A stretch of DNA of 64,000 nucleotides from the NCBI GenBank assembly GCA_029263125.1, contig JAJCYD010000035.1, positions 1 to 64,000 on the forward strand. The letters run 5' to 3'. Within the stretch, counting starts at the first letter, position 1. Every line of letters starts with the position of its first letter. Source of the DNA: Solirubrobacteraceae bacterium. Lineage in GTDB: Bacteria; Actinomycetota; Thermoleophilia; Solirubrobacterales; Solirubrobacteraceae. Positions 1 to 64,000 of this stretch are shown here, one piece after another. The translations under genes were made by a program, and so were the position numbers. Under the pieces are notes generated by a model. The model was not told the origin of the DNA. It searched no databases and was given only the letters and a program-made list of their open reading frames with translations.

Positions 1-61
1 TCCGGTCGGCATCACGCAACTTGCGGATGACCTGCTCGGGGGTATGCCTGGTGCGCTTCAT
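1..61 (-). CDS. IS3-family transposase OrfA, N-terminal fragment leaving the window
   Basis: Reading from the ATG at 61-59 on the minus strand gives 20 residues beginning MKRTRHTPEQVIRKLR, ending at the window edge. This is the usual opening of the helix-turn-helix OrfA of IS3-type elements (compare 'M-K/R-x-R-x-T-P-E-Q-I-I-x-K-L-R-E-A'). The rest of the element lies outside the window. The sequence on the other side of the start codon (62-125) would contain the element's terminal repeat, but I cannot fix the end without the partner end. The remnants that follow suggest this edge is a site of past insertions. Confidence 0.7.
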   Translation of the reverse strand, partial: MKRTRHTPEQVIRKLRDADR

Positions 62-146
62 CGTGATCGTCCTTGCTCGCCCATCTTGCAGGGCGCATAG
101 AACTCTCACAAGCACCGGACCGAACCACCGGGGTCACGCCACGGTC

Positions 147-875
147 ATGCCAACAAAATCGGGTGGGTCCTGATAGATGACTTGCACGCATGATCCCGGT
201 CCAAGGTGCCGCGTCGCTGGCGACAATGGGGCACGCGCCCGATAGCCGGGCGAATCCCAGGCATGGCTACGAGCAGGCTTCGACCTTCGACTCTGGTCAG
301 GGACGCCTGGACGTGCTTGCCCTGGCGCAAGCCCAGGACGATCTTCGTCAACTCGATGTCGGACCTCTTTCACGAGGACATCCCGTTCGCGTTCATCGAG
401 CAGGTATTCGCAACGATGCGCGCGGCCGACTGGCACACGTTTCAGATCCTCACCAAACGCCAAGGATCGACTCATCGAGCTCGCTGAGCGACTCGACTGG
501 CCCGCCAACGTTTGGATGGGCGTCACGATCGAGAGTCGGCGCTTCGTGCACCGAGCCAATGCGCTGCGGACCGTCCCCGCCGCCGTGCGATTCATCAGCG
601 CCGAGCCACTGCTTGGGCCGCTTGACGGCCTCGGCCTCGAAGGCATCGACTGGCTGATTGCCGGCGGCGAATCCGGTCCCCGTCATCGGCGCGTGGACGC
701 CGATTGGATCCGCGGGCTCCGGGATGCCTGTGCCGTAGAGGGAGTGGCATTCTTCTTCAAGCAATGGGGTGGCGCCCGCCCGAAGTCCAACGGGCGTGAG
801 CTCGACGGCCGCACGTGGGACGACTACCCGCCCCCCAGCACACAGCGAGGGGCCGGGATCGCAGCCCACGCCTGA
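147..875 (+). pseudogene. DUF5131 (phage Gp37/Gp68-like) gene, broken by several frameshifts
   Basis: Pieces of one protein are spread over different frames. Around 205-487 one frame reads [21 protein letters not shown] and then FQILTKR, both typical of DUF5131 proteins. From about 470 the text continues in another frame as [12 protein letters not shown], then GVTIESRR, FISAEPLLGPL, WLIAGGESGP and FFFKQWGG, ending at a stop at 873-875. The change of frame sits near 466-470 and is consistent with one extra base. Further breaks are needed between 150 and 330, where a likely N-terminus (N-K-I-G-W) is in yet another frame and meets a stop. Family members are about 240 residues and common in phages and mobile DNA; their function is not settled. 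I regard this copy as dead. Confidence 0.75.
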
Positions 876-1015
876 CGCTTGGATGGTTGGTCACCGGAGC
901 CCAGGCCAGCTCGCGGCTGAACATTGGTCCGCGGCCGCTCGATTGCGAAACCCTGGAACATGTCTTCGTGTTGCAACGGGAACCGAATGCCCCCAGCGGG
1001 GTAGTGCCCCCTGTG

Positions 1016-1417
1016 ATGAGCACACATATGTCCCTCAACGAACGCGTCTTCGAGCTGCCCGCAACGGCGGCCGCGGCCGGCCTGGCCCGCCGCGAGCTGG
1101 CATCGATGCCAGGAATCACGGGCGAAATCGCCTACAAGGCGCTGCTCATGACGTCCGAGTTGATTGCCGTCTACCTGCATGACGTCGTTCCCTCGCCAGA
1201 GGCGACGGTCCGGCTGTCGTTGCGAGTGACCCCCGAACGCGTGCGCATCGAGGTCGGCGGGCGCCGTCCGGGGGTGTCGCCCGACGCGCTCATGCAGTCC
1301 AGCGAGACCCCGTCGCTGGGTGGCTTCGGGCTGCAGATCGTCGAGCGGATGGCCGACGCGTGGGGCGTCGAGGGTGCCGACGACACGATGATCTGGTTCG
1401 AGCTGAATCGCCAGTAG
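1016..1417 (+). CDS. ATP-binding protein, RsbW/anti-sigma kinase-like (GHKL fold)
   Basis: 133 residues if the ATG at 1016 is used; an in-frame ATG four codons later is equally possible. The layout fits the stand-alone HATPase_c proteins related to RsbW/SpoIIAB: an N-terminal strand-helix segment, a helix containing TSELI, and a C-terminal GGFGLQIVERMADAWGVE that matches the G box and following helix. In active family members the first helix reads S-E-L-(V/I)-x-N; here the position of the ATP/Mg-binding Asn appears to be Val (SELIAV). It may therefore bind its partner without being a kinase. It lies directly before the helicase gene (21-bp gap, same strand), with which it may be co-transcribed. 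Such proteins usually control alternative sigma factors; the partner is not in this window. Confidence 0.7.
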   Translation: MSTHMSLNERVFELPATAAAAGLARRELASMPGITGEIAYKALLMTSELIAVYLHDVVPSPEATVRLSLRVTPERVRIEVGGRRPGVSPDALMQSSETPSLGGFGLQIVERMADAWGVEGADDTMIWFELNRQ

Positions 1418-1438
1418 GCGCGATAGCGTGCCGGGGCG

Positions 1439-3601
1439 ATGCAGCTCGCCCCCGAACGCCAGAACGTCGAGCTGCGCCGCGACGGCGACGGGACGCAGCT
1501 CGTCGTGCTCGGCTTTCCCTACGACGCGCACATCGTGGCAGTCGTCCGCGGCATCCCGGGGCGGCGCTTCGATTGGGACGCGCGCGAGTGGTGGGCGCCG
1601 GTCGACGACTGGGTCGGCGTGCACGTCGCCGATGTGCTGGAGCGCTTCCCCGATCTGACGGCCAGCGCCGAGGTCGACGCCTGGCTGGCGCAGATCCAGC
1701 GCCGCTGGGTCGGCCACGTCTCGACCGTGCGCCACGACGGCCGCGGCTGGTGGGTGCTCGCGACGCGCGCCGGCACGCCGCCCGACGAGCTGGTCGCCGG
1801 ATTCGTCGAGCGCGAGGGCGTGCTGCTCGCGCCGCTGACGCGGACGGGCGCCGCTACGCTGGCCGAGGAGGACAACGCGCGGCTGGACGCCGGCGCCAAC
1901 CGCTGCGTCGAGGCGCTCTTGTCCGGGGAGGATCCGCCGCCCGCCCGCCTGACCGCGGCGCGCACCTTCGACGGCGAGCGCCTGCGCCTCGACGTCCTGT
2001 GGGATCCGGCGATCGGCGACGCGTTCGGCAAGCTCCCCGGCGCGGAGGCACGCGGGCGCACGCTGCCGGTCGACCCCTGGGTCGTCGAGGGGCTGGATGC
2101 GTTCATCGCCCTGCATGGCGTGGCGGTCGACGGGCCGGGCACGTTCACCCTCGATCGGCTGCGCGCCGAGCACGACGAGGCGCTGGCGACGATCCGCTCG
2201 TCGCGCGCGGTCAGCGGCGAGCCGATCGACGAGGTCGCCGCGGTGCTCGGCGGCGAGCTGGCGCCGTTTCAGTGGGCGGGCGTGCGCTATGCGCTGCAGG
2301 CGCGGCGCACATTCATCGCCGACGAGCAGGGGCTGGGCAAGACCGTCGAAGCGCTCGCGGCGATCGAGGCCGACGGCGCCTACCCGGCCGTCGTCGTGTG
2401 CCCGGCGTCGCTGAAGCTCAACTGGGAGCGCGAGACGCAGAAGTGGCTGTCGCACCGCAGCGTGACGGTGATCGGCGGCCGCGTGGCCGTGCCACAGACC
2501 GGCGACATCACGATCCTCAACTACGAGATCGTCGCCGCCCACCGCGAGGCGCTGGGCCGGCTGCGCCCGCGGGCGCTCGTCGTCGACGAGTCCCACTACG
2601 TCAAGAACCCGCAGGCCAAGCGCACGCGCGCCGTGCGCAAGCTCGCCGACGCGGTCGCGCCCGACGGGCTGCGCCTCGCGCTCAGCGGCACGCCCGTGCT
2701 CAACCACGCCGAGGAGCTCGTCTCGCAGCTCCGCGTGATCGGGCGGCTCGGCGAGTTCGGCTCCGGCGCGCAGTTCGCGCGGCAGTTTCGCGGCGAGCAT
2801 TCCGAGGAGCGCCTGCACTGGCACCTGCGCCGGCGCTGCTTCATCCGGCGGCTGAAGTCCGAGGTCCTGCCCCAGCTGCCCGCCAAGCGCCAGGTCGTGG
2901 TGCCGGTCGCGCTGGGCAACGAGCGCGAGTACCGCCTCGCCGAGGACGATGTCATCGCCTGGCTGCGCACCCAGCCGCTGGACCTGCGCGAGCTGGATGC
3001 GAAGATCGCCGCGACGCTGCGCGCCGAGCGCCTGGCGCAGCTGGGCACCCTGCAGCGCCTGGCGGCGCGCGGCAAGCTCGGCGCCGCACTGGGGTGGATC
3101 GGCGACTTCCTGGAGTCCGGCGAGCCGCTCGTCGTCTTCGCCCGCCACATCGAGGTGCAGGAGGCGGTGCTCGCCCGCTTCCCCGACGCCGCGCACCTGC
3201 TCGGCCGCGACTCGACCGTCCGCCGCGACGAGACGGTGTCCGCGTTTCAGGAGCCTGACGGCCCGCAGCTGCTGATCGCCGCGACGCGTGTCGCGGCGCA
3301 GGGCATCACGCTGACGCGGGCGTCGAACGTCGCGTTCTTAGAGCTCGAATGGACGCCGGCGATGCATGACCAGGCCGAGGACCGCTGCCACCGCATCGGC
3401 CAGCGCGACGCCGTGACGGCGTGGTACCTGCTGGCGGCGAACACGATCGACGAGACGATGGCCACGCTGATCGCGCGCAAGCGCGGGATCGTGGCCGCGG
3501 TCACCGACGGCGAGCGCGCCGACACCGACGGCCTCGTCGACGGCGTCGTGCGCGAGCTGCGCGAGGGCCGGCCGCTGCGTCACCTGCGCCCGGTGGCGTA
3601 A
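1439..3601 (+). CDS. SNF2-family DNA helicase/ATPase
   Basis: 720 residues. The Swi2/Snf2 helicase motifs are all visible: motif I DEQGLGKT (about residue 297), motif II DESH (about 382), motif III LALSGTP, and in the second RecA lobe the block ending HRIGQRD (about 650) that marks SNF2 enzymes. The first roughly 240 residues have no helicase motif; they contain a Trp-rich segment (RREWW-type, FDWDAREWW) of the kind found ahead of SMARCAL1/HARP-like annealing helicases. Expected role is ATP-driven remodelling or annealing of DNA during repair or fork restart. The ATG at 1439 follows the previous stop by 21 bases. A hairpin (3613-3663) separates it from the convergent superoxide dismutase gene. 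Confidence 0.88.
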   Translation: MQLAPERQNVELRRDGDGTQLVVLGFPYDAHIVAVVRGIPGRRFDWDAREWWAPVDDWVGVHVADVLERFPDLTASAEVDAWLAQIQRRWVGHVSTVRHDGRGWWVLATRAGTPPDELVAGFVEREGVLLAPLTRTGAATLAEEDNARLDAGANRCVEALLSGEDPPPARLTAARTFDGERLRLDVLWDPAIGDAFGKLPGAEARGRTLPVDPWVVEGLDAFIALHGVAVDGPGTFTLDRLRAEHDEALATIRSSRAVSGEPIDEVAAVLGGELAPFQWAGVRYALQARRTFIADEQGLGKTVEALAAIEADGAYPAVVVCPASLKLNWERETQKWLSHRSVTVIGGRVAVPQTGDITILNYEIVAAHREALGRLRPRALVVDESHYVKNPQAKRTRAVRKLADAVAPDGLRLALSGTPVLNHAEELVSQLRVIGRLGEFGSGAQFARQFRGEHSEERLHWHLRRRCFIRRLKSEVLPQLPAKRQVVVPVALGNEREYRLAEDDVIAWLRTQPLDLRELDAKIAATLRAERLAQLGTLQRLAARGKLGAALGWIGDFLESGEPLVVFARHIEVQEAVLARFPDAAHLLGRDSTVRRDETVSAFQEPDGPQLLIAATRVAAQGITLTRASNVAFLELEWTPAMHDQAEDRCHRIGQRDAVTAWYLLAANTIDETMATLIARKRGIVAAVTDGERADTDGLVDGVVRELREGRPLRHLRPVA

Positions 3602-3612
3602 GGGCTACTGCG

Positions 3613-3663
3613 GGGGGTGTGCCGTCCTATGAACGCCGGGGTGTCTCAGAATGGCACACCCCC
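3613..3663. terminator. Hairpin between convergent genes
   Basis: GGGGGTGTGCC at 3613-3623 is the exact reverse complement of GGCACACCCCC at 3653-3663, an 11-bp perfect stem. A second GGGGTGT at 3638-3644 inside the loop could pair with the same right arm, so two alternative hairpins exist. There is no T-tract. The position, between the helicase stop and the dismutase stop on opposite strands, fits a shared bidirectional terminator. Confidence 0.6.
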
Positions 3664-3716
3664 ACCTGCCGACCGCGAACGTGGCACCGAACGCCCCCCT
3701 CCGCGACGAGTCTGCG

Positions 3717-4616
3717 TCAGATCATCCCGCGCTCGGGCGCGATGATCCACAGGTCCAGCGCCGCCTGCTTGATCATCGGCGGCTCGAGGTCGGCGACGGT
3801 CGCGGCGCCGCGACCCTCGAGGTTCTTGGCCAGCTCGCCCCACGCGCGGGCGATCGAGCCGACCTTCGCCATCGGTCCCCAGCCGGCGAGCGCTCCGAGC
3901 TCCGCGGACTGCGTGCGCGCGTCGTCCAGCGTGAGCTCGCCGAACACGCGCTGTGTCCCGCTGATGCTGACCGGCCGCTGCAGGATGTGGCTGACGTCGG
4001 GCACGGGCGCGTCGGCGTAGCGCTTGGCGACGACCTCCCAGTTGACGACCTCGAACCACGCCTTGACGTAGTCCGCGCGCCGGTTCTCGTAGTCGAGGTA
4101 GTAGGCGTGCTCCCAGACGTCGACGCCCAGCAGCGGCGTCAGGCCGTCGGTGATCGGGTTGTCCTGGTTGGTCGTCGTCACGATCAGCACCCGCGAGCCG
4201 TCGTGGACCAGCCACGCCCAGCCGGAGCCGAACGTGCTCATCGCCGCGGCCTCCATCGTCTCCTTGAAGACCTCGAAGGTCCGGAAGGTGTCCTTGATCG
4301 CGTTGAGGAGCTTGCCGGCCGGCTCGCCGCCACCGCCCTCTCCGGCGGGCGCCATGCTGCGAAAGAAGATGTTGTGGTTGTAGTAGCCGCCGGCGTTGTT
4401 GCGGACGGTCTCGCGGATCTCCTCGGGCAGCTCGTCCAGCCGGGGCAGCAGCTTGATCGGCTTGATGCCCTCCCACTCCGTTGCATCCAGTGCGGCGTTG
4501 GCCTTGTCGACGTACGCCTGGTGATGCTTGTCGTGGTGCACGCGCATCGTCGCCTCGGAGATATGGGGTTCGAGCGCGTCGTAGGCGTAGTTGAGATCTG
4601 GAACGGAGTAGGCCAT
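3717..4616 (-). CDS. Superoxide dismutase [Fe/Mn] with C-terminal extension
   Basis: 299 residues. The first about 205 residues are a complete Fe/Mn superoxide dismutase: HHDKHHQAYVDKAN near the N-terminus (first metal His), NAGGYYNHN (second His), and DVWEHAYYLDYENRRADYVKAW, which holds the Asp and His ligands. It converts superoxide to oxygen and peroxide. Family members usually stop soon after this block, but this protein continues for about 90 residues with a soluble, mostly helical tail (starting near ILQRPVSISGTQRVFGEL and ending IIAPERGMI). I do not recognise the tail. No signal peptide is seen, so the enzyme is probably cytoplasmic. A lipoprotein gene starts upstream on the same strand and ends 22 bp before this ATG. 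Confidence 0.9.
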   Translation of the reverse strand: MAYSVPDLNYAYDALEPHISEATMRVHHDKHHQAYVDKANAALDATEWEGIKPIKLLPRLDELPEEIRETVRNNAGGYYNHNIFFRSMAPAGEGGGGEPAGKLLNAIKDTFRTFEVFKETMEAAAMSTFGSGWAWLVHDGSRVLIVTTTNQDNPITDGLTPLLGVDVWEHAYYLDYENRRADYVKAWFEVVNWEVVAKRYADAPVPDVSHILQRPVSISGTQRVFGELTLDDARTQSAELGALAGWGPMAKVGSIARAWGELAKNLEGRGAATVADLEPPMIKQAALDLWIIAPERGMI

Positions 4617-4638
4617 GGCGCGACGATACCTCGCGGCG

Positions 4639-5154
4639 TCAGTTGAGCGCGATCGGCAGGCCGAAGCAGTCCGAGCGAAAGCCGTACGTGAGGCCGAGAC
4701 GCTCCATCTTCGCGCGGTTGTTCGTCGCGTCGGTGGCGAGGTCGATGATCGGCGGCAGGTCGCCGCGGTCGGCCGCGGGCAACGCGTCCTCGAGATCCTT
4801 CAGCGCCGCCTCCGCCGCCGTCGTCAGGCGCTCGATCTGCGTCTCGTCGCCGGCTGGCGGATCGATCGCCTTGAACTTCTCGAGCTTGTCGGCCTGCACC
4901 TTGTATGTCTCGCGCAGCAGCGGCGCGCCCTTGCGCAGCCGGCTCGCGTAGGTCCCCGTGCCCTCGATCAGCGCCTTGATCTTGCGATTGCGCGGGCGCG
5001 ACTCGTCGGTGACCTTCTTGCACAGCGCGTCGACCTTGGCGATGTACGCCATGCGGACCTTGGCGGCGTCGGCCTGCGAGTCGTCATCGCCGCCGCAGCC
5101 GGCGGCGAGCAGCCCGACGGCGAGGATCGTGATCGCCAGCGTTCGCGTGAGCAT
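4639..5154 (-). CDS. Secreted lipoprotein of unknown function
   Basis: 171 residues from the ATG at 5154; a longer reading adds 11 Arg-rich residues before the signal peptide and is less likely. The start is a lipoprotein signal: MLTRTLAITILAVGLLAAGC, with the lipobox L-A-A-G-C, then GGDDDS as a flexible linker. The mature part is helical and charged, with a Cys near the start (DALCKKV) and another near the end (RSDCFGLP) that could form a disulfide. No enzyme motif is seen. Similar anonymous lipoproteins are common in Actinobacteria. It lies just upstream of the superoxide dismutase on the same strand and may share its transcript. Confidence 0.75.
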   Translation of the reverse strand: MLTRTLAITILAVGLLAAGCGGDDDSQADAAKVRMAYIAKVDALCKKVTDESRPRNRKIKALIEGTGTYASRLRKGAPLLRETYKVQADKLEKFKAIDPPAGDETQIERLTTAAEAALKDLEDALPAADRGDLPPIIDLATDATNNRAKMERLGLTYGFRSDCFGLPIALN

Positions 5155-5219
5155 GGCGCGACGATACCCGCCGCGCCCGCGCGGCACGCCGCTGCCGGCG
5201 AACCCGGATACTCCCCACG

Positions 5220-6167
5220 ATGAAGGTCATCATCGCGCGCACGCTGCCCGCAGCGGGCCTGGACAAGCTGAAGGCCCGTTTCGACGTGGCGTGCGGCGGC
5301 CTGCCGCTCGATCAGGGCTGGCTGCTGCGCCATGCACGCGGCGCGAGCGCCATCGTCGCCGACCCGACCGTGCCGATCGGCGGCGACCTGCTGGACCTGG
5401 CGGGCGACAGCCTGCGCGTCGTGTCGAACTTCGCCGTCGGCTTCGACAACATCGACGTCGACGCGGTGCGCGAGCGCGGGCTGCGCGCGACGAACACTCC
5501 CGACGTGCTGACCAACGCCACCGCGGAGCTGGCCGTCGCGCTGATGCTCGCGGCGGGGCGGCGGATCGTCGAGACCGACCAGATCTTCCGTCGCGGCGAC
5601 TGGGCCGGCTGGGAGCCCGAGCAGTTCCTCGGGCACGAGCTCGCGGGCGCGACCGTCGGGCTCGTCGGCTTCGGGCGCATCGGCCAGCGCGTCGCCGAGC
5701 TGCTGTCAGGCTTCCGAGCACGGATCGTCTTCGCCGACGCCCACCCGATGGACGAGGCCGCCGCCAGGCATGGCGCGCAGCGGATGGACCTCGCCGAGCT
5801 GCTGGCGGCATCGGACTACGTCAGCCTGCACGTCAACCTGACGCCGCAGACCAGGCACATGATCGACGCGGCCGCGCTCGCGCGCTGCAAGCCCGGGGCG
5901 ATCCTCGTCAACACCTGCCGCGGCGGCGTGGTCGACACCGCCGCCCTCGTGCATGCGTTGCGCGACGGCCCGCTCGCCGGCGCCGGCCTTGACGTCTACG
6001 AGCACGAGCCCGCCGTGCCGCAGGACCTCGCCGCGCTGCCCAACACCGTGCTCGTCCCGCACATCGGCTCGGCGACGCGCACGACGCGCGACGCGATGGC
6101 CGAGCTGTGCGCCGACAACGTCATCGCGGTGCTCGACGGCGGCGAGCCGCTCACCCCCGTGGTGTAG
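5220..6167 (+). CDS. D-2-hydroxyacid dehydrogenase (glyoxylate/hydroxypyruvate reductase type)
   Basis: 315 residues. Domain order is that of the D-isomer 2-hydroxyacid dehydrogenases: an outer catalytic domain, an NAD(P)-binding Rossmann domain with VGLVGFGRIGQRVAELL, then the C-terminal return. The catalytic set is visible: Arg in NTCRGGVVD, Glu in GLDVYEHEP, and His in LVPHIGSAT. VSNFAVGFDNIDV is the usual segment before the hinge. The closest pattern is glyoxylate or hydroxypyruvate reductase, but phosphoglycerate and formate relatives share these motifs. There is no C-terminal ACT domain, so it is not the typical SerA. The ATG at 5220 is the first Met of the ORF. Its last 17 bases overlap the convergent gene at 6151. 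Confidence 0.88.
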   Translation: MKVIIARTLPAAGLDKLKARFDVACGGLPLDQGWLLRHARGASAIVADPTVPIGGDLLDLAGDSLRVVSNFAVGFDNIDVDAVRERGLRATNTPDVLTNATAELAVALMLAAGRRIVETDQIFRRGDWAGWEPEQFLGHELAGATVGLVGFGRIGQRVAELLSGFRARIVFADAHPMDEAAARHGAQRMDLAELLAASDYVSLHVNLTPQTRHMIDAAALARCKPGAILVNTCRGGVVDTAALVHALRDGPLAGAGLDVYEHEPAVPQDLAALPNTVLVPHIGSATRTTRDAMAELCADNVIAVLDGGEPLTPVV

Positions 6168-6510
6168 CCAGCAGCCCGACGACGTCGTCGAGGCGGTGGC
6201 GCGCGCACAGCTCGGTCAGCGTCACGCGTGCTCCCTCGCGGTTGTAGGGCAGCGCCTCCAGGGCGCTGAGACCCAGGCGCAGATCGGCAAGACCGGCCGC
6301 CGGACGCTCCAGCGCAAAGCGCGCGAGCCATTTCGTGGCGGCGCGGTCGAAGGCGTCGTCATCTCGCGCGGCCATCAGCAGGACGACCGACAGGGCGTCC
6401 ACGAGGTTCACGCGATGGCCGAGCTCGGTGGCGGCGGCGCGCACGCCGACGAGGTCCCCTCGACCCAGCGCGCAGCGAAACCACGTGTACGAACGACCCT
6501 TGATTGACAT
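6151..6510 (-). CDS. Conserved hypothetical protein (small helical)
   Basis: 119 residues when started at the ATG at 6510 (MSIKGRSYTWFRCALGRGD); the reading frame is open further upstream, but that part looks non-coding. The protein is almost entirely helical with conserved-looking segments NLVDALSVVLLMAARDDDAF and ATKWLARFALERP. I recall proteins of this type as anonymous genes in actinobacterial genomes but know of no function. No membrane segment or signal is present. It converges on the dehydrogenase gene with a 17-bp overlap of the 3' ends. Confidence 0.6.
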   Translation of the reverse strand: MSIKGRSYTWFRCALGRGDLVGVRAAATELGHRVNLVDALSVVLLMAARDDDAFDRAATKWLARFALERPAAGLADLRLGLSALEALPYNREGARVTLTELCARHRLDDVVGLLATPRG

Positions 6511-6622
6511 ACGAACACATGTTCGCATATGTTTCGGCGGCCATACCAGTGGGGCACACCTCACACAACGCCTCAAGATTCTCGGCCATGCTGCCGATAC
6601 GGACCACGGGCCCATTCAGACC

Positions 6623-6796
6623 ATGTTCACGATCACCGTCATCTTCGCGCTCCTCGTCGCCCTCTGGGGCTTCTCCAGCACGATCGCGTCCTTCGCGAAG
6701 CGGAAGCTGGCAAGCGCCAGACCACGCGTGCGTGCGTCGACCCCGCGCGACCGCGCCCCGCAGGCACGCGGCTCGCGTCCCGTCGCGTCCGCATAG
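6623..6796 (+). CDS. Possible small single-pass membrane protein
   Basis: 57 residues from the ATG at 6623. The N-terminal segment FTITVIFALLVALWGFSS is a good membrane helix and is followed by a basic tail rich in Arg and Ala. This is the layout of many actinobacterial micro-proteins. No clear ribosome-binding site is seen. It stands alone between a divergent hypothetical gene and moeA. It may be a chance ORF. Confidence 0.35.
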   Translation: MFTITVIFALLVALWGFSSTIASFAKRKLASARPRVRASTPRDRAPQARGSRPVASA

Positions 6797-6862
6797 CGAC
6801 CCCGCGAACGCCGGCGCGCCACCCCAGGTAGGGCAGGTCGCCGCTGGTAGCGTCCCGCCGCG

Positions 6863-8074
6863 ATGAAACGGATCTCGATCGAAGACGCGCGACGTCACGT
6901 GCTCGAGCACACGGCCACGCTTGAGCCCGAGCAGGTCGACCTCGACGACGCCCTCGGGCGCGTGCTGGCGGTCGACGCAGTCGCGCCCAACCCCGTGCCG
7001 CCCTTCGATTGCTCGACGATGGACGGCTTCGCGGTGCGCTCCGCGGACACCGGCAAGGCGCCCGTCACGCTGCGCCTCGTCGACGAGGCCCGCGCGGGCA
7101 GGGCCGCCGGCGCCACGGTCGAGGCGGGGACGGCGATTCGCGTCTCGACCGGTGCCCCGATCCCCGGCGGCGCCGACGCGGTCATGCGCCAGGAGCTGAC
7201 GAGCGTGTCCGGCGACGACGCCACCGTCACGATCGAGGAGACCGTCACGGCCGGCACCGACGTCCGCGTCGCCGGGGGCGACATCCCCGAGGGCGCGATC
7301 GTCCTGCGGGCCGGCACGCTGCTGACCGGTCCCGAGATCGGCGTGCTCGCAGCCGTCAACATCCCGCGGCCCTCGGTCGTGCGGCGCCCCCGCATCGCGC
7401 TCGTGAGCACCGGCGACGAGCTGATCGAACCCGGCGGTCCGCTGAAGCCCGGCCAGATCCGCGACACCAACGGCTACGCGTTGAGCGCCGCCGCACGCCT
7501 GGCGGGCGCGCAGATCATCTCCCGGGTGAAGGTCGGCGACGACCGCGAGGCCACGATCGCGACGCTGCGCGAGGCGATGCAGGGGGCCGACATCCTCGCA
7601 ACGGTCGGCGGCGTGTCGGTCGGCCCGCACGACCACGTCCGCCCGTCGCTGGAAGCGCTCGGCGCACGGGAGATCTTCGGCCGCGTCAGCCTGCGCCCCG
7701 GCGGACAGATCTGCTTCTACGTCGCCCAGGACGGCACGCTCGCCTTCGCCCTGCCCGGCAACCCCGTCTCGGCGACCGTGTCCTTCAGGCTGTTCGTCGT
7801 CGCGGCGATCGACGCGCTGCTGGGTCGCGGGCGGGCCGAGCGTCGCACGACGGCGACGGCCGCGGTCGACCTTCCCGGCCGGATCGGGCGCACCACGGCC
7901 GTGCGCTGCAACGCCGAGCTGCGCGAGGACGGCTGGTACGTCGCCCCATCCCAGAGCCATCAGGACTCCCACGTCCTGACGTCGATGCTGGGGATCGACG
8001 CCTACGCCTTCGTGCCCGAGGATCGCGAGTCGCTGAACGCCGGCGAGCGCGTCCAGGTCGAGTTCACCCGCTGA
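6863..8074 (+). CDS. moeA: Molybdopterin molybdenumtransferase MoeA
   Basis: 403 residues, the normal length for MoeA. Features in order: an N-terminal segment with DALGRVLAVDAVA and PPFDCSTMDGFAV (family signature), the beta-rich domain with STGAPIPGGADAVM, the MoCF-fold domain with ALVSTGDELIEPG, IRDTNGYAL and GGVSVGPHDHVRPSL, and the C-terminal beta barrel. MoeA inserts molybdate into adenylylated molybdopterin in the cytoplasm to give molybdenum cofactor. No other cofactor gene is adjacent. The 3' end overlaps a convergent hypothetical gene by 73 bases, so one of the two stops may be misplaced or the overlap is real. Confidence 0.93.
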   Translation: MKRISIEDARRHVLEHTATLEPEQVDLDDALGRVLAVDAVAPNPVPPFDCSTMDGFAVRSADTGKAPVTLRLVDEARAGRAAGATVEAGTAIRVSTGAPIPGGADAVMRQELTSVSGDDATVTIEETVTAGTDVRVAGGDIPEGAIVLRAGTLLTGPEIGVLAAVNIPRPSVVRRPRIALVSTGDELIEPGGPLKPGQIRDTNGYALSAAARLAGAQIISRVKVGDDREATIATLREAMQGADILATVGGVSVGPHDHVRPSLEALGAREIFGRVSLRPGGQICFYVAQDGTLAFALPGNPVSATVSFRLFVVAAIDALLGRGRAERRTTATAAVDLPGRIGRTTAVRCNAELREDGWYVAPSQSHQDSHVLTSMLGIDAYAFVPEDRESLNAGERVQVEFTR

Positions 8075-9138
8075 CGGACGCGCTGGCTGCGCGACGGCGC
8101 GTAGAACTCCCCGAACAGGCTCGTCTCGCGGCACACGACGGTCGCCAGCGCCCGGTTCCACATCAGGCCGCTCCAGCTCACGATGCCCTTGCGCAGCGCC
8201 CCGGCCATCGAGGCGCGGGTGACGCCGAACACGCCCGCCACGGCGACGATGCTCGCGATCGCGGACTCGAAGGCGTCCCTGTCGGATTCGTAGAGGGACT
8301 CAAGCGCCCATCCCAGCCCGGCGAGCGCCGGCACGGCCACGCACAGCATCGGGCCGGCGCGCAGCCACATCTGCTTGATGACCTCGCTGCGAATCCGCAG
8401 GCGCCCGGCGTGACCGATCCACGCTTCGGGCTCCTTGTCGCCGGTGAGCATCTGACGCCAGACGATCGTCTGGCGCGCGAGTGCGTCGTAGTCCAGGCCG
8501 CGCCCGGCCGTGAGCGCCTCGTCGATGCCCAGGCACCATCGATCCAGCTGATGGGACACCGCGTGGACCGCGACCGGGTCGATGCGCGCCTGCAGGTCGT
8601 CGAGCAGGAGCTTCATGCGTTGCACGCGCTCGACATCGAAGACCTCGCGCAGCTCGCCGGCGGGGTCCGTGGGATGCGACGCGACGCGATTCTGGGTGTC
8701 CGAGAGGAAGTTCCCCAGCTCATAGGCCTTGCCCAGAGGCTCGCCAACCGCCCACAGTCGCTTGACGAACTCGACGTGACGGGCGGTGAGACGCTCGCGA
8801 AATGCCTGCACCTGCTCCTCGGAGCCGATCGCCGCGCCGGCCAGGTCCAGCAGCGAGAAGAGCTCGCCCTCGCTGATCGCGACGCCGGCCCGGGCGGCCA
8901 CGCCGGCGAGCGCGTTGACCTCCACGGCGACGCGGTCGTGCCATGGCAGGCTGCGACGGTTGGGCAGCAGCCCGCTGGCACGCGCCGTCGACTGCGCCAC
9001 CTTCTCGGGGCTCAGCGCGTTCAGCGACGCGACGCGCCAGCCAAGATCGATCGCCTGGGCGATCTCGCCGTTCGTCGACCGGCGCGCGGCATCGGGCGGG
9101 GCCGGCGGCGGCTGGTCTGTGGTCACCTGGTCGGACAT
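8002..9138 (-). CDS. Hypothetical protein with two predicted membrane helices
   Basis: 378 residues from the ATG at 9138. The N-terminus is Pro-rich and polar, then there is a long helical soluble region (about residues 25-260). Two hydrophobic stretches follow: MLCVAVPALAGLGWALESL and ASIVAVAGVFGVTRASM. The C-terminus is basic. This resembles large anonymous actinobacterial proteins with a long cytoplasmic helical part and a membrane-anchored tail. I see no enzymatic motif. The last 24 codons overlap the end of moeA on the opposite strand; since these codons look less conserved in character, the frame may be extended past a lost stop. Confidence 0.65.
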   Translation of the reverse strand: MSDQVTTDQPPPAPPDAARRSTNGEIAQAIDLGWRVASLNALSPEKVAQSTARASGLLPNRRSLPWHDRVAVEVNALAGVAARAGVAISEGELFSLLDLAGAAIGSEEQVQAFRERLTARHVEFVKRLWAVGEPLGKAYELGNFLSDTQNRVASHPTDPAGELREVFDVERVQRMKLLLDDLQARIDPVAVHAVSHQLDRWCLGIDEALTAGRGLDYDALARQTIVWRQMLTGDKEPEAWIGHAGRLRIRSEVIKQMWLRAGPMLCVAVPALAGLGWALESLYESDRDAFESAIASIVAVAGVFGVTRASMAGALRKGIVSWSGLMWNRALATVVCRETSLFGEFYAPSRSQRVRQRVNSTWTRSPAFSDSRSSGTKA

Positions 9139-9499
9139 GGCGGCTGCATCTCGGTTGGCGCGTACTTCGACACCGGACCCCGAGCACCCTGCGATAGGGC
9201 TGCTGGTTTCGCGAGAGGCGTCGGACGCCGGGGCGGCCCCTCGGACACGGGCTCGTGATGGACGATCCGACGCCGGCGAGACGCTCGTTCACGCCGCGCC
9301 TGCGGACGATCCCGGTGATTCGCGACTGCCGGATCGACGGCAAGATCATCGTCGGGGCGCCCGGGCGCGACGTCCGCTGGGAGCGCGTCCGCCGGCGCTC
9401 AGCGGCGCGCATGATGCCCTGCAGCACTCCGGCCCGACCGGCGGTCGAGCTACCTTGGAGGCTTGCCGCGACGTGGCCGGATGCCCGCCGCGGCTTCGC
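9139..9499. other. Intergenic region, no confident gene
   Basis: An ORF at 9255-9518 (+) is open but has the biased composition expected of a shadow frame and no recognisable motif. The region carries the divergent promoters of the hypothetical membrane protein and the coiled-coil protein. A short block near 9440-9460 resembles the 3' end of a ydaO riboswitch, but the rest of that structure is absent. Confidence 0.4.
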
Positions 9500-10531
9500 A
9501 TGTCCCGACTCCGCCTGACGATCACCCGTCCCGCCGTCGCGCTCGCGCTCGCCGCCGCGCTCGTCGCGGCGTGGGCGATCGGCGCCGGCCCGGCCGGTGG
9601 AGCCGATCGAGCCGACAGCCTGCGCGACAGCATCCAGAGCAAGCGCGACCGCGAACAGGCATTGTCGGGCGCGATCGCGAAGCTCGCCAAGCTCGAGCGC
9701 GCCACCGCGCGCGAGGTCGGGGTCCTCGAGCGCCGCGTGGCCGCCGTTCGCCGCGAGCTGGCGGCGGCGCAGGCGATCCTCGACACCACCACGACTCGCC
9801 GCGATCGCCAGCGAGCGCGTGCGCTGCGCCTGCGCACGCGGCTGCAGCAGTCGCGGCGCAAGCTCGCCGAGCTGCTGCGCGAGCGCTACGCCGGCGGCCG
9901 GCCCGACGCGCTGACCGTCGTGCTGGAGTCCGACGGCTTCGCGAACCTCCTCGAGACCGTGGACTTCCTGCGCCGCATCCAGCGCTCCGACGAGAAGATC
10001 CTCGCCGCCGTGCGCGGCGGACGCCGCGACGCGGTCGCCCAGAAGCGCGTGCTCGCCCGGCTGACCATGCAGCGGCGTGATGCCGAGCAGGTGGTACGTC
10101 GCCGCCACGACGCACTCAGCGCGATCGCCGCCGGGCTGCGCCAACGGCGCGCGTCGCTGGCCAGCGCTCGCGCCGCGCGCACGGCGGCACTGCGCGGCAG
10201 CCGCAGCAGTCGCCGCCGCGCAGAGCGCTCGCTGGAGCGCCTGCTCGCCGAGCGCCGGCGGGCGGCGCGCCAGGTCGGACCCGGCGGGCCGTGGGCAATC
10301 CCGTGGCCGATCGTGCAGTGCGAGTCCGGCGGACAGAACCTGCCGCCGAACTCGGCGACGGCATCGGGCTACTACCAGTTCATCGACACGACGTGGCGCG
10401 GCCTGGGCGGCTCGACACCCCAGGCCTACCAGGCCTCCAAGGACGAGCAGGATCGCCTCGCCGCGCAGCTGTGGAACGGCGGCGCCGGCGCCTCGAACTG
10501 GGATTGCGCCGTGCTCGTCGGGATCCTCTGA
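9500..10531 (+). CDS. Coiled-coil exported protein with C-terminal transglycosylase/Rpf-like domain
   Basis: 343 residues from the ATG at 9500. Residues 1-37 form a signal peptide or N-terminal anchor (ALALAAALVAAWAIGAG). Residues about 38-260 are a charged, Arg/Ala/Leu-rich coiled coil like that of cell-division peptidoglycan hydrolases and their activators. The last 75 residues are a small lysozyme-like domain: WPIVQCESGG carries the expected catalytic Glu (about residue 274), followed by SATASGYYQFIDTTWRGLGG and a closing Trp-Asp-Cys. This is the pattern of resuscitation-promoting factors and related transglycosylases, which cleave peptidoglycan. It probably acts in the cell wall, with the coil positioning the enzyme. 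Next gene is a secreted hydrolase on the same strand. Confidence 0.82.
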   Translation: MSRLRLTITRPAVALALAAALVAAWAIGAGPAGGADRADSLRDSIQSKRDREQALSGAIAKLAKLERATAREVGVLERRVAAVRRELAAAQAILDTTTTRRDRQRARALRLRTRLQQSRRKLAELLRERYAGGRPDALTVVLESDGFANLLETVDFLRRIQRSDEKILAAVRGGRRDAVAQKRVLARLTMQRRDAEQVVRRRHDALSAIAAGLRQRRASLASARAARTAALRGSRSSRRRAERSLERLLAERRRAARQVGPGGPWAIPWPIVQCESGGQNLPPNSATASGYYQFIDTTWRGLGGSTPQAYQASKDEQDRLAAQLWNGGAGASNWDCAVLVGIL

Positions 10532-10578
10532 CCCCGCCGGCCTGCGCGACGCCCGCCGGACCTCGCGATACTGGCCCC

Positions 10579-11829
10579 GTGCTTCGCAGCCGCATCTCAC
10601 TCGCCGCGCTGCTGTGCGCTCTCGGCGCATCGCTGGCGCTGCCGTCGGCCGGCAACGCCGATCCGGGACCGTACGCAGCGCTCGGCGACTCGTTCACCGC
10701 CGGGCCGCTGATCCCCAACGCGACCGGACCGGCCAGTTGCTTTCGCTCCGATCACAACTATCCGTCGCTCGTCGCCACCGCGATGGGCGCGACGCAGGTT
10801 CGCGACGTCAGCTGCACGTCCGCCAGGACCGTCCACCTCACCACGCCCCAGGTCTACTTCAGCGAGCGCCACTCGCCGCAGTTCGACGCCCTGAGTACCA
10901 GCACGCGGCTCGTGACGATCGGGATCGGCGGAAACGACGTCGGCCTCGTCGGCGCGGGCCTGACCTGCGTGCAGCTGGGGCTGCTCGCGCCGACGGGAAC
11001 CGCATGCCGCTCGTCGTTCGCCACGCCCGCTGGTGGAGACGAGCTCGCCGACCGGATCGTGGCGACAGCTCCCAGCATCGCGACGGCGCTACAGGGCATC
11101 CATGACCGCTCGCCACAGGCGCGGGTGCTGCTCGTGGGATACCCCGCCCTGACACCTCAGGACGGCAAGGGCTGCTACCCGATTCTCCCGCTGTCCGACG
11201 ACGACATCGCCTATCTGGACACGATGCTGCGCGCCACGAACGCGATGCTCGCCGAGCAGGCGCAAGCCAACGACGTCGAGTTCGTCGACACCTTTGGCGA
11301 CAGCGTCGGTCACCACGTCTGCACGCCACCGGGCACGCGCTGGTTCGAGGGCGTCCTGCCGACGGCGCCGGCCCTGATCGCGCATCCCAACGCGCTCGGC
11401 GAGGCCAGCATGGCGCGCTCGGTGTTGCGGATGCTCGGCGAGCCGCGGCCGGCACCGGTCCTCGGCGACCTGGAGCGCACGCAGCGCAGGGTTCGCCCGG
11501 GCCGCGCCGTGCGCCTGTCCTACCGATTGAGCAGGCCGGCGACGCTGACGCTGACGCTGCGGCGCGCGAAGACCGGCCGGCGCGTCGGCGGACGCTGCGC
11601 ACCGGCGACGCGATCCAACCGCGCCCGCAGCCGCTGCCGGCGCTACTCGCGGATCCTGCGCACGCTGCGCTTCGACGGCGATCGCGGCGCGAACGCCATC
11701 GTGATCGCATCCAAGACCGTCGGGCGCCGGCCCGGGCTCCTGCGCTTCGAGGCGACGGCGTCGGGGAGCGAGAGCACGCGTTTCAGCGCGCCCGAGCGGA
11801 TCCACGTCCGCATCGCGCGCACGCGCTGA
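10579..11829 (+). CDS. Secreted SGNH/GDSL-type hydrolase
   Basis: 416 residues from the GTG at 10579, chosen because it begins a good signal peptide (ISLAALLCALGASLALPSAGNA). The mature part opens with YAALGDSFTAG, the GDS block with the nucleophilic Ser, has TIGIGGNDVG (block III Gly/Asn oxyanion residues), and later ALIAHPNALG with the likely catalytic His. Several Cys pairs resemble those of Streptomyces SGNH lipases. The last about 130 residues are a separate Arg-rich beta domain. Expected role is extracellular ester or lipid hydrolysis; the substrate cannot be told from sequence. It follows the transglycosylase-like gene by 47 bases. Confidence 0.85.
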   Translation: MLRSRISLAALLCALGASLALPSAGNADPGPYAALGDSFTAGPLIPNATGPASCFRSDHNYPSLVATAMGATQVRDVSCTSARTVHLTTPQVYFSERHSPQFDALSTSTRLVTIGIGGNDVGLVGAGLTCVQLGLLAPTGTACRSSFATPAGGDELADRIVATAPSIATALQGIHDRSPQARVLLVGYPALTPQDGKGCYPILPLSDDDIAYLDTMLRATNAMLAEQAQANDVEFVDTFGDSVGHHVCTPPGTRWFEGVLPTAPALIAHPNALGEASMARSVLRMLGEPRPAPVLGDLERTQRRVRPGRAVRLSYRLSRPATLTLTLRRAKTGRRVGGRCAPATRSNRARSRCRRYSRILRTLRFDGDRGANAIVIASKTVGRRPGLLRFEATASGSESTRFSAPERIHVRIARTR

Positions 11830-12297
11830 CCATCCCGGACATCCGGTCCAAGCGGCCAGGCCACATCTGCGCCCACGGTCCGAGGATCGCCAGCGCCGGC
11901 ATGGCGATCATGGTCGCCATGCACGAACTCGCACAACACCGGCACGGTGAGCGCCGATGAAGGCGCAGCACGCCCGTCCACGACGCAGCCGCGGCAGCGC
12001 CCCGCGCGGCCGAGCACGGCCGCCGAAGCGGCCGGTGCGCGTCCTCAAGCGCCCGCTGCCGCCTGGCCCGCCGGCGGGCGCGTCACCGACGTAGGTTTCT
12101 CGCCGCCCGATCGTGATCGTCGTGTCGTCACCCGCGACGCGGCGATCGCGGCTGGCGTGCTCGCATCCGGCCGGGCGGTCGTCACCGCCCGTGACGAGCC
12201 TGGCGCCGGCGCCCTGACGATCGATCCGGCCTCGCGCGCGATGAGGGGCCCACTGGTACACGCGGCCGCACGTTCTGCGCGTACTAGGCTCGTCCTC
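11830..12297. other. 468-bp region with no supported gene
   Basis: Open frames exist on both strands but have only Ala/Arg/Pro-rich composition and no motif. The long frame upstream of the AraC gene runs from 11947 but its first 117 codons look non-coding. The promoter of the AraC-type gene should lie near its 3' end. Confidence 0.4.
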
Positions 12298-13002
12298 ATG
12301 TCCTATCGCGAGCACGCGCCGCCGGCGGCGCTGGCGCCGTGGGTGCAGTGCGCATGGCAGCGCAGCGGCGACGGTCAGGCGCCTGTGCGCGTCGTGCCCG
12401 ACGGCTGCATCGACATCGTCTGGACCGAGGGCGCCGGCACGCAGGTCGTCGGCCCCAACACGCGGGCGTTCCTCGTGGCGCTCGAGCGCGACACGCGGGT
12501 CGCCGGCGTGCGCATGCGTCCCGGCGCGGGCGCTGCGCTGCTGGGCGTGAACGCGCCCGGCCTGCGAGACGCGCGCCTGGCGATCGACGGCGTCTGGGGC
12601 GACGACGGCCGGCGCCTGGCGGAGTCGCTGGACACGCACGAGGACCCCGTCGGCGTGCTGTTCGACGTGCTGGCGTCGCGCGCGCGGTTCGTGTCGCGGC
12701 CGGACCCGCTCGTCAGCGCCGCGATCGCCCGGCTCGACGGCCCGGGGTTGGGCATGGCGGCACTGGCCCGGGAGCTGGCCGTCAGCGAGCGACAGCTGCG
12801 CCGGCGCTTCGAGACAGCGGTCGGCTACGGACCCAAGCGGCTGAGCCGCGTGCTGCGCCTCGCCCGTGCACTCGATGTCGCCCGCGGCGACGCCCCGATC
12901 GCCCGGGCAGCCGCGGACGCCGGGTACGCCGACCACGCGCACTTCGTCCACGACTGCCGCGACCTCGCGGGTGTGGCGCCGACGACGCTGCTGGCCGGAT
13001 GA
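12298..13002 (+). CDS. AraC-family transcriptional regulator
   Basis: 234 residues from the ATG at 12298 (MSYREHAPPAALAPWVQCAW). The N-terminal half has the pattern of the DUF6597-type sensor domain common in actinobacterial AraC proteins: CAWQRSGD, RVVPDGCIDIVW and VVGPNTRAF. The C-terminal third is the double helix-turn-helix: LARELAVSERQLRRRFETAVGYGPKRLSRVLRL and AAADAGYADHAHFVHDCRDLAGVAP. The ligand is unknown. It stands directly upstream of two small genes on the same strand (HhH and VOC proteins), which are candidates for regulation. Confidence 0.87.
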   Translation: MSYREHAPPAALAPWVQCAWQRSGDGQAPVRVVPDGCIDIVWTEGAGTQVVGPNTRAFLVALERDTRVAGVRMRPGAGAALLGVNAPGLRDARLAIDGVWGDDGRRLAESLDTHEDPVGVLFDVLASRARFVSRPDPLVSAAIARLDGPGLGMAALARELAVSERQLRRRFETAVGYGPKRLSRVLRLARALDVARGDAPIARAAADAGYADHAHFVHDCRDLAGVAPTTLLAG

Positions 13003-13051
13003 CGGCCGTTTTCTCCAAGACGTGCTCCCACGCGCTCGCGAAGATGTGCGC

Positions 13052-13312
13052 ATGATCAGCACGCTGACGGACATCCCGAACGTCGGGCCGAAGGTCGCCG
13101 CCAAGCTTGAGCGCTTGGACGTGCGCGGCGCGGACGACCTGCGCGGCGCCGACCCACACGAGCTGTTCGAGCGCCTGTGCGCGATGGACGGCCAGCGCCA
13201 CGACCCATGCCTGCTGGACACGTTCGTGGCCGCCGTCGCCTATGCGGACACCGGTGACGCGCGGCCATGGTGGGAGTTCAGCCGCGAACGCAAGGCGCGC
13301 GAACATGGATGA
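13052..13312 (+). CDS. Small helix-hairpin-helix protein (Cdd1/'pathogenicity locus' family)
   Basis: 86 residues. It begins ISTLTDIPNVGPKVAAKLERLDV, a helix-hairpin-helix with the I-P-N-V-G-P-K turn, continues DDLRGADPHELFERLCAMDGQRHDPCLLDTF and ends with PWWEF. The spacing and the D-P-C block match the Cdd1 family. Members are thought to bind DNA through the hairpin; the biological role is not established. The stop overlaps the start of the next gene by 8 bases, so the two are translationally coupled. Confidence 0.8.
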   Translation: MISTLTDIPNVGPKVAAKLERLDVRGADDLRGADPHELFERLCAMDGQRHDPCLLDTFVAAVAYADTGDARPWWEFSRERKAREHG

Positions 13313-13706
13313 GGTCCGGCTGCGCCTGGGCTGGGTGATCGCCTACGTCGACGAGCCTGCGGTGGCTGCGGCGTTCTACGAGCGAGCGTTCGGCCTCGCG
13401 GTGCAGTTCAGCGCTCCGGACGGCACCTACGCGCAGATGGACACCGGCGCGACGAAGCTCGCATTCGCCGCCTACGCGCTCGGCGAGCAGAACTTCGCGG
13501 GCGGCGTCATGCGCGCCCCGCTGGACGGCCAGCCGCCCAACGTCGAGATCACGCTCGTCGCCGAGGACGTCGACGGCGCGTTCGAGCGGGCGCTGCAGGC
13601 GGGCTGCGCCGCGCTCGCCGCTCCGCAGGACAAGCCCCACGGCCAGCGCGTGGGCTACGTGCGCGATCCGTTCGGCACGCTCGTGGAGCTGGCGACGATG
13701 TCCTAG
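13305..13706 (+). CDS. VOC-superfamily (glyoxalase/bleomycin-resistance-like) protein
   Basis: 133 residues from the ATG at 13305, 8 bases inside the preceding gene. Paired beta-alpha-beta-beta-beta modules are evident: GWVIAYVDEPAVAAAFYERAFGL, then EITLVAEDVDGAFERALQAG and a C-terminal VGYVRDPFGTLVEL with the usual metal-ligand Glu. Members include glyoxalases, dioxygenases and drug-binding resistance proteins, and the sequence alone does not choose between them. It is coupled to the HhH gene and downstream of the AraC regulator. Confidence 0.83.
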   Translation: MDEVRLRLGWVIAYVDEPAVAAAFYERAFGLAVQFSAPDGTYAQMDTGATKLAFAAYALGEQNFAGGVMRAPLDGQPPNVEITLVAEDVDGAFERALQAGCAALAAPQDKPHGQRVGYVRDPFGTLVELATMS

Positions 13707-13820
13707 CGACCGCGGCGCCTCGCTGGAGTGGCGCCTGATTGGTGCTTCGCGTGGACAGCAAGCCAGCCGTTCGTCAAGAGGGGGCGGTCTCGGACGGCGA
13801 TCGCCGTCGCTGCGATCACC

Positions 13821-13926
13821 GGGTTGGGCGCCTTCTGCATGTCAGCCATTCAGAACGCGGCCAGCCGGCCCCGCATCACATCGAGCTGGGCGCTGTCTGC
13901 ATGTCTGTCATGCCAAACCCGCCCAG
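13821..13926. repeat. Short palindromic repeat, family B, copy 1
   Basis: This non-coding block begins GGGTTGGGCG and ends ATGCCAAACCCGCCC. Its ends are imperfect inverted repeats, and CTGCATGTC occurs twice inside it. The reverse complement of its right end matches both ends of the block at 37077-37175 (GGCGGGTTT-x-GCATG). About 106 bp long. Confidence 0.5.
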
Positions 13927-14037
13927 CCGCTCGGCCAGGTGTGAGAGCGCCGTCCTCGCGCGACGGGGCAGTCACGTCGGCGCTTCTGCAGGCTGCTCAT
14001 GGTGGTACGTCGCATCACCGGCAACAATCCTGGCGTG

Positions 14038-14574
14038 ATGCAGTCCGAGGGTAAGAAGGCAGCGCCGGTCGCCTGCCCCTCCTGCGGCGCGGTGTGCGAC
14101 GACATCGACGGTCCGACCCACCCCTACCTGGCGGCTACGCGCGGCTGCTGGGCCGCCTTCGGGGCCATTCAAGCTGACGAGATGGCGCGTTTCGGCTACC
14201 CGGCGATTCACGGGCTCGTTGTCGATGCCTACGCGGCCTCGCACGGCGGCGACGGCACCGACCGGCGAGACCGCCAGTCGGTCTGCATCCACCTCATGGC
14301 GCTGTGCGCCACTCTCGAACGCGGGGAAACCTCGCCGGGCAGGATCGCGCTGCTGCAGCGACTCACCGCACAGCCGTTGCAGTGGCCGGCAGTAGATCGT
14401 CCGGACGGCGTTCCCGCCCTGAACCACACCCACGTCGCGGCAGCAACCGACCTTGACGAGTACACCCACCGCGCGGGCGAATGGGCCAGCGCCGTCTGGT
14501 CGTTCTGGGTTCCCGCTCACCCGCGCATCAGGAACATGCTGCAGGCCTGGGAATCCCACCGGCTCCGCGAGTGA
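14038..14574 (+). CDS. DUF5946 family protein
   Basis: 178 residues from the ATG at 14038. The pattern is that of DUF5946: CPSCGAVCDDIDGPTHPYL, then GCWAAF, HGLVVDAYAASHG, SVCIHLMALCATLERG and WASAVWSFW close to the C-terminus. The family is mostly restricted to Actinobacteria and a few other groups, and no function is established. The conserved C-x2-C and later His residues suggest a metal site. It is flanked by a palindromic repeat (13821-13926) and a 475-bp stretch with no clear gene. Confidence 0.85.
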   Translation: MQSEGKKAAPVACPSCGAVCDDIDGPTHPYLAATRGCWAAFGAIQADEMARFGYPAIHGLVVDAYAASHGGDGTDRRDRQSVCIHLMALCATLERGETSPGRIALLQRLTAQPLQWPAVDRPDGVPALNHTHVAAATDLDEYTHRAGEWASAVWSFWVPAHPRIRNMLQAWESHRLRE

Positions 14575-15049
14575 CGGCCCGTGCGCCTCGTGAGAACAAG
14601 AACAAGAGGCCCGGCACCGCAGTGCCGCCCTCTGCCGAAGCTGTACAGGGCCGAGTCCAAGCCCTTGCGCTGCGCGCGGATCGCGAGCAGCGCCGCGACG
14701 AAGCTCACCGAGGACGTATGCGCGATCCCGTGGACCATCCCGAAGTACGTCTCGCCGGGCTCAGCGTGGTGGTCCGGGACACATTCGTGGCCCCGTAGAT
14801 CGATTCGCCGGCACCCTTGGACGCGGATGCGGGATCTCCATCAGGCTTAGCGAGCTCCGGGTCGTTGAGCTTCGGCTCGCCATGGGCGGTCTCCTCTCAG
14901 TGGGTCAATCGTCTGCACCCGATGGTCCGCCGCGACCGGGCTTGCGGTACGGACTCGATGTGCAAGAGGCGGCACGCTGCCGGACCTTCCGTCCAACGCG
15001 GATGTGCCAGCGGCCCGATGACCAGCCCCGGCGTCATCCTGTGCGGTCG
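14575..15049. other. 475-bp region with no supported gene
   Basis: Frames on both strands are open but short, and none has a recognisable motif. On the minus strand near 14680-14740 a hydrophobic helix-like stretch can be read (SFVAALLAIRAQRKGL), possibly a decayed gene. The promoter of the DUF2254 gene must lie at the right end. Confidence 0.35.
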
Positions 15050-16315
15050 ATGGCCTCCCGACACACCCATGGCGTGAATCACATCGACCGGGTCGTGGAG
15101 TACGTTCGATCGAGCTTCTGGGTGATTCCGGCGGTCAGCGCGGTCCTGTCGGTCGCCGCGGGCTTCGGCCTCGTGGCCGTGGACCGGACGACGACCGGGA
15201 GCTTCGGCTTCACGGGCGGCGCGGAGGCCGCGCGCAGCGTGCTGTCGACGATTGCCGCCGCGATGATCACCTTCACCGGCTTGGTGTTCAGCATCACGAT
15301 CGTCGCGCTGCAGCTCGCCAGCAGCCAGTTCTCGCCGCGCGTCATGCGGACCTTCCTGCGCGACAACGCCAGCAAAGTGGCGCTCGCGACGTTCGTGGCG
15401 ACGTTCAGCTTCGCATTCACGGTCCTGCGCGCGACGCGCACCGACGACGTGCCGGGGATCTCGGTGAACCTCGCGATCATCCTCGTGTTCGTCAGCGTCG
15501 GGGTCTTCATCCACTACATCAACCACACCGCGCACGCGATCCGCGCCTCGGCGATCATCGATTCGGTCGCCGCGGAGACGCGCGACAGCATCGAGCGCTG
15601 CCATCCGGCCGAGCCGGCCGCGCCGGGCTCGGCGCCTGAGCTCTCCGGCAAGCCGCTGACCGTCCGCAACGAGCGCGGACCGGGAGTGGTGACGGGCTTT
15701 GACGCCCAGCGGATCGTCAGCGTGGCCCGCGCCGCCGGGGCCATCGTGGTGCTGCGCGTGGGCGTGGGGGACTTCGTGCCGCGCGACGGCGCACTGCTGG
15801 ACCTCTACGGGGCCGAGGCCGAGGACTGTGCCGTCGCGGCCTGCGTGAGCCTCGGGCGCGAACGCACGATGCAGCAGGACCCCGCGTTCGGGCTGCGCCA
15901 GCTCGTCGACCTCGCGGCGCGGGCGCTCTCGCCGGGGGTCAACGATCCGACGACGGCCGTACAGGCCATCGACCAGCTCCACGACGCGTTGCGCAGGCTC
16001 GCCGTCCGCCCGATGCATCCCGGGCGCGTGGCCGACGACGACGGGGTCGTGCGGCTCGTACTTCCGGTCAAGGCATGGGAGGACTTCGTCTCGCTGGCGG
16101 TCGACGAGATCCGCATCTACGGGGCAGGGAGCCTGCAGGTACTGCGGCGCCTGCGCGGCATGCTCGACGACCTCCTTGACCTCACCGAGGAAGCTCGCCA
16201 CCCGCCGCTGCGCGAGCAACTGCGCCTGCTGACATCAGCCGCCGAGCGCGAGTTCCCCGACGAGCGCGATCGCCGCGTCGCCGGCCTCGGCGACGCGCAG
16301 GGCCTCGGATCCTGA
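15050..16315 (+). CDS. DUF2254 family membrane protein
   Basis: 421 residues from the ATG at 15050; the GTG at 15074 gives an N-terminus that fits the family better (VNHIDRVVEYVRSSFWVIPAV). Four hydrophobic segments lie in the first about 160 residues (SFWVIPAVSAVLSVAAGFGL, AAAMITFTGLVFSITIVALQL, FVATFSFAFTVL, AIILVFVSVGVFIHYI). The rest is a soluble C-terminal domain with QDPAFGLRQLVDLAARALSPGVNDPTTA, the strongest DUF2254 signature. The function is not established. It is probably a plasma-membrane protein. Confidence 0.88.
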   Translation: MASRHTHGVNHIDRVVEYVRSSFWVIPAVSAVLSVAAGFGLVAVDRTTTGSFGFTGGAEAARSVLSTIAAAMITFTGLVFSITIVALQLASSQFSPRVMRTFLRDNASKVALATFVATFSFAFTVLRATRTDDVPGISVNLAIILVFVSVGVFIHYINHTAHAIRASAIIDSVAAETRDSIERCHPAEPAAPGSAPELSGKPLTVRNERGPGVVTGFDAQRIVSVARAAGAIVVLRVGVGDFVPRDGALLDLYGAEAEDCAVAACVSLGRERTMQQDPAFGLRQLVDLAARALSPGVNDPTTAVQAIDQLHDALRRLAVRPMHPGRVADDDGVVRLVLPVKAWEDFVSLAVDEIRIYGAGSLQVLRRLRGMLDDLLDLTEEARHPPLREQLRLLTSAAEREFPDERDRRVAGLGDAQGLGS

Positions 16316-16372
16316 TTGCGGCGACCGTCGAGCAGCAGTCGCATCGCCCGCGTGCCACGGTCGCTCGGGCCC

Positions 16373-16485
16373 GTGCACAACTGACGTCTCGGTCGATGCC
16401 AGCCGGCGATCCGGCAGAAGTGCATCCAGGTGATGCAGAACTGCCGCATCGAGAATCAGGCGGTGTCGAGCCGTCACTTGTGCAC
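16373..16485 (-). repeat. 113-bp palindromic MITE/REP-like element, family A, copy 1
   Basis: Bounded by GTGCACAACTGAC and GTCACTTGTGCAC, which are inverted repeats differing at one position. The centre holds TGCATC-N5-GATGCA, so much of the element can fold into one long imperfect hairpin. Its reverse complement aligns without gaps to 20193-20305 over all 113 bases with 94 identities by my hand count. It lies between the DUF2254 gene and the NlpC/P60-like gene in a stretch without other genes. Confidence 0.85.
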
Positions 16486-16634
16486 GCGCGTGACCCGCCA
16501 GATGGACTACCGCATTTCCCGCAACGGTCTCAGTGCATCCTCCCCGTAGGTGCGGACCTCGTCAACGGTGGCGCCTCGGTCCTGACCGCTGCGATGCCCG
16601 CGCGGAGCGCCACGCCACGGCGCTCAGCGCTCGC

Positions 16635-17414
16635 TCACAGACCCGGCGGGTGGCGCACCTCATAGCGCTTTGCCGAGCGCTTCTTGGTCTGCCAGCGCGG
16701 ACCCTTGCCGCCCGTCCCCGACGTGTCCAGGCGCAGCCCGGCGATCACCACGTAGGCGTGGCCGCGATTGGCGTACGTCGTGATCCAGGCACCCTTCCCG
16801 GCCTCGCCGTAGCGCATGAAGCCGCCGGAGGCCAGCGGACTGTCGAGTAGGCCGCCGCCGTGCAGGGCGTAGGAGATGGTGCCCGAGCAGTCATAGGCCG
16901 AGTCTTCGAAGGAGGCGTTGTGACCGCCGCCGTAGCGGTAGGGCTTGGTGACGATCCTGTTGGCGGCGATGATCGCGTCGCGTACCTGGGGCGGCGCAGA
17001 GACCGGCACCAGGGCGATGACCCCGTCGGGCGCCAGCACGGCGTTCGGGGTGTTGGTGAATCCGAGGACCGGCGGGGGCGGCGCCGTGGCCGCGGCGGCG
17101 ATGCGCGCCTGGATGACGCGCTTGCGCAAGCCCCGCGCCTGCAGACGCGACACGCGCCCGTCGACGCGCATCTCGTTGTCGCGCTCGAAACGGCGCACCA
17201 TGCGCGTCGTCTTGCCCCCGTAGGCTCCGTCGACCTTGATCGGGTAGCCGACGACCTTCATCCAGCGCTGCAGCACGCGGACATGGCGGCCGTGGTCGCC
17301 CTCGCGCAGGGCGCGGTCGCCGAACTTGGCACTTGCTGGAACGGCGAACGCGCCGGCCGTGGTGGCCAGTGCGGCGATGACCACGCAGGCGCGCGGCAAG
17401 ACTCGGTAAAGCAA
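16635..17414 (-). CDS. Secreted peptidoglycan-binding / NlpC-P60-like cell-wall hydrolase
   Basis: 259 residues using the TTG at 17414, preceded by GAAAGGA; the frame stays open upstream but there it runs into the riboswitch, so a late start is required. The N-terminus is a signal peptide (ACVVIAALATTAGAFAVPASA). Next is a peptidoglycan-binding domain: LREGDHGRHVRVLQRWMKVVGYPIKVDGAYGGKT. The C-terminal part has RYGGGHNASFEDSAYDCSGTISYAL, where the Cys of Y-D-C-S-G is the NlpC/P60 nucleophile, and RGHAYVVIAG with the likely catalytic His. Expected to cut peptidoglycan outside the cell. Expression is probably controlled by the c-di-AMP riboswitch just upstream. Confidence 0.87.
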   Translation of the reverse strand: MLYRVLPRACVVIAALATTAGAFAVPASAKFGDRALREGDHGRHVRVLQRWMKVVGYPIKVDGAYGGKTTRMVRRFERDNEMRVDGRVSRLQARGLRKRVIQARIAAAATAPPPPVLGFTNTPNAVLAPDGVIALVPVSAPPQVRDAIIAANRIVTKPYRYGGGHNASFEDSAYDCSGTISYALHGGGLLDSPLASGGFMRYGEAGKGAWITTYANRGHAYVVIAGLRLDTSGTGGKGPRWQTKKRSAKRYEVRHPPGL

Positions 17415-17436
17415 CTCGAACGTCCTTTCGTATCCA

Positions 17437-17590
17437 CGTGCCTCCGAGGTAAGCTGACGGGCTCGCGCTGGAACGTGCGCTACGCCGGATAACCGGCGAT
17501 TCGCCCCGTGCGCCGCATGCGACGCGATTGGGTCCCCCGGCCGCCCCCGCATGGCGCGGGCGGTTAAGCAGTCTTCTCAGGACTCCAGAC
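17437..17590 (-). promoter_or_regulatory. c-di-AMP (ydaO/yuaA) riboswitch
   Basis: On the minus strand the conserved blocks of the ydaO-yuaA riboswitch appear in order: CTTAACC (17568-17562), GGGGGACCCAA (17538-17528), GGGGCGAATC (about 17507-17498), GAGCCCGTCAG then CTTACCTCGGAGGC (17464-17442). The 3' end falls about 25 bases before the start codon of the NlpC/P60-like hydrolase. In Actinobacteria this class typically controls cell-wall hydrolases and resuscitation-promoting factors, and c-di-AMP generally turns expression off. The exact 5' limit is approximate. Confidence 0.88.
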
Positions 17591-17690
17591 ACGCCACGGA
17601 CGACGGAGTTTCGGCGCCTCGGCGGGCTTTGGACCGGGGGCTCCCGGCGGGTGGTTCGCCGCGCGTCTGCAGGGGGTATGCAGGCGTTGC

Positions 17691-18704
17691 ATGATCGCGC
17701 TTCCCAGCCCGCGTGGTGAGATCTCCGAGCACCTGCTGTGCGCCCTCACGCAGCCGGTTCATGCGCTGCTCGCGGCTCATGCGAGCTCCCCGCCGGACCC
17801 CCTCAGCGACGAGGATCTGCATCTCGCGCTGTACCTCTGCTACGAGCTGCACTACCGCGGCCTGCCCGGGGTCGCTGACGAGTGGGAATGGGAGCCCAGC
17901 CTGCTGGCGCTGCGCCGTCAGCTGGAGGCGTGCTTTGAGAGCGCGCTGCACGCCGGCGTGCCGCGACCGGCGCTGCCGGCATCCCCAGAGGAGATGGATC
18001 TCGCGCTGCGCGCCGTCGGCGAGGCGGACGACTCACCGTCGCTGTCGCGGCACCTCGAGCGCCAGGCGACGCTGGAGCACGTGCTCGAGTTCGTCGCGCA
18101 TCGGTCCGCCTACCAGCTCAAGGAGGCCGACCCGCACTCGTGGGCGCTGCCGCGGCTTCATGGCCCGCCGAAAGCCGCGCTCGTGCAGATTCAGGCCGAC
18201 GAGTACGGCAACGGCGTCGCAGACCGCATGCACGCCAGCCTCTTCGCCGACACGATGCGCGCACTCGGTCTCGATGCGCGCTACGGCACGTACGTCGATC
18301 GTCTGCCGGGCGCGACGCTGGCGACCGTGAACCTCATGTCGCTGTTCGGCCTGCATCGCCGCTGGCGCGGCGCGATCGTCGGCCATCTCGCGCTCTTCGA
18401 GACGCAGTCGGCGGTCCCCAATCGCCGCTACGCGAACGCGCTTAGGCGCCTCGGATACGACGAACGGGCGACCGCGTTCTTCGACGAGCACGTCATGGCC
18501 GATGCGATTCACGAGTCGATCGCCACCGTCGATCTCGCAGGCGGGCTCGCGCGACAACAACCCGAGCTGACGCGCGACATCCTGTTCGGCGCCGCGGCGC
18601 TCGTCGAGCTCAACGGCCGTCTGGCCCGGCACATCCTCACAGCGTGGGAGCGCGGGGCGACATCGCTGCGCGCGGCGCTGCCCGCGCAGCCGGCCGCGGC
18701 CTGA
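17691..18704 (+). CDS. Iron-containing redox enzyme family (haem-oxygenase-like di-iron) protein
   Basis: 337 residues. The protein is all-helical with the spacing of the haem-oxygenase-like di-iron oxidase family: LALYLCYELHYRGLPGVADEWEWEP, then LVQIQADEYGNG and HVMADAIHESIATVDLAGG, which provide Glu/His candidates for metal binding. Enzymes with this fold include fatty-acid decarboxylases and N-oxygenases; the substrate here is unknown. It ends 9 bases from the end of a convergent CDGSH iron-sulfur protein gene. In other actinobacteria the two families are frequent neighbours or fusions, which supports a redox-partner relationship. Confidence 0.82.
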   Translation: MIALPSPRGEISEHLLCALTQPVHALLAAHASSPPDPLSDEDLHLALYLCYELHYRGLPGVADEWEWEPSLLALRRQLEACFESALHAGVPRPALPASPEEMDLALRAVGEADDSPSLSRHLERQATLEHVLEFVAHRSAYQLKEADPHSWALPRLHGPPKAALVQIQADEYGNGVADRMHASLFADTMRALGLDARYGTYVDRLPGATLATVNLMSLFGLHRRWRGAIVGHLALFETQSAVPNRRYANALRRLGYDERATAFFDEHVMADAIHESIATVDLAGGLARQQPELTRDILFGAAALVELNGRLARHILTAWERGATSLRAALPAQPAAA

Positions 18705-18713
18705 ACGCCGGCG

Positions 18714-18932
18714 TCAGCCGGCTCTCCCGGACTCCGCGGTGCTCGGGGCGCGGAAGCGCACGAGCGCATGCGTTCCGTCGCAGAACGGTCGCATTCTCGA
18801 CTTGCCGCAGCGGCACAGCGCGATCGTCTCGCGTTGGGTCTCGATGCGCCGGCCGTCCTGATCCTCGAGGCGAAAGGGCCCGCGAACGATCAGCGGCCCG
18901 TCGCGGTATGCCGTGATCCGGGCCTCGTCCAT
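18714..18932 (-). CDS. CDGSH iron-sulfur domain protein
   Basis: 72 residues. It contains CRCGKSRMRPFCDGTH, a full CDGSH signature (C-x-C-x2-(S/T)-x3-P-x-C-D-G-(S/T)-x-H), whose three Cys and one His bind a [2Fe-2S] cluster. The N-terminal half (GPLIVRGPFRLEDQDG) is the usual small beta region. No membrane anchor. It is convergent with the di-iron oxidase-like gene, 9 bases apart, and probably supplies electrons or iron to it. Confidence 0.9.
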   Translation of the reverse strand: MDEARITAYRDGPLIVRGPFRLEDQDGRRIETQRETIALCRCGKSRMRPFCDGTHALVRFRAPSTAESGRAG

Positions 18933-18984
18933 GAATGGTGGTCATGCCCTGCCAGCGACCATGACATGCGGCCCCGCGCGGGTT

Positions 18985-19326
18985 TCAGCGGGACCGCGGG
19001 CATCTGCTCGCACGGCCAGAACGCGGTCGTGCGCGCGCAGGGTCCGCGCGTGGACCGCGCGTCGGGGACCGCTCCTCGCGGGCGCGGGCTCGATCCTCGC
19101 TGTAGCCGACACCCAAGAACACGAAGCTGATCGCGAGCGTGCCGCCGACCGCCACGACGCCCCACCCGACGATCGCCGCCGTCCCGCCCGTCGTCGCCGC
19201 CAGGACGATGCCGGCAGCGACGATCACGAGCACGACCGCCGCGCGCGGGAGGGCGAACGCACGCCACCCGGCGCCACCGTCCGGCGCTTCGGACGCGGGC
19301 GCAACCGGGGTGCGACGCCCGTTCAT
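18985..19326 (-). CDS. Small membrane protein
   Basis: 113 residues from the ATG at 19326 (MNGRRTPVAP); the open frame extends upstream, but that part is Arg repeats. Two hydrophobic helices: AAVVLVIVAAGIVLAATTG and GWGVVAVGGTLAISFVFLGVG, followed by YSEDRARARE. The loop S-E-D-R-x-R-A-R-E after the second helix is typical of a family of anonymous actinobacterial membrane proteins. The basic tail after residue 75 may be read-through of a decayed end. Confidence 0.6.
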   Translation of the reverse strand: MNGRRTPVAPASEAPDGGAGWRAFALPRAAVVLVIVAAGIVLAATTGGTAAIVGWGVVAVGGTLAISFVFLGVGYSEDRARAREERSPTRGPRADPARARPRSGRASRCPRSR

Positions 19327-19767
19327 GCCGGCAGTCCCTCGGCGATGCCTCCGACGACGACGAACATCGCCCGACTGTTCTGAATGCTCATCAGTGACCG
19401 GATACCCGCGCATCCCCGCAATTTCACGGACCAGCGCCTGATCGATGTTGCGGGCCTACTCGGCTGGGTACCCGACGATGTGTCGCGGGCGGGCCTTCGA
19501 ACCGTGCGCGGCTCCGACCCTGGGCCTCCACCGCCGCCCGAACCCGCCCCCGGGCCGATCTGACGGCCAGCGTGTCCGGGCACGGGAAGCCGGGACGCTG
19601 ACGCGCCCGCCGCGAGGTTCGAGGACATCTGCGGGCGGTCATCGGCGTGAGCCCGCATTCCCGCCCACGGCTGGAATCTCGCGTCGTGCTCGCGTGCGAG
19701 CAGGCATGCGTGACAGGACCACGGGGTACACGCGCGCAGGCACATCGATCCGAGAATGGAGCTCACC
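19327..19767. other. 441-bp region with a possible gene remnant
   Basis: On the minus strand at about 19450-19380 the text DQALVREIAGMRGYPVTDEH resembles a block of a common anonymous actinobacterial protein (R-G-Y-P-V-x-D), but the frame then runs into Arg repeats. The rest shows no motif on either strand. I call it a remnant at best. Confidence 0.35.
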
Positions 19768-20031
19768 ATGCCCACTGCCAAGCCCGGTCCCAGCGTCAAG
19801 GACGACGAGCTCTACGAGAAGCTGCGAGACGAGGGGGAGAGCAAGGAGAAGTCCGCGCGCATCGCCAACGCCCGTGCGCGCGGATCACAACCCAGCCGAA
19901 AGGGCGGCAAGGCCAGTAGCTACGAGGAGCGCACGGTACGTCAGCTCCGTCAGCGCGCGGCCGAGATCGGAATCGACGGCCGATCGAAGATGGACAAGAA
20001 GGAGCTGATCGACGCCCTGCGCAACCACTGA
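19768..20031 (+). CDS. DUF7218-type small basic protein with Rho-N/SAP-like C-terminus
   Basis: 87 residues from the ATG at 19768, preceded by GGAG at a suitable distance; the ATG at 19756 is in frame but lies upstream of that site. The first half reads KDDELYEKLRDEGESKEKSARIANA, a conserved charged helix pair seen in DUF7218-like proteins. The second half, TVRQLRQRAAEIGIDGRSKMDKKELIDALR, has the pattern of the Rho N-terminal/SAP nucleic-acid-binding helix-extended-helix. Probably a small DNA- or RNA-associated, stress-related protein. Confidence 0.78.
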   Translation: MPTAKPGPSVKDDELYEKLRDEGESKEKSARIANARARGSQPSRKGGKASSYEERTVRQLRQRAAEIGIDGRSKMDKKELIDALRNH

Positions 20032-20192
20032 CCAAGCGTTACCGGGCCCGGGAGGCGGTTACCGGCGCCGAACCGGCGCGCGCCGCCAGCGCTTGGGCGC
20101 TGCGGTTCGCAGCATCGTCGCATCGAGCGCTCGACCCGGTGGACGCTGTCGTGCAGCGGGTTATCGCGAGCGACCGATCGCGCGAGCCACCC

Positions 20193-20305
20193 GTGCACAA
20201 GTGACGGCTGGACACCGCTCATTTCTCGATCCGGCGGTTATGCATCACCTGGATGCACAAGTGCCGGATCGGCTGCGGGCGCCGATCGAGGCGGCAGTTG
20301 TGCAC
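20193..20305 (+). repeat. 113-bp palindromic MITE/REP-like element, family A, copy 2
   Basis: Runs from GTGCACAAGTGAC to GGCAGTTGTGCAC. It is inverted relative to the copy at 16373-16485 and 83% identical to it by hand count (94 of 113). The centre, TGCATCACCTGGATGCA, is identical in both copies, as are the 17 bases at the left end. The right end abuts the truncated 3' part of a DUF1360 gene. Confidence 0.85.
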
Positions 20306-20713
20306 CTGGGTCCGGCGCCAACCGCGACCGCTGCGCGAAGAAGAACACGGCTGTGGCGATGGCCGACGCACCGCAGCGCCTGCGGATCGACACATGGCTG
20401 TGGGCCGCGGCCTCGTCCACCTCGCCGGGTCCGGCGTCGCCCTCGAGCTGGTGAAGGGGGCGCGCACCGCGCTGGTGACCCTGTCCTTGGCGATGAGGCG
20501 CGAGACCTTGTGCGTCGCGATCGTCGTCAGCGCGAGGTCCGAGGCCGAGACGGACGCCGGCAGCTCGCGATCGGAGCGGCGCAGCCAGGTCGAGAACGCG
20601 CCGAACAGACCGAGGAACGTCGTCGTCAGCGCCAGGTAGCCCTGCAGCGGGCGTTCCTGGTCGGGGGAGTGTCCGGCGAATGGTGCTGCGTGCTGCAGTG
20701 GTCGATCGAGCAT
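20306..20713 (-). pseudogene. DUF1360 family membrane protein, frameshifted and truncated
   Basis: From the ATG at 20713 the frame gives LQGYLALTTTFLGLFGAFSTW (membrane helix) and SASDLALTTIATHKVSRLIA, then KDRVTSAVRAPFT, the DUF1360 signature. After this (about 20450) the family text continues only in another frame, as LEGDAGPGEVDEA, which is consistent with loss of one base. The expected C-P-x-C block is missing, and the remaining helix (ASAIATAVFFFAQRSRLAP) stops where the palindromic element begins at 20305. I regard the gene as inactivated. Confidence 0.75.
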
Positions 20714-20783
20714 GCGTGACGGATGCCCAGCCGCGCGCCTGATCGATCGCCGGATCGCCACACGAGCTCGCCGGGGCGCACGT

Positions 20784-21818
20784 TCAGGCGGACGCGGACA
20801 GCTCGCGCTCCATCTCCGGCGCGTACTCGCCCCGGCGGGCGGCCCCGGTGCAGCGCGCCCTGTGGTGGTACTGCTTCTGGGCTGCGGCCACCTGCCCGGG
20901 CTCACCGCGCCAGGTCTCAAGCGCCGCTGCCTGCAGTCCGCGGCCGTAGGAGAAGCTCACCTCCCAGGGCTGGGGTCCCATCCGGTTCATGAGATTCAGG
21001 CGATTGGTGGCGTCCTCGTCGCTTTGGCCTCCGGAGAGGAAGACGATGCCCGGGACCGCGCCCGGCACGTGGCGGCGCAGCGTGTGCAGCGTGCGCTCGG
21101 CGACCTCCTCGTCGCCGGGCTGCGACGAGCACCCGTAGCCGGCAAGCACCATGTTCGGCTTCAGCAGGATGCCCTCCAGCAGCACGCGCTGGTGGTGCAG
21201 CTGATCGAAGACGGCGTGCAGGACGGCCGAGGTGACCTCCTCGGAGCGATCGATCGTGTGGTCGCCGTCCATGATGACCTCGGGCTCGACGATCGGGACG
21301 ATGCGAGCCTCCTGACACAGCGCGGCGTAGCGGGCCAGCGCGTGGGCGTTGACGCCGATGGCGTAGGGGCTCGGGCGTTCGCCATCCAGCTCGATGACCG
21401 CGCGCCACTTCGCAAAGCGCGCGCCGCCGTCGTAGTACTCGGCGAGGCGCTCGCGCAGGCCGTCGAGGCCCTCGGTGATCTTCTCGCCGTCCGCGCCGGC
21501 CAGGGGCTTTGCGCCCGTGTCGACCTTGATGCCGGGCACGATCCCCAGGTCGCCCAGCAGGCTCGGGAAGGGCGTGCCGTCAGCGGTGCTCTGGCCGAAG
21601 GTCTCGTCGTAGAGGATGACGCCGCTGATGTGCTCGGCGGCCCCGTCGGTCGTGAACAGCAGCTCGCGTAGGGCGCGTCGCTGCTCCTCGCTCTGCTCCA
21701 CGCCGGCGGCCTTCAGGCGCTTGTTCATCGTTCCGTTGCTCTCGTCGGCGGCGAGAATGCCCTTGCCCTTGGCCACGAGCTCGGAGGCGGTCTTTCGCAG
21801 TTCGTCTGAGGAGTCCAT
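20784..21818 (-). CDS. Fructose-bisphosphate aldolase, class I
   Basis: 344 residues from the ATG at 21818 (MDSSDELRKTASEL). Class I aldolase features: GKGILAADESNGTMNKRL near the N-terminus, GVILYDETFGQ, the KWRAVIEL segment with the active-site Lys, IVEPEVIMDGDH, and LLEGILLKPNMVLAG with the Schiff-base Lys. FLSGGQSDEDATNRLN and SFSYGRGLQ are the phosphate-binding regions. The enzyme interconverts fructose 1,6-bisphosphate with the two triose phosphates in glycolysis and gluconeogenesis. Length and motifs are normal. It is a single-gene unit flanked by decayed genes. Confidence 0.95.
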   Translation of the reverse strand: MDSSDELRKTASELVAKGKGILAADESNGTMNKRLKAAGVEQSEEQRRALRELLFTTDGAAEHISGVILYDETFGQSTADGTPFPSLLGDLGIVPGIKVDTGAKPLAGADGEKITEGLDGLRERLAEYYDGGARFAKWRAVIELDGERPSPYAIGVNAHALARYAALCQEARIVPIVEPEVIMDGDHTIDRSEEVTSAVLHAVFDQLHHQRVLLEGILLKPNMVLAGYGCSSQPGDEEVAERTLHTLRRHVPGAVPGIVFLSGGQSDEDATNRLNLMNRMGPQPWEVSFSYGRGLQAAALETWRGEPGQVAAAQKQYHHRARCTGAARRGEYAPEMERELSASA

Positions 21819-21878
21819 TCCACACGGATTCCTCGTCGCCGACGAGAGCAAACATGGATCGTGGCGCGCCTGGCCTCC

Positions 21879-22052
21879 TTACGTATGAGATCGCGTGTCA
21901 TTGCCCTTCGCGCTGAGCATCCACGAGGCGGGCCTCACGCCGGTCTCCTGCTGATATCGCGGGCCGTTGGACAGGCCCCAGCGCCGATACGCCAGCGGAG
22001 CGAAGTACAGCGCGGTGACCGGCCAGACGGCCTTCATGACACCCGCGAGCAC
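21879..22052 (-). pseudogene. Fragment resembling the middle of a DUF4396 membrane protein
   Basis: A 57-codon frame from a GTG at 22052 reads VLAGVMKAVWPVTALYFAPLAYRRWG. In DUF4396 proteins a V-M-x-x-V-W-P-(I/V)-T-A-L-Y helix precedes the domain containing THCGAGCTLGD. That domain is absent here, so only a remnant is left. Low certainty. Confidence 0.4.
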
Positions 22053-22251
22053 GGTCGGTCGGACGTCACAAGATCGCCCCCAGAGCAGTCCGGCGATGGT
22101 ACCTGGGCGCCCGTGAGGCCTTGCTGCGCGAAACGCGGCAGGTGGCGGTCGTCGTCGCCGCGAGCACCGTCTTCCGGTGACCGCGTCGTGGACGCGCAGA
22201 GGCTGACGGTGCTCAGGTTTTGAACGGGTCGGCCACGCGCCCGGTGCGCAC

Positions 22252-22395
22252 TCAGCGCCCGATGAGACGGCCGATCGCCAGTCCGACGACGACGACCACG
22301 GCGGCGATTACCAGAAGCGTCCATAGCGCCGCCTTGAGCAAGCTCCCAAGACCGATGATCGCAATCAGCGCCACGATGAGGATCAGCCAGAGCAC
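22252..22395 (-). CDS. Micro-protein, 47-residue hydrophobic membrane protein
   Basis: From a GTG at 22395 the minus strand reads VLWLILIVALIAIIGLGSLLKAALWTLLVIAAV and ends IGRLIGR before the TGA at 22254-22252; the sequence is quoted in two parts here only for length, first VLWLILIVALIAIIGLGSLL and then KAALWTLLVIAAV. It is two hydrophobic helices with a single Lys between them. Similar tiny proteins (x-L-x-E/K-A-A-L-W-T-L-L) are frequent in actinobacterial genomes, function unknown. Confidence 0.6.
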   Translation of the reverse strand: MLWLILIVALIAIIGLGSLLKAALWTLLVIAAVVVVVGLAIGRLIGR

Positions 22396-22945
22396 GACAT
22401 GAACGTGCCCGATGGCGGCCTGTCGGAAACCAAGGCTCGGTGGCGATCGTGGCGGCCCATCCTTCGCGAGGGCCCGCGTCGATGGTCACGGGGGTCATGT
22501 GGACTGCGAGATCGCCCCGCGCCCCAGCGGATGCAACGACCCGGCGCTCGTCAGCAACCGCGTCAGCGCGGTGCTCCATGGCGAGGGCGTTCCACGCGTG
22601 CTGCGCGGCCGACCTCGACGGCCGCACGCAGCTCCGCGCGGAAGCGGCCGGGACCCCAGAAGCGCGCGCACACGAGCCGCGCCAGCCGCTCGCGCTGCCA
22701 TGCTCGTGCAGGGTGCGCTCGATGACTTCGACCTCACGCTGGAAGGCTTGCTGCGCCTCGACATGCGCCCAGTCGAGGCGGCTCAGCATGCCGCCGGCGT
22801 AGCGCCCGGAGCCCGGCCCAGGCCGGAATCGAGCCGCGATGCGTCGCGCCGCACTTGACGCCGAGGAAGAGCTCGGCAACCCCGCCGATCGCCATGACGA
22901 CCGCGGCGGCACGCCACGACTGGGGCGTCCGGGTAGTTCGCTGGG
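22396..22945. other. 550-bp region with decayed sequence
   Basis: Next to the IS630 remnant the minus strand begins a frame at 22951 (MTQRTTRTPQSWRAAAVVMA, then IGGVAELFLGVK) that looks like the last helix of a membrane transporter, then loses coding character near 22850. No intact gene is seen on either strand. Confidence 0.4.
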
Positions 22946-23192
22946 TCATGCTTCGAGCACCTTGCCGGCGTACGTCCACTTGAACGGTTCCGCGGTCTGG
23001 TTGTAGGTCTCGATGAAGGCGAGCATCTGTTCGGCGAGGTCGGTTTCGCTGGTGAACGTGCCGTGTTTGAGCCGTCTGCTGGCCGTCGATCACGGGTGGG
23101 TCTGTGTCGAGATGGTCAAGACAGCGGATCAGGTCCCACCGGTTGCGCGTCTTAGACGTCATCCCGAGCACCTGCCCGTAATGAACCTTCAA
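22946..23192 (-). pseudogene. IS630-family transposase remnant
   Basis: The upstream part (about 23170-23095) reads LGMTSKTRNRWDLIRCLDHLD, and the downstream part (about 23080-22946) reads LKHGTFTSETDLAEQMLAFI, then ETYNQTAEPFKWTYAGKVLEA and a stop. Both are characteristic of IS630-type transposases (the second is their C-terminus). The catalytic segment that should lie between them, with the DDE Asp and Glu, is missing, and the two parts are in different frames. A dead, internally deleted copy. Confidence 0.78.
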
Positions 23193-23449
23193 GCCGCCGA
23201 ACAGGGCACTGCGTGCGTTGCGCGTGTACTCGTGCTCGCGCCGGGCCGGCCGGGTCTACGCCGAGAAGCCGAAGGCGTACGTCCGCCGTCTGTCGGCCTA
23301 CGTTCATGCGGCCCGCTCGGGCAACTCCGCGTGAACTGTATCCGCTGGTTCCCGCACGGCTCGGCGCAGAACGAAACCCGTCGCTTCGGCGGCGTTGCCG
23401 GGTAGGAACGTCCCTCACCGATCCACACCCCGCCACGAGGAGCTGACGC

Positions 23450-23770
23450 ATGGGCTTTGACCAGTACCACGAGCCGCCGGAGGAGATGAGCGCCGAGGCG
23501 CGCACGTTCGCTCGCATGATCGCGTCGCTGACCGAGGAGGCCGAGGCGATCGGCTGGTACCACCAGCGGATCTCCCTGGAAGCCGACGACGAAGCGCGCG
23601 CGATCATGCAGAACGCCGAGCAGGAGGAGTACAAGCACTTCGCGATGGACCTCGAGTTCCTCCTGCGGCGCACGCCGAAGTGGCGCGCGGCGATGCAGGA
23701 GGTGCTGTTCACCGAGGGCGACATCGTCGAGGCGGGCGAGGAGGCCGAGGAGGCCGCCGAGGACGCCTGA
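23450..23770 (+). CDS. Encapsulated-ferritin-like (EncFtn family) protein
   Basis: 106 residues with a good ribosome-binding site (GAGGAG) before the ATG at 23450. The layout matches EncFtn proteins: HEPPEEMSAEARTF, then TEEAEAIGWYHQR and NAEQEEYKHFAMDLEFLLRR, and FTEGDI after the second helix. The ferroxidase residues of the family, two Glu and one His, align here as Glu32, Glu60 and His63. Such proteins oxidise and deliver iron inside encapsulin nanocompartments. The C-terminus is a run of Glu/Ala with no recognisable encapsulin-loading peptide, and no encapsulin shell gene is in the window. Ends at a strong hairpin. Confidence 0.82.
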   Translation: MGFDQYHEPPEEMSAEARTFARMIASLTEEAEAIGWYHQRISLEADDEARAIMQNAEQEEYKHFAMDLEFLLRRTPKWRAAMQEVLFTEGDIVEAGEEAEEAAEDA

Positions 23771-23775
23771 TCCTC

Positions 23776-23820
23776 GCGCGCCGCCGGGCGGGGCGAGAAC
23801 CGCCCCGTCTCGCGGCGCGC
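23776..23820 (+). terminator. Nested hairpin after the EncFtn-like gene
   Basis: GCGCGCCGC (23776-23784) pairs with GCGGCGCGC (23812-23820), and inside it CGGGGCG (23789-23795) pairs with CGCCCCG (23801-23807) around an AGAAC loop. No T-tract follows, but it begins 5 bases after the stop codon. Confidence 0.65.
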
Positions 23821-24036
23821 GTGGCGGTGACCCGGGCGACGACCTGCGACGACCTGCTCGCACGGGGACGTCGACTTCAAGTCGCGGTCGCGCTCGTCGG
23901 CGCCCTGCTGCTGACACTGCTGGTCACGAGCGGCCGGGCCCTCAGCTGTTTGAGATCATCTCCTACGTCATCTTCGACCTCGATCCTGGCGCACCGGCTC
24001 ACCGATACGCTCGGCGCGCGCTGGGTGGAGCGCAAG

Positions 24037-24648
24037 CTAGGAGCGCGAGAGGTCGGCGAGCTCGCGGCGGCTGCTGACACCGAGCTTGCGAAAGACGCTG
24101 CGCGCGTGGGTGCGCACGGTCTCGACGCTGATCGACAGCGCGACGGCGATCTCGCCGTTGGAGCGCCCCAGCCGCAGGAGACCCAACACGTCGGCCTCGC
24201 GCGCGGTGAGCATGTCGTGACCGCCGGTCGCGCCCTGGCCGCGCGGCAGCACGTGCAGCCCGCGTGACGCGAGGTGGATCGTGTTCAGGACATCGCGGCG
24301 CTCCACGTCGCGGCCAAGGCAGGCAGTAGCCCCGAGCGCCAAGAGCTGGCTGCATTCGCCGGGCGTCGGGTCGGCGGTGAGGACGACGAGCTGGGTCGCC
24401 GGATGAGCGCCGTGCAGGTGGCGGATGTCGCCGGCGGTCAGCAGCGCCGCCAGGTTCAAGATCGCGACGCGAGGCCGGTGCTCGGCGATGACCGCATCGA
24501 GGCGGTCGGCGGAGACGTCGGTGGCCACGATCTGGAGGCTGGGATCGGCCCCGATCAGGCTGCGCAACCCGGCGTCGACCAGATCCTCGAAGCGCGCCAA
24601 GAGGATCGTGACCGGGGTGCGGGGATCCATCAGGGTGCTTATCGGCAT
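24037..24648 (-). CDS. LuxR/NarL-type response regulator with degenerate receiver
   Basis: 203 residues from the ATG at 24648; an in-frame GTG at 24678 and an ATG at 24630 are alternatives. The receiver domain (about residues 8-125) has the right fold pattern (TILLARFEDLVDAGLRSLI, QLVVLTADP), but the phospho-acceptor strand reads RVAILNLAALL, so the usual Asp is Asn. It may not be phosphorylated in the standard way. The C-terminus is a complete LuxR helix-turn-helix: LTAREADVLGLLRLGRSNGE, then ISVETVRTHARSVFRKLGV. There is no histidine kinase nearby. Target genes unknown. Confidence 0.85.
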   Translation of the reverse strand: MPISTLMDPRTPVTILLARFEDLVDAGLRSLIGADPSLQIVATDVSADRLDAVIAEHRPRVAILNLAALLTAGDIRHLHGAHPATQLVVLTADPTPGECSQLLALGATACLGRDVERRDVLNTIHLASRGLHVLPRGQGATGGHDMLTAREADVLGLLRLGRSNGEIAVALSISVETVRTHARSVFRKLGVSSRRELADLSRS

Positions 24649-24803
24649 CAGCGACCCCGAGCGTGAGCCTGCACTCACCCGAAGATCACCCCCCCGGGGG
24701 GACGACAGCGCCGCGCTGATCGGTCACCATGACAGGCGTCGCGGGGAGGGGCTGCGATGAACGGGGAGTTCTCTTGCAGGGAAGCCGATGGGGATACGCG
24801 GGG

Positions 24804-24826
24804 AAGGGGCCTACGGGCCCCTTTTT
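24804..24826 (+). terminator. Intrinsic terminator, plus strand
   Basis: AAGGGGCC-TACG-GGCCCCTT followed by TTT on the plus strand. The only gene close by on that strand ends at 23770, so it either ends an unseen plus-strand transcript starting in 24650-24800 or acts for the minus-strand genes, whose last stop codon lies within its loop. Confidence 0.65.
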
Positions 24827-25143
24827 CGCGGCGCCTCGTCGGGCTCCTCGGCGGGATCCTCGGGCGGTGCGATCGTCGCTCGCAGACGTTCGCGGGCGGC
24901 TTCGATACGCGCCGCCGCATCCTCCGGGTCCGGACTCGGCGGCGCGCTGAGATGCGCTTGCGCCGAGTCTGGGTCTGGCTCGGCGGCTACGGGTTCCAGG
25001 TGATCCACCGACCGCGTCTCGTCGGTCCGCGGTCCGACCAGCAGCGAGGACGTGCGCGGGCCGCGGCCCGTCAGCGCCCGCAGCGCCGCCGCGACCCGTC
25101 GTGCCGGGCCGCCCTTGGCGCTCTCAGGCTCCGGCGGATCCAC
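24811..25143 (-). CDS. Hypothetical acidic/Pro-rich protein at the end of the sdh operon
   Basis: 110 residues from a GTG at 25143, overlapping the end of the preceding gene by 20 bases. Composition is Pro/Ala/Glu/Arg-rich with a helical segment RIEAARERLRATI near the end. No motif is recognised. The stop codon falls in the loop of the terminator hairpin at 24804-24826, which suggests the frame is the last of the operon. Could also be a chance frame. Confidence 0.45.
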   Translation of the reverse strand: MDPPEPESAKGGPARRVAAALRALTGRGPRTSSLLVGPRTDETRSVDHLEPVAAEPDPDSAQAHLSAPPSPDPEDAAARIEAARERLRATIAPPEDPAEEPDEAPRKRGP

Positions 25144-26041
25144 CGACCTGCGCCACGACCGACGTGCTCCAGTCGATCACCGACTTCGGCTTGACGACAT
25201 GGCGCTGCAGGCCGAGCTCCGACGGCGCCAGCCCGAGCGCGAGACCGACGAGCTGAGGCAGGTGCAGCACGGGCATGTTCAGCTCCCGCCCGACGACCTT
25301 CTCGGCCAGCGGCTGCTGCAGGTCGAGGTTCAGATGGCACAGCGGGCATGGCGTGACCACGCAGTCGGCCTCGGCGTCGGCGGCGTCGCCGAGGTGCCGC
25401 CCGGCCTGCGTGAGCGAGGCCTCCTTGTTCATCGTGATGATCGGAAAGCCACAGCACTTGTGCGATCCGGCGTAGTCGATGACGGTTCCGCCGAGCGCCT
25501 CGATGACGAGGCTCAGGTAGCTGTCGCGCGGGCGGTCCTCGTCGATGTCCAGGCGGTCGGTGGGGCGCACGATGTAGCAGCCGTAGAACGGACCGACGCG
25601 CAGGTCGGTCAGCGGGCGCGTGACGCGACTGCGCAGGGCATCAAGTCCGATCTCCTCGACCAGCAGCCACAGCAGGTTCTTGTTGGACAGCCCCTGCTCG
25701 TAGACCAGGCCCTCGCCGGCGAGCGTCGCGTTGACGTGCGCGCGGTACTCGGCGTTGGCGTCCAGGCGCTCCTGGCACTCGCTCTGCGCGCCCTGGCAGG
25801 TCGAGCAGATGTTCATCATCAGCGCCGCGCCGTCGACCTGCTGGGCAAGTGCGAACGTGCGCGCGTTGAGCGTGTCGGCAAGCTCCTGGTTGTGCTCGGC
25901 GATGACGCCGGCGCCGCAGCAGGCGCCGCGGTCGAGCTCGACGAGCTCGATGTCCAGCAGCGGCGCGATCTTCGCCATCGAGCCGTGCAGCTCGGGCGTG
26001 AAGCCGCGCGAGACGCAGCCGGGCCAGTAGGCGACCTTCAT
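25124..26041 (-). CDS. CCG-domain (HdrB/SdhE-like) subunit of succinate dehydrogenase
   Basis: 305 residues. Two cysteine-rich CCG domains are present: the first has YWPGCVSRG, GACCGAGVIAEH and NICSTCQGAQ; the second has GPFYGCYIVRP, SHKCCGFPIITMN and TPCPLCHLNLD. This is the layout of heterodisulfide reductase subunit B and of the SdhE subunit of non-classical succinate dehydrogenases, which bind [4Fe-4S] clusters and stand in for haem membrane anchors. Its ATG overlaps the stop of sdhB by 4 bases, so the genes are coupled. No sdhC/sdhD-type membrane gene follows, so it probably connects the enzyme to the quinone pool at the membrane. Confidence 0.87.
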   Translation of the reverse strand: MKVAYWPGCVSRGFTPELHGSMAKIAPLLDIELVELDRGACCGAGVIAEHNQELADTLNARTFALAQQVDGAALMMNICSTCQGAQSECQERLDANAEYRAHVNATLAGEGLVYEQGLSNKNLLWLLVEEIGLDALRSRVTRPLTDLRVGPFYGCYIVRPTDRLDIDEDRPRDSYLSLVIEALGGTVIDYAGSHKCCGFPIITMNKEASLTQAGRHLGDAADAEADCVVTPCPLCHLNLDLQQPLAEKVVGRELNMPVLHLPQLVGLALGLAPSELGLQRHVVKPKSVIDWSTSVVAQVGGSAGA

Positions 26042-27102
26042 AGGAGATCCTCGTCGCGGCCGCTGATGTAGAGGTTCAGCTCGACGCGCTCGGCCCGTCC
26101 CTCGACCGTGTCGTAGATGTGCTTGATCGCCTTGAGGTCCGATGCGGGCAGCTTGTGCGGGCGCAGCGCGGTCGACGGCGTCACCTTGCGGCGCAGCAGC
26201 GCCTTGGCGATCGCCGGCAGCGAGCTCGCCAGCTCCTTCGCGGCGGCGGGCTTGAACTTCGCCAGCGCCGAGTCGCCGCCGTAGGAGCGCGGCAGCAGCT
26301 CGGCCTCGTTGAGCAGCCCGAAGTCGCGCACGAGCGAGACGAAGGCGCGCTCGTGGCGCTCGCCGTTGTTGGGGTCCTCGATGTGGCAGTCGCTGCCCGC
26401 GCGCCGGCGCAGGCGCATGATCTGGCTCATTGGTGCGACGCCCTTGGGGCAGGCGTCGATGCACTTGAAGCAGTGCGTGCAGTCATAGATGCCGTGCGGG
26501 TCGTCGGCGAGCTCCTGCAGGCGCGACTTCGTGCGAGCGTCGCGCGGGTCGCCGACGAAGCGGTAGGCCTTGGCGAGCGCCGCGGGCCCGACGAAGTCCG
26601 GGTCGACCTCCATCGACAGGCAGTCCGACACGCAGGCGCCGCACTGGATGCAGGCCATCGACTGCGTGACGTCGACCATCGCCTCGTGCTCGACGAGGTA
26701 CTCGCGCTCGGGCACCGGCTGCTTGGCGGCGAGCCACGGCGTGACCTGCTGGATCTTCTTCCAGTGCACGGCGTCCATGTCGACGATCAGATCCTTGATG
26801 ACGGGCATGTTGCCCATCGGCTCGACCTCGATGACGCCGTCGGGCGCCCCGCGCTGCGCCTTGTCGAGATGCGTGTGGCAGGCGAGGCCGGGCTTGCCGT
26901 TGACGCGCACGCCACAGGAGCCGCAGATCGCCGCGCGGCACGAGCAGCGGATCCCGATCGAGCCGTCGTGCAGCGCGCGCGCCTGGAGAATCGCCTCCAG
27001 CACCGAGCGGTGGGGCTCCAGGTCGACGGTGTGCTCGTCCCAGTAGGCCGGCTCACCGGACTCCGGGTCATAGCGACGCAGCTTCAGCGTGAACTCGGCC
27101 AT
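26038..27102 (-). CDS. sdhB: Succinate dehydrogenase/fumarate reductase iron-sulfur subunit
   Basis: 354 residues, longer than the usual about 240. N-terminal [2Fe-2S] ferredoxin domain: GIRCSCRAAICGSCGVRVNG and the later LACHTHLD. Then two cluster motifs, CIQCGACVSDCLSMEVDP and CTHCFKCIDACPKGV. The C-terminal about 100 residues (after HIEDPNN) are an extension ending GRDEDLL. It passes electrons from the flavoprotein to the third subunit. The start is 1 base after the sdhA stop, and its stop overlaps the HdrB-like gene. The extra tail is common in SDH types without haem anchors. Confidence 0.92.
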   Translation of the reverse strand: MAEFTLKLRRYDPESGEPAYWDEHTVDLEPHRSVLEAILQARALHDGSIGIRCSCRAAICGSCGVRVNGKPGLACHTHLDKAQRGAPDGVIEVEPMGNMPVIKDLIVDMDAVHWKKIQQVTPWLAAKQPVPEREYLVEHEAMVDVTQSMACIQCGACVSDCLSMEVDPDFVGPAALAKAYRFVGDPRDARTKSRLQELADDPHGIYDCTHCFKCIDACPKGVAPMSQIMRLRRRAGSDCHIEDPNNGERHERAFVSLVRDFGLLNEAELLPRSYGGDSALAKFKPAAAKELASSLPAIAKALLRRKVTPSTALRPHKLPASDLKAIKHIYDTVEGRAERVELNLYISGRDEDLL

Positions 27103-27103
27103 C

Positions 27104-28798
27104 TCAGTACTTCCTGACTTCCGGCTGCCATTGGGTGATCGTCACCTCGGAGTAGGAGACCTCCGGGTCACCGTCCTCGCCGCGCGTGAGGTCGATGTGC
27201 TTGAGCCACTCCTCGTCGTCGCGGTCGGGGTAGTCGGTGCGGAACTGCGCCCCGCGCGACTCCTTGCGCTCGATCGCCGCGACGACGGTCGCCTGCGCGC
27301 AGTCCAGCAGGTAGCCGAGCTCGATCGCGCCGAGGACGTCCTGGTTGAAGACCGTGCCGCGATCGTCGATCGCGGCCACCTCGGCTTCCTCCTTGAGGCG
27401 CAGGATCGTCTCGCGCGCCTCCTGCAGGCCGTCCTCGTCGCGGAATACCGCGACCTTCTGGTTCATCATCGTGCCGAGCTCGTCCTTGATCGCCGAGACG
27501 CGCCGGCCGCCGCGCTCGCGGGCGATGATCGTGTCGATCCGCGCGACGTCCTCGCGCAGGCGCGAGTCGCGCGTGGACGGCGGCGGGATGTTCGTCGCGC
27601 GCCGCGCGGCATGCTCGCCCGCCCGGCGGCCGAAGATCAGCGTGTCCAGCAGCGAGTTCGCCCCAAGGCGGTTGCCGCCATGGACGGACACGCATGCCAC
27701 CTCACCGGCGGCATAGAGCCCGGTGATCGGCGTGGCGCCGTCGGTGTCGGTCTTCACGCCGCCCATGATGTAGTGCTGGCCGGGGCGGATGACGATCGGC
27801 TCGCGGGTGATGTCCGTGCCGGCGAAGTCGCGCCCGATGTTCACGATCTCGCGCAGGGCCTCGAGCACGCGCTTGCGCGGCACGACGGTGATGTCGAGGT
27901 AGATGCCCTGGCCGTCGGGGCCGACGCCGCGGCCCTCGTTGATCTCGATCTGCTCGGCGCGCGAGACGACGTCGCGCGAAGCCAGCTCCATCTTGTTGGG
28001 CGCGGTGTCCTCCATGAAGCGCCGGCCCTCGGAGTTCAGCAGCTGCGCCCCCTCGCCGCGCGCGCCCTCGGTGATGAGGAAGCCGTTCTCGGCCAGCGTC
28101 GTGGGGTGGTACTGGACCATCTCCATGTCCATCAGCGGCGCGCCGACGGCGTAGGCCTGCGCGATGCCGTCGGCGGTGCAGATCAGCGCGTTGGTCGTCG
28201 GCTTGTAGCACTGCCCGGCGCCGCCGGAGGCGAGGATGACGGACTTCGCGTTGAAGACCTGCATGTCGCCGGAGCGGATGTCGCGCGCCACCGCGCCGGC
28301 ACAGCCGCCGTCGTCGTCGAGGATCAGCGAGGTCACGAACCACTCCTCGAAGCGATCGACGGTCTCGTGGTGGCGCATGAGCTGCTCGTAGAGCACGTGC
28401 AGGATCGCCTGGCCGGTGATGTCGGCGACGTAGGCGGTGCGCTTCTTGGACGCACCGCCGAAGGCGCGCAGGTCCAGGTGGCCGGTCTCGTTGCGATAGA
28501 AGGTCACGCCGATGTGCTCGAGGTGCATGACCTCCGCGGGCGCCTCGCTGCACATGATCTCGATCGCGTCCTGGTCGCCGAGGAAGTCAGAGCCCTTGAC
28601 GGTGTCGTAGGCGTGCGAGGTCCAGTCGTCGTCGAGCGCGATGGCGGCGTTCATGCCACCGGCGGCGGCAACCGAATGCGAGCGCACCGGGTGGACCTTG
28701 CTGAGGATCGCGACCGACGCGCCCGCCTCAGCGGCGGCAAGCGCCGCGCGCTGGCCGGCAAGGCCGGCGCCGATGATGAGCACGTCGTGGGAGGGCAC
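27104..28798 (-). CDS. sdhA: Succinate dehydrogenase/fumarate reductase flavoprotein subunit
   Basis: 564 residues from a GTG at 28798. Starts with the FAD dinucleotide fold DVLIIGAGLAGQRAALAA; RSHSVAAAGGMNAA contains the His that carries covalent FAD in the family. Substrate-binding and catalytic segments are present: HPTTLAENGFLITEGARGEG, QHYIMGGVKTDTDG and SVHGGNRLGANSLLD. Oxidises succinate to fumarate in the TCA cycle (or the reverse). First gene of the operon sdhA-sdhB-HdrB-like subunit. Confidence 0.94.
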   Translation of the reverse strand: MPSHDVLIIGAGLAGQRAALAAAEAGASVAILSKVHPVRSHSVAAAGGMNAAIALDDDWTSHAYDTVKGSDFLGDQDAIEIMCSEAPAEVMHLEHIGVTFYRNETGHLDLRAFGGASKKRTAYVADITGQAILHVLYEQLMRHHETVDRFEEWFVTSLILDDDGGCAGAVARDIRSGDMQVFNAKSVILASGGAGQCYKPTTNALICTADGIAQAYAVGAPLMDMEMVQYHPTTLAENGFLITEGARGEGAQLLNSEGRRFMEDTAPNKMELASRDVVSRAEQIEINEGRGVGPDGQGIYLDITVVPRKRVLEALREIVNIGRDFAGTDITREPIVIRPGQHYIMGGVKTDTDGATPITGLYAAGEVACVSVHGGNRLGANSLLDTLIFGRRAGEHAARRATNIPPPSTRDSRLREDVARIDTIIARERGGRRVSAIKDELGTMMNQKVAVFRDEDGLQEARETILRLKEEAEVAAIDDRGTVFNQDVLGAIELGYLLDCAQATVVAAIERKESRGAQFRTDYPDRDDEEWLKHIDLTRGEDGDPEVSYSEVTITQWQPEVRKY

Positions 28799-28862
28799 TC
28801 GTGCCCACTCTATACGCCGCGCGTCGCTGTTCAGGACCTCGCTTGTGACGAGTTTGTGACAG

Positions 28863-29110
28863 TCATGCCAAGCGCTGAGGCAGCGTCGAGCCGACGCCCC
28901 CTGCGGGATGTGGCTCGATCGCGACGACCCGGCGGGACGCCGTCGGCGTCAACGGCCATCAGCGCCCGCGTTGAAGCGCAGGCGCTCGTCGGCGAGCAGC
29001 GATGCCAGCGAACGATCCGACGGACACGCCCGCGGCCCACGTCTCGCCGCTCGCGTCGGCGATCTTGCCGAACCCTTGAGATCTCTCCTCCGGATTCCCG
29101 CGCCGCGCCC
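28863..29110 (-). pseudogene. Decayed duplicate of the 3' end of the site-2 protease gene
   Basis: This stretch aligns by eye with 30190-30440, the last part of the site-2 protease gene: both begin at the stop codon, share GCCAAGCGCTG, GACGCCGTCGGCGTC and GGCCATCAGCGCCC, and encode ALMAVDADGV. Here the frame is broken several times and no start exists. It is in the same orientation as the intact gene, with the two related membrane genes between. Confidence 0.75.
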
Positions 29111-29162
29111 ACGTCGGTCCGTCCGCTGGCCGCTGCGCAGCACATGTCGTCGGATTCAGCGG

Positions 29163-29609
29163 CTACCCGAGCCAGCTCGCCAGCAGTCCGGGCTCGTCAC
29201 GCAGGTGAGGCGGTACCAACAAGCGAGGACGATTGATCAACACCACCGAGATCACGCCGACTGACTCTATGGCCCCAAACGCGAACAGCGCCGACTCGGC
29301 AAACGCGCCTACAGGTGTCCCACCACCACCGACGATCATGAACGTCATCGTCGATAGCAAGAACGGCAGACCCAACAAGCAGAGCGCCGTAATGCTCCGG
29401 CGGAATATCCTCCAGGCTGTCACACCGTGGGGCCAGAGTTCCATGCGTGCATCGTAAGCGTCAAACCGTGACGGCCTGCCAAGCCAATACTTGTAAGACT
29501 CGGGCAGCATCGCCAGCACCGCCACCAGCATCACGCCAGCGGACAACGTGCCTACGACGTACGCCACCGGCACGACCCCCAAGACCTCGCCCGCGAAGCT
29601 CCAATCCAC
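29163..29609 (-). CDS. Membrane protein, paralogue of the next gene
   Basis: 148 residues from the GTG at 29609; a longer frame from 29699 would begin inside the neighbouring gene. Four hydrophobic segments: VLGVVPVAYVVGTLSAGVML, ALCLLGLPFLLSTMTFMI, AFAESALFAFGAI and VGVISVVLI. It shares long blocks with the gene at 29662-30078, such as GRPSRFDAYDARMELWP and LINRPR-x-LVPPHLRDEPGLL, so the pair arose by tandem duplication. Function unknown. Confidence 0.68.
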   Translation of the reverse strand: MDWSFAGEVLGVVPVAYVVGTLSAGVMLVAVLAMLPESYKYWLGRPSRFDAYDARMELWPHGVTAWRIFRRSITALCLLGLPFLLSTMTFMIVGGGGTPVGAFAESALFAFGAIESVGVISVVLINRPRLLVPPHLRDEPGLLASWLG

Positions 29610-29661
29610 ACCGCGATTGTGCCCGCTCTCCGCTGCACCGTAGATGTCCTCCCACTCAGCA

Positions 29662-30078
29662 TCACGCCGAGCCTCTCCCGAGCAGTCCCGGCTCGTCACG
29701 CAGGTGAGGCGGTACCAACATGCGAGGGCGATTGATCAGCACCACCGCGATGACGCCCACGTTTCCAATCGCCGCGAACACAAACAGCGCCGACTCGGCA
29801 AACGCTCCCACAGGCGTCGCACCACCACCCGCGATCATGAACGTCATCGTCGATAGCAAGAACGGCAGGCTCAACAAGCACAGCGCCGTAGTGCTCCGGC
29901 GGACGACCTTCCAGCCTGTCACACCACCGTAGGGCCAGAGTTCCATGCGCGCATCATAAGCGTCAAACCGTGACGGCCTGCCATGCCAATAAGGGTAAGT
30001 CATCGACAGGGTCGCCAGAATCGCGACGAGCGCCACGCCGAAGGACAATGTGCCCAATACGTACAGCTCCGTCATCAC
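29662..30078 (-). CDS. Membrane protein, tandem duplicate
   Basis: 138 residues from the ATG at 30078 (MMTELYVLGTLSFGVALVAI). Same topology and shared blocks as the gene at 29163-29609. The soluble loop YWHGRPSRFDAYDARMELWP lies between the first and second helix. Located between the site-2 protease gene and its paralogue, all on the minus strand. I do not recognise the family. Confidence 0.7.
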   Translation of the reverse strand: MMTELYVLGTLSFGVALVAILATLSMTYPYWHGRPSRFDAYDARMELWPYGGVTGWKVVRRSTTALCLLSLPFLLSTMTFMIAGGGATPVGAFAESALFVFAAIGNVGVIAVVLINRPRMLVPPHLRDEPGLLGRGSA

Positions 30079-30189
30079 CTCATCTCGGGATCGTCGCCGG
30101 CAGAACGCCAGTCGATATTGACGGGTTCCGGCGTAGACGGCGTGGCGATTGTTGGTGAAGGGCTCTCGGTCAGCAGACGATTGCGGCGG

Positions 30190-31362
30190 TCACGCCAAGC
30201 GCTGGGGCAGTGCCGCGCTGAGCGCCCGGCGGACCTGCTCGATCGTGACGACTCCGCGCAGGACGCCGTCGGCGTCGACGGCCATCAGCGCCCCGTTGGA
30301 GCGCAGGTGCTCGTCGGAGAGCAGCGATTCCAGCGGACGATCGGCGGGCACGATCCATCGCGCCGCGTCGGCAGCCTCGACGAGCTCTGAGACCTCCAGC
30401 GCCGGGCGGCCGGCCACGATCTCCTCGTCGACACGCCGCTCGGAGACCACTCCGAGGAACCGCCCCGCCTCGTCGACGACCGGAAAGGACTCCCAGCGGT
30501 AGCGCAGGAAGAACTCGTCCTGCGCGCGCAGCAGCGTCACGGACGCCGCCATCGCGACGGGCTCGGAGTCCATGATGTCGGCGACGGTGATCCCGTCGAT
30601 GCGCTCGGTGAACGCCGTCGAGGCGACCGCCGCGCGAGCCCCCTGCGCGAGAAACCAGCCGATGACGGCAAGGTAGATGCCGCTGAACGCGTCGCCGCTG
30701 GCGGCGAGGAAGATGCCGACGGCGATCAGCAGGTAGGCGAAGCCCTCCCCGATGCGGCCCGACAGGCGGGTGGCCTTGTGGCGGTCGCGGGTCAGCGCCC
30801 ACACGATCGCCCGCATGATGCGCCCGCCGTCCAGCGGGAAGGCCGGGACGAGGTTGAAGATCAGCAGGGCGCCGTTCCACAGCGCGAGAAACCCGAGCAG
30901 CGCGACCGCGGGCGCCACGTCGCCTGCGCTCTCCAGCAGCATGACGTCCAGGGCGTCGCCGTCGCTGAGCAGCGCGCCGAGGCCGACGCAGGCCGCGGCG
31001 ATGACGAGCGTCACCGCCGGCCCCGCGGCGGCGATCTTGAACTCCGCGCCCGGCGAGTCGGTGTCGCGGCTCATCTTCGCGATCCCGCCGAAGAACCACA
31101 GGTCGATGCCGCTGATCTTGATCCCCAGGCGCTGTGCGACGAGCGCGTGCCCCAGCTCGTGCAGGACGATCGAGCCGAAGAACAGCAGCACCGCGACCAC
31201 GGCGACGAGGTAGCCCTCAGTCGAAGACCCGCCGAGCTTGCTCTGAAAGTAGTCCGAGAGCAGGTAGATCAGGACGAACAGGACGACGAACCAGCTCGGG
31301 CTCGCGCCGATGCGAATGCCGAAGATTCGCGCGATCTGGATCGAGCCTCCGCCTGTGAACAT
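30190..31362 (-). CDS. Site-2 protease (M50) with C-terminal CBS domains
   Basis: 390 residues from the ATG at 31362 (MFTGGGSIQIARIFGIRIGAS); an ATG at 31404 adds 14 residues and is less like family starts. The transmembrane zinc metalloprotease core is clear: VLHELGHALVAQRLGI (HExxH) and NLVPAFPLDGGRIMRAIVW (the NPxPxDGG-type motif with the Asp zinc ligand). After the last membrane helix (IYLAVIGWFLAQGA) two CBS-like segments follow, with ITVADIMDSEP and FPVVDEAGRFLGVV. Cleaves membrane-embedded substrates such as anti-sigma factors, with CBS domains sensing nucleotides. Divergent from the WD40-KAP gene. Confidence 0.9.
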   Translation of the reverse strand: MFTGGGSIQIARIFGIRIGASPSWFVVLFVLIYLLSDYFQSKLGGSSTEGYLVAVVAVLLFFGSIVLHELGHALVAQRLGIKISGIDLWFFGGIAKMSRDTDSPGAEFKIAAAGPAVTLVIAAACVGLGALLSDGDALDVMLLESAGDVAPAVALLGFLALWNGALLIFNLVPAFPLDGGRIMRAIVWALTRDRHKATRLSGRIGEGFAYLLIAVGIFLAASGDAFSGIYLAVIGWFLAQGARAAVASTAFTERIDGITVADIMDSEPVAMAASVTLLRAQDEFFLRYRWESFPVVDEAGRFLGVVSERRVDEEIVAGRPALEVSELVEAADAARWIVPADRPLESLLSDEHLRSNGALMAVDADGVLRGVVTIEQVRRALSAALPQRLA

Positions 31363-31445
31363 CAGCACATCGTCGCAGGGTCGGGGTAGGGTGGCATGAA
31401 CCAACGGGCGGGAGCTCCGTCTACCCGGACTCCGCGGAGAGCCAA

Positions 31446-34400
31446 ATGACGGATGAAGTGCATGACCTCAGAGGCTTCTCCAACTCGGTTCGCGAGGTGG
31501 TGGCGCGTGCCGGGTCACGGCCGACGGTGTGGATGCTTGCGGATGCGATGCTGCGCCACGATAGTGAGCTGCGCGTTTCTCCGGTGCTGCCGCTGGCTGA
31601 CCGGGACGGAGAGCATCAAACGGGTGCTTGGTGGTTGAAACGAGCCCGCGCGCTCTTCGACGTTGATGGCGTACTGGCATCGACTGTGTCAGTCATTAAC
31701 GTTCGCTTGACGCTGCTCGCACTAGCGCGTCTACATGATGAGTTTGGCGCCGTTATGCGTTCGTCGGGTCTGGGCTTGCGTATCGAGCGTGATCTCGGCG
31801 TTGAGCTCGGCTCAGTTCTCTGGCCGTGGGCGCTGCCGGCGAAAGTATCGACATTTGTCGAGCTTCGAAGGCTGGACGGCGGCGTGCCTGTGCATGCCTG
31901 TGGACTTGCGCGCGATGCCTCACTCGCCGCGACGGTTGATCGTGAGGGGAATGCGCGAGTATGGGATCTCGACACAGGTGAGGTCCGCCAGGAGGTCAGC
32001 GTTGGCACCGGCGCCGTGTCGTGCGGCATAAGCCCCGAGGGTATGACGCTGCTGATCGCTGGACTGCGAGCCGCTACGACTTGGGAAGCACTCGGGTACG
32101 ATGGGGTTACCAGACGCTTCGAGGGACTCGATAACACCGTGCGCCGCTGCATCTTTGGCACCTCGGGTTCGCTGTTCGCGGTGGTGCGGACCGACGGCAC
32201 GGCCGAAGTCCGAGACTTGGTCGGCATGCAGCGCGCGGTACCGAGCAACGGTGTGCCGGTACGCGGGTGCGTTCTGGGCCCGGACGAAAGCACGCTCGCA
32301 ACGATCGGCGCCGACGGAGCTGCGCGAGTGTGGAATGTCGCGAGTTTAGAAGAGGAGCGAGCGCTTGCCCCGCGCGAGCGTGGCGGTGCAACTATTCCGC
32401 TCACCTGTTGTGCATTCAACCCAGATGGTCGGTTGCTCGCTGTTGGGACCGGAGACGGCGAGACGTTCTTGTGGGATGGAACGTGCGACTGGATAGTCGC
32501 GCGCGGCGGAGACGAAGCCATTCGCGATTGCTCATTCAGCCTCGACGGCCGGTCCCTGGCGACTATGACGATGGACGGCACGGTACGCGTTCATGACGTC
32601 GCCTCGGGCCGGGAGATCGCCGTGCTGGACGCGTCTAACCGCGAGCCGGCCCTTCCGCTGGGCCGCGTGAGACCTTCGGACGAACCGCGCCTGAGCGCCG
32701 AGACACCTACGTGCGGCTATGTTGGCGACGGGCGGCTGGTCGCCTCCGATCGCCGCAGCGGCATCCTCACGGTCTTTGATGAGGTCGAGGCGGGCATGCC
32801 GCTTGCGGCAATAGCGCCTGACACGATCGGTGATGTCGATCTCGTGGGCGTGGGCGCCGACGCAGAAGCGCTCGCCAACGTCATTGCTGCCGTCGCTACG
32901 GCACCGCCGCTCTCCATTGGGCTCTTTGGCGACTGGGGATCCGGCAAGTCGTTTCTAATCAAGCAGATCCAGGAACGTGTGAGACACCTATCCCAGCGGT
33001 CGCGGGACGCCGACGGTTCCGTGTACTGCAACCACGTGCGAAACGTCGAGTTCAACGCCTGGCACTACGCAGACGCAAGCCTCTGGGCGAGCCTTGTGAC
33101 ACACATCTTCGACGAGCTTGCAAAACCGGACGCGACGTGCGGTGTCTTCGACGAGAAGACAGCGCGCGCTCAGGTCGCCCGGCTTGAGGAGCAACTCGCT
33201 GCCAATGCTACGCTGCAGCAGCGCTTGGAGCAGGCTCAGCGGCGGGCCGAACGACTCGCTGCGCGCAAGCAGTTGCTGCGCTGGACATGGCGGCTCGTCG
33301 GTGCCGACGAGGGGTCGCTCTCCCAAGTTGACCGCAACGTTGACACGATCAAGGGGTCACTGCGACTTCTCTTGCCAGGCGGGCTTCCCAGAGCCTTGGT
33401 CTTGCTGGTGACGCTCCTTGTAGTGACCATCGTGTCAGCCATCGTCGCGGTTGTTGGTGTTGGAAGCGTCATCGCGCTCGCTGGAGGCGTGGTCGCTGCA
33501 GCCGGCGCGGCTCTGAGCGGGCTGCGCGTGACGCGTGGCCGCGTTCGCCAGCTCGTGCAGAAGGCAGGTGACGGCGTGCAGGTCGCCGATGTGCGCGACG
33601 CCGGACTTGAGGGACAGCTCGCCGCCGCCGTGCACGTTGAACGCGAGTTGCGCCGGGAGTTCGATGATCTGCAGTCTGGTCGACGGCTCGCGCGCTTCGT
33701 CTCGGAGGGCAGCGGGCTGGCCGGCTACCGCACCCAGCTCGGGCTGGTGTCGCAGATCCACGACGACTTTGCGGAGATGAGCCGGATACTTCGCCGCCAA
33801 TCGGCGTCCGCAAACACCGCGGGTGACCTGGTTGTCGACGACAAGCTGCCACAGATCGACCGGATTGTGCTGTACATCGACGATCTGGATCGGTGTCCGC
33901 CACGGCGAGTCGTCGAGGTGCTCGAGGCCGTCCACCTGATCCTTGCAGTCGAACTCTTTGTTGTCGTGCTTGCGGTCGATCCGCGCTGGCTCCTGCAATC
34001 GTTGCAGCTGCACTACTCCGAGCTTCTTGCCGCACCTGACGACGGCAAGCCTGCCGACGAGAGCGCGTGGCACTCAACGCCGTTGCATTACCTCGAGAAG
34101 ATCATCCAGATGCCGTTCGCACTGAGGCCGATGGGCAATGCGGCGGTGCGATCGCTCGTGCATGGTCTCCTGCCTGTTGTGCAGGCGGTGGATGTATCCG
34201 TCCCGCCGGCATCCGGAGATGGCCATGTCACTGCCGTCCCTGGCCCGGCGGGGGCGCGGCGCGCGGGACGTGAGAACGTCATGGCAGTGGACAATCCGAT
34301 CCGGCAGCGCCCAAGCGCTACCAGGCGCCCGAGCATGAGTCCGCAACAGTTGGCGCTCACGATGCCTGAACGCGACTTCGCCGTGCGCGTCGCCTGCGCG

Positions 34401-34889
34401 TTGCCCACCCCGCGCGCGGTCAAGAAGTTCACGAACATGTACCGGCTACTGCGGGCAGGTCTTGACGACGCTAGCGGTCAACTCGAACGTTTCCTCACCG
34501 ACGACGGCGTCGACGCCCCGGAGTACAGCGCGGTGTTAACCATGCTCGTAGTGATCATCGCGTTCCCGGAGGAGGCTTCGGATGCCCTGCTAGCTCTGAG
34601 GGACTTCGGTCCTGATGACTCGGCCGACGCACGTCCATGGCGCCAGTACGTTGACGAGCTTCGTAGCCGCGACACGCGCTTCGCAGGGCTGACGTCATTC
34701 CTCGACACTGTGACACCGGATGGAAATGCTCCTGTGTCCTGGACCTGCGGGCCGTTTCGTCGCTGGGTGCTGGAGGTTTCGCGCTTCTCTTTCGCGACGG
34801 GCCAGGAAGTGTTCGCGCGCTCGATTGCGTCTGTCGAGCCTGCACCGGCACCGGTCGTGCATTACGGAGCGTGGAGACCGTCCGCTTGA
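31446..34889 (+). CDS. WD40-KAP P-loop NTPase, probable defence or signalling protein
   Basis: 1147 residues. About 1-135: helical N-terminus, vaguely Clp-N-like. About 145-470: seven WD40-like blades, each ending in patterns such as ARVWDLDTG, ARVWNVASL and VRVHDVASG, preceded by D-G or D-E turns. About 480-900: KAP NTPase with Walker A GLFGDWGSGKS (about residue 493) and Walker B IVLYIDDLDRCPP (about 806). Between them lie a coiled coil (ARLEEQLAANATLQQRL) and a hydrophobic hairpin (ALVLLVTLLVVTIVSAIVAV and the following stretch, about 649-692), the KAP hallmark that places it at the membrane. The C-terminal about 240 residues are helical. KAP proteins occur in plasmids, phages and defence islands. 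Base composition is visibly less GC-biased than in neighbouring genes, which suggests transfer. Single-gene unit. Confidence 0.85.
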   Translation: MTDEVHDLRGFSNSVREVVARAGSRPTVWMLADAMLRHDSELRVSPVLPLADRDGEHQTGAWWLKRARALFDVDGVLASTVSVINVRLTLLALARLHDEFGAVMRSSGLGLRIERDLGVELGSVLWPWALPAKVSTFVELRRLDGGVPVHACGLARDASLAATVDREGNARVWDLDTGEVRQEVSVGTGAVSCGISPEGMTLLIAGLRAATTWEALGYDGVTRRFEGLDNTVRRCIFGTSGSLFAVVRTDGTAEVRDLVGMQRAVPSNGVPVRGCVLGPDESTLATIGADGAARVWNVASLEEERALAPRERGGATIPLTCCAFNPDGRLLAVGTGDGETFLWDGTCDWIVARGGDEAIRDCSFSLDGRSLATMTMDGTVRVHDVASGREIAVLDASNREPALPLGRVRPSDEPRLSAETPTCGYVGDGRLVASDRRSGILTVFDEVEAGMPLAAIAPDTIGDVDLVGVGADAEALANVIAAVATAPPLSIGLFGDWGSGKSFLIKQIQERVRHLSQRSRDADGSVYCNHVRNVEFNAWHYADASLWASLVTHIFDELAKPDATCGVFDEKTARAQVARLEEQLAANATLQQRLEQAQRRAERLAARKQLLRWTWRLVGADEGSLSQVDRNVDTIKGSLRLLLPGGLPRALVLLVTLLVVTIVSAIVAVVGVGSVIALAGGVVAAAGAALSGLRVTRGRVRQLVQKAGDGVQVADVRDAGLEGQLAAAVHVERELRREFDDLQSGRRLARFVSEGSGLAGYRTQLGLVSQIHDDFAEMSRILRRQSASANTAGDLVVDDKLPQIDRIVLYIDDLDRCPPRRVVEVLEAVHLILAVELFVVVLAVDPRWLLQSLQLHYSELLAAPDDGKPADESAWHSTPLHYLEKIIQMPFALRPMGNAAVRSLVHGLLPVVQAVDVSVPPASGDGHVTAVPGPAGARRAGRENVMAVDNPIRQRPSATRRPSMSPQQLALTMPERDFAVRVACALPTPRAVKKFTNMYRLLRAGLDDASGQLERFLTDDGVDAPEYSAVLTMLVVIIAFPEEASDALLALRDFGPDDSADARPWRQYVDELRSRDTRFAGLTSFLDTVTPDGNAPVSWTCGPFRRWVLEVSRFSFATGQEVFARSIASVEPAPAPVVHYGAWRPSA

Positions 34890-35051
34890 TTGATGCTGGG
34901 TGGCGTCAGGTCGGCGTTCTCGGATGGGCTGGAGGTTGGCGACGACAAGTTCCGTAGTGCCTGAGACTCACGGTCGTCGCCCGACGGTGTCAGATCATGG
35001 CTCTTGCCGGTCCCGGGCGCCGGGGACCTGGTCGCGGCGACCCTCGAAAGA

Positions 35052-35241
35052 TAACATGCCGTCGCGCGCTGCACGACGAGATACGCGATCGCGGGAGCTC
35101 CAGCCTGGACGCCGTGACGATCGGCGCCTCGTGCGACGAATCGACCTGCACCTGATGACCGGGCGCGGTCTCAAAGCGCTCCTCGGCGCCGGTCGGCGCG
35201 CTCTCGTCGACGGGTCGCGCGCGATCGACATGCGTGAGCAT
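35052..35241 (-). pseudogene. Possible IS21-type transposase (IstA) fragment
   Basis: In the 390-bp gap between the KAP and aidB genes the minus strand reads MLTHVDRARPVDESAPTG, then ERFETAPGHQVQVD. IstA proteins have R-F-E-T-x-P-G-x-Q-x-Q-(V/I)-D-W just before the catalytic core. The frame breaks down after this and there is no partner IstB. Low to moderate certainty. The remaining gap (34890-35051) holds nothing I recognise. Confidence 0.42.
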
Positions 35242-35278
35242 CGTCGCAGGGGCGGACGAGCGCCGCGGGCACAGTACC

Positions 35279-36961
35279 TCAGCCAGCGGTCGGGGTGTGG
35301 CGCGCAACGATCGCCGCGGTGTCCGCGCCGGCTGGCAGCGTGCCGTACTGCAGGCCGCCGTCGCCTGCCAGCCGCGACGCGCAGAACGCGTCGGCGAGCG
35401 CGGGCGGCGCGTGGCGCACGAGCAGCGCGCCCTGGAGCGCGAGCGCCATCCACTCGACCACCCGCCGCGCCTGCGGCTCGAGGTCGCCGGGGGCGGCGAG
35501 CTGCGCGCGCAGTCGCTCGGCGAAGGCGTCCAGGCGGCGGTCGGCTCCCGCCGCGGCGTGGAGCTCGGCCAGCAGCGCGTCGAGCGCCGCCGACTCGCGG
35601 CCCAGCGCGCGCAGCACATCGAGCGCCATGACGTTGCCCGAGCCCTCCCAGATCGAGGACAGCGGCATCTCGCGATACAGGCGCGGCATGCCGGACTCCT
35701 CGACGTAGCCGTTGCCGCCGAGGCACTCCAGCGCCTCGGCGGCATGGCCGGGACCGCGCTTGCAGACCCAGTACTTGGCGATCGCCGTCGCGATCCGCTT
35801 GAAGGCGGCCGCGCGCTCGTCGCCGCCGCCCGCCTCGTCGTAGGCGCGTGCGAGACGCATCGCCAGCGCGGTCGCGGCCTCCGACTCGACGCACAGGTCG
35901 GCGAGCACGTTGGCCATCAGCGGCTGGTCGGCGAGGTGCGCGCCGAACGCGCTGCGGTGGGCGGCGTGCCAGGTCGCGTTCGCAACGCCCCAGCGCATCC
36001 CGGCGGCGGTGCCGATGACGCAGTCCAGGCGCGTGTGGCCGACCATCTCGATGATCGTCGCGACGCCGCGTCCGGGCTCGCCGACCATCTGCGCCCACGC
36101 GCCGTGCAGCTCGATCTCGCTGGAGGCGTTGGAGCGGTTGCCGAGCTTGTCCTTCAGGCGCTGCAGGTGCATGGCGTTGCGCGTGCCGTCGGGCAGGATC
36201 CGCGGCATGGCGAAGCACGACAGGCCCTCCGGCGCCTGCGCGAGCACGAGGAACAGGTCGCACATCGGTGCCGAGCAGAACCACTTGTGGCCGATCAGCT
36301 CGTACTCCTCGCCGGGTCCGCCGCCATCGATCGCTGTGGCGCGTGTCGTGTTCGCGCGCACGTCCGAACCGCCCTGCTTCTCGGTCATCGCCATCCCGCA
36401 CAGCGCGCTGCGCTTGGTGCCGGGCGCGCCTGCATGCAGGTCGGGGTCATAGGACGTCGCCGTCAGCCGCGGCTCCCAGTCGGCCGCGATCCCCGGCTGT
36501 GCTCGCAATGCCGGCACGGCCGCGAAGGTCATCGTGATCGGGCAGGCGAAGCCGCCCTCGGGCTGCGCGGCGGTGAGATACAGCGCCGTGCGCGCGGCGT
36601 GGGCGGCGGGCTGTTGCGTGGTCCACGGCAGGCTGTGCAGCTCGTGCTCGGTGGCAAGCGCCATGAGGTCGTGCCAGGCACGATGGAACTCGACCTCGTC
36701 GATGCGATGGCCGTAGCGGTCAAACGCCGTCAGCCGCGGCGGGTGCTCGTTGGCCTCAAAGCCCCAGCCGATCGGGGCGCCGCCCCAGGCGGCGCCGACC
36801 TCGTGCGCGCGCTCGCGCGCCCAGCCGGCCCCTTCGCGCTCCAGCGCCTCGACGAGCGGCAGGTTGTCGGCGAACAGGTCGCCGCCCTCCAGCGGCGGCG
36901 GCTGGTTTGAGACGTCGTGGGTTCGGGAGGGGGCGGCAGGATCGCGCAGCTCATGGGTCAT
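35279..36961 (-). CDS. aidB: AidB-type acyl-CoA dehydrogenase family protein
   Basis: 560 residues from the ATG at 36961. Family blocks: HDVSNQPPPLEGGDLFADN at the N-terminus, ALCGMAMTEKQGGSDVRANT (FAD-binding loop), GHKWFCSAPMCDLFLVLAQ, LDCVIGTAAGMRWGVANATW and CLGGNGYVEESGMPRLYREM with SSIWEGSGNVMALDVLRAL. These place it with AidB, induced by alkylating agents in E. coli, a flavoprotein with DNA-binding ability, rather than with beta-oxidation enzymes. The start is unambiguous because upstream codons change character. It sits alone in the accessory island. Confidence 0.92.
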   Translation of the reverse strand: MTHELRDPAAPSRTHDVSNQPPPLEGGDLFADNLPLVEALEREGAGWARERAHEVGAAWGGAPIGWGFEANEHPPRLTAFDRYGHRIDEVEFHRAWHDLMALATEHELHSLPWTTQQPAAHAARTALYLTAAQPEGGFACPITMTFAAVPALRAQPGIAADWEPRLTATSYDPDLHAGAPGTKRSALCGMAMTEKQGGSDVRANTTRATAIDGGGPGEEYELIGHKWFCSAPMCDLFLVLAQAPEGLSCFAMPRILPDGTRNAMHLQRLKDKLGNRSNASSEIELHGAWAQMVGEPGRGVATIIEMVGHTRLDCVIGTAAGMRWGVANATWHAAHRSAFGAHLADQPLMANVLADLCVESEAATALAMRLARAYDEAGGGDERAAAFKRIATAIAKYWVCKRGPGHAAEALECLGGNGYVEESGMPRLYREMPLSSIWEGSGNVMALDVLRALGRESAALDALLAELHAAAGADRRLDAFAERLRAQLAAPGDLEPQARRVVEWMALALQGALLVRHAPPALADAFCASRLAGDGGLQYGTLPAGADTAAIVARHTPTAG

Positions 36962-37076
36962 GCGGCAAGTCAAGCAGCCGTTGGTCTGCCATACGCGACA
37001 TGACGCGCCGTGAGCAGGAACATCGTGAGCGCCGGCTTGCCCAACGAGGGCTTGGTGATGTGCCTGATCGTCGGCG

Positions 37077-37175
37077 TGGGCGGGTTTTGCATGCCTGTGA
37101 TGCCGATCCGCGACAACCTGCGCTCGCGCCACTGACCGTGGGCGGCTTGGGCACGTCGGACATGCCAAACCCGCC
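37077..37175. repeat. Short palindromic repeat, family B, copy 2
   Basis: The left end reads GGGCGGGTTTTGCATG and the right end, on the opposite strand, GGCGGGTTTGGCATG, so the roughly 99-bp block is flanked by inverted repeats. The same end sequence occurs in the block at 13821-13926. It lies in the 530-bp gap between aidB and the next plus-strand gene; the rest of that gap (37176-37493) has no supported gene. Confidence 0.55.
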
Positions 37176-37493
37176 TACTACTGACCAAGCAACCAGCACC
37201 GCTCTTCGCGATTTGGGCGCTCTCGCTGGCGGCGGCGCGCCGCTTCTCTCTCCTTCGTCCATAGCGGCAGCCCCGGGCGGCGCCATTGCTCGTTGCTCGC
37301 CTTCGCCACTCCACGAGCACGGCCTCCGGAGGAGAAAGTGGAACTTCGGTGCGCCACCGACACGGCCCAACCGAGGTGCGTCGTGGGTCCTGACGCCTGC
37401 GCCGTGTCTGTGCCCTGTCGACTCTTCGCAATCTCCAAGAAGCAAGCCGCCCGCCAGTCCTCGCCCCGCCGATGTCCGGCGTACGATGAGGCC

Positions 37494-38213
37494 ATGGATC
37501 ATTCGAAGTCGTTGACTACTACCTTCGATGCCGCTCGCGTGTTCGCGAACCTCGACATGACAAAGCTGTTCGACGACCTCGCCGCGATTTCGCAGAATGC
37601 TCACCTCGCTGACACGATCCTGCGTTCCCCCGAGCTTGCGGACGTCGTGGCATCGGCTGAGGTGGCCGAGGCAAGACCAGCCGAAACCGCTGGTGTCGCA
37701 GCCGAGACCTTCGAAGTGTCGAGAAAGGCAGACCCTTTGGGGCTGATCGCTCCCCGGCGCGAGCTCACCCCGGAGGAGTGGGCGCTCCTTCAGGTCATCG
37801 TCAGCGCATATTGCCCTGACCAGCTACCACCAGCCGGCAGAGCACGCGGCTGGCACCAGCGTCATTGCGTTCTTTGTCGTCCGTGCTCTGCTCAGCAACT
37901 CCCGCACACCATTGACCTGAGGCCGATGAGCGCACCGCGCCGCGTGGTGCCACTGCTGCGTTCCATGCAACTGAGCGCTCTCGTCAACGGTGGCGCTCGC
38001 TTCTCCAACTCGTCCAAAGCGGAAGCCAGCGCCACCCGTCTCTCACGAAGGCGGTACTACGAGCGTTGGGCTCTCAGCGGGATTGGTGGAGCGGTCCGAG
38101 ATAGACGGTGTTGCAGGGGTCGGTCCTGTTGCGACCATGCCAGGGTTTTGCAGTACCTGCTCGAGGGATCTCTTAGGCTGCGGCTATTGCTGAGGACTGG
38201 GACGACGTGTTAG
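37494..38213 (+). CDS. Hypothetical protein, probably frameshifted
   Basis: The frame gives 239 residues from the ATG at 37494. The first about 100 codons look genuine: TTTFDAARVFANLDMTKLF, SQNAHLADTILRSPEL, RRELTPEEWALLQVIVSA. After about 37805 the text in this frame turns Cys/Arg-rich, while the adjacent frame reads HIALTSYHQPAEHAAGTSVI and AFFVVRALLSNSRTPLT before a stop at 37920. The original gene probably switched frames there, and what follows is noise. I recognise no domain. The promoter region belongs to the left border of the SIR2-HerA block. Confidence 0.5.
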   Translation: MDHSKSLTTTFDAARVFANLDMTKLFDDLAAISQNAHLADTILRSPELADVVASAEVAEARPAETAGVAAETFEVSRKADPLGLIAPRRELTPEEWALLQVIVSAYCPDQLPPAGRARGWHQRHCVLCRPCSAQQLPHTIDLRPMSAPRRVVPLLRSMQLSALVNGGARFSNSSKAEASATRLSRRRYYERWALSGIGGAVRDRRCCRGRSCCDHARVLQYLLEGSLRLRLLLRTGTTC

Positions 38214-38734
38214 GTGAAGCCGATTTCACGATCCGCGGGGTCACCGTGGACGACTACGGAGTCCCGTCGAACCTCATGGGCATGCACCACGAGGATTTCT
38301 TCTCGCTCTTGGGGCGCATCGTGGCGTCGTCTGCGAGTCTCGAAAACCACGTCCTGATCGTCTACCAGTCGCTCGTCAGAGCCGCGCAGAACGAGTACAC
38401 AAACGTCCCGGTCGGAGAGCTGATCAAACGCTGCCGCAAAGAGCTTGAGCGGCTCGATAGCCGTCCCAGTGACGGTCAGCTCGTGGAGGTCTTCTTGACG
38501 AAGGCTGAAGCGATGGTCGAGAGGCGGAATAACTATGTCCACAATCTCTGGCCAGCCCAGCCGGACGGGCGTCTATTCGGGTGGCGACCGCCGCGAGAGA
38601 AAGGTGCGCGGGAGGCGATCACCGTCGAGGCGACGCTGCTCGAGATGCGCGGCGATCTCGCGTCGCTCCTCGAGCTCCTCGATGTGAGCTACTGGCACCG
38701 GCTCCTGTCGGTAGTTAGCTCGACCAACGGCTAG
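38207..38734 (+). CDS. Possible HEPN-like protein next to SIR2-HerA
   Basis: 175 residues from a GTG at 38207. Entirely helical: EDFFSLLGRIVASSASLENH, then VLIVYQSLVRAAQNEY, VFLTKAEAMVERRNNYVHNL and TLLEMRGDLASLLELLDV. The piece VERRNNYVHNLW contains R-N-N-Y-V-H, an R-x4-H motif in a helix, which is the active-site pattern of HEPN ribonucleases. It is a known signature in toxins and phage-defence proteins, but short and easy to meet by chance, so this is a suggestion. It lies 195 bases upstream of the SIR2 gene on the same strand and could be part of the same module. Confidence 0.55.
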   Translation: MLGEADFTIRGVTVDDYGVPSNLMGMHHEDFFSLLGRIVASSASLENHVLIVYQSLVRAAQNEYTNVPVGELIKRCRKELERLDSRPSDGQLVEVFLTKAEAMVERRNNYVHNLWPAQPDGRLFGWRPPREKGAREAITVEATLLEMRGDLASLLELLDVSYWHRLLSVVSSTNG

Positions 38735-38929
38735 GGCGCGCCGGCTCGGCAATCACCGCGGCCAGTAGGTATTACGCAAGACGTTCGTTCGTTGTCCAGC
38801 GCACGCTGCGGTCCGATGCCGACTGCTGCGACGGTCGTCCATTCAGGCCTTGTAGACGAACGCTCGCGCGAGACGGTACGGTCGGCCGATGCGTCTCTCG
38901 AATCGCCCTGCCGTCGTGATCTAGGGCTG

Positions 38930-40087
38930 ATGCACGACGTTGGCCGCCACGTCCAGGGGCTGCGGCTGAGCCTGGCACAGGACAAGGCGCCGCTGGCGCT
39001 GCTGCTGTCAGCTGGCTGCCCGGCCGGCGTCGAGGTCGGCGGCGTGCCACTGGTACCGGCGATCGGTGGCATGACCGATGCACTGCGCGCAACGTTGGAG
39101 ACGTCGAAGGACAAGGACGCGTTCGCCCTGCTGCTCGCCTGCCTGGACGAGGACAAGGTCGACGAGCCTAACCTCGAGTGCTGGCTGTCGATGGTCCGTG
39201 CCCTGCAAGCGGTCGCCGCCGGCGCGCCGGTCCGCGGCCTGTCCAAGGCGCAGCTCGACGATCTGGAGAAGGCAATCACCGGCGCGATCGTCGAGCTCGT
39301 CGAATGCGAGCTGCCCGCCACCGGCACGCCGTTTCACGCGGTAGCGGCGTGGGCCGACGCGATGGAGCGTGAGCTGCCGGTGGAGGTGTTCACCACCAAC
39401 TACGATCTGCTGCTCGAGCAGGCGTTCGAGTCGATGCGCAGCCCGTTCTTCGACGGCTTCGTCGGCGTCCGCCAGCCGTTCTTCGACAACGCCTCGATCC
39501 TCGCCGGCACCGTCCCGGCGCTGCCGCCGCGGTTCACCCGGCTGTGGAAGCTGCATGGCTCGGTCAACTGGTACCTCAACGACGACGACGTGGTCATCCG
39601 CGCGTCGACCGAGGCCGGAGACCGCCGGCTGATCCACCCGTCGCATCTGAAGTACGACGAGAGCCGCCAGATGCCGTATCTCGCGCTGCTTGACCGCCTG
39701 CGCGCCTACCTGTCTCAGCGCGGCGCGCTGCTGGTCACCTGCGGCTACTCGTTTCGCGACCGCCACATCAACGTGGTGCTCGGCGAAGGCCTGAAGGGCA
39801 ACGCGACGGCCAGCCTGATTGCGTTGATGCGCAGCCCCCTGGCCTCCTATCCCGAGGCGAAGCTGCTGGCCGGCCAGCATCCGAACTTCGCGCTGTTCTG
39901 CCGCGACGGCGCGGTGATCGGCACCCGCGAAGGGCCATGGTCGTGTGAGTCCGAGCAGCTTGCGAAACTCGACGGCGTGCAGCAGGCCGACCCGGCCGCG
40001 CCGGTCGAGGTCACGCTCGGCGAGTTCGAGCAGTTCGGCAAGCTGCTGACCAGCCTGCTCGGCGTGCCGCTGCCTGAGGTCGCGTGA
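38930..40087 (+). CDS. SIR2-family NAD-hydrolase-like protein of a SIR2-HerA defence system
   Basis: 385 residues from the ATG at 38930; the frame is open upstream to 38792 but without family character. SIR2 features: LLLSAGCPAGV (Rossmann NAD loop, equivalent to G-A-G-x-S), VFTTNYDLLLEQAFE (the T-N-Y-D block) and LWKLHGSVNWYL (the catalytic His). LLVTCGYSFRDRHINVVL is the late conserved block of SIR2_2 defence proteins. In characterised SIR2-HerA systems this subunit degrades NAD+ on phage infection, which stops the phage by depleting the cell. The stop overlaps the HerA start (GTGA), giving strict co-translation. Confidence 0.88.
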   Translation: MHDVGRHVQGLRLSLAQDKAPLALLLSAGCPAGVEVGGVPLVPAIGGMTDALRATLETSKDKDAFALLLACLDEDKVDEPNLECWLSMVRALQAVAAGAPVRGLSKAQLDDLEKAITGAIVELVECELPATGTPFHAVAAWADAMERELPVEVFTTNYDLLLEQAFESMRSPFFDGFVGVRQPFFDNASILAGTVPALPPRFTRLWKLHGSVNWYLNDDDVVIRASTEAGDRRLIHPSHLKYDESRQMPYLALLDRLRAYLSQRGALLVTCGYSFRDRHINVVLGEGLKGNATASLIALMRSPLASYPEAKLLAGQHPNFALFCRDGAVIGTREGPWSCESEQLAKLDGVQQADPAAPVEVTLGEFEQFGKLLTSLLGVPLPEVA

Positions 40088-42138
40088 CCGTCGATCCGAC
40101 CCGGCTGGGGACCGTCGAGTCGGTCGGAGGCTCGACGGTCAGCGTCGCCCTCGACGTCAACGCGGCGTCGGGGCTGACCTATGTCGGCGGGCAGGGCTAC
40201 CGCGCCGGACAGGTTGGCAACTTCGTGCGGATCGCCATCGGCCTGATCGACCTCTACGGCGTCATCTCCGAGATCGGCGCCGGCGCCGCCCCGGCCGCGG
40301 TCGCCGACGACGAGCCGCACGGCCACCGCTGGATGCGCGTCCAGCTCGTCGGCGAGGCGCTGCCCGGCGAGCCGTTCCGGCGTGGGCTGGGCGAGTACCC
40401 GACGATCGGCGACCCTGTGTTCCTGCTCACCGAGCGCGACCTCGTTCGCCTCTACGGCGAACCCGACGAGCTGCGCCACATCCGCATCGGCCAGCTGGCC
40501 GGCGGCGGGTCGGTGCCGGCGCGGATCAACCTCGACCGTCTCGTCACGCGCCATGCCGCGGTGCTCGGCGCTACCGGCTCGGGCAAGTCGACGACCGTCG
40601 CGCGGCTGCTCTCGCGGATCGTCGACTCTGATGCCTACCCGGGGGCCAGGGCGCTGCTGTTCGACCTGCACGGCGAGTACGCCGCCGCGCTCGGCGACTG
40701 CGCGACCGTGTTCTCGGCCGCCGCGGTGCCGCGCGCCGCCCACGAGCACCTCTACGTCCCTTACTGGGCGCTGCCGCTCGAGCTGCTCGTCGAGCTGACG
40801 ATGGGCGCCGTTGATGACAAGGCGCTCGCGACGATCGGCGAGCTCGTTGTCGCCCTCAAGCGCGCCGCCCTGGCCACCGGCAAGCTCGACGGCGTCGACC
40901 CCGACACCATCACGCCCGACTCGCCGGTGCCGTTCTCACTCAAGCAGTTCTGGTTCGACCTGCACCAGGCCGAGCATGCGACCCACACCGCCCAGGGCGC
41001 GATCGCCCAGAACAACGACACGATCGCCTACGACAGCGACGAGAACGGCGAGCTAAAGGGCTCACCGGCCGACGTGATCCCGTCGCGCTATCACCCGCAG
41101 CAGGCCGGGCAGGTCTTCCTCAGCCAGCACGGCAAGCAGCTGCGCCGCCAGGTCGACCTGCTCGGCCAGCGGCTGCGCGACCCGCGGTATGCGTTCCTGC
41201 TGCGCCCCGGGCCATTTGAGCCCGACCTCGACGGCCAGATCGAAGCCGATCTCGACGTGCTGCTGCGCGACTGGCTCGGCGGCCGCCAGCCGCTGGCGAT
41301 CCTCGACCTGTCGGCGGTGCCCAGCGCGGTGATCAACGCGCTGGTCGGCGCGATCGTGACGATCAGCTACGAGTCGCTGCTGTGGGGCCGGGCGCTGCCG
41401 GAGGGCGGCCGCGAGCGGCCGATTCTGATGGTCTTCGAGGAGGCCCACGCCTACCTCGGCAAGGAGGACGGCGGCCTGGCCGGCGAGCAGGTCCGCCGCG
41501 TCGTGCGCGAAGGCCGTAAGTACGGCGTCGGCGCGCTGATCGTCAGCCAGCGTCCGTCCGAGCTCGACGCGACGGTGCTGTCGCAGTGCGGGACGCTGAT
41601 CGCGCTGCGACTGTCGAACTCGAGCGACCGCCAGCACGTCACGGGCGCGGCCAGCGACAACTTCCAGGGTCTACTGGCCAACCTGGCGATCCTGCGCACC
41701 GGCGAGGCACTGATCCTCGGCGAAGCGGTCGGCATGCCGATGCGGGTGCAGGTCGACGCGCTTGAGGAGGACCGGCGGCCCGACAGCCACGACCCGCCCG
41801 TGATCGCCGACCCGCCGCTTCCAGGTGGCTGGACGGCGCCGCGGCCAGACGACCCCGACTACGCAACGGTCGTTGCCGCGTGGCGCGCTCAGGACGCCCG
41901 TGGCCTCGGCGGAAAGGACCCCAAGACCATGGACCGTGAACCCGTCGACTCAGAGAACATCTCGTCGATCGGCTACGACGCCGAGAGCGAGACGTTGGAG
42001 GTCGAGTTCTCCAGCGGCCACGTCTACCAGTACTACAACGTGCCGCCTGGCGAATACGAGGCCCTCCTGTCCGGAGGTTCGATCGGTAAGTACTTCGCCG
42101 CCAACATCCGCAACGCCTACCAGTACGCGCGGCTATAG
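40084..42138 (+). CDS. herA: HerA/DUF87-type ATPase fused to a KTSC domain
   Basis: 684 residues from the GTG at 40084. N-terminal HAS-barrel-like beta domain (about 1-135). ATPase with Walker A LGATGSGKSTTVARLLS (about residue 161), Walker B PILMVFEEAHAYL (about 445) and, downstream, REGRKYGVGALIVSQRPSEL with LRLSNSSDRQHV, including the likely Arg finger. Residues about 616-684 form an additional domain, EPVDSENISSIGYDAESETL then VYQYYNVPPGEYEALLSG, with the Y-x-Y centre that defines KTSC domains, proposed to bind RNA. HerA forms a hexamer that in SIR2-HerA complexes activates the SIR2 subunits. The KTSC fusion is unusual and could be the trigger sensor. Confidence 0.9.
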   Translation: MTVDPTRLGTVESVGGSTVSVALDVNAASGLTYVGGQGYRAGQVGNFVRIAIGLIDLYGVISEIGAGAAPAAVADDEPHGHRWMRVQLVGEALPGEPFRRGLGEYPTIGDPVFLLTERDLVRLYGEPDELRHIRIGQLAGGGSVPARINLDRLVTRHAAVLGATGSGKSTTVARLLSRIVDSDAYPGARALLFDLHGEYAAALGDCATVFSAAAVPRAAHEHLYVPYWALPLELLVELTMGAVDDKALATIGELVVALKRAALATGKLDGVDPDTITPDSPVPFSLKQFWFDLHQAEHATHTAQGAIAQNNDTIAYDSDENGELKGSPADVIPSRYHPQQAGQVFLSQHGKQLRRQVDLLGQRLRDPRYAFLLRPGPFEPDLDGQIEADLDVLLRDWLGGRQPLAILDLSAVPSAVINALVGAIVTISYESLLWGRALPEGGRERPILMVFEEAHAYLGKEDGGLAGEQVRRVVREGRKYGVGALIVSQRPSELDATVLSQCGTLIALRLSNSSDRQHVTGAASDNFQGLLANLAILRTGEALILGEAVGMPMRVQVDALEEDRRPDSHDPPVIADPPLPGGWTAPRPDDPDYATVVAAWRAQDARGLGGKDPKTMDREPVDSENISSIGYDAESETLEVEFSSGHVYQYYNVPPGEYEALLSGGSIGKYFAANIRNAYQYARL

Positions 42139-42220
42139 CGAGAGCCTCGGTGGGATCGCCGCGAATAGGCCAAGTCCGCTTTCGCTTTCCATGCATCTGA
42201 GCACCTGACGGGCACGTCGA

Positions 42221-42279
42221 GAGAGCGCCGCTTTCGCGTGCGAGGAGCGCTCTCGCGGTCGCAGAGCGCCGCTCCTCGC
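42221..42279. other. Two mutually exclusive hairpins after the HerA gene
   Basis: GAGAGCGC (42221-42228) pairs with GCGCTCTC (42247-42254), while GCGAGGAGCG (42240-42249) pairs perfectly with CGCTCCTCGC (42270-42279). The arms overlap, so only one can form at a time. It lies in the 340-bp gap between the HerA stop and a broken module; no T-tract. It could be a terminator or a remnant of an attenuator. Confidence 0.5.
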
Positions 42280-42476
42280 ATCACGCCGACTCTCCCAACG
42301 ACGTGGCGCCGAAGCGCGCACAACGAGGACGGCCCGCCGGGCGGCTTGCCGGTCAGCCCGCTCGTGCCGCGCCCCGCGGCGACCGGCTTCCGCTGGGCGG
42401 TGTAGACGCGCACCACCACGGGTAGCGCCGCGCGTCTCGCGCGTGGGCTGACTGTCGCGGAGTTAGGATCATGGCG

Positions 42477-42676
42477 TGGCGATCGATCAGCCGAGCCGCA
42501 TGCGGGAGGCGGCCACGCAGGCGCACCGGGCGCAGGACGAGGGCGATCATGCGGCGCGAACGCTGCGTGGCGACGCTACGTCCTGATCGAGGACGCGCAG
42601 CGCGATCCGCAGGACTTGCTCGACGAAGGCATCGCGCTGAGCAAGGTCGCGATCGATCTCTGGCAGCAGGAGTGAC
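42477..42676 (+). pseudogene. Small helical protein, frameshifted (likely partner of the nucleotidyltransferase)
   Basis: From a GTG at 42477 the frame reads AIDQPSRMREAATQAHRAQD and ends at a stop near 42584. From about 42560 another frame gives AWRRYVLIEDAQRDPQDLLD and GIALSKVAIDLWQQE, then a TGA at 42674-42676, one base before the next start. Joining them gives about 66 helical residues. Small helical proteins directly upstream of an MNT-type nucleotidyltransferase are typical of toxin-antitoxin-like pairs. One indel breaks the frame. Confidence 0.5.
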
Positions 42677-43196
42677 GTTGAACGACTTCGCCGCGGCGCT
42701 TCGCGATCTCAACGCGTTCGGCATCCGCTACGTCATCGTGGGTGGCCTGGCTGTCATTCGACACGGAGCGGTTCGAGCCACGAAGGACGTCGATGCCGCG
42801 GTTGCGATGGACGGCGAGAACGTCGCGCCAGTCGAGAAACTGCTCGTGCACTGGCACGCAACCAACCCCGACGGCACGAGCTGCGCAGCACGCGGCTGGC
42901 GGCGGGAGGCGTCCTCGCCCTGCGCACACCACATTGCCTCGTCGACATCCTGTCCGAAGACCTGCTTCCCGCACCGTTTGACGATGTGCTGGCGCGCGCG
43001 GACGTCAAGCGGATCGACGGCGTCGCGGCGCCGATCTGCTCATTGGCCGACCTCGTGGCGATGAAGCGCGCGACGGGCTGGGGCACGGACCTTCTCGACC
43101 TCGAGCGCCTGAGCGATGCTCACGGCGCACTCCCGGCGATGGGCCGCAGCAGTAGCCCAGAGCCCAACGATCCCGCCGATCTGCTCCAAGCACGCG

Positions 43197-45365
<2,169 letters not shown>

Positions 45366-45385
45366 CGGCGGGCCGACACGCTAGC

Positions 45386-45752
45386 GTCATCATCCTGCCC
45401 AACCTCTACGGAGCCATCGTCTCCGATCTCTGCGCCGCGATGATCGGCGGTCTGGGCATGGCGGTGCGCGAACATCGGCACCGACGCCGCGGTGTTCGAG
45501 GCGATGCACGGATCATCACCGCCCTACGCGGGCTCCAACCGAATGAACCCGACCGCGCTCATGCTGTCGGGCGTCTACCTGCTCGACCACGTCTGTGAGC
45601 GCGCGGAGGCGCGCGCGGTGCAGAACGCGATCGCGGCGGTCATACGCGAAGGCGACAAGGTCACATACGATCTCAAGCCCAGTCGCACGGACCCCACCGC
45701 CGTCGGCACCAGCGAGTTCGCCGACGCAGTGATCGAGGAGATGAACGCATGA
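45386..45752 (+). pseudogene. Dimeric isocitrate/isopropylmalate dehydrogenase, 5'-truncated and frameshifted
   Basis: Begins abruptly in VIILPNLYGAIVSDLCAAMI, then GGLGMA; at about 45468 the frame shifts by one and continues ANIGTDAAVFEAMHGSSPPY, AGSNRMNPTALMLSGVYLLD and [15 protein letters not shown]. This is the C-terminal third of the beta-decarboxylating dehydrogenase family of the NAD-dependent isocitrate dehydrogenase kind. The N-terminal two thirds are gone. Its stop (ATGA, 45749-45752) still overlaps the mdh start, a trace of an older icd-mdh operon. Confidence 0.85.
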
Positions 45753-46729
45753 CGAACGCCCCAGTGCAGGTCGCGGTCACCGGCGCCGCCGGTCAGATCG
45801 GATACGCGCTGCTCTTCCGCATCGCCTCCGGCCAGTTGCTGGGGCCTGATACTCCCGTTGCGCTGAAGCTGCTTGAGATCCCGGCGGCCGTCGCGGCGGC
45901 CGAGGGCACGACGCTCGAGCTGACCGACTGCGCCTTCCCGCTGCTGGCCTCCGTGGACATCTACGACGATCCGGCGCAGGCCTTCGACGGCGTGAACATC
46001 GCGATGCTCGTGGGCGCGCGCCCGCGCTCGAAGGGCATGGAACGCGCCGACCTGCTCGAGGCCAACGGCGCGATCTTCAAGCCGCAGGGCGAAGCGCTGA
46101 ACGCCGGCGCCGCCGATGACGTCAAGGTGCTCGTCGTCGGCAACCCGGCCAACACCAACGCGCTCATCCTCGCGGCCAACGCGCCTGACATCCCTGCCGA
46201 GCGGATCACCGCGATGACGCGCCTGGATCAGAACCGCGCCGTCGCGCTGCTCGCACAGAAGCTCGGCGCCGGCGTCGAGGACGTCGCCGACCTCGTCGTG
46301 TGGGGCAACCACTCGCCGTCGATGTTCCCCGACCTCTTCAACGCCACGGTGAACGGCGAGCGCGCCGTCGATCAGGTCGACATGGACTGGTATGAGAACG
46401 AGTACATGCCGCGCGTTGGCAAGCGCGGCGCCGAGGTCATCGCCGCGCGCGGCGCGTCGTCGGCGGCGTCGGCGGCCAACGCCGCCATCGACCACGTGCG
46501 CGACTGGGTCGCCGGCGCCGAGGGGCTGCGGTCGATGGCCGTTGCGTCCGACGGCTCATACGGCGTGCAGGAGGGGATCATGTCGAGCTTCCCGGTGCGC
46601 CTGACGGGCGGTGGCTATGAGATCCAGCAGGGCCTTGAGGTCGGCGAGTTCGCCCAAGCGAAGATCGATGCCACGGTCAAGGAGCTGACCGACGAGCGCG
46701 CCGCGGTGGCAGCGCTCGGTTTGGTGTAG
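45749..46729 (+). CDS. mdh: Malate dehydrogenase
   Basis: 326 residues. The NAD-binding N-terminus [20 protein letters not shown], substrate-binding Arg in [28 protein letters not shown] and the catalytic pair in TRLDQNRA (Asp) and VVWGNHS (His) identify the actinobacterial/Thermus-type malate dehydrogenase. It oxidises malate to oxaloacetate in the TCA cycle. The start overlaps the stop of the isocitrate dehydrogenase remnant, so translation may once have been coupled to it. It ends 11 bases before a strong hairpin. Confidence 0.94.
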
Positions 46730-46739
46730 TCGAGCGATC

Positions 46740-46769
46740 GGGGTCAGGCCCACTGTGTGGCCCGACCCC
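46740..46769. terminator. Hairpin between convergent mdh and wHTH genes
   Basis: GGGGTCAGGCC and GGCCCGACCCC pair with one mismatch around a CACTGTGT loop, 11 bases after the mdh stop. There is no T-tract. It probably acts for both converging transcripts. Confidence 0.65.
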
Positions 46770-46784
46770 GGATATCGCTGAAGT

Positions 46785-47198
46785 TCAGGCGGCTGCCTTG
46801 GGATGCCAGCCGCGACCGTCCTTGGAGACCAGCCCGTCCTCTGCCAGGCCCGGCAGCACCCGGTACAGGTAGTTCTGCTTGATGCCCATCTTCTCGGCGA
46901 GCTCGGGGATGGTGATCCCCGGGCTCTGCGTCACGAGTGCGAGGGCCTCGGCACCGCGTGTCCCGCTGCCCTTCGGACGCCCGCGGCGGCCGCTGCCGCC
47001 CGAGCTTGATCGCCGCTTGGCCGGCGACTTCGTCGTACGCCCGCCACCGCGGGCCGGAGCCGCTGCCTTGGCCGTGACGGGCATGCCGTCCAGTGCCGCT
47101 GCAGCCGCTTCCAAGCGCTGGTACTCCTCGACCAAGGGCTTGAGCTCCTTCAGTCGCGCCCCGATCTCACTTCGCTTCTCATCCAGGAAATCTGCCAT
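46785..47198 (-). CDS. Winged-helix DNA-binding protein with coiled-coil N-terminus
   Basis: 137 residues. About 1-37 is a coiled coil (RSEIGARLKELKPLVEEYQR). The middle is a basic linker (TTKSPAKRRSSSGGSGRRGR) of the histone-tail kind. The C-terminal about 55 residues are a winged helix: ALALVTQSPGITIPELAEKM then LYRVLPGLAEDGLVSKDGRG. It looks like a small actinobacterial regulator or nucleoid-associated protein. It converges on mdh. Confidence 0.8.
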   Translation of the reverse strand: MADFLDEKRSEIGARLKELKPLVEEYQRLEAAAAALDGMPVTAKAAAPARGGGRTTKSPAKRRSSSGGSGRRGRPKGSGTRGAEALALVTQSPGITIPELAEKMGIKQNYLYRVLPGLAEDGLVSKDGRGWHPKAAA

Positions 47199-47294
47199 GT
47201 ACGTCTCCCCGTGCGGCGATTGATTTACTTATACCCCGTCATCCTAGCCAACGGAGAGGACGGACGACAAGAAGCATCCGCGCAACCAGGTCCG

Positions 47295-47744
47295 CTACCG
47301 CCGACTTTCGAGAATGCGTTTTAGTCGGGCGAGCGACGCTCGCGCCTCCTTTTCCGGAATCCCACCCACGAGCACCTTGGAAGCGGCCGCGCCGAGAGGC
47401 CCGAAGGGGGTGCGAAACTCGTTGCGGTAGTCAAAATGCGTAAGTCCGTTGCGAGCACTGAGGCGATGCTCGGTGACGGCCTTGGAACGTGCCGGGCCGT
47501 TGCCCTCCCAGCGCGCGCAGTCCGGTGGGCGCATGACGTCGAGCTTCCAGCGTACCTTGAAGCGCACGCCGCGCAGGTGCAGCGTCTGGTCCATCCGGAA
47601 GCCGCGACGCAGCGGACCCGTGTCGACGTTTGAGACCGCGTCGACGATCGTCACCCAGTCACCGAAGTGCGACGGATCCATGACGTAGTCCCACACATCC
47701 TGCATGGGGGCGTCGATGTCGATGCTCGCGGTCACGACGGACAC
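47295..47744 (-). CDS. SRPBCC (START-like) family protein
   Basis: 149 residues from the ATG at 47744. N-terminal VVTASIDIDAPMQDVWDYVM is the first strand and helix of the polyketide-cyclase/SRPBCC fold; DYRNEFRTPFGPLGAAASKV and a C-terminal helix ending KRILESRR complete it. Members bind hydrophobic ligands. The ligand is unknown. It is co-directional with, and 30 bases from, the NAD(P)-binding protein gene. Confidence 0.8.
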   Translation of the reverse strand: MSVVTASIDIDAPMQDVWDYVMDPSHFGDWVTIVDAVSNVDTGPLRRGFRMDQTLHLRGVRFKVRWKLDVMRPPDCARWEGNGPARSKAVTEHRLSARNGLTHFDYRNEFRTPFGPLGAAASKVLVGGIPEKEARASLARLKRILESRR

Positions 47745-47774
47745 CGCGCGCAGCCTACCTCGCGGTCGGCCGCG

Positions 47775-48686
47775 TCAGCGTGCGCGCAGAGGCTCGTCGG
47801 ACTCCCAGGAGCGCAGGGCGGCCTCCACGGCGCGGTCGAAGGCGTGCAGGCGCACGCCCAGCAGCCCGGCGGCACGGTCGTCGCGCGCGAGCAGGTCAGC
47901 CGACAGGCTCTCCATCAGGGGAACGATGAAGCCCGGGTCCTCTCCGGCGATCGCCGCGGCGATCGGCGCCGCGATCGGCGTCGCGTCGCGCCGGAGACGC
48001 AGCGCCGGGCGGCGGACGAGCATGAGGTCGGCGATGCGCTGCACGATCGCCTCGTAGGTCAGCGTCTGGGGCCCGGCGATGTCCAGCGACACGCCCCCGC
48101 CGCCCAGCGGCGTCGTCGCAGCCGATGCCAGCAGCGCGCGGACGTCGCGCACGTCGATCGGCTGCGTGCGATGGGCACGCCAGGCAGGCAGCGCGAGCAC
48201 GCGCATGCGCTCGACGAGCCGGACGAGGAAGCGAAACGATCGCGAACGCGCCCCGATGACGATCGATGCGCGCAGCGCGAGCGCCTCGGGTGCCCCGGCG
48301 AGCAGGATGCGCTCGACCTCCAGGCGACTGGAGAGATGGCGCGACAGCGTGCGGCCGGTGGGAACGATGCCACCGAGGTAGACGATGCGGCGCACGCCCG
48401 CCCGCCCGGCGGCTGCGACGAAGTTCCGCGCGGCCGCGCGCTCACGCGCCTCGAAGCCGGCGACCGCCCCCTCCATCGAATGCATGAGGAAGTACGCGAC
48501 GTCGATCCGCCTCAGCGCCTGCTGCAGACCCTCACCGCTGACGGCGTCCCCTCGCACGACCTCGATCGATGCCGACACGCGTCGCGGGTCGCGCGAGAGT
48601 CCTCGCAGCTCGTGGCCGGCGCGGGCGAGGACGGGCGCCAGGGACGCGCCGATCGAGCCGCTGATCCCGGTCAGAAGGATGCGCAT
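47775..48686 (-). CDS. NAD(P)-binding SDR/NmrA-like protein
   Basis: 303 residues from the ATG at 48686 (MRILLTGISGSIGASLAPVL); the open frame upstream is not needed. The T-G-x-x-G-x-x-G nucleotide-binding loop is at the N-terminus and YLGGIVPTG marks the extended SDR family. Also present are AYFLMHSMEG and RTQPIDVRDVRALLA, typical of NmrA-like oxidoreductases. It probably acts on quinone- or sugar-like substrates, not identified. Its start is only 19 bases from the start of the divergent FMN oxidase gene. Confidence 0.84.
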   Translation of the reverse strand: MRILLTGISGSIGASLAPVLARAGHELRGLSRDPRRVSASIEVVRGDAVSGEGLQQALRRIDVAYFLMHSMEGAVAGFEARERAAARNFVAAAGRAGVRRIVYLGGIVPTGRTLSRHLSSRLEVERILLAGAPEALALRASIVIGARSRSFRFLVRLVERMRVLALPAWRAHRTQPIDVRDVRALLASAATTPLGGGGVSLDIAGPQTLTYEAIVQRIADLMLVRRPALRLRRDATPIAAPIAAAIAGEDPGFIVPLMESLSADLLARDDRAAGLLGVRLHAFDRAVEAALRSWESDEPLRAR

Positions 48687-48705
48687 CGGGTTACCATCGT
48701 TGCCG

Positions 48706-49755
48706 ATGCGCTTGCTGGGCACACTGCAGCAACGTGCCCGCGCCCAGCTCCCGCGCGCGCACTACGACTACTTCGCCGGCGGGGCCGGCGACGAGCAGAC
48801 GCTGAGAGAGAACGCCGCCGCCTGGCGCCGGGTCTGGATCTCCCCGCGCGTCATGGTCGATGTCAGCCGCGTCGATCCGTCGTGCGTGCTGCTCGGCCGC
48901 CGCCTGGCGCTGCCGATCCTGCTCGCCCCGATGGCCTCCCAGCGACTGCTTCACCACGACGGCGAGCTCGCCGCCGCCCGGGCTGCGGGCGCCGCGGGCA
49001 CGGTCTACTGCCTGTCGACGCGAGCGACCGCGGACCTCGCCGAGGTCGCGGCGGCGGCATCGGGCCCGCTGTGGTTTCAGCTGTACGCCGACCGCAACCG
49101 CGAGCACAGCGAGCGCGTGCTCGCCCGCGCCGCCGAGCACGGCTACGAAGCGGTGATGCTGACCGTGGACCTGCCCGTCGGCGGCCGCCGCGAGCGCGAG
49201 CGCCTGCACGGCGCGTTCCCATTCCCCGACGGGGTGGCGCTCGCGTCGCACCTGGGCTCACGGGCCGCGACCAGTCAGACCCCGATCGGGGGTTGGGATT
49301 GCACACTGACGTGGTCCGACGTGGGGTGGGTGCGCGCCGCGAGCGGGCTGCCGGTCGTCGTCAAGGGCGTCCTGTCGGCCGCGGACGCCGTCGCGGCCGT
49401 CGAGGCCGGCGCGGACGCGATCGTCGTCTCCAATCACGGCGGGCGCCAGCTCGACGGCTGCGTGCCCACGGCGGTCGCCCTGCGAGACGTGGCCGCGGCG
49501 GTCGGCGGGCGCGTGCCGGTCCTCGTGGACGGCGGGATCTCAGACGGCGCCGACGTCGTGCGCGCGCTGGCGCTGGGTGCCGACGCCGTCCTCGTCGGGC
49601 GACCCTACGCGTGGGGCCTGGCGGCCGATGGCGAGGACGGCGTGCGAGATGTCCTGGACGCCTTCGCCGAGGATCTGCGTCTGACGCTCGCGCTCACCGG
49701 CTGCGCCACGCTCGCCGACGTCGACGCCGACCGCGTCCGGCTCGCGGCCTGGTGA
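48706..49755 (+). CDS. FMN-dependent alpha-hydroxy-acid oxidase/dehydrogenase
   Basis: 349 residues from the ATG at 48706. Family motifs: YDYFAGGAGDEQTLRENAAA, LPILLAPMASQRLLHHDGE, PLWFQLYADRNRE, the catalytic SNHGGRQLDG (His-Gly-Gly-Arg-Gln) and VPVLVDGGISDGADVVRALA, LGADAVLVGRPYAWGL. It oxidises a 2-hydroxy acid such as lactate or glycolate; the exact substrate is not clear. With 19 bases between divergent starts, both leaders must be very short or overlap. Confidence 0.92.
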   Translation: MRLLGTLQQRARAQLPRAHYDYFAGGAGDEQTLRENAAAWRRVWISPRVMVDVSRVDPSCVLLGRRLALPILLAPMASQRLLHHDGELAAARAAGAAGTVYCLSTRATADLAEVAAAASGPLWFQLYADRNREHSERVLARAAEHGYEAVMLTVDLPVGGRRERERLHGAFPFPDGVALASHLGSRAATSQTPIGGWDCTLTWSDVGWVRAASGLPVVVKGVLSAADAVAAVEAGADAIVVSNHGGRQLDGCVPTAVALRDVAAAVGGRVPVLVDGGISDGADVVRALALGADAVLVGRPYAWGLAADGEDGVRDVLDAFAEDLRLTLALTGCATLADVDADRVRLAAW

Positions 49756-49983
49756 GAAATCTGTCGCACAGAGCGTGAACCGGGCCGACGACCGGGGGCG
49801 AAGTTTGCATGCCGGCAACCTCATTCGGGGAGGCCCAGCGTTTCGTTCGCCATTTGCGGGCTGCCGTTCTCGAAAAACCATCAAGGAGCGAAGAGCCGGC
49901 CTGCGAGCCCCTTGTGAGGCGTGCGGGCGCGTGGTTGATTTGCCCTCGGTCGCAAGCACCAACGACAGGGGGCACTTCAACAC

Positions 49984-50214
49984 ATGGCAACGAGCAGGTC
50001 GACGAAGAAGCCGGTATGCGAGGACTGTTTCTTTCGCTGCAATCTGCTGTGCGCGCTCGCGCTCGACGAGCCCTGCACGACGTTTCGCCCCGACAGCCCC
50101 GAGGGCCTGCGTCCTCCCCAGCAGCTGCGGTTCAGCTTCCGCCAGGAACGGCGCACGCGGTCGGCGTGGGCCTTCCCCTCCGCGCAGGAACAGGCCGTGC
50201 GGCACGCCTCCTGA
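49984..50214 (+). CDS. Cys-rich small conserved hypothetical protein
   Basis: 76 residues from the ATG at 49984. Reads KKPVCEDCFFRCNLLCALAL, with four Cys (C-x2-C-x3-C-x3-C) that suggest a metal or disulfide site, then EPCTTFRPDSPEGLRPP and a Arg-rich tail. I believe anonymous proteins with this N-terminus recur in Actinobacteria, but I know no function. It stands between an oxidase gene and an MBL-fold gene. Confidence 0.65.
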   Translation: MATSRSTKKPVCEDCFFRCNLLCALALDEPCTTFRPDSPEGLRPPQQLRFSFRQERRTRSAWAFPSAQEQAVRHAS

Positions 50215-50285
50215 CGAGGGCGGACGCCGCACTCGTGCGCGCTGTGTCACACAAGGCGGCCGCACCCGCGACATAGAGTCAGCGT

Positions 50286-51080
50286 GTGCGCATCACGGTG
50301 CTGGGGAAGTCACCGGCGTGGCAGGACGCCGGCGGTGCTTGCAGCGGGTACCTCGTAGAGGAGGGTGGCACGCGGGTGCTCGTCGACTGCGGCAGCGGCG
50401 TCTTCGCCAGGCTGCGAACGGTGGTGGACTACGTCGACGTCGACGCGGTCGTCGTGTCGCACATGCACGCCGATCACTTCCTCGACGTCATCCCGTTCGC
50501 CTGCGCGCTGACCTACACCCCGCGCCAGCAGCCGCTCCCCGTCGCGGGCTGGCCGGGCACCAACCTCCCGGCGCGCCCGCGCCTGCTCGTGCCGCCCGGA
50601 GCGACGGAGGTCCTGCGTGCCGCGGCCCGCATGCTCGGCCAGGCATCACTGCTGGAGTCGGCGTTCCGCTGTAGCGAGTACGACGTCGGCGAGACCCTTG
50701 AGCTCGGCGGGCTGGCGGCACGCTTTCAGCCGGTGCCGCACTACATCGCGACGAACGCGATCCAGATCACCCCCGCCGCCGGCGGCGGGCGCTTCACCTA
50801 CGGCGCCGACCACGGCCCGACTGAGGTGCTGCGCGACTTCGCCGGCGCCACCGACCTGCTGCTGCTCGAAGCGACGCTTCCGCGGCCGGAGCGCTCGGGC
50901 CCGCGCGGGCACCTCACGCCGTCGGAGGCCGGCGAGCATGCGTCCGACTGCGACGCCGCGCGGCTCGTCTTGACCCATATCTCCGACGAGCTCGACGCCG
51001 ACTGGGCACTCGCCGAGGCGCGCCGCACCTATGGGGGCCCGGTCGAGATCGCCCGCCCGGGCGCCGTCTACACCGTCTGA
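50286..51080 (+). CDS. MBL-fold metallo-hydrolase (RNase Z/ElaC-like)
   Basis: 264 residues from a GTG at 50286. The metal motif VVVSHMHADHFLDV (H-x-H-x-D-H) is followed by the Asp in TYGADHGPTEVL and the His in LVLTHISDEL. KSPAWQDAGGACSGYLVEEG and VLVDCGSGVFARL fit the beta-CASP-free RNase Z/cyclic-phosphodiesterase branch, with LLLLEATLP and GHLTPSEAGEHA. Expected to be a zinc-dependent hydrolase of phosphodiesters. Confidence 0.88.
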   Translation: MRITVLGKSPAWQDAGGACSGYLVEEGGTRVLVDCGSGVFARLRTVVDYVDVDAVVVSHMHADHFLDVIPFACALTYTPRQQPLPVAGWPGTNLPARPRLLVPPGATEVLRAAARMLGQASLLESAFRCSEYDVGETLELGGLAARFQPVPHYIATNAIQITPAAGGGRFTYGADHGPTEVLRDFAGATDLLLLEATLPRPERSGPRGHLTPSEAGEHASDCDAARLVLTHISDELDADWALAEARRTYGGPVEIARPGAVYTV

Positions 51081-51177
51081 GAACCTCTTCGCGCGCCGCG
51101 GTGATCCGCGGGACATCGACCGTCGTTGATATACCCGTGCGGGAACTGGCCCGCCGCTTGACCCGGGAGTCCCGACG

Positions 51178-52029
51178 ATGCTGCGCCACACCACGATCGC
51201 GGTGATCGCCGCCGCGCTGCTCGCCCTGGCCGGCTGCGGCAGCGAGAGCACGTCGGCGCTGCGCGTGAGCGGCTCGACGACCGTCAACCCGGTCGCCGCC
51301 GACGCGGCGCAGGCCCTCGACGGCACCCTGGACGTCCGCGTCGACGCACAGGGCGGCTCGGCGGGCGGCATCGCCCAGCTCGGCAAGGGCCAGGTGGACA
51401 TCGCGATGAGTTCCAAGGAGCTCAGCGCAGAGGACCGCAAGCAGTTCCCCGACACGGACTTCCAACCGACGCAGATCGGCGCCGACGCCGTCGGCATCGT
51501 CGTGCGCCGCGAGGTCGTCGACGGGGGCCTGAAGTCCGTCGACGAGCGCCAGCTGCGCCGGCTGTTCGAGGGGCGGGTGAAGAACTGGATGCAGCTCGGC
51601 GGGCCCGACCTGGACGTCTTCGTCTATGACAAGGAGCCCGGCCGCGGCACGCGCGAGGTACTCGACACGTTCCTCTACGACCAAGACGCCAAGGCGCCGC
51701 CGCCGCCGGACTCCCCGCGCTACGCGATCGTCGGAGGCAACGAGGAGACGCGCTCCAAGCTGCTGTCGACGGAAGGCTCGGTGGGCCCACTGTCCAGCGC
51801 CTTCGTGACCGGCGTCAAGCAGCTCGCGCTGCTCGCCGTCGATGGCATCCTGCCCACCGCGGAGACGATCGAGGACGGCAGCTACGCGCTGGCGCGACCG
51901 CTCTTCCTGATCACAGACGGTCCGCCCGACGGCGCGGCGGAGCGCTTCATCAACTACGTCCTGTCGACGCCCGGCCAGAAGCTCGTGACCAAGCACGGCT
52001 ACGTCACCGTCGACGAGCTGGCCGGTTGA
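51178..52029 (+). CDS. pstS: Phosphate-binding lipoprotein PstS-like
   Basis: 283 residues. Lipoprotein signal with lipobox (IAAALLALAGCGS). The PstS phosphate-binding blocks are visible: RVSGSTTVNP near the N-terminus, AQGGSAGGIAQLGKGQVDIA, DGGLKSVDERQLRRLFEGRV, and GRGTREVLDTFL. A periplasmic/external solute receptor of the phosphate ABC transporter. The next genes in the same direction are a broken permease and an ATPase, without pstC. Confidence 0.88.
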   Translation: MLRHTTIAVIAAALLALAGCGSESTSALRVSGSTTVNPVAADAAQALDGTLDVRVDAQGGSAGGIAQLGKGQVDIAMSSKELSAEDRKQFPDTDFQPTQIGADAVGIVVRREVVDGGLKSVDERQLRRLFEGRVKNWMQLGGPDLDVFVYDKEPGRGTREVLDTFLYDQDAKAPPPPDSPRYAIVGGNEETRSKLLSTEGSVGPLSSAFVTGVKQLALLAVDGILPTAETIEDGSYALARPLFLITDGPPDGAAERFINYVLSTPGQKLVTKHGYVTVDELAG

Positions 52030-52039
52030 GCTGAGCATC

Positions 52040-52733
52040 GTGGGGGCCGGTGTGAGCCCCGGGTCGGCGATCTGCCGGACGGCGCCGCGCGCCGCGCTGA
52101 CGGCCGGCGCCCCGATCGGCCTCGGGCTCGGTGTCGTGATCGTCGAGTACGCCTCACCGCGGATGGGCGCCTGGCTGCGCGCGTGCGCGGTCACGCTGGC
52201 CGGGGTCCCGTCGATTCTCCTGGGGGCTCGCGGGTTACGCGCTGCTGTCGACGGCGCTGGGGTGGAACAAGAGCTGGCTGGCCGGCGCGATCGTGCTGTC
52301 GGCGATCGCCGTGCCCGTGATCGCGATCTCCGTCGCAACCGCGCTCGAGAGCCTGCCGGCCGAGCGCCGCGAGGCGGCGAGCGCGCTGGGCCTGCGCCGC
52401 GACCAGCTCGTGCGCTCGATCGTCCTGCCGCATACGCGCCCCGCGCTGGCGACGGGGCTGCTGCTGGGCCTGGCCCGCGCGGCCGGTGAGACGGCCCCGC
52501 TGCTGTTCACCGCGACGGTCTTCGCGGGAGCCGACGCGCTGCCGACCGGGATCGTCGACGAGCCCGTCGTCGCGCTGCCGACGCACATCTTCACGCTCGC
52601 CCAGGACGCGGCCGATCCGGCGGCGCTGCAGGCCGCATGGGGATCGGCGCTGGCGCTGCTGCTCGTGGCGGCGCTGCTGCTGCTCGCCGCCGCGCCGGTG
52701 CGCCGCCGCCTGGCGACCCGGGGCGGCGCGTGA
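52040..52733 (+). pseudogene. pstA: Phosphate ABC permease PstA, truncated and frameshifted
   Basis: From a GTG at 52040: LTAGAPIGLGLGVVIVEYAS and LACAVTLAGVPSILLG-type text (ACAVTLAGVPSILLG); at a run of G's at about 52222-52226 the frame changes and continues as LAGYALLSTALGWNKSWLAG, VPVIAISVATALESLP and AGETAPLLFTATVFAGADAL to the stop at 52733. This is PstA from the middle of the second membrane region on, with the E-A-A-x-x-L-G loop. The first helix of PstA and the whole of PstC are missing. A G-run indel can be a sequence error. The end overlaps pstB (GTGA). Confidence 0.75.
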
Positions 52734-53410
52734 GCGCCGCCGTCCCGGCGCTGCGCGCCCGCGATGTGTGCGTGGCCCACGGCGACGACGTGCTCGTCAG
52801 CCCCATGTCACTGGACGTCGAGGCGGGCGCGACGGTCGGCCTGTGCGGGCCTTCGGGCTCGGGCAAGTCGACGATCCTGCGCGCGGTCGTCGGCCTGTTG
52901 CCCGACGGCCTGCGCGCTCGCGGGGAGATCGTCGTGCTCGGGACCGACGTCGGCGACCCGGCCAGCGACATGCCGGCGCTGCGCGCGCGGGCCGTCCTCG
53001 TCGGCCAGGTCCCGACCGTCTTCCCCGAGTCGATCCTCGCCAACGCGCTGTTCGGGCTTCGCCACGTCGTCCGCGCCCCGCGTGAGCAGCTGGTGGCCCG
53101 AGCGCGCGCCGGACTCGTCGAGGCGGGCCTGTGGGAGGAGGTCTGCGACCGCCTGGACGCGCCGGCGTCGCAGCTGAGCATCGGCCAGCGCCAACGCCTG
53201 TGCCTGGCGCGCGCGCTGGCACTCGATCCCGACCTGCTGTTGCTCGACGAGCCGACCAGCGCGCTTGACGGCGACTCGAAGGCGATCGTCGAAGCGGCGA
53301 TCGGACGCCTCGGCGGCCGGCGGGCGCTGCTCGTCGTCTCCCACGACCCCGCGCAGCTGCGGCGGCTGTGCGGCGAGGTGGTCTCGCTGGAGAGCGTCGC
53401 GACGGGGTAG
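52730..53410 (+). CDS. pstB: ABC transporter ATPase, PstB-like
   Basis: 226 residues from a GTG at 52730. Walker A GLCGPSGSGKSTILRA, signature LSIGQRQRLCLARAL, Walker B LLLLDEPTSALD and the switch His in LLVVSHDPAQL. Shorter than typical PstB (about 250) with a Q-loop region VLVGQVPTVFPESILAN. Position after pstS and the pstA remnant assigns it to phosphate import; without a functional permease its role is unclear. Confidence 0.84.
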   Translation: MSAAVPALRARDVCVAHGDDVLVSPMSLDVEAGATVGLCGPSGSGKSTILRAVVGLLPDGLRARGEIVVLGTDVGDPASDMPALRARAVLVGQVPTVFPESILANALFGLRHVVRAPREQLVARARAGLVEAGLWEEVCDRLDAPASQLSIGQRQRLCLARALALDPDLLLLDEPTSALDGDSKAIVEAAIGRLGGRRALLVVSHDPAQLRRLCGEVVSLESVATG

Positions 53411-53423
53411 CCTGAACGCACTG

Positions 53424-53918
53424 ATGGCCAGAGAGCGCGATCTGTTCGCCAACTTCGAGCGCATGCGCAGGGAGATGGATGAGCTGTTCGGCGACGTCTT
53501 CGGCTCCGTCGGGCTGACCTCGCGACGGACCGGCTTCTCGCCCGCGGTCGACGTCTTCTACGCCGACGAGCCCCCGCGCGCGATCGTGCACGCGGAGCTC
53601 GCCGGCATCGACGCGGGCGATCTCGGCCTGGAGATCCAGGGGCGCGAGCTGACGCTGACCGGCAACCGCCGCGAGGCCGATGTCGAGGGCCGCGTCTACC
53701 AGCAGCTGGAGATCGAGCACGGGCCGTTTCGCCGCACGATCGCCCTCGGCGCCGATGTCCTCGCCGACGAGGCGCGCGCCACCTACCAGGACGGGATCCT
53801 GCGCGTCGAGCTGCCGCTGGCCGACGTCGAGGCCCGCACGCGCAGCGTCCCGATCGAGCGCGCCGACGACGAGGCGCCGTCTCGCGACGGCATCGCGCGC
53901 CGCGAGGCACTGCCGTGA
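53424..53918 (+). CDS. Hsp20/alpha-crystallin small heat-shock protein
   Basis: 164 residues from the ATG at 53424. The alpha-crystallin domain spans about 40-145: FSPAVDVFYADEPPRAIVHA, AELAGIDAGDLGLEIQGREL, YQQLEIEHGPFRRTIALG, then the end motif ATYQDGILRVELPL. The N-terminus RERDLFANFERMRREMDELF is the oligomerisation segment. An ATP-independent holdase. Its stop overlaps the lon start by 4 bases, so chaperone and protease are coupled. Confidence 0.92.
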   Translation: MARERDLFANFERMRREMDELFGDVFGSVGLTSRRTGFSPAVDVFYADEPPRAIVHAELAGIDAGDLGLEIQGRELTLTGNRREADVEGRVYQQLEIEHGPFRRTIALGADVLADEARATYQDGILRVELPLADVEARTRSVPIERADDEAPSRDGIARREALP

Positions 53919-56398
53919 TCGAGATCATCAGCGACGGCAGCTCGGCGCAGGAGATCGACATCGGCGCGCGCCAGCCGCTGCCCGAGACGCTGCCGGTCCT
54001 GCCGCTGCGCGAGACGGTGCCCTTCCCCGACACGCTGACGCCGCTGGCGATCGGCCAGGAGCGCTCGGTGCAGCTCGTCAACGACGTGCTCGCCGGCAAC
54101 CGCATGCTCGTCATGGCCGCAAGCCGCCAGCCCGAGCTGGAGGAGCCCGGCCCGCAGGAGCTCTACGAGGTCGGCGTCGTCGGCGTCGTCGCGCGCATGC
54201 TGAAGGTCCCCGACGGCACGCTGCGGCTGCTCGTCCAGGGCGCCCAGCGCGTGCGGATCGACACGTGGGCCGAAGAGAAGCCCTACCTCGTCGCCGCGAT
54301 CTCCGAGCTGCCCGACGTCGTCGAGGAGAGCCTCGAGCTGACGGCGCTCATGCGCTCGGTCCAGCAGACGTTCTCGCAGATCGTCGAGGCTGTCCCCTAC
54401 CTGCCCGAGGAGCTGCAGATCGCCGTCGCGAACGTCGAGGACGCAAGTGCGCTGAGCCACCTGATCTCCGGCTCGCTGCGCCTGCCGACCGAGCGCAAGC
54501 AGGAGCTCTTGGAGGAGGTCAACGTCGCGCGCCGGCTGCGCCGCCTGACCGAGGTGCTCGCGCGCGAGCTGGAGGTGATCTCGATCGGCTCGGAGATCCA
54601 GAGCCAGGTGCAGTCAGAGATGGATCGCACGCAGCGCGAGTTCGTGCTGCGCCAGCAGCTCAAGGCGATCCAGGACGAGCTCGGCGAGTTCGACGAGTCC
54701 GCGGCGGAGGCCAACGAGCTGCGCGAGCAGCTTGCCGCGCTGGAACTGCCCGCCGACGTGCGCAAGCAGGCCGACCGCGAGCTCGGCCGCCTGGAGAACC
54801 TGCCCACGCAGGCCGCCGAGCACGGCGTCATCCGCGCCTACCTGGAATGGATCGCCTCGCTGCCGTGGGATCACAGCACCGAGGACAACCTCGACCTCGA
54901 CCACGCGCGGACGGTGCTCGACGAGGACCACTACGGCCTGGAGCAGGTCAAGGACCGCATCCTGGAGTTCCTGGCGGTGCGCAAGCTCAAGCCGGACGCC
55001 CGCGGCACGATCCTGTGCTTCGTCGGCCCGCCGGGCGTCGGCAAGACGTCGCTTGGCAAGTCGATCGCGCGGGCGCTTGACCGCGAGTTCGAGCGGATCT
55101 CGGTGGGCGGCGTGCGCGACGAGTCCGAGATCCGCGGCCACCGGCGCACGTACATCGGCGCGATGCCCGGCACGATCATCCGCGCGCTGCGCGACGCCGG
55201 ATCCAACAACCCCCTGTTCATGATCGACGAGATCGACAAGATGGGCTCGGACTTCCGCGGCGATCCCGCCAGCGCGATGCTCGAGGTCCTGGACCCCGAG
55301 CAGAACGAGCACTTCCGCGACCACTACCTCGACCTGCCCTTCGACCTCTCGAAGGTCATGTTCATCACGACCGCCAACACCCTGGACACGATCCCCGGGC
55401 CGCTGCGCGACCGCATGGAGATGATCGAGATCGCCGGCTACACCGCCGACGAGAAGCTGCAGATCGCCAAGCGCTACCTCGTGCCGCGCCAGGCCGAACG
55501 CAACGGCCTGCGCCGCTCGCAGCTGCGCATCACCGACGCGGCGCTGCGGGCGGTCATCGGTGACTACACGCGCGAGGCGGGCGTGCGCGAGCTCGAGCGC
55601 CAGATCGGCGCGATCGGGCGCAAGGTCGCGCGCGGGGTGGCCGAGGAGCAGCCGGCGAAGGGGTCGATCGGCGAGGCGACCGCGCGCGAGCTGCTGGGCC
55701 GCCGGCGCTATCACTCCGAGGCCAAGCGCCGCACGCGCCTGCCGGGCGTCGCGACGGGCCTGGCATGGACGCCGGTCGGCGGCGACGTGCTGTTCGTCGA
55801 GGCGACCGCGATGGACGGCGACGGCGAGCTGCAGATCACCGGCCAGCTCGGCGAGGTCATGAAGGAATCAGCGCAGGCCGCGATGTCCTACGTGCGCGGG
55901 CACCTGTCGCTCGTCGCCCCCGACCTGCCGACCGACTGGTTCAAGCACCACGACGTGCACATCCACGTCCCGGCGGGCGCGATCCCCAAGGACGGGCCGA
56001 GCGCCGGCATCACGATGGCGACCGCGCTGGCGTCGCTGCTGTCGGGCCGTCAGGTGCGCGCCGACGTCGCGATGACCGGCGAGATGACCCTGACCGGGCA
56101 GGTGCTGCCGATCGGCGGGCTGAAGGACAAGGCGCTCGCCGCCCAGCGCAACGGGATCGGCTGCATCATCGCGCCGCAGCTCAACGAGCCCGACACCGAG
56201 GAGATCCCCGAGCACCTGCGCTCCAAGCTGACATTCGACTTCGTCGAGGAGATCGGCGACGTGCTCGAGCTGGCCCTGGAGCCCGTGGAACAGGCCGTCT
56301 CGCCCAACGGACGCTCCCGCACAGCGGGTGGGCGCGGCGAAGACCGGGTATATGCTCGCGGTAAGCGATCCGCGAGAACAGCAAGCGACCAGAGGTGA
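53915..56398 (+). CDS. lon: ATP-dependent protease Lon
   Basis: 827 residues from a GTG at 53915. N-terminal substrate-binding domain PVLPLRETVPFPDTLTPLAI. Coiled region QREFVLRQQLKAIQDELGE. AAA+ ATPase with CFVGPPGVGKTSLGKSIARA (Walker A about residue 370), IDEIDKMG (Walker B). C-terminal serine-lysine protease: PAGAIPKDGPSAGITMATAL (catalytic Ser about 694) and GGLKDKALAAQRNGIGC (Lys about 735). The last about 40 residues are a basic tail. Degrades misfolded and regulatory proteins in the cytoplasm. Coupled to hsp20. Confidence 0.95.
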   Translation: MIEIISDGSSAQEIDIGARQPLPETLPVLPLRETVPFPDTLTPLAIGQERSVQLVNDVLAGNRMLVMAASRQPELEEPGPQELYEVGVVGVVARMLKVPDGTLRLLVQGAQRVRIDTWAEEKPYLVAAISELPDVVEESLELTALMRSVQQTFSQIVEAVPYLPEELQIAVANVEDASALSHLISGSLRLPTERKQELLEEVNVARRLRRLTEVLARELEVISIGSEIQSQVQSEMDRTQREFVLRQQLKAIQDELGEFDESAAEANELREQLAALELPADVRKQADRELGRLENLPTQAAEHGVIRAYLEWIASLPWDHSTEDNLDLDHARTVLDEDHYGLEQVKDRILEFLAVRKLKPDARGTILCFVGPPGVGKTSLGKSIARALDREFERISVGGVRDESEIRGHRRTYIGAMPGTIIRALRDAGSNNPLFMIDEIDKMGSDFRGDPASAMLEVLDPEQNEHFRDHYLDLPFDLSKVMFITTANTLDTIPGPLRDRMEMIEIAGYTADEKLQIAKRYLVPRQAERNGLRRSQLRITDAALRAVIGDYTREAGVRELERQIGAIGRKVARGVAEEQPAKGSIGEATARELLGRRRYHSEAKRRTRLPGVATGLAWTPVGGDVLFVEATAMDGDGELQITGQLGEVMKESAQAAMSYVRGHLSLVAPDLPTDWFKHHDVHIHVPAGAIPKDGPSAGITMATALASLLSGRQVRADVAMTGEMTLTGQVLPIGGLKDKALAAQRNGIGCIIAPQLNEPDTEEIPEHLRSKLTFDFVEEIGDVLELALEPVEQAVSPNGRSRTAGGRGEDRVYARGKRSARTASDQR

Positions 56399-56403
56399 CA
56401 GAG

Positions 56404-56871
56404 ATGGCAGCAAAGGACAAGGCCGAGGCCGCCGCGTCAGCGGCTCACAGCGCCGGCAAACCGTACGTGCAGCGCTTCATGCAGGACGACGAGCTGCGCG
56501 ACAACATGGTCGTCGCGGTCGAAGCTGCGCGCAATGCCTACGCGCGCCTGAACAACGGCAAGAAGCCGGCCAAGGCGCTGATGGAGGACAAGAAGCTGCA
56601 CAAGGAGATCAAGCGCTCCTCCGACGCCCTGCGCGACGCGACGACCGCGCTGCGCGCGGCCCCCAAGGGCGCGACCCCGGCGAAGGCCAAGCGCAAGGGC
56701 GGCCTCGGCAAGCTGCTGCTCGTCGCCATCGTCGGCGGCGTCATTGCCCTCGCCGCCAGCGAGGGCCTGCGCAACAAGGTGCTCGACGCGCTCTTCGGTG
56801 CCGAGGAGGAGTTCGACTACAGCTCCAACACCACGCCAACCGCCCCGCCCGCGGAGCCCGCCGCAACCTGA
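56404..56871 (+). CDS. Hypothetical single-pass membrane protein downstream of lon
   Basis: 155 residues from the ATG at 56404, preceded by AGAGGTG; a GTG at 56395 is in frame and overlaps the lon stop. The N-terminal two thirds are charged and helical (DDELRDNMVVAVEAARNAYA), then comes one membrane helix (LGKLLLVAIVGGVIALAASEG) and a short acidic, Pro/Thr-rich tail. Unknown function. It ends just before the strongest terminator of the window. Confidence 0.7.
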   Translation: MAAKDKAEAAASAAHSAGKPYVQRFMQDDELRDNMVVAVEAARNAYARLNNGKKPAKALMEDKKLHKEIKRSSDALRDATTALRAAPKGATPAKAKRKGGLGKLLLVAIVGGVIALAASEGLRNKVLDALFGAEEEFDYSSNTTPTAPPAEPAAT

Positions 56872-56894
56872 CGCGTACGCCGTTTTGCAGCACC

Positions 56895-56927
56895 AAGAGG
56901 CGCCCTCCAGGGCGCCTCTTCTTCGTT
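56895..56927 (+). terminator. Rho-independent terminator of the hsp20-lon operon
   Basis: AAGAGGCGCCC and GGGCGCCTCTT are perfectly complementary (11 bp) around a TCCA loop, followed by CTTCGTT. It starts 24 bases after the stop of the membrane protein gene. Confidence 0.88.
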
Positions 56928-56936
56928 GCGTGTCGA

Positions 56937-57311
56937 TTAATGGGCGGCGGGCTTGGGTGAGCCGAAGCGGGTGCCGATCGTGATCAGCAGGTGCGCCACG
57001 CCGAGCACGATGAAGAACGCCGTCGGCGCGGTCTCGCCCGAGAAGCCGAACAGAAACGGCGCCGCGACGAGCACCGCGGCCAGCGCGTAGTCCAGCAGGA
57101 CATGGACGCTGATCGGGATCGAGTTGACCAGCGAGCTCGAGCCCTCGGTCGTGGCGGCCACGATCAGCACGACCACGCCGGCGACGATCGACAGGGCGAT
57201 AGCGGCTGACGCCTCGAAGGCGAAGAGAAACGGCGCGACGATGAACAGCACGCCGGCGGCGTACTCGATGACCCCGTGCACGAAGCGGGGGATGGGACCT
57301 TGACGCAGCAT
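56937..57311 (-). CDS. Four-helix membrane protein (SPW-repeat-like)
   Basis: 124 residues from the ATG at 57311. Helical hairpins repeat the same pattern: IEYAAGVLFIVAPFLFAFEA, AIALSIVAGVVVLIVAATTE, LLDYALAAVLVAAPFLFGFS and AFFIVLGVAHLLITIGTRF. The duplicated APFLF-(A/G)-F pattern resembles SPW-repeat-like proteins. No function known. Transcribed toward the terminator of the lon operon. Confidence 0.72.
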   Translation of the reverse strand: MLRQGPIPRFVHGVIEYAAGVLFIVAPFLFAFEASAAIALSIVAGVVVLIVAATTEGSSSLVNSIPISVHVLLDYALAAVLVAAPFLFGFSGETAPTAFFIVLGVAHLLITIGTRFGSPKPAAH

Positions 57312-57343
57312 CGCTGCTGAGACGATACCTCTCGGCGCGCTCG

Positions 57344-58612
57344 TCAGCCGAACAGCCGCTGCATCTTCAGCAGCACGCGCGGATCGCCCCACGGGCGCAT
57401 CCGCCCTCGCGCGACGAGCGCGGGCGCAGCGGCGCGGCTGGAGACGAGGTCGGCGAAGTCGTCGAAGCGCAGGCGCAGGCGCACGGTCGGCTTGGCCAGC
57501 CGCCCCTGCACGGCGACCTTGTGGGAGCCGTCGAGCTGCAGGTACCACGGATCGTGGTCGCGAAAGTCCCACTGGATCGTCGTGCCGGCCGGCACCTCGG
57601 TGCCGCGCGCGGTGCGCGCGAGGAGGTCCATGAGGATCCGCACGGTGTCAGGATCGCGGCCGATCGGTCCGTTGCGCTCGCCGAGCAGGCCGGCGCGCAG
57701 CAGCGTGAGCGCCTGCTCGCCGCGGGCGCGCGGCGAGACGTCCATCGGCAGCGGGAAGTGGGCGATGTCGTCCAAGGGCAGGCCGATCGCGCGCAGCTTG
57801 GCCTCGTTGGAGATCGCGCCCTGCTCGAAGAGGTCCTCCATGCTGAAGCCGAAGCACTCGGTGTAGGAGGTGTCCCAGCCGGGCGGGATCGGCACGCTCA
57901 GCGTCCACGACAGCACCTCGCGGATGACGTCGACGATCGCGTCCTGCGTACCCTGCGGGTCGGCTTCGTAGAGGTCGGCCAGCAGCTTCACACCGAAGGC
58001 GATGTGGCGCTGCTCGTCGATCGCGACGTTGGCGATGCCCGCCCGGAAGCCGGGCATGAGGTCCAGCGCCTCCAGCGAGCTGTCGATGATGTGCTGGCCG
58101 GGCTGGGCGAGCGTCCCCTCGACGACGACGTGGTAGAGCGCGATCGCCTCGGCGAGCTTGCGCGGCGAATGGTCGCGGCGCAGCTCGGCGGCCATGGCGT
58201 CCAGGCGTCCGAACAGTTTGCGGTGTCCCCAGGACAGCTGCGGCGCCGTCGCGCGCAGCCCGCCGGCCAGCGTGCCGTCGCCGGCGCCGACGACCTCGTG
58301 CATGAAGCGGTGAAAGAAGACCGCGTGGCGGGCCTCGTCGACCTGCTGGGTGGCGAGGAAGTACTTCTGCTCCTCAAGCGGCGCCGCGTCGATGTAGGGC
58401 GAGAGGTTGTCGGCGACCGAGTCCTCGCCATGAAAGAACAGCGAGTACAGCCACAACGCCCCGCGCCGCTGCTCGTCGGTGAAGTGCTCGTGCCAGTCGA
58501 TGCGGTCCTGCGTGAAGTCGATCTCCGTCGCCGACCAGTTCCCGCGCTCCCAGCGCGCGTACAGATCGGCGTAGTCGATCTGCTGCGTGGCTGCGGGAAT
58601 CGCGACGGCCAT
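57344..58612 (-). CDS. Di-iron ribonucleotide-reductase-R2-like protein with C-terminal SCP2 domain
   Basis: 422 residues from the ATG at 58612. The first about 310 residues are a ferritin-like di-iron fold: FFHGEDSVADNLSPYI (ligand), QQVDEARHAVFFHRF (E-x2-H), VVEGTLAQPGQ and AIDEQRHIAFGVKLL (second E-x2-H). The last about 90 residues, WDFRDHDPWYLQLDGSHKVA to VARGRMRPWGDPRVLLKMQR, follow an SCP2 sterol-carrier pattern. An R2-like oxidase fused to a lipid-binding domain suggests a lipophilic substrate; no ribonucleotide reductase large subunit is adjacent. Could also be a radical-generating subunit. Confidence 0.85.
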   Translation of the reverse strand: MAVAIPAATQQIDYADLYARWERGNWSATEIDFTQDRIDWHEHFTDEQRRGALWLYSLFFHGEDSVADNLSPYIDAAPLEEQKYFLATQQVDEARHAVFFHRFMHEVVGAGDGTLAGGLRATAPQLSWGHRKLFGRLDAMAAELRRDHSPRKLAEAIALYHVVVEGTLAQPGQHIIDSSLEALDLMPGFRAGIANVAIDEQRHIAFGVKLLADLYEADPQGTQDAIVDVIREVLSWTLSVPIPPGWDTSYTECFGFSMEDLFEQGAISNEAKLRAIGLPLDDIAHFPLPMDVSPRARGEQALTLLRAGLLGERNGPIGRDPDTVRILMDLLARTARGTEVPAGTTIQWDFRDHDPWYLQLDGSHKVAVQGRLAKPTVRLRLRFDDFADLVSSRAAAPALVARGRMRPWGDPRVLLKMQRLFG

Positions 58613-58664
58613 TCGTCGCGCGGACGCTAGCGCAGCGGTCGCCGAGCAGAGCCGCGACGACCCA

Positions 58665-58697
58665 ATCTGGATCCAAGACAGTCCAAGTATCTGGATC
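58665..58697. promoter_or_regulatory. Direct repeats upstream of the Fic gene (possible operator)
   Basis: ATCTGGATC occurs at 58665-58673 and again at 58689-58697, exactly 24 bases apart, with TCCAAG twice between. These sites lie 55-90 bases before the fic start and 50-85 bases before the divergent R2-like start, so they could bind a repressor. The region is less GC-rich than its surroundings. Confidence 0.4.
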
Positions 58698-58753
58698 AAC
58701 TGGCGCTAGACTCCAAATTCTGGGATGGCCTTGGAACGAATTGGAAGCACCAA

Positions 58754-60088
58754 ATGCGAGTGGCCCCACCACCTGACCTCAAGCAGCTGCGACCGAAACG
58801 CCTGTGGGAGATCTTTGCTTCTGGAGCCGTCAGCGCTGGAGCAACCGATGACGGCACGTATCTGCATTGGGACAAGCTCAGGCACCTCGCTCCGCCAGAG
58901 GGCCTCAGCAGCGAGGAGTGGTGGTGGCTGGTCAAGGCCAACCGTCGCCCGATGCTCCGGCCGCTGCCGCTGACGGACGCCGAGGGCCGGCTGTTCGTAT
59001 ACGCCACACCCGACCGGGCACTCCAGCTGCTGCACCACATCGACAAGCGCTGCAGCGGCGAGATCGCGATGCCCGAGGTCGTAACGGCTGACGACCAGGC
59101 CCGCAGCCACTACCTCGTCAACTCGCTCATGGAGGAGGCGATCCGGTCAAGCCAATTGGAAGGAGCCACGACCTCCCGCCATGTCGCGAAGGAGCTGCTG
59201 CGGTCCGGTCGAGAGCCGAACGATCGCAGCGAGCGGATGATCCTCAACAACTTCCGGGCGATGGAGTTCATGCGCGACATCGACGATGTGCTCACGCCAG
59301 TCATCGTCCTCGAACTCCACCGGATCCTCACCGATGGCACGCTCGATGATCCTGACGCAGCCGGTCGCCTGCAGACACCCGAGGACGAACGCATCGCTGT
59401 GCGCGATCGTCGCGACGGGCAGGTCATCCACGCGCCGCCGCCCGCCGATCAGCTCCCGGATCGCCTGCAGGCTATGTGTGCGTTCGCCAACGAGCCGCTG
59501 GACGCCGAGCGCTTCATTCATCCCGTCGTGCGGGCGATCCTGCTGCACTTCTGGCTCGCCTTCGATCACCCGTTCGAGGACGGCAATGGCCGCACGGCCC
59601 GCGCGATCTTCTACTGGTACATGCGTACTCGGGGCTACTGGCTCGTGGAGTACCTGTCGATCTCGCGCATCCTCGCCGACGCTCCCGGCCAGTACGCCAC
59701 GTCCTTTGTGCTCACGGAGACCGACGACCGCGATACCACGTACTTCCTGCTCCACCAGCTCGGCGTCATGGAGCGCGCCATCACGGAGCTCCACGCGTAC
59801 CTCGCCCGCAAGGTCAAGGAGGTGCGGGACGTCGAGCATCTCATACGGGCAAGCTCACAGGGCTTCAATCACCGCCAGCTCGCCCTGTTGGGCCATGCCA
59901 TGCGGGCCCCGGGACACGGCTATACGTTCCACTCGCACTCCGCGAGCCACAAGGTCACGCATGAGACCGCCCGCAACGACATCCTGCCGCTCATCGAGCG
60001 GGGGCTGCTCGAACGATCACGACCCGGGCGCAGCTACGTATTCACCGCGGCTCCGGGATTGGCCGCCCTGCTCGAAGGCCTCGGGTAA
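58754..60088 (+). CDS. Fic-family protein (AMP-transferase/deAMPylase type)
   Basis: 444 residues from the ATG at 58754. The Fic core reads AFDHPFEDGNGRTARAIFYW (H-P-F-x2-G-N-G-R), with the catalytic His and phosphate loop. IRSSQLEGA upstream (S-S-Q-L-E-G) matches the inhibitory helix motif (S/T)-x3-E-(G/N), which keeps the enzyme off until relieved. The N-terminus carries the Fic/DOC N domain and the C-terminus a winged-helix-like segment (NDILPLIERGLLERS). Fic enzymes attach AMP to target proteins or remove it. Single gene, 5 bases from convergent glyS. Confidence 0.9.
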   Translation: MRVAPPPDLKQLRPKRLWEIFASGAVSAGATDDGTYLHWDKLRHLAPPEGLSSEEWWWLVKANRRPMLRPLPLTDAEGRLFVYATPDRALQLLHHIDKRCSGEIAMPEVVTADDQARSHYLVNSLMEEAIRSSQLEGATTSRHVAKELLRSGREPNDRSERMILNNFRAMEFMRDIDDVLTPVIVLELHRILTDGTLDDPDAAGRLQTPEDERIAVRDRRDGQVIHAPPPADQLPDRLQAMCAFANEPLDAERFIHPVVRAILLHFWLAFDHPFEDGNGRTARAIFYWYMRTRGYWLVEYLSISRILADAPGQYATSFVLTETDDRDTTYFLLHQLGVMERAITELHAYLARKVKEVRDVEHLIRASSQGFNHRQLALLGHAMRAPGHGYTFHSHSASHKVTHETARNDILPLIERGLLERSRPGRSYVFTAAPGLAALLEGLG

Positions 60089-60092
60089 GCAG

Positions 60093-61466
60093 CTACACGG
60101 TGGCGAGCTTGGGCGACTGCCACGGCGCCGCCAGGCGCAGGGCGAGCAGATCGCCAAGCTCGTCGATCGCCACGCGCTCCTGCTCCAGCGAGTCGCGGTC
60201 GCGGACGGTGACGGTCTCATCCTCGATCGTCTGGTGGTCCACTGTCACGCAGTACGGGGTGCCGATCTCGTCCTGGCGGCGGTAGCGCTTGCCGACCGAG
60301 CCGCCCTCGTCGTACTCCGCCTGCATGCGCCCGCGCAACGCGGCGAAGATCTCGCGGGCGACCTCGGGCTGGCCGTCCTTGCGCACGAGCGGCAGGACGG
60401 CGACCTTCACCGGCGCCAGGCTCGGATGCAGCTTGAGGACCGTGCGCTGACCACCGGCTTCGCCCCCGGCGACCTCCTCCTCGTCGTAGGCGTCGACAAG
60501 GAAGGCGAGCGTCGCGCGATCCGCGCCGGCCGCCGGCTCGATGACGTGCGGGACGTAGCGTTCCTTGGTCTGCGGATCGAAGACCTCGAGCTTCTCGCCG
60601 GAGTGCGTGCTGTGTGCCGTCAGGTCGAAGTCGCCGCGGTTGGCGATGCCCTCCAGCTCTGACCAGCCGATCGGGAAGAGGTACTCGACGTCGGCCGTCG
60701 CGCTTGAGTAGTGCGACAGCTCGTCGGGGTCGTGCTCACGCAGGCGCAGGTGGTCGGCGCGCAGCCCGAGCTGGGTGTACCACTGCAAGCGCGCCTGCTT
60801 CCAGTGCTCATACCAGCGGCCGGCGTCGGCCGGCGGGACGAAGAACTCCATCTCCATCTGCTCGAACTCGCGCGTGCGAAAGACGAAGTTGCCCGGCGTG
60901 ATCTCGTTGCGAAAGGACTTGCCGACCTGCGCGATGCCGAACGGCGGCTTCTTGCGGCTGAACTGCAGGACGTTCTTGAAGTTCACGAAGATGCCCTGCG
61001 CGGTCTCCGGGCGCAGGTAGACCGTCGCCCCGGAGTCCTTCACGGGACCCATCGTCGTCTCGAACATGAGGTTGAAGTCGCGCGCCTCGGTGAGGTCGCA
61101 CTGCGGCCCCTCGCCGGCGTGCTTGGAGGGCTTCTGGGGGCAGGGCAGGTCGCCGAGGTGGTCGGCCCGGAAGCGCTGACCGCAGGCACGGCAGTCGACC
61201 ATCGGATCGGTGAAGCCCGCGAGGTGGCCGCTGGCCTCCCACGTCTTCGGATGCTGGAGGATGGCCGAGTCCAGGGCGACGATGTCGTCGCGCTCCTGGA
61301 GCATCGCGCGCCACCACGCGTTCTTGACGTTGGTCTTCAGCAGCACGCCGTAATGGCCGTAGTCGTAGGTCGATCCGAGACCCCCGTAGATCTCCGACGA
61401 GGCGAAGATCAGGCCCCGTCGTTTGCAGAGGGCGACGATCTTGTCCATCGTGGCGGCGTCGGTCAT
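60093..61466 (-). CDS. glyS: Glycyl-tRNA synthetase (alpha2 type)
   Basis: 457 residues, the usual size for the homodimeric eukaryote-like type. N-terminal class II motifs: GLIFASSEIYGGLGSTYDYG, PETAQGIFVNFKN (motif 1 region), FGIAQVGKSFRNEITPGNFV and FRTREFEQMEMEFFV (motif 2), SYDL-type late block GWSELEGIANRGDFDL. A C-terminal anticodon-binding domain (VKVAVLPLVRKDG) follows. C-x2-C zinc knuckle CRACGQRFRADHLGDLPCP. It charges tRNA-Gly in translation. Confidence 0.96.
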   Translation of the reverse strand: MTDAATMDKIVALCKRRGLIFASSEIYGGLGSTYDYGHYGVLLKTNVKNAWWRAMLQERDDIVALDSAILQHPKTWEASGHLAGFTDPMVDCRACGQRFRADHLGDLPCPQKPSKHAGEGPQCDLTEARDFNLMFETTMGPVKDSGATVYLRPETAQGIFVNFKNVLQFSRKKPPFGIAQVGKSFRNEITPGNFVFRTREFEQMEMEFFVPPADAGRWYEHWKQARLQWYTQLGLRADHLRLREHDPDELSHYSSATADVEYLFPIGWSELEGIANRGDFDLTAHSTHSGEKLEVFDPQTKERYVPHVIEPAAGADRATLAFLVDAYDEEEVAGGEAGGQRTVLKLHPSLAPVKVAVLPLVRKDGQPEVAREIFAALRGRMQAEYDEGGSVGKRYRRQDEIGTPYCVTVDHQTIEDETVTVRDRDSLEQERVAIDELGDLLALRLAAPWQSPKLATV

Positions 61467-61495
61467 GGCGGGCCATGCTAGATAATGGATCTCAC

Positions 61496-61924
61496 GTGCC
61501 CTTCTACGAATACCGCCGGCCCGACGGCAGCACCTTCGAGGTCATGCAGAAGATGACCGATCCCCAGCTCACCGAGGACCCCGAGACGGGCGTCCCGCTG
61601 GAGCGCGTCTTTCACCCGATCGCGGTGCATTTCAAGGGCAAGGGCTTCTACAACACCGACTACGGGACCAAGAACCGCCAGCGCGAGAACGCGAAGTCCG
61701 AGGAGGGCAAGAAGGCCGCCGAGAAGGCGTCGAACGACTCGAAGTCCTCCGACTCGTCATCCGGTGGCGACTCCTCGTCAAGCTCGGACTCCTCCTCGGA
61801 CTCCTCCTCTTCATCGTCTTCGTCTTCGTCGTCCTCGGAGTCGGTCTCCAAGGCCGAGCCGGCGCCGTCGAAGTCCGGCGCGACGTCTTCTTCGTCGTCG
61901 TCGCCGAAGAAGAGCGGCGAGTAG
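61496..61924 (+). CDS. FmdB-like protein lacking zinc-ribbon cysteines
   Basis: 142 residues from a GTG at 61496. It begins VPFYEYRRPDGSTFEVMQKM, and then VFHPIAVHFKGKGFYNTDYG, both standard in FmdB regulatory zinc ribbons. The four Cys that bind zinc (C-x2-C twice) are absent: the loop reads DPQLTEDPETGVPLERVF. The second half is a Ser/Lys/Glu tail with long Ser runs. It is probably a structural relative that has lost metal binding. Divergent from glyS (29 bases between starts). Confidence 0.8.
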   Translation: MPFYEYRRPDGSTFEVMQKMTDPQLTEDPETGVPLERVFHPIAVHFKGKGFYNTDYGTKNRQRENAKSEEGKKAAEKASNDSKSSDSSSGGDSSSSSDSSSDSSSSSSSSSSSSESVSKAEPAPSKSGATSSSSSSPKKSGE

Positions 61925-61929
61925 CCGCC

Positions 61930-62970
61930 TCAGCCCGCGAGCAGGCGCCGCACCGCGCGCCGCTTGCGCTCATCGGACACGATTCCCGACGCGCTGCCGA
62001 GCACCTCGGTCTGCGGGCTGCCGGCGACCGTCAGCGCGGCGAAGACGCCCAACAGCGTCGGCCCGCTCATGTCCGAGCGCAGCGACTTCGGCGCCGCCCA
62101 GCCGATCAGCGGCAGGCGCACGAACGCGAACGGCGACAGCAGCCGGCGCTTCATCGAGCTGATGACCTTCTGCTGGCGCCGAGCGCGCGTCAGGTCGTTC
62201 TCGTTCTTGGCGCACTCGTTCTTGCGCGTGCGAGCCAGGGCCAGGGCCTGCTTGCCGTCGATGTGGCTCTTGCCGGCCGGCAGGCGCAGGGTGTAGCCGC
62301 CGTTGCGAAAGCCGCCGTTGATGCGCGAGACGACGCAGCTGCCGCGGTAGGTCACGCCGCCCATCGCGTCGATGAGGTCGGGGAAGTTCTCGAAGTTCAC
62401 GACGACGACGTGGTTGACGTCGACGCCGGTGTAGTTCTCGACGGTCTGCGTCGCCAGCGCCGTGCCGCCGAAGGCGAACGCCGCGTTGATCTTGTCGCGC
62501 CCGCGGCCGGGGATGTCGACGATCGTGTCGCGCGCGATCGACAGCCGGCTGTTCGCGCCCCCACCCACGCGCATAAGCATGATCGAGTCCGAACGGCCGG
62601 TCGTCGTCTGCGCTCCCGGCTCCTTGGTGCCCTCGCGGCGCTGGTCGGAGCCGAGGACGAGGATGTTGCTGGCCGAGAAGGGCGGAAGGCCAGAGCCGCC
62701 GAGCAGCTGGTTGGCATCGTCGCCGATGCTGCCCTGCTGGATCTGGGCGCTGATCAGGAAGGCAAGCAGGCCGACGAGAATCCACAGGCCGGCGAGGCCG
62801 AGCACCCAGCGTGCGATGCGCCCGCCCGACCAGCCTCGACGCGGACGCCGCGGGCGTTTGTCCTCGCGCAGGGGCGTGAGGTCGCTGCCCTCGCCGCGCG
62901 AGAACCACGACGTGCGGGAGCGGTAGACGCGGTACTCGGGGCCGTCCTCTGGTTGCGTGGGTGGCGGCAT
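61930..62970 (-). CDS. LytR-CpsA-Psr (LCP) family protein
   Basis: 346 residues. N-terminal cytoplasmic tail, then a membrane helix (WVLGLAGLWILVGLLAFLIS). The LCP domain has NILVLGSDQRREG, TTTGRSDSIMLMR, LSIARDTIVDIPGRG-type text ending DKINAAFAFGG, and later VVVVNFENFPDLIDAMGGV, and DGKQALALARTRKN; these contain the Arg and Asp residues that bind the polyprenyl-phosphate ligand. Transfers wall polymers such as arabinogalactan or teichoic acid to peptidoglycan. Anchored outside the membrane. Confidence 0.92.
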   Translation of the reverse strand: MPPPTQPEDGPEYRVYRSRTSWFSRGEGSDLTPLREDKRPRRPRRGWSGGRIARWVLGLAGLWILVGLLAFLISAQIQQGSIGDDANQLLGGSGLPPFSASNILVLGSDQRREGTKEPGAQTTTGRSDSIMLMRVGGGANSRLSIARDTIVDIPGRGRDKINAAFAFGGTALATQTVENYTGVDVNHVVVVNFENFPDLIDAMGGVTYRGSCVVSRINGGFRNGGYTLRLPAGKSHIDGKQALALARTRKNECAKNENDLTRARRQQKVISSMKRRLLSPFAFVRLPLIGWAAPKSLRSDMSGPTLLGVFAALTVAGSPQTEVLGSASGIVSDERKRRAVRRLLAG

Positions 62971-62993
62971 GCCGGGCTGTATGGTGGCCGATC

Positions 62994-63968
62994 GTGTCTT
63001 CGGGCTGCGTGATCGGGGTCGACCTTGGTGGCACGAAGCTCCTCGCCGGCGCGGTCGATCCCGCGTTGAACGTCCACCATCGTGCGACGCGTCCGGCCCG
63101 CGGGGACGACCAGGCGGAGGTGCTCGACACCGTCGTGGCGGCGGTCTGTGAGATCCGCGACGCGATCGAGGGCGCGTCGGGCACCGTCGAGGCGATCGGC
63201 ATCGGGATCCCCTGCCTGATCGACGCCGAGCGCGGGGTCGCGGTGATGGCCGTCAACCTCCCGATCGCCGACGTCCCGTTCGGTGACCTGCTGGCCGAGC
63301 GCATCGGTCTGCCGGTCTTCGTCGACAACGACGCCAACGCGGCGATGCTCGCCGAATGGCGCTTCGGCGCGGCCTTCGGCGTGCGCGACGCGGCCCTGCT
63401 GACGCTCGGCACGGGCATCGGCGGCGGCCTCGTAATCGGCGGAGCGCTGCAGCGCGGCAGCCAGGGCGCGGGAGCCGAGATCGGGCACATGGTCGTCCAG
63501 GCCGACGGGCCGCGCTGCCAGGGCAACTGCCCCAACCGCGGCTGCCTGGAGGCGATGTGCTCGGGGACGGCGCTCGTGCGCGAGGCGCGCCGTCTCGCCC
63601 AGGAGCGCCCGGACTCCGGGCTGGGGCGAGCGCTCGCCGATGGCCGCGAGATCAGCGGGCCGCTCGTCACCGAGCTCGCCCACTCGGGCGATGCCGCGGC
63701 GATCGAGGCGCTGGCGCACATCGGCGGCTGGCTCGGCGTCGGCATCGCGAACCTCGTGAACATTCTCAACCCCGACATCGTCGTGATCGGTGGCGGCGTG
63801 ATCGCCGCCGGCGAGCTGCTGCTGGAGCCCGCACGCGCCGTCGTCGCCGAGCGCGCGCTGTCGCCGTCCAAGGAGCACGTGCAGATCGTTCCGGCCCGCT
63901 TCGGGGCGGAGTCGGGCATGCTCGGCGCCGCGGCACTGGCGCTGGACGGCATCGGGACTCCGGCATGA
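62994..63968 (+). CDS. ROK-family sugar kinase (glucokinase-like)
   Basis: 324 residues from a GTG at 62994. ATP-binding IGVDLGGTKLLAGAVDP, sugar/catalytic region FVDNDANAAMLAEWRFGA, GTGIGGGLVIGG (phosphate loop) and the ROK zinc motif GPRCQGNCPNRGCLEAMCSG with His in GAEIGHMVVQ. Phosphorylates a hexose, most likely glucose. The stop overlaps the rsmI start by 4 bases. Confidence 0.93.
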   Translation: MSSGCVIGVDLGGTKLLAGAVDPALNVHHRATRPARGDDQAEVLDTVVAAVCEIRDAIEGASGTVEAIGIGIPCLIDAERGVAVMAVNLPIADVPFGDLLAERIGLPVFVDNDANAAMLAEWRFGAAFGVRDAALLTLGTGIGGGLVIGGALQRGSQGAGAEIGHMVVQADGPRCQGNCPNRGCLEAMCSGTALVREARRLAQERPDSGLGRALADGREISGPLVTELAHSGDAAAIEALAHIGGWLGVGIANLVNILNPDIVVIGGGVIAAGELLLEPARAVVAERALSPSKEHVQIVPARFGAESGMLGAAALALDGIGTPA

Positions 63969-64000
63969 GGGGCCGCCTGGTCGTCTGCCCGACGCCGATC
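63965..64000 (+). CDS. rsmI: Start of 16S rRNA methyltransferase RsmI, cut by the window edge
   Basis: The twelve codons before the edge read MRGRLVVCPTPI. RsmI proteins begin with x-G-x-L-(Y/V)-(V/I)-(V/C)-x-T-P-I-G-N-L. Its ATG overlaps the ROK kinase stop (ATGA). It 2'-O-methylates 16S rRNA. Only the N-terminus is in the window. Confidence 0.78.
   Translation, partial: MRGRLVVCPTPI

Follow-up and report, generated by a model that had tools for sequence, protein, structure and literature searches.

Dispersed four-arm inverted-repeat arrays in a Solirubrobacteraceae genome are probable AbiEi-type operators with a likely nuclease-like fusion partner

Results

Two inverted copies of a four-arm array lie in the window

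The window, the whole 64,000-nucleotide stretch that was analysed (positions 1 to 64,000 of contig JAJCYD010000035.1, assembly GCA_029263125.1; genome G000), holds a pair of inverted repeats that the initial annotation had described as two 113-bp copies with 94 identities counted by hand. When the alignment was recomputed, 95 of 114 bases were identical, with no gaps, between positions 16373-16486 and 20192-20305 read as its reverse complement, and both copies contained the reported GTGCACAA ends and the central TGCATC-N5-GATGCA. The pair is the best-scoring inverted repeat of the whole window, and chance is ruled out because the runner-up is far weaker (49 bp, 76%) and the repeat recurs across the genome (next-best copy E 7.5e-38). 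A structure overlooked at first is that each copy consists of two tandem 51-bp inverted-repeat units, so that the unit, hereafter family A, is 111 bp long and has four arms of alternating orientation (13-25-13, a 9-bp linker, 13-25-13). Copy 1 is on the plus strand at 16374-16484, with arms at 16374-16386 (+), 16412-16424 (-), 16434-16446 (+) and 16472-16484 (-) and its linker at 16425-16433; copy 2 is inverted, on the minus strand at 20194-20304, with arms at 20194-20206, 20232-20244, 20254-20266 and 20292-20304. Both are solo arrays without a gene.

The surroundings of the two copies differ. Copy 1 is enclosed in an extended unit (16340-16522, plus strand) that is shared, at about 180-200 bp, by a family A subfamily (L002, L003, L005, L006 and L015/L016). 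Copy 2 lies in a segment (20179-20410, plus strand) duplicated from contig C52, and this segment takes in the opening ~18 codons of an S4-domain gene, of which C52 has the full version; array copy 2 was therefore copied along with a one-sided flank of ~100 bp. Between the two arrays is a c-di-AMP riboswitch (RF00379, 67.5 bits; 17425-17580, minus strand), the sole Rfam match in the window, which is upstream of a peptidoglycan-binding-domain gene (16635-17384).

Distribution of family A

A genome search with the repeat returned many more copies with the same ends, as expected of the dispersed, palindromic intergenic family that had been suspected initially; the outcome that would have refuted it, an absence of other copies or copies with unlike ends, did not occur. 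With a sequence profile made from 21 copies, family A was found in G000 as 21 intact arrays, one array split by an insertion sequence and one truncated array. About 22 of these copies are gene-less and scattered through the genome, and those examined are, by simple codon-usage gene calls, intergenic or at gene edges. The split array (L015/L016, at the starts of contigs C2 and C23) has been broken by an insertion of the Mutator/IS256 type, which shows a duplication of 8 bp (TGCACAAC), and the two contigs overlap there by 141 bp.

An architecture-only pattern of 20 fixed bases, with at most one mismatch allowed, was searched in 399 Thermoleophilia genomes and matched four of the five sampled genomes of the genus (20 matches in G000, eight in G002, four in G006 with one overlapping, two in G001 and none in G004). 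Outside the genus, this search gave only two isolated one-mismatch matches, in G305 and G382, which are considered chance level because reversed-pattern controls likewise yield single matches. Profile searching located three arrays and one partial array in G003; no arrays were found in G004 or in G005, which is 77% complete and absent from the architecture-pattern sample. G002 is placed in Solirubrobacteraceae by its named records. Searches with the exact arm sequence matched only the genus and one unrelated Clostridia sequence with the wrong spacing (44 bp versus 51), and the array pattern was not found in IMG/VR, on which ground a viral origin was rejected.

Array geometry is near-invariant in five species of the genus, and an indel is present in only one of 22 aligned copies from two species. 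The loops and flanks vary freely, and all four arms are conserved at constant positions; they reach 13-18 bp, with an ~18-bp consensus of TGCACAASTGMCGNNTCG in G000 and G002. The sequence of the arms depends on the species: the consensus is TGCACAACTGCCG in G000, G002 and G003, TGAAGGAGCGACG in G006 and TGCAGTGATGACG in G001, and arm identity is 0.75-0.87 within species versus 0.60-0.65 across species for G006 and G001. On contig C313 of G002, a second array with G006-type arms (TGAACGAGCGACG; L120, 8490-8600) stands beside a G002-type array. The only clearly orthologous dispersed copy seen is an array downstream of a pspA-linked operon common to G000, G003 and G002 (L010, L116 and L119), which indicates that some copies are old and vertically inherited.

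One array per species abuts the start codon of an AbiEi-nuclease-like fusion gene

In each of G000, G001, G002, G003 and G006, one array runs up to the opening codons of a gene for a ~300-aa protein that is orthologous in all five, and in G002 the ATG itself falls within the last arm. Inverted repeats thus lie directly upstream of an AbiEi-family gene, as in autoregulatory AbiEi operators, at five orthologous loci. The five genes form one clade (support 100/100), and the dispersed arrays of each species resemble the home array of that species. G004 and G005, which lack arrays, have only paralogues (37-38% identity) and no close orthologue; this co-occurrence of gene and array was counted in favour of operator identity. 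In G002, G003 and G006 its position is between asd and a LuxR-type regulator region, whereas G000 and G001 carry it at other places. The LuxR-type regulator gene of the window (24037-24648; region 23770-24037) has close relatives near the AbiEi-nuclease gene of G002, G003 and G006 (L113, L117 and L118); in the window it adjoins neither an AbiEi-nuclease gene nor asd.

The reading frame is intact in G002 and G006, is frameshifted once in G000 (near codon 30) and in G003 (near codon 59), and has several lesions in G001. Some of these could be assembly errors rather than decay; as they stand, they mean that the protein may now be inactive where copies are most numerous. No DUF1814-type toxin was recognised among the scanned neighbours, which encode the LuxR-type regulator, a Fea1-like protein, Asd, a MobA-like protein and one protein with no match, and tblastn found no AbiEi-DUF559 gene relics beside the dispersed copies at the loci examined.

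The cognate protein matches Pfam AbiEi_4 (PF13338, E 9.8e-9) and DUF559, as well as AbiEi in PADLOC (E 1.4e-24). In an AlphaFold2 model (mean pLDDT 93.5), residues 1-192 match AbiEi 6y8q (Z 12.3) and Rv2827c 1zel (Z 9.7), with the AbiEi winged helix-turn-helix followed by the C-terminal antitoxin fold, while residues 196-295 match the catalytic domain of the homing endonuclease I-Bth0305I 3r3p (Z 13.2) and Vsr 1cw0 (Z 10.4). Furthermore, the catalytic-type residues E199, D226, E237, D239 and H244 are invariant in 26 paralogues, and the Vsr-like fold with conserved E, D and H is that of the EDxHD homing endonuclease family. By its model, the protein is an N-terminal AbiEi winged-helix/antitoxin-like region (1-192) joined to a C-terminal EDxHD/Vsr-fold nuclease-like domain (196-295). 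It shares with I-Bth0305I and Vsr the fold and the invariant E/D/ExD/H residues of the C-terminal domain; unlike I-Bth0305I, it is not intron-borne, is fused to an AbiEi-type DNA-binding module and is nuclease-like by fold. This AbiEi-EDxHD fusion, with an array at its own start codon, is the likely trans partner of the repeat.

Family A fails tests for MITEs and RAYT-linked REPs and shows no hairpin covariation

The initial annotation had suggested a MITE or a REP-type palindrome mobilised in trans, and neither class passed the tests applied here. Family A is short, non-coding, multi-copy and intergenic with terminal inverted repeats, as a classical MITE would be if a DDE transposase recognised its GTGCACAACTG ends and moved it; however, no target-site duplication was detected at the 111-bp boundary (mean longest flank repeat 3.45 versus 3.51 when permuted), and the end arm recurs internally at fixed spacing. 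A census of the arm 13-mer showed it to be almost confined to the 111-bp arrays, so that no autonomous transposon bounded by such ends can be seen. The MITE reading was rejected on the missing duplication and the unshared ends, and is considered very unlikely. No clean empty site was found in sister species, where none is informative because orthologues of the window-flanking genes sit in other neighbourhoods.

The other class comprises REP/REPIN-type elements or RNA hairpins (terminators or mRNA stabilisers), which act as a folded single strand. The arrays are palindromic and are computed to fold into strong hairpins (about -58 to -61 kcal/mol), copies are often between convergent or tandem genes, and 87.5% of cells pair under the hairpin model. 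However, covariation does not exceed that of shuffles under either the long-hairpin or the two-hairpin model, changes at the variable arm positions are not coupled between bases that could pair, and no Rfam family matches at the repeat; the hairpin RNA/DNA model was disfavoured on the lack of covariation and of an Rfam family. Arms conserved in place without covariation favour a protein that recognises every arm in its double-stranded form. A RAYT-linked REP was rejected in turn, as the Y1_Tnp/RAYT domain PF01797 is absent from the seven genomes of the genus (G000-G006), whereas five of 14 control genomes were positive. The position of the array, where a gene for a DNA-binding protein starts, also counts against a folded single strand, and this class, like the MITE, is considered very unlikely.

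Family A resembles the operators of AbiEi proteins

Known AbiEi operators offer a closer match. Rv2827c, the AbiEi-family antitoxin of Mycobacterium tuberculosis (Beck et al. 2020), is reported in PMC7319586 to bind four 23-bp inverted repeats, which form two tandem pairs between -1 and -131 relative to its own start codon, with 13 bp between the repeats of a pair and 4 bp between pairs. From these spacings the period of the Rv2827c operator is 63 bp, compared with 60 bp for the family A array, and both have two tandem inverted pairs, four sites in all, that abut the start codon of an AbiEi-family gene. In the same text, the Rv2827c operator is a single promoter before a toxin-antitoxin operon, whereas family A is dispersed in ~22 copies; and, unlike Rv2827c as described there, the cognate protein has a nuclease-like domain and no paired toxin gene was recognised among its scanned neighbours. 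The AbiEi of Streptococcus agalactiae, according to PMC7319586, bends DNA and has two 23-bp inverted repeats as its binding sites. Its abiE operator shares with family A the AbiEi winged helix-turn-helix fold of the binding protein (6y8q, Z 12.3) and inverted-repeat recognition at a promoter; it has two sites at 3-bp spacing and that text mentions no dispersal, compared with four sites in family A.

The strongest argument for an AbiEi-type operator is this threefold match of protein fold, position and geometry to the Rv2827c system. Operator identity of the array is accordingly well supported and highly probable, and the fuller description of family A as an AbiEi-type operator array that is also dispersed is probable. 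By analogy with Rv2827c, one AbiEi-type monomer would occupy each arm, bound as double-stranded DNA, at the home array that abuts the start codon of the AbiEi-EDxHD gene, and would repress that gene; the same protein would also bind the dispersed arrays.

An alternative is that the dispersed arrays are genuine regulon operators or decoy sites, which selection keeps near genes for multi-locus control or titration with no dedicated mobility. The conserved arms and free loops fit this, as do copies that precede a gene by ~50-120 bp (L004, L008, L011, L012, L022 and L122), three G002 copies between divergent genes and the pspA-linked copy kept in three species. However, by the simple codon-usage gene caller used to position genes relative to copies, no G000 copy is between divergent genes and about eight are between convergent genes, including the pspA copy, and the remaining G000 and G002 copies adjoin different genes. 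A regulon or set of decoys is thus thought unlikely.

Unrelated arrays occur with AbiEi-DUF559 paralogues, and a second family is dispersed in G000

AbiEi-DUF559 paralogues in other genera were also found with start-codon arrays of unrelated arm sequence and a 60-61-bp period (L131, L135, L143 and L148). Each of these four arrays outscores all 100 of its dinucleotide shuffles; ~25 paralogues were tested, and most beyond these four show no array. The array at L143, in G008 of another genus, has a second full-length, gene-less copy elsewhere (78% over 118 bp, E 1.2e-14).

Family B is a second dispersed repeat of G000, with about 15 copies (window 13779-13969 and L176-L183) and four 18-bp arms at a period of 62. 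Its window copy is at 13824-13926 on the plus strand, with arms at 13824-13841, 13847-13864, 13886-13903 and 13909-13926. The plus-to-minus offset of 23 bp is that of the arrays before the AbiEi-DUF559 genes at G000 C52:82086 and on G002 C173, and the best arms at these two loci share 15 of 18 positions with family B, a score reached by none of about 383,000 background positions. Family B sometimes adjoins family A arrays (L002, L009 and L016).

Discussion

How the arrays came to be dispersed is a separate question from what they are. The nuclease-like domain of the cognate protein may start break-and-copy events that place bare arrays at new sites, in parallel with the supposed role of RAYTs for REPs. 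That the cognate protein spreads the arrays is proposed tentatively, and more tentatively still, AbiEi-EDxHD fusions may constitute a new, non-RAYT class of repeat mobilisers, each of which would recognise its own four-arm operator array, cut DNA with its homing-endonuclease-like domain and so copy the bare array to new intergenic sites.

A serious rival, although a somewhat unlikely one, is passive spread by ectopic recombination or duplication of repeat-rich intergenic sequence, with no part for a cognate protein. Variable one-sided flanks travel with the arrays, and the flank duplicated in the window could equally be produced by ordinary recombination; the lack of target-site duplication and the frameshift of the cognate gene in G000 point the same way. 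On the other hand, dispersal is seen for two unlike array families in G000 and also for a third, in another genus, with the genes not found beside the dispersed copies, and chance duplication is not expected to pick out AbiEi-type arrays.

REP/REPIN elements and their RAYTs (PMC3116915, PMC3733652) are likewise small, intergenic, multi-copy palindromes of species-specific sequence, with a repeat-flanked cognate gene and gene-less copies; family A differs in that the genus has no RAYT, the candidate partner is the AbiEi-EDxHD protein, four arms stand at fixed spacing, and what is recognised appears, from the pattern of conservation, to be the arms as double strands and not a hairpin. Family A has the look of a REP-like system whose protein family is an unexpected one. 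ERIC-type repeats, which are imperfect intergenic palindromes of about 110-130 bp found in related species, are similar to family A in size and type; we know of no AbiEi link or four-arm tandem geometry for them.

Small interspersed palindromes are common in bacteria, and few besides RAYT-linked REPs have a named partner protein. The repeat studied here is traceable to the AbiEi_4 plus DUF559 gene family, which often has several paralogues per sampled genome and no assigned function, and the open-access literature yielded no paper that joins DUF559 or AbiEi-nuclease fusions to dispersed repeats. DUF559 fusions thereby gain a testable putative role at four-arm arrays, in binding and perhaps in cutting, and a connection emerges between toxin-antitoxin operators, interspersed repeats and nucleases of the homing type. 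If the proposal is true, AbiEi-EDxHD mobilisers would generate species-specific interspersed repeats in Actinobacteria. Because the behaviour is common to three or more arrays of unlike sequence, the link is predictive: the sequence upstream of such a gene can be read, and its dispersed copies then found. Before several AbiEi-DUF559 paralogues (L145, L184, L185 and L186) there is also a conserved GGGGGGCGAACTTCG-like motif, located in the array linker where an array is seen, which is possibly a promoter or ribosome-binding element.
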